A DNA stretch of 27,452 nt from Spirogloea muscicola (Eukaryota; Streptophyta; Zygnematophyceae; Spirogloeales; Spirogloeaceae): NCBI GenBank assembly GCA_009602725.1, contig WELB01000118.1, positions 96,128-123,579 on the forward strand, given 5' to 3'. A program made the translations under genes and the position numbers. The notes beneath the pieces are model-generated. The model made no database searches and was not told where the DNA came from. It saw only the letters and a program-made list of their open reading frames with translations. Shown one piece after another: positions 1 through 27,452 of the stretch. Position 1 is the stretch's first letter. Each line of letters starts with the position of its first letter.

Positions 1-119
1 GGCAGCCTCGGCGGCGGCGGCGGCGACGACGGCGGCGGCGGCGGGCGCGGCGCCGCAGATCGCGGCGGGACTTGGGGGGGGGCTCCCTCTGCCTGTCGGC
101 TGACTGTTGGGCGCGCCTG
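1..119 (+). other. GGC-rich left edge, possible 3' end of an exon
   Basis: The first 50 bases are almost pure GGC/GAC triplets. Read in frame 1 they give a Gly/Asp-rich stretch that stays open until a GT donor-like site (CCTG|GTGAGC) near base 119. It could be the end of a coding exon or a GC-rich 5' leader cut by the window edge. No domain is visible and the other frames are equally low in complexity, so I do not assign a product. Confidence 0.15.
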
Positions 120-1177
120 GTGAGCCGCCGACGCCAAAACCGGGGCCCGAGCGTCACCCGTCACAGAGCCGCCGTCACGTCATCTCCACCGCCACCACAT
201 TCAGTCAACCCTGTCTAAGATTATCCTCCATTCCCTTATATCCTATATAACGTTATCATAGTCTGGCAAGCCGAGTAGGTTCGTAGTCGTAAGGTTATAA
301 TCCTCTGTACTTCCATACTTTATATACTCTCCTCAAGTATAAGCTTATACCTGTGAACGGACCGTGCGACCAACCATCCGACCCCGCGACCAGCATAAGT
401 GGACCATACGTAGTGACTTGAAAAGATTTTATGTAGTCTATGGCCCTATGATAAAGCGCGCAATTACTACTTCAACGTGGCCGTCTGGTTGCCGCCGCCT
501 TGGATAGAGGAGAGGAGACTGAATAGGACTCTGGCATAAGCAATCCGTCATGACGACTCGGAAAAAGGCGGAAATGGATGTCTGCTTGAGCCGCCGCACT
601 TGCTCAACGCGGGTGTCATGTTGAAGGCCACGGATGACGGCGAGCGCAGGTGGAGTGCAGGCGCCGGTTTAAAAGTCTACATTAATATGTACGACACCTC
701 TCGCACCACGGCACCAGGGACCAGGTGTACATAAGGCACGTGATGTCACGTGATTGCCATTACCATTATATCCTGTTTATCGTTATACCCCGACATACGA
801 CCGACCGTATAACCTTAGACAGGTTGACATGTACGTGGAGTGGGGCTACGGCCTCCATGTGCTCGTCCGCGTCGGAGAGGCCCTCTGAAACCTTAGCCTG
901 TGCTACATTCAGACCTCCGATGCCGTCTCTCACGGTGATGTTGAATATTGTGATATGTTGAATCGGCGGGTCGGGGTTGGTGACCATCCCGCCCGTCTAT
1001 TGGGCCCTGAGAGTCTCCCCTGGATAAGGGAGGCCTCGGGCACCCGTCGGGCTTACTCTCCACATCTGAGGCCACGCGGTGCGCCCGTGCGCCCTAGCCA
1101 GGCTGCCACCCACCTTGGGTGAGGGCGGAGCCTGTGCTGTCTGACTGTCTGTCTGAGATCCAAGTCTGTCTACCACC
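120..1177. other. Gene-poor, AT-richer stretch without a convincing ORF
   Basis: No reading frame longer than about 80 codons looks like protein. Composition shifts from GC-rich at the edge to many TATA, GTTATA and CCTATATA stretches. A 14-bp perfect palindrome, GTATAAGCTTATAC, lies at 337-350. Two stretches, about 226-256 and 757-787, share a degenerate core (ATATCCT...CGTTAT) at roughly 80% identity by eye. The texture differs from the rest of the window. It may be intergenic or intronic DNA, or an old insertion. Confidence 0.4.
737..752. promoter_or_regulatory. Pair of G-box (CACGTG) sites
   Basis: Two perfect CACGTG hexamers start at 737 and 747, exactly 10 bp (one helical turn) apart, within a repeated CACGTGATGT unit. 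In plants and algae this core is bound by bZIP and bHLH factors. The nearest downstream candidate start codon is at 1178 on the plus strand, so the pair could be part of an upstream regulatory region. That link is inference. Confidence 0.35.
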
Positions 1178-1378
1178 ATGAGTACATCTGCGTCTGAGTC
1201 GCTGCGAGGTCGCTCTGCTGGACCGCCGTCTCAACGAGGGCCGCCGCCTCAACGAGGCCGATCTGCTGGACCTGGAGGACGCTCAGTGGGGGAGCAAGAC
1301 TGGAGAGACACAGATGCTGAGCGCGCCGTGTACAACACAGGTCAGGTGCAAGAGCGTGCAGCACAGGATGGATTACAG
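1178..1378 (+). CDS. Candidate first exon of an unrecognised RG/QRG-rich protein
   Basis: An ATG at 1178 in a good context (CCACCATGA) opens a 67-codon stretch. It is rich in Ser, Arg, Gly, Pro and Gln near its start, with RGRSAG occurring twice, and becomes acidic/polar later (QDWRDTDAERAVYN). It is followed by a good donor (TTACAG|GTGAGA) at 1378/1379. I cannot chain it with certainty to downstream exons. The N-terminal composition resembles disordered RNA-binding tails, but no domain is visible. It overlaps no other supported gene. Treat it as a possible exon only. Confidence 0.3.
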
Positions 1379-1612
1379 GTGAGACAATGCAGGCCAGTGT
1401 CAGGCGAAGCATCGGGGCACAGGGTGGCGCAGAGAGCCTCATTGGCGTGACTTGACACACCAAGAGTAATGCATTCCAGTGCCGAAAGCACCCCAGCGTC
1501 AGAGTGACCTGTTTGATCCCCTGGAGTCCTGAGACTGAGCCCCTGACCAGAGAAGCTGTCTCTTGTGTACTTCACCCACAATCTGTTGCAATGGCCCCCA
1601 CTGGTGGCATGG

Positions 1613-1654
1613 TGTTGCTTGTGTGGAACAAGGGCATGTTCCACACAAGCAACA
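1613..1654. repeat. Perfect 18-bp inverted repeat with 6-nt loop
   Basis: TGTTGCTTGTGTGGAACA (1613-1630) is followed by the loop AGGGCA and then its exact reverse complement (1637-1654). RNA from either strand would form a stable 18-bp hairpin. It lies between the candidate exon at 1178 and the tentative minus-strand gene, so it is intronic or intergenic on present evidence. Confidence 0.9.
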
Positions 1655-1739
1655 TGTGGCATGACAGGAGGGAGGAAAGGGACGCTCTGCAGGCGCTGTG
1701 GCTGTGAGTGGCTGGCCAGAACAACAAGATCAAAAGCAG

Positions 1740-2321
1740 GAAGCAAACAGATCAAATACAACAAGCTGAGATAGCACTAGAAGAAGAAGCCGAGCCCACT
1801 CAGCCAATATAGTTCGTTTGCTGGTCTCTGCCAAGGCAGAGGACACCGCTGTGATTGTAGCAGAGGTCGGGGTTGCAAGGCTACCGCATCACAAGTGCCC
1901 GCCCAGGTGAGCCCCAAGGTGAGGGGCAAGGAATGCTCCTTGATCACGTACTGTATGCCAGACCCTTGGAAAGTCAATGTGCTCACTTAGAATCTTAATT
2001 AGCTGACGGAAATCATCATTGAGCTTAACTTGGAGCTCAATGAAGTACCCAACAACAGTTGGGTACTCCAGAGTCGCCTGCAAAGCATGCAAGCATTGAG
2101 TACCATATAGGGCCTCCTCTCCGCATTGTATCTAAGCTGGGCTGCGATGTGGACCCCCGGACGTCCATGGATGGCTGGAGTCAGCACATTCCAGCTTCCT
2201 CATCCTTGCCAAGCGTGCCTGAGCCGCCAATGTAACTGTTGCATCTCTACAAAGTGTGCACCTGCATGGTTTGTTTCAGAAGCTCAAGCTCGTAGAGCCT
2301 CCAACAATGTTTGCTCCATTC
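1740..2321 (-). CDS. Tentative multi-exon coiled-coil protein, unrecognised
   Basis: Four short minus-strand blocks join in frame: 2321-2262, 2218-2188, 2141-2104 and 2077-1987. The read-out is protein-like: ELELLKQTMQ, ARLARMRKLE, QLRYNAERRPYM and EYPTVVGYFIELQVKLNDDF. A fifth block begins after an acceptor at 1828 (start 1827; TSKRTILAEWARLLLL). The composition suggests a long helix or coiled coil. Two things weaken the model. The implied introns are very short (43, 46 and 26 nt). The 5' end is also not found, although LDVKTLEKVKQKQ near 2730-2690 may be an upstream exon. It could instead be a decayed gene. I do not recognise the family. Confidence 0.3.
2044..2067. repeat. 10-bp inverted repeat
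   Basis: AGTACCCAAC (2044-2053) and GTTGGGTACT (2058-2067) are perfect reverse complements around the loop AACA. The repeat falls inside the tentative coding block at 2077-1987, so it may be only codon coincidence. Confidence 0.6.
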
Positions 2322-2329
2322 CTGCGACG

Positions 2330-3289
2330 TCCTTGGCACTGCCATGGCCACATTGTGTGCTAGGATGCCATCACATGCCATTAGTGGCTGGATCTTTTGA
2401 TCAGCAGGTCCAAGCACATCTCCACTGCTCCCATGTCAGCTTCAGCTTCAGATCAGCTGTGTCAGCAGCCTCAGCGAAGATGCCTTGTGACTAGGATGCC
2501 TTGTCGTCGTAAATGCCAGTAGCCACCTTCCTGCACAAAGTGCATAACATGTACATGTCATCGGAGGCTATTACCACTGCTGCAACAACTGTAAGTGGAT
2601 GCCAAGGACTTGCACATCCTGATGTACTAAGCCATCTCATTGGGTCAAAGGACCCCGCCTCGGCCTCAAGCTCAAAGACCAACCAAGACTTTGCTTCTGT
2701 TTCACCTTCTCAAGAGTCTTGACATCAAGCTAAGGCCTGGCTTAACACAGTTGTAGAAGTCACAAGTGAGGACTTTAGCCGGATAATTATCCTGCCTGAG
2801 CCCGAAGCATGGTTTTTTGCAAGTTACCAGGTCCTCATCTGTTGTTGCACCAAGGCAGCAGTAAGTATCATAATTTCCAGCAATGCACAAGTCTTGCAAC
2901 TGTCCAGAAGACTTACTGCTGAATGTAATAGTTGCTTGTGGTCATTAAGCACACATGTAGTGATCTACGGGCAAGAAAAGTTGCGGCTGTGGTCTTAAAG
3001 TTTTAAAAAGTCGATAGTCAAGAAGTCGTGTAGAGCATCCTGGACATCCTGCTTACAATGTGGAGTGAAGGGCAAGGCTCACCAGGAAAAGCTGCTACAC
3101 CCAAGGTGACAGGTGAGGGCTTGAGGACAGATTCATGCTCCTCTAGCTGCTGCACCTGCAGGCAACCAGCACGTCTGTAACTAATTTCAAGGTCTGATCT
3201 CAAGTAGTGCAGGGTGAGCAACTCGGCAAAACAGCAGCTGCCTCTGTATCACTGGCGTGGTTTAAGATGAGTGTGAACCACTATATCTC
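2330..3289. other. Stretch without a supported gene
   Basis: Only short reading frames are present on both strands. Possible pieces of the minus-strand coiled-coil gene occur near 2730-2690. A minus-strand TGTAA at 3053-3057 could be an alternative poly(A) signal for the E2 gene. Nothing else is recognisable. Confidence 0.4.
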
Positions 3290-3294
3290 TTACA
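3290..3294 (-). terminator. Candidate TGTAA poly(A) signal of the E2 gene
   Basis: TTACA on the plus strand is TGTAA on the minus strand, about 98 nt downstream of the E2 stop codon. TGTAA is the usual poly(A) signal of chlorophyte algae. The motif is short and could occur by chance. Confidence 0.4.
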
Positions 3295-3391
3295 GCAGCA
3301 GCGCACACAATGATGTAACGGAAACAGCGTGCACGATAGACCAGCTAGCAGAACTGGTATTATACCTTATCCGGAAAGTGTATTGCTGATG

Positions 3392-4655
3392 CTACATGGC
3401 AAAGCGGCGAGTCCAATCAAGGGCCATGCGGTCGTGTGCAGCTTGGTCTCTCAAGTAGAGCTCAGCAATGCTCTCATTCAATGCTTGATCTGCAATGCTT
3501 ACACAGCCACATCATTAAATCAGATCTACGCCACCCTCTTGACTGCCGTATGCAAAGTAACGCACAGTCCACCCAAAGCCAAGCTGGTGCTTACTGGCCT
3601 GGCTTGCTCTGGCTGTGCCCCAAGGCTACAGCTCAGATTTCCAGACCAAGCATGTCCTAACAACCGTTTCCTAGGCACCCTGTAGCATGTCATCTTCATG
3701 TCCACGAGCATGAGATGACAAGGGCAAACCCAGCAATAGATTCTAGGACAGTCAGGCACTCTACAGTATACGTTGGGCCGCTGTACAATTGGCACAGATA
3801 CTCAATTCAGCACTTTGCTATCTGAAGGTGCACTAGTGATGAAGAGGACATTGTAGGGGCTCAAGGGTTTTGAAAGCTCACGGGGATCTGGGCGATTCAA
3901 GAGTGCACAAATGGACACGAGTATCTTGGAGATGGTCAGCGCAGGGCTCCAGCTCGCACCAAGAACGTCCAACTGCACCTCCCCGTCACGACCCACATTG
4001 CAGTGGTATATCCTTGTGCAGAAGCGCACCTGGAAGCGGTGGGCCGGCGCTTGCGTAGAGCTGAGAGCATTATCATGATCCTCTGACAACGTCGTGGCCA
4101 CAGCTCGTCACGATCATCGAGCCGATGTCTCAATAGACAACCCATTTGTTGGTTGTCAATTAACTGCGATGTTCGTGGAGGTCTGTTTGGGCTGCTGTGG
4201 GCTGGGCTCACTGTTGGAGGATGGAACGGGTAGTCATTGGGGAAGACGATGTCGAGGAAGAAGATGCCGCCGTAGTAAGGCGACCCTGCAGGCACAGCGC
4301 CAGGAAGCAACGAGCTTCGCTTACGCAGCGGCGCAGCAAGGCGCGACACCCACAAACGCCACGCCAAGTTCTCGGATCAGGTCCACTGAAGCTCCACGTC
4401 TGAGTCATGGGGCGGACGACCACAGCTGTGAAGCGAAGCTGGCCTTAAGGCGACGTGGGATCGGCGCTCGCCTGGCGGCCCGACGATGGTGCAGACCCAC
4501 TCATAGAGCTTGTCGCCCTTGGGCCCCGCGGAGCAGTGCGCCGGCGGCTCCAGGCCGATCTCCGCCAGCTCCCGGTGGATGCGCTTCGCGGACGCCGACA
4601 GGGACGTTGCCGACGCCCGCGGCCGCGCCGCGCCGCCGCCTGCAGCGGCCGCCAT
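3392..4655 (-). CDS. UBE2E-like ubiquitin-conjugating E2 with Gln at the catalytic Cys position
   Basis: Four exons (4655-4472, 4285-4212, 4029-3882, 3489-3392) join in frame to 167 residues. Known for the family: E2 enzymes carry ubiquitin on a catalytic cysteine and pass it on with RING E3 ligases. Seen here: an Ala/Gly-rich N-terminus of about 20 residues, then the UBC fold, with [12 protein letters not shown] (helix 1), [36 protein letters not shown]-type strand 4 (HCN replacing HPN) and [11 protein letters not shown], ending [13 protein letters not shown]. The active-site segment of the family reads ICLDIL. Here it reads VQLDVL, with codon 105 CAG (3975-3973). The E3-contact motifs (K/R in helix 1, DYPF, WSPA) are kept. 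The start is the first ATG, in GCCATGG context. Intron 1 appears to be GC-AG. It is probably a catalytically dead, regulatory E2-like protein. Fold assignment is firm; the role is inference. Confidence 0.9.
3685..3716. repeat. Imperfect 12-13-bp hairpin in E2 intron 3
   Basis: TGTCATCTTCATG is followed by TCCACGAG and CATGAGATGACA. The arms are reverse complements except for one unpaired base. The element sits inside the last intron of the E2 gene (3881-3490). No function is evident. Confidence 0.6.
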
Positions 4656-4773
4656 GGCGCCTCTCCGAAGGCCCACAGCTGCTGCCTCCAAGCTGTAGCC
4701 TTTTGAGCTGTGGGTTGTAAAGTGGGAGGGAAAAAACCCTATCACGGTCCAAATCTATTGTTTTATCTGAATC

Positions 4774-5289
4774 ATGCCAGTACTCCAGAAGCGTGGCAGG
4801 CCTCACGTCAGGCGTCTGGATGTGGTGGCCACCCCCCGGAGTGGTGGGCCTCGTCTTCTCCTCGACGTCGTTCTCATCGACGCCTTCCAACCAGGGGCAC
4901 CCACACCGACTGTGCCAGGTTGGGCGACGCATCATGCGGAGAGGAGAGACACTATAACGACCACCCTCGGGGCGACCACTTCTTCCCATGCGCCATGGAC
5001 ATCTACGGCGGCTATGGAACGAAGTGGTCTGCCCTCCTCCATCGCCTGGCACTGCATGTTGATGCCCGCCGAACGTAGTCGGGCCGGTAGCTTAGGCCAT
5101 TCTAGCGTCCTGCAAGCCACCATTGCATGTTATAGGATGAGGTTATCATTGAGTCTGCAGCGCTCCCAAGCACTCGCGATTCACCAGCGTGCTGGTCGTG
5201 CATTAGCCCAGGCTAATGGCTTCCGTGGAGGTGGTTCGGCTCCTCAGTATAGCTTGTCAGATATGCATGTGCTTACTCGGGGATATTAG
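4774..5289 (+). mobile_element. Decayed 3' part of a LINE-like reverse-transcriptase ORF
   Basis: The frame runs from about 4774 to a TAG at 5287-5289. It begins with LDVVATPRSGGPRLLLDVVL, which matches the RVDLVASTPGGGARIIADVV segment of the fragment at 11770-12270. It ends with RMRLSLSLQRSQALAIHQRA and SLSDMHVLTRGY, close relatives of the same fragment's tail. The middle of the homology (FFPCAMDIYGGYGTKWSALL) is in another frame, so at least two frameshifts have accumulated. The layout (nuclease-like beta strands, then FVPLAV...GALG-type and helical segments) recalls the region after the RT domain in LINE-type elements with restriction-enzyme-like endonucleases. No RT core is present, so it is 5'-truncated. 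It begins about 120 bp upstream of the E2 start codon and may affect its promoter. Confidence 0.6.
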
Positions 5290-5341
5290 CGTCCCCCTTA
5301 GCCAGCTCGTTACCCAGTTTACAGGACATTTGTTAAGGCTA

Positions 5342-5400
5342 GAATTGGCCTCCCTTTCAATTTCATGCGCACCGCGCGCCTTCTCTCTACGTCTCTATGG
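5342..5400 (+). repeat. About 50-bp dispersed repeat, copy 1
   Basis: GAATTGGC.TCCCTTTCAATT-CATGCGC.CCGCGCGCCTTCTCTCTA recurs with few changes at 13465-13516, same strand. This copy lies about 50 bp past the stop of the LINE-like fragment and may be part of its 3' UTR or a separate element. Confidence 0.75.
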
Positions 5401-6243
5401 CAGCGTGGTGTGGCGTTAGCCCTGAACTCTGACCCTAAATGCCAACTCCTAGTCCTAAAGCCTATACCTTAAAACACTAACCCTTCTTTCTGAGTCAGCT
5501 CCCGAGTCGATGAACAAGACAGCCGAGCGGATGAGCTTGAGCCAGACTCAGCCCCTTGGCTTCAAACATCTGCTCAGCGGAAAGGACTGCGTAAGATGGG
5601 CCTCAGCAAATAGTCTTCAGAGGGAACCGATGAATGCAAAAGGCCAGCCCTTAACCCCAAACATAGGGCTCTTGTCAGAGCTTGGACAAAGGACCCCTCA
5701 GTGATCTTGTCAACATTCTTATGGCTGGCCATTCACAGCCGTCGTTCCCTTTTGACAGAGCTTCTCCTTCTTCTGCATTGGACAAGATCCTGCCCTAAAA
5801 GGCCCATCGAACCTGATCATGTGGTACTGGGTAATGGTCCTCCTAGAAGAGCAGTAGGACAGCCAAATTCCCTCGCAAGGAGCCTCGCGGATGACGTCTT
5901 GTTGGCTTGTGCTGGCAAGCTTCCGCTACGTGTTGGGGTTCCTTGGGCTTGCTAACCCGGTAACGTGGTCCAGTACATGCAAGTCATTTGAATCGAGATC
6001 AATATCTCCACTGTGCTGCTCATGATCAGGTGTGCGAGCACTTTTAGCAACACCACTGGCCTGTACACAGCATCCGTTTACATCACGCCATCTGAATTGG
6101 AAGCTGTATGACGGTTCTCTTCATTGGAGTGGGACAGCCCCACTGCAGTCTTCTGAAGCTGCAGGTGGTTGACCAGATATATGCCTAACTGTTATTCGGA
6201 GCAGCAAAGCTTGCTGACAACTCGTCCAGACATATTGAGGAAT
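5401..6243. other. Intergenic stretch with degenerate telomere-like motifs
   Basis: Just after the repeat, 5433-5483 holds CCCTAAA, CCTAAA, CCTTAAA and CTAACCC, degenerate forms of the plant/algal telomere unit. From 5500 to 6243 I see only short, unrecognised frames (longest about 85 codons). The stretch is the 3' flank of the MIP3-like gene. Confidence 0.35.
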
Positions 6244-6248
6244 TTACA
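6244..6248 (-). terminator. Candidate TGTAA poly(A) signal of the MIP3-like gene
   Basis: TTACA on the plus strand gives TGTAA on the coding strand, about 110 nt beyond the stop at 6358. The position and motif fit green-algal 3' ends. Confidence 0.4.
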
Positions 6249-6357
6249 CGGCCCTTGAGCAGGCACTCTACCTAATTCTACGGACTTGCAAATGAGTGCT
6301 AGGAACTGCAGCAGACGTGGTGGCTCACGGAAGCAGCACCCACGTTGTCGGGGATGT

Positions 6358-9300
6358 CTATGTGAAATCAGTCACAAGATCAACAATCTCGTCACCATAC
6401 AGCAGCGTAGAGCCTCCAAGCAAGAGGTCCACTTCCGATTTCCTTCTTTTCATAAGCCCCTGGAGCTCACTTACCTGCAAAAATCAAGCACAGCTGTTAA
6501 ACATAGTGACCTTTGTGCCAGTTGCGTACAAACCTGTTGAGCCTCAGGAAAGTGCCTCTTCCTTGCCGCATGCAACATTAAGCCCAATGAATACTCTGCT
6601 TGCCTACAAATGTTTGTGATGCTAGGTCCAACTGTTAGACCCAGCATCTCGCACCTCCAGTATGGAGATGCCGCCAACAACAAACAGCAGTACAGTGGTA
6701 CAATCTCCTGGCTTCGCCTTTGCCTACATAGCAGTGAAACATGCCGTCAGAAGGATGAGCAATATATATCAAGGCAAAAAGCGTGCTGTATATGAAATGA
6801 CTTTTCAGGTTGCCAAAGATTCACCAAGCTGAACATACTGACATTCTTCGTGGACGCTCTGTCCTGCAGGCAGTATACACATTTGATCATGCATGAGCAT
6901 CCACCCTGCCATCACCTGCTGACTCAAACCAAGGCGGCCAAGGCCGCTCTTCAGGAAACCCCCTACTCCAAAATCAGAAACGTGTTGAAGGCCAGGAAAG
7001 TGTGTGTTGGTAAGTATGCTGTCAGCTAGCTGGTGAAGGAGCGGGCTGGACAGTGACCTCTCTTCCGCCACACCACCAGCTCTTGACTGCATAGCCCCAA
7101 TACTACTGAAGCGCTGCAAGGCCAGCCAAGTACGCAACATTACTGTCCCCACACAAGCTTCCACACAAGCCTTTCCTTTCACCTATCTCTTCTGCATTCA
7201 TCTTTCCTGCATATGTTTGCTAGTCGACATTGCCAATGCTTCTCTTGTCCCCTGAACAGTACCGCTTAACAAAGAGCTGCCTTTCCAGAGGCTGGCAGGA
7301 GGCCTCACCTGGAAGAGCTCCTCCACTCTATCCCTGAGCTCCAGCTTGGCTTGGACTGCTGGGTAAGTAGCATCTCCGTCGAACTGATCCTTCTTGAGCC
7401 AGCCCCTTTCCAGCAAGCTCTCCAAGCCTGCAAGAAGGTTGAGGGGCCGAGCAGGAGGTACCAACATGATTGCATCCACCAGGGCCTCCTTGAGCTCATA
7501 CTCGTCCTTTGACGTTGATGACTGCTGCTGAGAAACATGATTACTGACAGGGAAAGTGCTGTCACAGCTGAACAACGTCACTCCCAGAGCCTCCTGCAGC
7601 CCAATGAGGGACTGGCCCCTCTGCCTCGCACTCCTTAGCACAATGTCCTTCAGCTGCACAGCAGAAGCGTAGCCCAAGGAGATTGTCAGCAACTGCACAA
7701 GCGTGCATGGCTGGGTATGGGCAACCGAGGCAGGCTCTGAAGTCCTTGGAGTAAATTAGCAAGAGGTCAATACAGACTATAGTGGAGCACCAGACAAAGC
7801 AAGATGACCAGTATAAAAGAACTGCTATAGAGCATCGTCACCTGTAACGGAAGACTCTGGCCTGGGAGCGCAGCACTGACAGAGAGGATCCTCTCCGCCC
7901 CTTGAAGCGCCTCCCATCTGGGTCCAGCAGGAGGCTGCAAGAGTCAGCACAAGCAACAGGGATATATCACTCTCTGTGGCTCTAGTAAGACACGCCAATC
8001 GAGCAGAAATTGGCAACTTTGCATCAGCCTCAAAGCATGCCACTGCAGAATCCAGTTTCCAGTTCCCACGGACAAGACCCCCTACCTCCAGAGCAACGGC
8101 TGCCGCAGCTGCCAGCTGGATCACAGCGCGGTGACGCAGGGCCACCTTCAGCTGGGAGGTCAGCAGATCCACAAGAGCAAGCAGGTCCTTGGCGCTTGGC
8201 GGCCCGAGTCGGAGCTGGTCAGAGGGTATCGCCACCTGTGCTCAGCAGAGTCGACAAGTACAAACATACCCTGCTTAGATTTGTGAATTCAGGATCTGTG
8301 ATGCTCGTCTTTTGTAAATTTGAGCCTAATTCATGGAGATGGTTCAAGCAACTCTTATGCTCACTGCCTCACCTTCTCTGCCCTCAAGGCCTCCTCCAGC
8401 CATTGCCGGAGGAGAAGCAGGCCTTCCTTCATGCCCATCCCCGACAGTGCTTGCAGCTTCTCCTTCATGCTCTCGTCGCCCTCGAGTGCAAGGGATCCTC
8501 CCATCAGGTGGCTTCCGCTGCTGCTCTTCGCCCCGCTAGCTGAGGGTGCTGGCGGCATGAGAGGCTCCAGTGGGAAGACATTGAGGGGCACTTTGACGCA
8601 ACTGGGCTGGACAATGGAAAACTAGTTGGTCTTGAGCCACGGAGCCTATGTATGTGTATCCACAATCTCCATAACAGACGAAATGATCAACGACAAATAC
8701 AAGAGGTCATGCCAGATGAGCAAGTGGTTGACATGCTTGCCCACAATAAGAGGGTTACTTTGCTGCGTACATTTCTGGGTAGGATGTTGCCTTCCTCAAG
8801 CGCTGTCTGAGACTGGCCACAAATGGACTGCTGGCTCCTACCGTGCAGGCCATCAAAGACCCGTGCTACGAAGCTGCAAAGGTGGGGAACATCTGATCTT
8901 ATAAGAAGCCAAGCTGGCCAGCCTGGTCAGAGTCAAGCGAAGCTTTACATCATGGCCATCTGATGCATGATAACTGCAATGCTTCAAACATTGGGAAGAG
9001 GTGGATTGAGCGGGTCCAATGTTGCACACATGCATCGATGAAACATACACAAGAGATGGCAAGCAAGCAGCCTACTTGTCTGCATGTGTGCAGGGTGTCG
9101 TCAAGTCCAATGTCCTATCAACAAGGACCACAGCCACACTGCAGAGAGGTCGAGGACATCTGCTTCAATGAGGATGTTTGTTCAGTTCAGCTTCACAGAG
9201 AGCCTTCACTCGAAGCATGTGTGGACTGGACTGTTCAGGTAGTCGAGAAAGACACCAAAGACATAGTTGGAGCCCCGCGTATGCAGCATGCTGCATATAC

Positions 9301-11319
9301 TAGCAGGGTACTACACAAATCCTTGACATGCACAGGGGTGTATGAGCAGCTCTAATCCTAAAGCTTGCCTGGCCTTTGACGTGGTGAGGGATTGGAGGGG
9401 CGGATTGAGGACAGCCATGAGTTGCGCGACTGCATGCGACGTCGCCCCAAGGGAAAAAAATGTCGGGCTTCAGCGAAAGCTGCCATGGCAATATGGGTGT
9501 CATTTGTGTCAATGTGGTCTTACTGGGTCCCTACAATTGCATCTCATTCGTGTGTTACGTCGTACTACGAGTCAGCGCCAGGGGTCTGGGAGTGCCCACC
9601 TCGCTCAGTAGCTCAAAGATGGCGTGTGCCAGAAGCGGGATGCCCGAAGGCACGTTGTCATCGCCTGGAGCCAAGAGCATGGATGTGGCGGGTGGCAGCC
9701 CTGGACCAATGTAGCCAGCAGCGTCCTTGCGAGCCAGTGGGGCCCCTGTCAGAGTATGCACGGACCATCATATCGCTGTTCCAGATGACCCAGCATTGCA
9801 GACAGCCAACTGGCAAGTGCGTGGCGCCTGTGCCCCGTGCCAGCACAAAGGACACTAGAGCCTCATATGTCTGTCATTCTTAGTTGCTGGAAGACGTGAT
9901 TGTAAGATTACAATCACGACTTCATAGGGGCAATGGCAGTCACTCTCAGAAGCTACACATCAGTACTATTCTAGCAGCACAAGCCTTCTGTTATTCAACT
10001 AAGAGGAGGAGGGCTTTGCAGACCCTGCAAATGTAGAACGAGGGCAGTTGCAGACCAGCGATGTGACCAGCGGAAGGGAAGACGAACGTGGACCGCGAGA
10101 GGCAGCACACGAGGCTTGGCAGATGCCGGACGTGGACCTCGATCGTCGATGGCGGCTCGCTTGCCTCGCCCTCGGCGTCCTGCCCGTCCTGCGGGGCACT
10201 GCTGTTCCGGTCACAGGCGCCAACCTCGGCCGGCCTTGGAAACTGGCTGACGTTGCGGCTGAACAGGTTGATCCCGCCAAGCTTCCTGCCGATCCGGGCG
10301 CTAGCAGGCCCTGCGCCAGTTGCTGGCTGGCGCCCGCCCTCTGGAGTCTCAGCGAAGGAGGACGAAGCTTGGCGGAAGCCAGCGACGTCTTGTGCGAGGA
10401 GGCTGGCGTACTCCTGGTAGGCGTCGGAGCCCAGCGGCGTCTCCGGGTCGCTCGCATGCGCATCCTGGCGCCAAGAAGGCACCGGCCCCAGAGCGGCGTC
10501 AGTGCATCAAAAGGTCCGACCTTAACAGTGCCAGACCTCGCGCATATATGGGGCTTGGGCAGCGCAGATCGACTGCGGTCTGAAGAAGCACGGCAGTGAG
10601 GAATAGACGATGGAAGACCAAAATGTGAACACACACACCAATATCTGGTACACCGGGAAAAATCCAATCAAGCAAAGCCACGGGATCAAACGCTAAACCC
10701 TTCACACGCTGCAGTTCTGGCCTCAGCTTTGAACAGGTCACCAATTGCGTGCACGCAATCCAGGGCTCTGTACTAAATTTACGATTTTTGAGACCAGGGT
10801 TTGGCACTGGGCGTCGGTGCTCGACTGCGTTGAGGGACACCACAGAGCGTCACCTCACCTCCGACACGGCCGTGAAGATGGTGCAGCGGCGGATGGCGGC
10901 GCCGCCGCCGGCGGCGCGCAGCGCGCGCAGGACGTGGCGGTGGGCGTCGCTCAGCCGGCGGGCGGTGAAGACGGCGAGCTTCGACGGCGGGCTGCGGGCG
11001 CCGTCCCAAGCCAGGCGGGCGTCGGCGGGCGAGGCACGCTCGAGCTCGCAGACGGCGCGGGCGCCCATGGCGTAGAGGCCCGGGAGGCCGAGGCTGGCGG
11101 CCGCCGCCTCCGCCGCGCCGGCGTCGAGGTACACCAGCGCCCCCGCGACGGCGAAGGCCACCTGCGCCGCCGCCGCTGCCGCCGTGAGCTCCCGAGGCGA
11201 GCTCTCGGGGTTCAGGGTTTTAAGGGGTCAGCGCTAGGGCGCGCTGAGCTCACCTCCGGGTCGCGCAGCGCGCGCTGCCCGGCGGCCGCGAGGTCCGTGC
11301 CGCCGCCGCCGCGCGCCAT
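6358..11319 (-). CDS. MIP3: MIP3/SCFD2-type Sec1/Munc18-like protein (Dsl1-complex partner)
   Basis: Fourteen exons keep one frame and total 831 residues, close to Arabidopsis MIP3 (about 838): 11319-11254, 11188-10859, 10464-10056, 9745-9600, 9479-9334, 9138-9076, 8873-8771, 8606-8373, 8235-8086, 7934-7842, 7692-7309, 7113-6916, 6711-6655 and 6474-6358. Landmarks in order are VYLDAG, GARAVCELE, RRLSDAHRHVLRAL, CTIFTAVSE, PLGSDAYQEYASLLAQD, FVFPSAGHIAG, GPGLPP, LVDRTLDLTTPC (about residue 370), KEGLLLLRQWLEEALR, LRHRAVIQLA, WEALQGAERILSVSAA, KLELRDRVEELFQ, FLKSGLGRLGLSQQ, LLFVVGGISILE and DLLLGGSTLLYGDEIVDLV. In plants MIP3 binds MAG2 in the Dsl1-like tether that receives Golgi-to-ER vesicles; animal SCFD2 is related. 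The start ATG is in GCCATGG context. The least certain borders are the exon 2 start, exon 3 end and exon 5 end. The assignment is strong; conserved function is inferred. Confidence 0.88.
9890..9923. repeat. Hairpin of 10+4 bp inside a MIP3-like intron
   Basis: GAAG-A-CGTGATTGTA (9890-9904), loop AGAT, then TACAATCACG-A-CTTC (9909-9923). The arms pair perfectly except for one A/A mismatch. The element lies in intron 3 of the MIP3-like gene (10055-9746). Function is unknown. Confidence 0.8.
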
Positions 11320-11769
11320 GGCTGCCACGGGGGAGGGGGCGACAGGCGCCCAGGGGTTTTTAAGGCGTCGGGCTTTGGGGGGGTGTTTGAGATAGGCGAC
11401 ACATCCCAATGGAAAGGCATTGGCTGTGGAAGAAAATTGCACGAAAGGCCAGCCCCAAAGAAGTGAAGCTCTTCTCAATGGGGTGGGGTGCTGTGAATGG
11501 CCTGTCCAGGAACAGAAGGGCCGACAGTCGCCAAAGCCACACAGCTATGCAAGAGACCACAGCGAATGCAAGCTTAGTAGCCCCGAGTCGGCAGCCGTGA
11601 GTTGGAGTGACTTGCAGCTGGAAAGAAGAAGTGGCACTCCCAATGGGGGCAAGGGCTGTGATAAGCCAGCCCAAAAAGAATTGACAAGGGTTCGGAGGGG
11701 CCGACAAGCGTTTAGCAGCTACAGAGGGGCCTGAAGATGTCATGTCAGCACAGGGGGAGGATGGATCAC
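11320..11769. other. MIP3-like 5' flank with foldback repeats
   Basis: Sequence upstream of the MIP3-like start codon. No coding frame is supported. Two copies of the GGCTG...CAGCC foldback motif occur here (about 11409-11460 and 11641-11710). A TATA box is not obvious. Confidence 0.4.
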
Positions 11770-12270
11770 TCAGTAGTTACGAGTGAGGAGCCGCAGATCC
11801 GACAGACTAGCTGCCGGAAAATTATCCCCCTGCCGAAAGCCAGAGGCCGCAGCGAGAGCACGGCCAGCTCGCAGATGTAGAGCATGGGCCATGGACCTCT
11901 GGAGGGACACTGACAATCTCATCCAGTATACCTGAGCCCACGAGCCAGCTGCGTTGAAGTCAGCCGGTTCGCCGCGCCTGCGGGACACAGCACGCCGCGC
12001 AAGCCGGGCCAGCAGGTCGAGCCACTGGGACCCGAGAGCCCCGTGCACGTTCACCGCCAAGGGGACGAACTCATCTGTAGGCTGGTGGTCGGAGTGCTTG
12101 GCCGCCTTGCTGCGAGCGGCCTTCGCCGCAGCATGGCCTGCCCGCGAGGCAGAGAACCCCGGGTTGGAGCGGTCGACAACATCAGTGGTGACTACGTCGG
12201 CGATGATGCGCGCGCCACCGCCCGGCGTGGACGCCACCAGGTCGACACGGCGCGTGTGGAGTCCGACGTA
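11770..12270 (-). mobile_element. 3' part of a LINE-like ORF, frame intact, 5'-truncated
   Basis: Read on the minus strand the frame runs RRVDLVASTPGGGARIIADV, then AGHAAAKAARSKAAKH, EFVPLAVNVHGALGSQWLDL, YWMRLSVSLQRSMAHALHLR and SLSDLRLLTRNY, ending in TGA at 11770. The family resemblance is to the C-terminal domain after the reverse transcriptase in LINE-type ORFs, with a nuclease-like fold followed by helices. Catalytic residues cannot be placed securely. The open frame continues upstream to 12591 but becomes unlike protein there and crosses a foldback copy, so the element seems to begin near 12270. There is no frameshift, unlike its relative at 4774-5289, so this copy is younger or from another subfamily. 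Confidence 0.6.
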
Positions 12271-12370
12271 GTCACCACCGTCCGAAGATGGAGACTCTTT
12301 CCAGCAGAGGGAGAGCCACTTCCCTTCCAGTGGAAGGCGATGGCTGGGACTGGCCAGCCAGCCAGTCCAG

Positions 12371-14240
12371 TAATGGATGAACAAAAAGGTTTGGAGGGGT
12401 GAGCGGCACCCCGACGAGTTCCAAACCGCGCTGTCGTTCTGAAACGGCTCTGAAGGAATGGTCTGAAACGGCAGGAAGACACGCGAAAAAGGAGGGAATC
12501 TTTTTTCCCCACGACTTCTCCAAGTGGCAGGACGGCGCCACCGTTTGGAAGACCTGCGGCCGCCGTTTGAGAACGCGCCCACGAACGCCACGTGGAGCTT
12601 GTCCTGTCCTCATCCTGCCATGTGGCAGCTCACTGGTGACCGCAGCCTCGACATCCACCCCGGTTGACGCCTACCGCAGAAAACGACAAAAACCTGCGGT
12701 GGGCAGGTGATTCTTATTTTGTCCGGGCCCGCAAGTTTGTCGGTTCCACGGCCGCAGACGCATTTCCATCAAGGCGGTCAACGAGGCGCCCGGGGGCGGT
12801 CAACGGGGCCGGCCGGCCCCGTGACGCAAGTCCATTAAGCCCCTGACGCATTTCTATCGGCGCCGGCGGGCGGGGCGGGGCCCGGCCGGGCGCGACGTGG
12901 GCTGCCACCGACCGGCCGACCGGCCGAGTGGTGGCCCGCGGGCCGCCATGGCTGCAGAGATGGAAGCCACGGTGCGGCGTGGCGCAGCTGAGACGCCGCT
13001 TGAGTATCTCGATCGTTTTCCGTCTCCGCAGAACACCAGCAAGCACATCTGACGACGTACACTACCCACTATTGGAAGGCACCCCCACTAGAGGGCGATG
13101 GCTGCGATTAGCCAGCCCAAGGAAAGAACGAAGGAAGGCTGTGATCTCCATCTCTCGTTCCTGCTCTCCGGCCCCTCGGACCCCTTGTCCATTCCCCTTG
13201 GAACTTTCTCCTTTGGGCCGGCCTTTCACAGCTCTCACCCACCGACTTCGGAATGACCTTCTGTGAATTTTGATCTTTCTTGTCCTTATACAGCATTGTC
13301 ACCTCGTGCTGCTGCTTCTCTTTGGCTCTGCCAGCCACTCTTCTCTATGGGCTCTTGTGCTCACCCGTGGGTACTAATGTCATCTTAGGTACCTTAGATT
13401 AGGTCTCCGTAGTATGTAGCATTGTTTAGTCTGCACTCGACTCTGCCTGAACAATGTATTGGCTTGAATTGGCGTCCCTTTCAATTCATGCGCCCCGCGC
13501 GCCTTCTCTCTATGGGCGAGCACATTCTTTCTTGAGCAGCGACGTTCAGTATCATGGATACCGTGGCAACTCGTTAAGAAGAAAGAAAGAGCTGTCTTTA
13601 AGAGCTGTCTCATGGGGAGGGGTAGGGTCAAACCGGTTGCATCTCGGAGGCTGGGGCACGTAGTATGGTGGAGCCACTGCCGCACGCAGCTTCGCTGTGG
13701 ATTAACACAGGCGGCGGGCTCGAGAGCACGGCAATGGTGCCCCAGAGAGGGTGGCCGTCGCGCTCGGCTCGGGCCCGCTGTCCGCCGATGCGCAGCTGCA
13801 GCAGCATCTGCGCAGAGAAGCTCTCCCAGAAGGGGGCTCAGTCTTTGAAAGACCAGCACAATGTCAATGGATCTGGCCTGTAAAGACTGACAGAAGGTCC
13901 GAGGACGAAGGCAGCAACTCAAACGCATCAGAATGCAGCGAGGCAGAAATAGCTCTTGCAATGTATGGCAATGGCTGTGAAACGGCAGCTTTCTCTGAAG
14001 TCTTCCAGTGGAGGGCGATGGCTGTACTTGGTCAGCCCAGAAAGAGAATGAACACAGTCGAAGGGGCCAGAGGAGCGCTAACGCCAGCCCGAAAGAAGGG
14101 ACTAACGAAGGAACGAGCACGGGGGCGAAGCCAGAAGGCCGTTGAGCGACACGGGGGCGAGCTGGCGAGGTGGGTGAGAGGACGGGCGGGCGCCGCTGCC
14201 ACGAAGGCGCCGGCGGTCGCGGGAGCGCGCCTGGTCAACG
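12371..14240. other. Repeat-rich intergenic stretch
   Basis: No supported gene. It holds foldback copies, a GC-rich block (12780-12960) with several GGCC palindromes, and copy 2 of the 50-bp dispersed repeat. Long frames here are low in complexity or cross repeats. Confidence 0.45.
13465..13516 (+). repeat. About 50-bp dispersed repeat, copy 2
   Basis: GAATTGGCGTCCCTTTCAAT and the following CATGCGCCCCGCGCGCCTTC match 5342-5400 with a few substitutions and short indels. No LINE-like coding sequence adjoins this copy. Confidence 0.75.
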
Positions 14241-14250
14241 CTGGGAGGAT

Positions 14251-14293
14251 GGGGGGGGAGAGGAGGGAGAGAGGGAGGGGAGAGGGAGGGGGG
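14251..14293. repeat. Polypurine tract
   Basis: An almost uninterrupted G/A run (GGGGGGGGAGAGGAGGGAG and onward) about 600 bp upstream of the beta-helix gene start. Such tracts can form triplex or G-rich structures. Confidence 0.8.
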
Positions 14294-14428
14294 CAGGCCA
14301 GCAGGTAGAGTCGGCAGGCGGGGACAGGCAGACCTTAGTGTTCGTCGCATCTCCCACGGGCCGCCACCTTGCTCCCCATCTCCCTCCTTCCTCCCTCTCG
14401 CTCCCTTCACCGCCAGCCTCCGCCTCCC

Positions 14429-14481
14429 TCTGCTCTCTGCTCTCTCTCTCTCTCTCTCACAGCCATCGCCCTCTACTGGAC

Positions 14482-14514
<33 letters not shown>
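14429..14514. repeat. CT microsatellite in the beta-helix 5' region
   Basis: Two CT dinucleotide runs, about 14429-14458 and 14485-14514, lie in a longer pyrimidine-rich stretch from about 14370. They are 350-430 bp upstream of the start codon of the beta-helix gene, in its promoter or 5' UTR. They also create spurious long Ser/Leu-rich frames. Confidence 0.9.
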
Positions 14515-14516
<2 letters not shown>

Positions 14517-14861
14517 CCCATCTCTCAGCAGCCCATTGGCTGCAGCGCCAGCCTGCGGCGACGCCGGTGCAGCAGCGACCAGGATCCAGCTCCTGCCTGG
14601 AGCTCGCGGCCTCCGAGGGGGACCTGCATTGCCCCGGATCCTCCGGCGGCGGATCCAGCGGACGCCGGAGACCAGCGGCCTCCGACGTTGGCCGGATCCA
14701 TAAACCGCAGGACTCGGGCTGGTGTGACAGAGGCATCAGCCATGCAGCACGGCTCCTGCGCCATCAGAGGCTCACGGGCTGGGCCGGGGCTGCAGTAGCC
14801 AGCGCAGGATCAGAAGCATCGGCCGCGGCCCAAGTGGAGCTTGAAAGCTTCAGGGGAAGCC

Positions 14862-17800
14862 ATGGTCGCCGCCATCCTGGCCCAGCTGGGCTCCTGCGCG
14901 ATGTGGCGACGCTGCGCCATGCTCGTCCTGCTGCTCGCCGTCGTCGCGAAGGATCTGCAAGGTACTGCCTGGCCCCCTCGTGGGCGCCGTCAGCTGGTTG
15001 CCTTTCCTTGGGAGCTGCACCACGGGGCTTGGATTCGTCCAGACGTCTGGCATTGTACCTCTCAGCTGTCACGTCAAGCACAACGCGATGCTCAGGGGAC
15101 ACCCCACATTCGAGAGAGCTCTGCTACTTGCGGCTGCCGAGCTCGCAAAGATGGCGAGGCTCTGGTGCTTACTGTGTTGCCTGCGGCAGCCTGAGCCGAC
15201 CCTATGCGCGCTTGGTCCACCTTCGCCGCCTGTGAAGAGGGCTTAACGGTCTCACAAGCAAGGAGCTTGCAGTCGACACATAGCTGCGAGGAGCGAGACT
15301 GTGACATTGCTCAGATCCGGCAGGACAGGAAGCTGCATGTCAGCATGTCGGCGGGACTGTCCTCAGACTCTCGGCGTCACCGTCATACGTAATCTTATGC
15401 CTGGCCTCAGTCGGCTGTCTGACCGGCTCACACGTTCCCATGCAGGAAGTGAGGCGGCCAACAGTCAAGGTGGCAATCACCCTCCAGGGGTGGGCATGCA
15501 TCCGGCCGGCGTCGGCCACCACTCCAAGGGCGGCCACAATGCAGGTCCAGCGGCGGGACGACGCCTTCACCTGCTTCTGGGCTTTGTGGGGGTCGAGATG
15601 AACTTGCTCTGCAGCAGCCGGCCTGCTTGCTATGCAACTTACTGCCACTCAGTAACCTGGCCTGATCTAATGTGCAGGCTGCATTTTCACGGGCATCTCG
15701 ATCAACGTCTTCACGGCCGCCGATCTGCAGAAAAGGCTCAGCTACCGGAGCACGCGCGCCATCACCCTCGTGCTGCAGAATGACATTGTGCTGACGACCC
15801 CACTGTACATGAACCGTGACTGGTCTTGCACAGTCTTTCTGTCCCGCCCGGTACGTGATTATCCGAGCTCGGCTTGAGAGCAGGCTGCACTCCTTTGCAA
15901 GTTTGGAGACCGTATGCTGAGCATAAGCAGGGCTGGCAAAAAACACAGGAGAAGGTTTCAAGGTCCCCTTATCTTCACCAGTTTGGTGCTTTTGGCAGTC
16001 GCATGGTGTTACAGTGTCCTCGCCATCCGTCAACATCCCCCTACTCAGAATCGACAGCGCGAGGAACATTCTGATGAACAAGGTCAGCTGGAACCTGCCC
16101 CTCAAAGCGGACTCGCCAAACTGCACAGCAGACTTGTTTGGACCGGAGGTCAACAAGCTCCTCGAGCCCTATCTTTGCCCGGCCGTGGTCATCACGTACT
16201 CTTATGCAGTCCAACTGACCCAGGTGCAAACCACCTCTCCTTCCTGCAGTTTGGCAGTGGCAATTGTGTACTCAGTCACTTCTGCAAAGAATTTCATGAA
16301 GCAGGACATTAAGGGAGCCCGATGACTGGCCATCTTGACAATGCCTGCTTGTGCTTGCTCTCGCAGGCCACTATCAATGGACGAGTGGAGATGCTGGGTG
16401 TCACCCACTCCCGGCTCGACGCTCTGGTGCTAAGGACTCTCAGGCGTGAGGACTACAATGTCCGTATCCGAGCTGGTGGGATGGCGAGCAATCTGCTTAA
16501 TTCGGGCAATGTGGTGTCGAACAGCGACATTGGTGGCGCAGCGCTTGGTATCATACTGGAGTTTGGCTGCGTAGGCACTACCGTCATCAACAACTACTTC
16601 CACGACTTCTTCTTTGCGGGTGTCCAGGTTGGACACGGAGTGCACAATGTTGCAGACGGTAAGCAGCATCATGCGACTGTCTGGCAAGTTGGAATCTGTG
16701 AGCATGACTGCAACTGGGGTGCTCCTTAAGTACTGCTTGAGCACTTTCACAGTAGGAGAGCTTTGCTGAAGCAGCATGGAATGTGGCATTGTGCTTGTTC
16801 AGCTGTCCAGAACAATGTGAGCTACAACTATGTCTACTCCGCGCCAGGGCAAGTGAACAAAATCGATTCAACTGGCATTTACCTTGATCTTCACTGGATC
16901 AACCCTGGTGAGACCACACGCATTCCTCGGCTCAAGTGGCACTGCATATTTGACTGGTGTGCTTTCTCTCTTTACATGTTAGGCAGCAAATAGTAGACAC
17001 CCAACCCATTCAGCTGTCTTGAGGCCATAATTGATGTCTTCTAACAATTGTACTTGAAAGAATGTTCCAGAGCCCACTGTGTGTACAGCTTGTGAGACTT
17101 GTCCCTTTACTGTATCAAGCACTGCACTAATACCTCATTCCCGCATTTGTGATCAGGCAATTTATTGACCTGCAATTACATCATCGGTGGCGAGCACTGC
17201 CTCTACCTCGACTACGCTAGCTCCGGCGTCACGGTTGACGGCCTCGTGTGCGTCAACAACATGAACGGCCTCAAGGAAAACAATGGAAAGCACAACAACG
17301 TGACGGGCATGCTGCTGGTTGGCAACAAGCAGGGCAGCACGCTGAGCTGCCAGCTCTACTACCTCAACAACTGCGCCAACGACCCCGGGAGCTTCTGGGA
17401 GGCCGGCCGCATCATGAAGCTGGACGCCCCAGCGGTCAAAGCGGTGGGGACTGCCTCCATGTATCCCAAGCCTTAGACCTTGGATTCTACTATGTTATAT
17501 ATACATATATGTAATCTATATGTATATCCTATATATATCCTACTACTGCCTCGCTCATCCGTGGTGCTCACTCTCGACCACGTGCCGACGGGAATGTAAG
17601 GTCAAGTCACCATCTCTAAGATGGTCGACTTCCTCATGCGCCTGTGCAGCGTTACCCGTGGATGAGCCAGATCTGCCAGGAGACATCCATCAACGGCGTG
17701 GCTTGCAACCCGCCTGCGCAGGCGAATGCCACGGCCTCGAGAACGGCCAAGTGCAGCGGGATCCCAACCAGCAATGTTGTCCAGGTAGCCGTGCGCCTCT

Positions 17801-18317
17801 CGTCCTCTGCTTGGTCTGCTCGAGGAGACCGTAACAAGCAATGCAGCACATTAATTCCAGAGATTGTAAAGCAGGCAATCTGCGAAAGAAGTTACATCTG
17901 CTCCAAAATCAACCTGCTGAGTATGTTGCTTTAAAGGAAAGTGCGGCGTCTGAGACTGTGCCCTCTGCCTTGTAGGCTGCATTCGTGGCTTCTCCTTTCC
18001 CGCTGGCAATACCTGGCGGTATTTGGTCGGGGTGCCAAAACATTTCCAACGTTTTCACTCTGAACTCATTTACGCCCAAGGTGTATCCCGGCGCTGACCC
18101 CGTCTCAGCGGCAGTCGGCTTTATTGACCCTGCCAATGGCGATTTCGGCCTCCTCCCGACCTCGCCAATCCTGGCAGATTTTGCCTCCTTCCGCTCCTGC
18201 CCACGTGCTATGGTGGGGCCGCAGGCTGCCCCCACCGTTCCACTTACATTTTACCTCAAGGGCTTCAATGTCACCGGGGCAGTAGCGAATGGTGGTGACA
18301 CAACCTGGTTCTATTGA
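14862..18317 (+). CDS. Secreted right-handed parallel beta-helix protein
   Basis: Eight exons with matching phases give 552 residues: 14862-14961, 15678-15850, 15999-16223, 16367-16658, 16803-16907, 17157-17443, 17650-17784 and 17976-18317. The N-terminus (MWRRCAMLVLLLAVVA, either ATG) is a signal peptide or anchor, so the protein should enter the secretory pathway. The body has repeated short beta strands with small turns: RAITLVLQNDIVLTTPLYM, ATINGRVEMLGVTHSRLDAL, GNVVSNSDIGGAALGIILEF, TTVINNYFHDFFFAGVQVG, NNVSYNYVYSAPGQ and HCLYLDYASSGVTVDGLVCV. This is typical of pectate-lyase-like beta-helices. It is Cys-rich, with several N-glycosylation sequons (NCT, NVS, NVT, NAT, NIS). No catalytic set is recognisable, so the substrate is unknown. 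A cell-wall or extracellular polysaccharide role is inference. The donor at 17443 is weak. Confidence 0.8.
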
Positions 18318-18552
18318 GGGTTGAACTGAGCTTTATGGTTGCACACTAGGCCACAGTGTCATGCACAAGGATCTCAGGACGCTAGGCTGCCTTGTGTGCT
18401 TATTTTGCTTATCTAGCTGCTCTTGGACAGCTATTGCACCCCTAGTCACACATTGTGGCCACGGAGGTGCTGAGACGTTAGACTTATCCACTTCTTTTGT
18501 TCTTTTTGACTTGGGAGACATAACTTGAGGGTGCTTATGACATCCTCTACAA

Positions 18553-18557
18553 TGTAA
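18553..18557 (+). terminator. Candidate TGTAA poly(A) signal of the beta-helix gene
   Basis: TGTAA lies 236 nt past the TGA at 18315-18317, in the 420-bp gap before the stop codon of the convergent RAD7-like gene. Nothing else is seen in that gap. Confidence 0.45.
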
Positions 18558-18738
18558 GCCAATGGCCCTCCACATTACTGCCTCGCTCAAGCTTGTCGGC
18601 AATTGTCGGCTTACTTATTCAGATTGCAACTTTGCTGGCAGCTTCGGTGGTTCTCTCACATAGAGGCCTCCCGGTCAAGCAACTTAACAAATATAACTGC
18701 CAATACTTTCCTAGTCCTGGCATGCACGCCTTTGTGAA

Positions 18739-21700
18739 TTATGCAATTACCTCATCCCCTCGGCCTGCCACAGTTAGACCGTCGTTGCTGTGTCCGATCA
18801 GAAAGGTCTTTGACACCTGCAAGGAAGGCATGCTGGTCAGTCAGCAGCCACAAACTACCTGCTCAGGTGAAGATTCAGAGGGTTCCATCAGCACTTGATA
18901 ACTGAGAGTGGCCTGATCATAGCTCACATGCATTGCTTGATTCAAAATTGACAGCCAGTTGCTCGGCTTTACTTTTCATGACTAGGTGTTAGTCTTTCAA
19001 AATCTGTACGAGACAAATGAAGACAGGCAAAAGCAGCAGGGAGGATTGTCTTATGACCTGTGAGCAGCCGAAAAGGTTGAGGCGATGGAGCAGGGGACAG
19101 CTGTCCGCGAGCAGGCCAAGCGCCTGGTCTGACACATCGCGGCACCACGACAGGTCCAACCTCTCCAGGGAGCCCTTTGCATGCGTTGCTAGTGCCACAA
19201 GTGTGAGGTCCGACGCCTGGCAAGGGACATGCCATCCAAAGTTGAAGAAGTTTCACCGTGAGCACTCTGCATTTCAGAAGCAGGAGGAGTGCAAGTGCTC
19301 AAGCTGACTTACTGCTGTCAGCACCTGAAGTTAGCACGAACACCGTACCTGCCGGCAGCTGTTTAGCGATAGGTCCCGCAGATGCCCGCCTGATGCGGTG
19401 ACAAATGCCGCAATGGCCTCATCCGAGAAGCGGCAGCGCCTAGCAGAGAAGGCCTTGAGGTGCCTACACCCATCTGCAATGCTCCGCAAGGCCTCATCCG
19501 AGAGCAGCGTGAGGTGGTCGAGCTGCAAGCTGGCCAGGCTCGAGCAGTCGTTGCCAATCGCCATGATCGCTCGATCTGTCAGCTGGCTGGACAACAATGA
19601 CAAAACCCATGGCCCAGTTTCCCAGGCAGATGGGTGTTAGCTGCGAGCAGCGAAGTAAATGGTAACAATAATTACAGCTGAATTGTGAAGAACAAGGTGA
19701 AGTCCAGCTGATATGTTTTGTTCATGCAGGGGCAGTACAATGTGCTGCAGCTTAGGATTTGGTACATAGGCTGTCAGATTTCAGCTCAAGGGGCAGTGCA
19801 AACCCCACCTGCAGTTGGCAAGCTTTAAGTCCTCGAGAGAGGGCCCTAACGCGCCAACAATGGCCTCAACAATGGCGTCGGACACGTTGGCGACCCCAGA
19901 GAGTGCCAGCCGCCGCAGCTTGGGCAGCCGAACAAGCGCGCCCACCAGCTTCGTGCCATCCAGCTGCCCGCAGTCCTCAAGCGAGAGATTCACAAGTCGA
20001 TCACCCGCGTTCTCTGCCGCATCACACGTGGCAGAATCGCAAGCCTCACTAGATGAAGTAGCCAGACTGCAAAGAGATAAGCACTCGGCTGCTAACAAAG
20101 TGGAGGAGCGAGGCCAAGGTCATTAACCTGCAATGAGATCAACGCCGGCCTCAGTGACGAGCGAGCACTGTCGGAGCTCGACAGATTCCAGACATGGGGC
20201 TGCTTGGAGGATACTGAGCAGGCCCACGTCAGAGAGCCGGTAGCCGCCACGCAGAGAAAGGGAGGCCAGTCGAGGCATGGACCCCGGGGCGGCGCAGATT
20301 GTGGCAGCAAGGCCTTGGTCTGAGAGGCAGCGCCCACACATGCCAAGCTCCAATACCTGCGGGGGGCAGCGATTGAGGGCGAGCGAGTGTCAGTGGGAAA
20401 ACCTTTCGGCCTCGGCAAACATGGCATATTATGCTACAAATGTTACAATACGCAAATGCAAATTGGTCAGATGACGGTAGACAGTTTGAGGTGCGGCACC
20501 TCCAGTTGGTCCGTGGAGCACTGCGCCATGGCGTGCGTGAGCTCCACCTCGCTGACGAACGAGCAGTCGGGAATGGCGACCTCTGTTGGCGCACCCTCAA
20601 ACAGCAGCGCCAGTGACTTGGGACCCATCTTACGCCGCGAGCACAGTGCCGCCGCCCATCTGCACGCAGGCCGCTGCTGCCGCTCCGTCAGTTGCTTGCA
20701 ACGATGACAAAGCTGCCAAGGGGCGCCTGCGTCAACGACGGCAGGCAGACTTGGGTCCAACCAACCTTCGGCGGACAGCATCAGGGACACCACGCATGCT
20801 CTCCACGTAGTCCACATTTGTGACTAGCAGCGCCATGCACATCTCGAAGAGTGGCCGCAGTGCGCCTGCAGTTGCAGCATATTTGAGTTGGCTCGCAAGT
20901 AAAAGCGTTAGACCTGCGAATGACGCACACAGGCGACCATGCCCTGGACCTAGAGTCAATCCTCACAGTTAGAGATGTTACAGACCTGGCGGCCGTTGCG
21001 GCAAGTCATTGAGGCCGCGCGTCGGAGCCCAGGCCACCACTGGCCGCTTCTTTGTCTCCTGGCCGTCTCTGCCTGCGTGCAGAACACACAACCAGCTCGC
21101 ACGGCGACAAAACGTCAAGGCGGTTCACAGAACGCACTTGCTGAACAGAGACAGACTGAATTTGATGGCCAGCGGCCACAGGATCTCCTGCACCCTGAGG
21201 GACTGTCAACCCCAAGCTGATTCTCTGTTGGTCGTTCACTTTCAGGTTGACTTTCAGGTGGTTTAGTTTACATTGGTTGTTCTTCTGCTAAGATGAGGCA
21301 CAACAGCGGTGCACCTGCCAGCACTGCATCTTCGCGAGCGGCCGCAGCAGCGGCGCGGCCTGCCACCAGCCGCCGGGCGGTCGAGAAGGGGCCAGGCCAC
21401 TCTTCGCGCTCCTCCGAGGCCAGTGCCGCGCCCGGCGTGGCGCCTGCCTCGTCGCGACCTCCAGCCTCACCCCCGTCGCCCGTGAAGTGCGCAAAGTGGG
21501 ATGCGCGCCGGCGGGCGATCTCCAGAAATCTGGCGGCGCCAGCAAGTCAGCAGCAACACACAGTCAAGACAAGCAAGTCAAGATGCATGGCATCGCTGAC
21601 CGGCCACGCTCTGGCGGTGTGCGAGACGTTGCCCGCCGAGGTGAGACGGTGAGCTGCTGGGCCAAGGCCAGACCTCGCCCGAGCGACCTCGCCAGCGTCT

Positions 21701-22367
21701 GCCTCCTCCGCCGGCGCCGCGCCCGCTGCTACATCACGGCAGGTCGCGTGAATGCCAGTCAGCCGGGGCCAGCCACCATGGAGAGCGAGACTGGTCTCAG
21801 TGTGTCCAGCGGCAGAAGACGGCCAGCTGGATCGGCAGAGCTACCAGAGCGAGCCGCCGCCGGGTCGCCGCCGCCGCCGTCGGGCGCAGCATTGCGGGCC
21901 GCCCGGCGCCCCGCCCTGCACGGCGCCGAGAGCCGGACGATGAGCTGCGGCGGCGAGACTTGCACGCCCCGGGAATTGAACCCGCGACCTGTACCCCGCA
22001 GAGCGCAGTCTTCGCCGGCAGCAGCAGCGCACTCGTAGCTGCTGGCGCAGCCGCCATGGTTGCGGAGGTGGAGACAGTCCTACCTCAGCTCTGGGTTCGG
22101 GGCTGGCACTCCGCCGTCGGCTGCCGCCAGGCCTCCTCCTCCTCGCAGCCTGTAGAGCCGGAGCCGCCGCCGGACCGGCGAGTCAGCGCCACGCGGCGCG
22201 AAGTTTGGTCGTGGCGCTGGCCGCTCTGACGGCGGCACCGCGCGGCGGCGGCGGCGGAGGCGAGGCGACCTCGCGGACCGCCGGCCTCCTCCCTGGCCGC
22301 CGCCGCCGGCGGCAGCATCCTCGTCGGCCTCGGCGGCCCTCCGCTTGCTCCCCCGACTCGCGACCAT
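18739..22367 (-). CDS. RAD7-like leucine-rich-repeat protein
   Basis: Ten exons join in frame to about 628 residues: 22367-22084, 21529-21315, 21072-20986, 20865-20762, 20712-20500, 20356-20128, 20088 (or 20091)-19809, 19586-19349, 19216-19058 and 18816-18739. The N-terminus is basic/Gly-rich (MVASRGSKRRAAEADED). Next come HFAHF, EEWPGPFSTARRL, KKRPVVAWAP, ESMRGVPDAVRRRL and SRRKMGPKSLALLFEGAPTE. These match plant RAD7-like proteins in order (RFAHF, WPGPFSTA, GVPDALRHRL, SRKMN). About ten leucine-rich repeats follow, such as MPRLASLSLRGGYRLSDVGL and GSLERLDLSWCRDVSDQALG, then FLIGHSNDG near the end. Yeast Rad7 acts with Rad16 in global-genome nucleotide excision repair and in an E3 ligase. 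Plant relatives are annotated as RAD7-like or F-box/LRR. No clear F-box is visible. The gene shares a promoter with the ARID gene. Identity is firm at family level. Confidence 0.85.
20092..20127 (-). other. Very short intron (36-39 nt) in the RAD7-like gene
   Basis: After GACCTCATTGCAG-type coding sequence the frame meets TAA at once, so an intron is needed. The donor is GCAG|GTTAAT at 20128/20127. The only acceptors that keep the downstream frame (ECLSLCSLATSSSEACD) are TTGTTAG (intron 36 nt) or TTAGCAG (39 nt). A better-looking acceptor at 20067 breaks the frame. Confidence 0.5.
21961..21995 (-). other. tRNA 3'-half-like sequence with an exact B box
   Basis: On the minus strand, GGTACAGGTCGCGGGTTCAA continues to CCCGGGGCGTGCA. 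It contains GGTTCAATTCC, an exact match to the tRNA B-box consensus, in a T-arm-like setting followed by an acceptor-like GGCGTGCA. I could not fold a proper anticodon arm or find an A box upstream, so it is not a functional tRNA. It could be a tRNA fragment or SINE remnant, or chance. It lies in intron 1 of the RAD7-like gene. Confidence 0.25.
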
Positions 22368-23027
22368 GCCGACGGCGGCGGCGGCGGCGGCGGTGGCGGC
22401 GCTGATCGCGGCGGCAGCTGCGGGGAGGGCCTGCTGAGCAGAGGTGGCGGGAATGCTAGCTGGCCACCGGCGGCGAGGGGCCTGGTAAGCGACTGGGCGC
22501 GGGGCGGGGAGGGAGGAAGGGGGGTGCCCAGAGCGAGGGGGCTGGTAAGCGGATGAGCGGCGACAAGAGGAGGGAGGGGGCGCGCCCTGTCGCTGCCCGC
22601 GGGCAGCCCTCGCCAGATCGGGAGGCGCCGCCACTTTCAGCGTCGCGGAAAGCGGGGGCCCCGCATGCCGCTGGCACCAGCGCTTCACAAACAGGAATAG
22701 CACCGGTACCGACGTCTCAGCTCCCCTCGAAGGAGAATCACGGAGTTCGTCCAGGCCTGGCTCTGGCCCCCCGTCGCTAAGTATGGGGACGGTTTTGGGG
22801 AGCTGCCCGCCTCCCTCCCTGCCCGCCGCTCTGGCTTACGAGGTGCGCCCCTCGCCTGGACCCGCTCTTCCTCCCTCCCCTTTTTTTTTTTCCTCCCCCT
22901 TCCCCCGGGGGCCAGCCCAGCCCCTCCCCGCAGGGCTTGTCACAGTCGGGCCCCCCGCCGCGCCCGCCATCTCCGCCGCGCCCGCCGCCGCCATCGCCGC
23001 CGCCATCCGGCGCCNCCGCCGCCGGCC
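22368..23027. promoter_or_regulatory. Shared GC-rich divergent promoter region
   Basis: About 660 bp separate the start codons of the RAD7-like gene (-) and the ARID gene (+). The sequence is very GC-rich, with GGC/CCG runs, a T tract with flanking C runs near 22878-22910, and no clear TATA box. It probably holds both transcription starts. One base is undetermined (n at 23015). Confidence 0.5.
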
Positions 23028-25414
23028 ATGGTGGCCAAGGGCGCCTCCTCCGGTCCGCCGCCGCCGCATTCGCCGCCGCCGCCGCCGCCGTCGTCTAAGC
23101 CACTGTGAGACGTTTGTTTGACCTTCGAGGCGCCGCCGCTGCCGCCTCAGGAGGCGGAGGGGGCCGCTGCCCGGCGCCGGCGCAGGACCGCGAGGCCTTC
23201 CTGCGCGGCCTGCACTCGTCCTTCGCCGCGCGCGGCGCCGAGCTCCGCACGCCCAAGTTCTATGGCGTCGAAGTCGACCTCTTCAAGTAAAGCCCGCCGT
23301 TATTCACCGTCGCCGTCATCGCACCGTTTTTATAAGACCGAGCTCCCTGCATTGTGGCACTGTGGTTCAATTCCCCTCTCCTCCCTCCCTCCACATTTCC
23401 GAGCTCCCAGCTCCCCTCACCGTTAGCTGAGCGCCACTGCACCTGCCGTCCTGCAGGCTGTGGAACGTCGTGTCCGACCTCGGCGGCTGGGAGCAGGTGG
23501 GCGCCCCTTGCGCAGCTGCGCCAGCAGCTTCGGTGGCAAGTGAGTCCTCGTCGCATGTGGTCGAGAGCAGCCAGGGAGGGCGGCAGCAGCGGCACTGACG
23601 ACAGCCCGCGACGGCGGCGGCCACTGCCCCAGGTCACCCAGAAGAAGCTCTGGCGCGTCGTCGGCGACAACTTCGATCCGCCCAAGTGCGCCCCTGAAGC
23701 CAGCGAATACTCTTGCGTAGTCACCATTGCCAGCGTAGTTGCGGCCCCGGTGCTTGCCCAATTCCCGCCTTCTCAATGGTGCCATCGTCATGCAGGTCCT
23801 GCACCACAGTCTCGTGGTCTTTCCGGGGCTTCTATGAGAAGGTGAGAGAGCGCTTCGGATCGTCGCCAGGCGAGACGTGTTACCGACTGACCTGCCCGAG
23901 CTCACCATCCTTCACCTGCTCGCCGGTGTGGCCCAGTCACTGCTCGACTATGAACGGGAGACGGTGGCGAGCACTGCAGCTGCGACATCTGGCCGGCCTG
24001 AAGGCGCGCAGGTGCTCGGCTCCCTCCTCCCTCCTTCCTTCCCTCCTCTTTGGCGCTCGCCCCCAGTGACCATGTTCCTGAGGCTCGCTCGCCTGCAGGC
24101 CAAGGGCGGGGGTGGAGGCAAGCGGCGGGCGGTGGGGCTGCGGGACGGCTTGCAGTCCCCTTCGCCAGGAGGAGGGCGGAAGGCCGGTGGCGGCAAGCGG
24201 GCCAAGAAGGAGGAGGAGGACGGCGACGACGGCGGCGAGCAGTGCTCGCGCGTCGAGGAGCCTGCGCCGCTGGCGCACAGCGAGGCCTTGCCCAACGGGC
24301 TGGCCAACGGGGGCCGACCGCCGCCTTTGCCAGCTGCCGTTGGGTCGTCGGACGGGGACAGCCAGCCCGGCAGACTTAATCAGCCCGGTCGTGCCGCGAT
24401 GCCCCCTTTGCCGGCCGTGGCAGCTGCAGCAGCAGCTGCGACCAACGGCGGCGGCCTCCAGGAGGGAGCGGCGCTGGTCAGTGACGAGGCTGGCGCCGCT
24501 GACTGGGTAAAGATCAACGTGCGCAAGACGGTGAGCCCTCCTTCGTTTGCCTTCTCCAGGAGACTGCCAATCTCTCGGCCTCTGTCAAGGCGGGGGCTGC
24601 AAGTTGGAGGTAGGAGGAAGTAGCGAGATGATCCATTGGCCTCAAGCCATTGCTGCCACTAGAATAGGAGGGAGGAAGGAGGCATGAAGGCCAGAGATGA
24701 GATGGGAAGAGCAGGACATGACGGCCTCCGCCTGAACACGGTGTCTGCAGCCAGAATGTTTCGAGATATATGCGCTCGTCCCCGGCCTCCTGCGCGAGGA
24801 GGTGCGCTCCGCTCTGCCCTGCCTGCTCTCCCTCCCTCCTCTGCTCTGTGCGCCAGCAGCTTGGGCAACTGTAGCTGCAGCCAGCACCGGAGTTGCAGCA
24901 CGCCTAGCTTCAGCGGCCTGTCACCGACCAGCGGCACCGGCAGTGGCGGCCGCCCATCGCTTGCATAGGTGCGGGTGGAGTGCGAGGTCGGGGGCCGGCT
25001 GGTGATTGCCGGGGAACCGGAGCACCCCAACAACCCGTGGGGCGTCACCGCCTTCCGCAAGGTCGGCCACCATGCCTATGGGCCCTCGTCACTGGACCAC
25101 CATCTGCCGTTGCCAGCCGCCGCTGTGTACTGACGCTTGCAAGACCTGGTGGTGTGCCGCAGGTCATCCTCCTGCCATGCCCAATCGACGCCCAGGCCAC
25201 GTCGGCGGTCGTCACACTGCACGGGCAGCTCTATGTCCGCGCACCCATCACCGGTGTGCAGACGACGAAGCCGCCGCCGCCGCCGCCACCAGCAGGGAAC
25301 TCAGAGCCACTGCCCTCCTCCGCCTCCTCCCTCGTCCCGACTGCTCCCGAGTTGCCCCCCCCTCCTCCGCAGCCTCACTCTCCCGCTGCCACAGCAATCG
25401 CAGATACAGGCTAG
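23028..25414 (+). CDS. ARID DNA-binding protein with C-terminal HSP20-like domain (plant ARID2/3/4 type)
   Basis: The exons are 23028-23052 (tentative), 23151-23286, 23457-23496, 23633-23685, 23796-23841, 23937-24011, 24099-24530, 24751-24801, 24969-25061 and 25163-25414, about 400 residues. The ARID domain (about residues 20-110) reads DREAFLRGLHSSF, LRTPKFYGVEVDLFK, LWNVVSDLGGWEQV, KKLWRVVGDNFDPPK and SCTTVSWSFRGFYEK. A Lys/Gly/acid-rich linker follows with KRRAVG and KAGGGKRAKKEEED, possible nuclear signals. The C-terminal HSP20-like fold starts at DWVKINVRKT and continues CFEIYALVPGLLREE, VRVECEVGGRLVIAG, NPWGVTAFRK and LHGQLYVRAPI. A Pro-rich tail ends the protein. This architecture matches plant ARID2/3/4, subunits of PEAT chromatin complexes, so a nuclear, AT-rich-DNA-binding role is likely. 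Exon 1 is uncertain: the frame needs an upstream exon, and ATG 23028 with a donor at 23053 is one that fits. Confidence 0.85.
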
Positions 25415-25968
25415 CCTTGATACCTTGAGGCACTGCCAATGCCGGTCGGCATCTTGGCAGCGCACTTGCGGCTAGGAGATTTTGACGATTGCTGGCACAG
25501 TGCCTTCGCCCAGGGCGGCGCAGCCAGCGCTCCTGCCACCTAGGCCCACCAGCCAGCAACTGTGAGCTCGCTACAGGCCGCACCAGCACCGAAGCTGGGC
25601 TGTCTGCGGCACTTTGCCAGGTCCTTGTCAGAGGCCTGCTGCATAGGAGCCAAAATGAAGCGTTGGCCTTGGCGAGTCAGCCACAGCAAACATGTGCTTC
25701 CAACGAGTAACGGGCTCAATCACAACAGCTCGATTGTCGCATCCGCTGGTAGCTGCCGTCCCAGTGCATTTGGCTCAGCCCGGAGCTTCAGGGGCAGTGG
25801 CAGCGGCTGCTGGTCTTTCAGGACGTCCAAACGTCCGCGCATATGGCCGGCGCCAAGCAGGTATACATTACTGCCAGCAATTGGTGCCGGTGTGCAGCTG
25901 CCGCCCCAGGGCCGACAAGTGCCTGCCAGAGGCCATGGTTGCAATGACCCCAGCTTTGGCTGGCCATG
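25415..25968. other. Gap between convergent ARID and ARL1 genes
   Basis: About 550 bp of presumed 3' UTRs. Only short, unrecognised frames are present, and I see no clear TGTAA on either strand. Confidence 0.5.
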
Positions 25969-27371
<1,403 letters not shown>

Positions 27372-27452
27372 CTGGCAGCGGCCGGAGCGGCAGCGGCAGG
27401 GGCCCGGTCAGGCGGGGCCCGGCAGGCGCGCGGCGGAGCGGGCAGCGCGGCG
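27372..27452 (-). other. ARL1 intron sequence at the right edge
   Basis: GC-rich sequence upstream of the acceptor GCTGCCAG (intron ends at 27372). No P-loop coding sequence is visible, so it is presumed intron 1. Confidence 0.5.

Follow-up and report, generated by a model that had tools for sequence, protein, structure and literature searches.

A UBE2E/COP10-group E2 protein with glutamine in place of the catalytic cysteine in the alga Spirogloea muscicola

The locus described here raises the question of what an E2-type protein does when glutamine occupies the position of its catalytic cysteine, and to which branch of the E2 family such a protein belongs. Its gene lies in a stretch of 27,452 nucleotides of Spirogloea muscicola DNA that was analysed as a whole (the window). 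A previous sequence-only reading held that E2s without the cysteine are found only in other branches of the family (UEV/MMS2, TSG101, AKTIP), a view contradicted by plant COP10, a published E2 variant that has no catalytic cysteine (PMC6761389). The best explanation of the gene, to which we assign a probability of about 0.7, is that it codes for a COP10-type E2 variant (a UBE2E-related pseudo-E2) that serves a CUL4-DDB1-DET1 ligase as a subunit without catalytic activity.

Gene organization and active-site region

Splice search and translation defined a gene of four exons on the minus strand (4655-3392). Exon 1 (4472..4655) extends from the start codon to ...IVGPPG and encodes a short, low-complexity amino-terminus, after which the UBC fold begins. 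Exon 2 (4212..4285) carries Phe82 of the RING-contact loop, exon 3 (3882..4029) the active-site region, and exon 4 (3392..3489) Gln137, the carboxy-terminal part of the fold and the stop codon TAG. Intron 1 (4286..4471; 186 nt, GCGAGC...CTGCAG) is of the GC-AG type while intron 2 (4030..4211; 182 nt, GTGAGC...TTCCAG) and intron 3 (3490..3881; 392 nt, GTGAGC...TTGCAG) are GT-AG introns. The latter splits codon 136, the His codon directly preceding Gln137, between exons 3 and 4. Alternative junctions found within a few bases of introns 1 and 2 yield the same protein (five more within 4 nt in the case of intron 1), and those with GC-AG and GT-AG ends were picked. The spliced coding sequence encodes 167 residues and its sole stop is the terminal TAG, while the three frames of the unspliced region contain 13, 18, and 13 stops. 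The 167 residues are thus correctly assigned, even those of the distant last exon; the product deduced in the sequence-only reading has the same residues. The GC content of third codon positions is 0.756, compared to 0.64, 0.55, and 0.50 GC in the introns.

The fold is covered by Pfam UQ_con over residues 25-159 (E 3e-43). A PDB search gave 286 distinct sequences at E<=1e-5 (60 of them listed), a number that excludes a chance likeness to E2s, and the ten best matches are all UBE2E1-3. Alignment with human UBE2E2 is free of gaps from window residue 15 to 166 (offset 34) and places Gln105 opposite the catalytic Cys139. Codon 105 (3973..3975, minus strand), identified from the aligned column, is CAG and differs at all three bases from TGC and TGT. 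The glutamine reported previously at the catalytic position, its codon unlike that of cysteine at every base, and the conservation of the remaining fold were all confirmed. For a read error to have masked a Cys codon here, either three substitutions or a compensating set of two or more indels would have been required. Two sources of a restored cysteine were ruled out: C-to-U editing cannot convert CAG to a Cys codon, and a hidden intron finds no room in exon 3 because its alignment to UBE2E2 is gap-free through codon 105.

A second position of the catalytic cleft is altered as well. The CES/D site is usually an acidic residue or Ser in active E2s, a pressure absent from UEVs and from other E2-fold proteins devoid of conjugating activity (PMC4604453). 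We assigned its position in UBE2D/E from our own alignment, in which Gln137 of the window protein faces Asp171 of UBE2E2 and the next proline is replaced by Ala. COP10 (sequence entered by hand, here and below) keeps Ser-Pro at this site and the window protein, with Gln-Ala, is therefore altered further. Two features of a catalytic UBE2E are thereby missing, the cysteine (Gln105) and the acidic or Ser CES/D residue (Gln137). Asn97 of the YHCN motif is retained, as are Phe82, Pro115, and Ala116, which we take to be RING-contact residues by the role of Phe62, Pro95, and Ala96 in UBE2D; the E3-contact motifs are conserved, as had been stated before. Judged from these residues, the protein looks able to dock on E3s but unable to carry ubiquitin.

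Pfam names two of the 19 neighbouring ORFs in the window, both as Arf. Two exons of an Arf-family GTPase gene lie at 26099-26422 and 26598-26921 (minus strand), and ARL1 proteins were the best PDB matches when one of these exons was searched. Directly upstream from the E2 gene, on the opposite strand, an ORF at 4771-5289 (+) has a diverged copy at 11770-12609 (-), with 36% identity over 166 aligned columns (E 7e-14) and the common ending MRLS-SLQRS-A-A-H-RAGRALA-A-GFR...LTR-Y. The 11770-12609 copy has no Pfam match, and the pair is perhaps a repeated or mobile element. A short inverted repeat with arms TTGCTTGTGTGGAACA and TGTTCCACACAAGCAA was spotted by eye at 1615-1652. Rfam gave no match in the window at gathering scores and a tRNA scan found no tRNA.

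Related genes in other genomes

No relative was found in viral contigs scanned with the window protein (0 of 93 stretches) or with alignment A1 (0 of 25), and tblastn against a phage collection gave no match. A first scan of genome contigs was equally negative (0 relatives in 591). The second scan yielded four among 132, of which one is an intronless Pseudomonas gene and one a eukaryotic UBE2D gene from a pond MAG; the other two are E2s of archaeal MAGs. L002:2163-2686 is an intron-bearing UBE2D gene with the cysteine; its contig was assigned to a Verrucomicrobiaceae MAG, and that bin therefore probably contains eukaryotic contamination.

The intronless gene is a UBE2D/Ubc4-like gene of P. brassicae (L001:7842-8432, plus strand), flanked by bacterial ORFs that presumably code for a Lon-like protease and a quinoprotein-dehydrogenase-like protein, as named from their translations. 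Matches occur in five of the 149 genomes of this Pseudomonas genus, the query's own included. Four of them (three of 148 besides the query's own) carry a total of five full-length, intronless UBE2D-like copies, those additional to L001 (L006, L007, L008, and L010) matching at about 1498-1935; the fifth genome has a partial, weak match in which the cysteine is present. The catalytic cysteine is missing from all five full-length copies, where A, G, G, T, and G are found, and these are 43-54% identical to the window protein. They may form a family of pseudo-E2s that bacteria acquired by horizontal transfer.

Placement within the E2 family

Five trees were built, from 15 rows, 11 rows with masking, 14 rows, 11 rows unmasked, and 14 rows with masking. 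Masking, applied as a control, removed the active-site and CES/D loops, and the 14-row set includes four more bacterial UBE2D-like rows. The rows of COP10, UBE2D3, Ubc4, AtUBC8, UBE2N, UBE2A, UBE2L3, and UBE2V2 were entered by hand rather than fetched, those of UBE2E2 and UBE2E3 were copied from search output, and the L rows, such as L001 and L008, came from fetched loci. COP10 is represented by the single Arabidopsis row. The 60 best PDB matches to this hand-entered sequence include no COP10 chain. Support is given as pairs of values, the first being the bootstrap percentage, and the mark set by the tree program is 95/80.

The group formed by the window protein, COP10, UBE2E2, and UBE2E3 exceeds this mark in every tree, with 100/99 (15 rows), 99/99 (11 masked), 98/94 (14 rows), 100/99 (11 unmasked), and 97/93 (14 masked). 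Within it the window protein pairs with COP10 in all five trees but never at the mark: support is 90/85 with 15 rows, 93/86 with 14, and 81/77 with 11, and loop masking lowers the last two values to 89/84 and 62/30, respectively. Membership of the window protein in the UBE2E/COP10 group, rather than in UBE2D, is therefore established at the sequence level, while orthology to COP10 itself is likely. Grouping of the window protein with UBE2E to the exclusion of COP10 was not rejected in any of three tests (p-AU 0.40, 0.23, and 0.24). With loops masked, its union with the UBE2D-type rows (p-AU 0.017) or with the P. brassicae row (2e-5) was rejected. Union with three bacterial rows had a p-AU of 0.11 on all columns and was rejected after masking (0.038), and union with the bacterial row L008 alone was not rejected (0.083).

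Identity of the window protein is highest to the UBE2E1/2/3 proteins (61.7% to UBE2E2 over 149 columns), with which it also shares the GPKGD and YHCN motifs and a fold without gaps; it differs from them by Gln105 and Gln137 in place of Cys139 and Asp171 of UBE2E2. Identity to COP10 is 56.0%. UBE2D and yeast Ubc4 (hand-entered rows) belong to the same E2 superclade and have the SPALTI E3-contact motif in common with the window protein, but are only 51.7% and 48.6% identical to it and the UBE2D-type clade is rejected. MMS2/UBE2V proteins also lack the catalytic cysteine; the hand-entered UBE2V2 row, however, is distant, on a long branch, and shorter at its carboxy-terminus, a part that the window protein keeps (exon 4). 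Neither by placement nor by length is the window protein a UEV of this kind. It has two attributes of the COP10 type, a UBC fold of the UBE2E/UBC4-5 kind and absence of the catalytic cysteine, and it resembles COP10 also in its retained RING-contact residues. The two proteins differ at both altered sites, the active site and CES/D, where COP10 has Ser and the window protein has Gln. A study that combined maize proteins with those of yeast and Arabidopsis in one tree reports a third group of UEVs, nested within the UBC4/5 subfamily (PMC4659669). We read this group as COP10, though the source passage is not explicit on the point. In our trees COP10 stands beside UBE2E.

A candidate subunit of a DET1 ligase

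In plants COP10 has long been known as an inactive partner of ubiquitin ligases in light signalling. It joins DDB1, DET1, and DDA1 on CUL4 and also binds the RING of COP1 (PMC8024647). According to a review, Arabidopsis COP10 was reported to enhance the activity of true E2s (PMC6761389). The active enzymes UBE2E1-3, unlike UBE2D3, were pulled down by human DET1, which holds the E2 at its backside; five UBE2E2 residues, T68, R88, R124, R126, and T201, contact it (PMC12808801). The window protein has G34, V54, C90, R92, and M167 at these positions, the fifth placed by extending the alignment, so that one of the five is kept (R126, Arg92 in the window). The corresponding residues are N, I, K, R, and K in COP10 and A, Q, T, R, and M in the hand-entered UBE2D3. 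The tally of COP10 is thus the same as that of the window protein, and the arginine, common to all, does not discriminate between them. Because COP10 binds DET1 without these contacts, their count neither favours nor excludes binding of DET1 by the window protein.

The human system gives evidence in both directions. COP1 and substrate yielded no ubiquitination with UBE2E2, whether wild-type or inactive, whereas the full DET1-COP1 complex with UBE2E2 as the added E2 supported limited ubiquitination of the substrate; chains are extended by UBE2D3, and the authors suggest that their start is due to UBE2E2 (PMC12808801). In that complex catalysis by the E2 is accordingly the ancestral condition. 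We infer that the window protein is a COP10 orthologue that binds DET1. It keeps the whole UBC fold and the E3-contact surface but would be unable to link to ubiquitin as a thioester. Judged by homology, its most likely place is in a CUL4-DDB1-DET1(-DDA1) ligase, with DET1 gripping its backside, where it would assist a catalytically active E2 of the UBE2D/UBC4-5 kind in acting on the substrates of the ligase. Both chain start and chain extension would then be left to other E2s. The proposal made from the sequence alone, of a non-catalytic decoy or allosteric RING partner, stands as to the loss of catalysis (both the cysteine and the CES/D residue are gone), while a free decoy is less grounded than a subunit of CUL4-DDB1-DET1.

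A different history would be a separate inactivation, unrelated to that of COP10, in an E2 of the UBE2E type, yielding a lineage-specific pseudo-E2 that serves as decoy or RING modulator. We regard it as unlikely, although the identity greater to UBE2E2 than to COP10, the unrejected grouping with UBE2E alone, the Gln where COP10 has Ser, and the absence of four among the five human DET1 contacts are all consistent with it. The pairing with COP10 in all five trees, four of them at 81-93%, argues against it, and so does the plant branch, which already holds a known Cys-less protein. That the gene is a recently inactivated E2 (a pseudogene) or an unexpressed copy is quite improbable: the GC donor of intron 1 would fit such a state, but the four exons are intact, without internal stop or frameshift, and code for a product that retains the identity to human UBE2E2 given above.

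Smaller still is the probability that the glutamine stems from an assembly or sequencing error, or that a splice form restores the cysteine. The locus is known from one sequence, but the error would have to combine several changes in a single codon, the aligned exon has no space for an intron, and the CES/D residue, a second catalytic site, is changed too. We give the least credence to a pseudo-E2 that belongs to the UBE2D branch or resembles those of Pseudomonas. Three of the Cys-less bacterial copies share G-E-V/I-x-L-D/E at the active site, and union of the window protein with these three on all columns, or with L008 alone, was not rejected. However, the window gene has spliceosomal introns, the best trees of the 14-row set favour UBE2E/COP10 (98/94 and 97/93), and masking of the loops led to rejection for the three copies, the UBE2D-type set, and L001.

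The window protein is then of a known kind, a COP10-like pseudo-E2, its unusual detail being Gln at a position where COP10 has Ser. No study of an algal COP10 was found among the titles and abstracts of the literature searched. In Chlamydomonas, photoprotection genes are under the control of DET1 and DDB1 (PMC6761389, PMC12445801); in the model proposed for this alga, CUL4-DDB1-DET1 and COP1/SPA1 restrain the CrCO/NF-Y factors and hence these genes (PMC12445801). The presence in an alga of a COP10-like E2 devoid of the catalytic cysteine would imply that catalysis by the DET1-bound E2 was lost before land plants, or repeatedly. Should the loss have been independent of COP10, glutamine would fill the catalytic cleft and DET1/COP1-like ligases would contain an E2 that is permanently uncharged; the DET1-bound E2 would have lost catalysis more than once, and evolution would have held on to its structural role and not to its chemistry. 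A protein of the type found in the window makes it testable how far the DET1-bound E2 subunit is structural.
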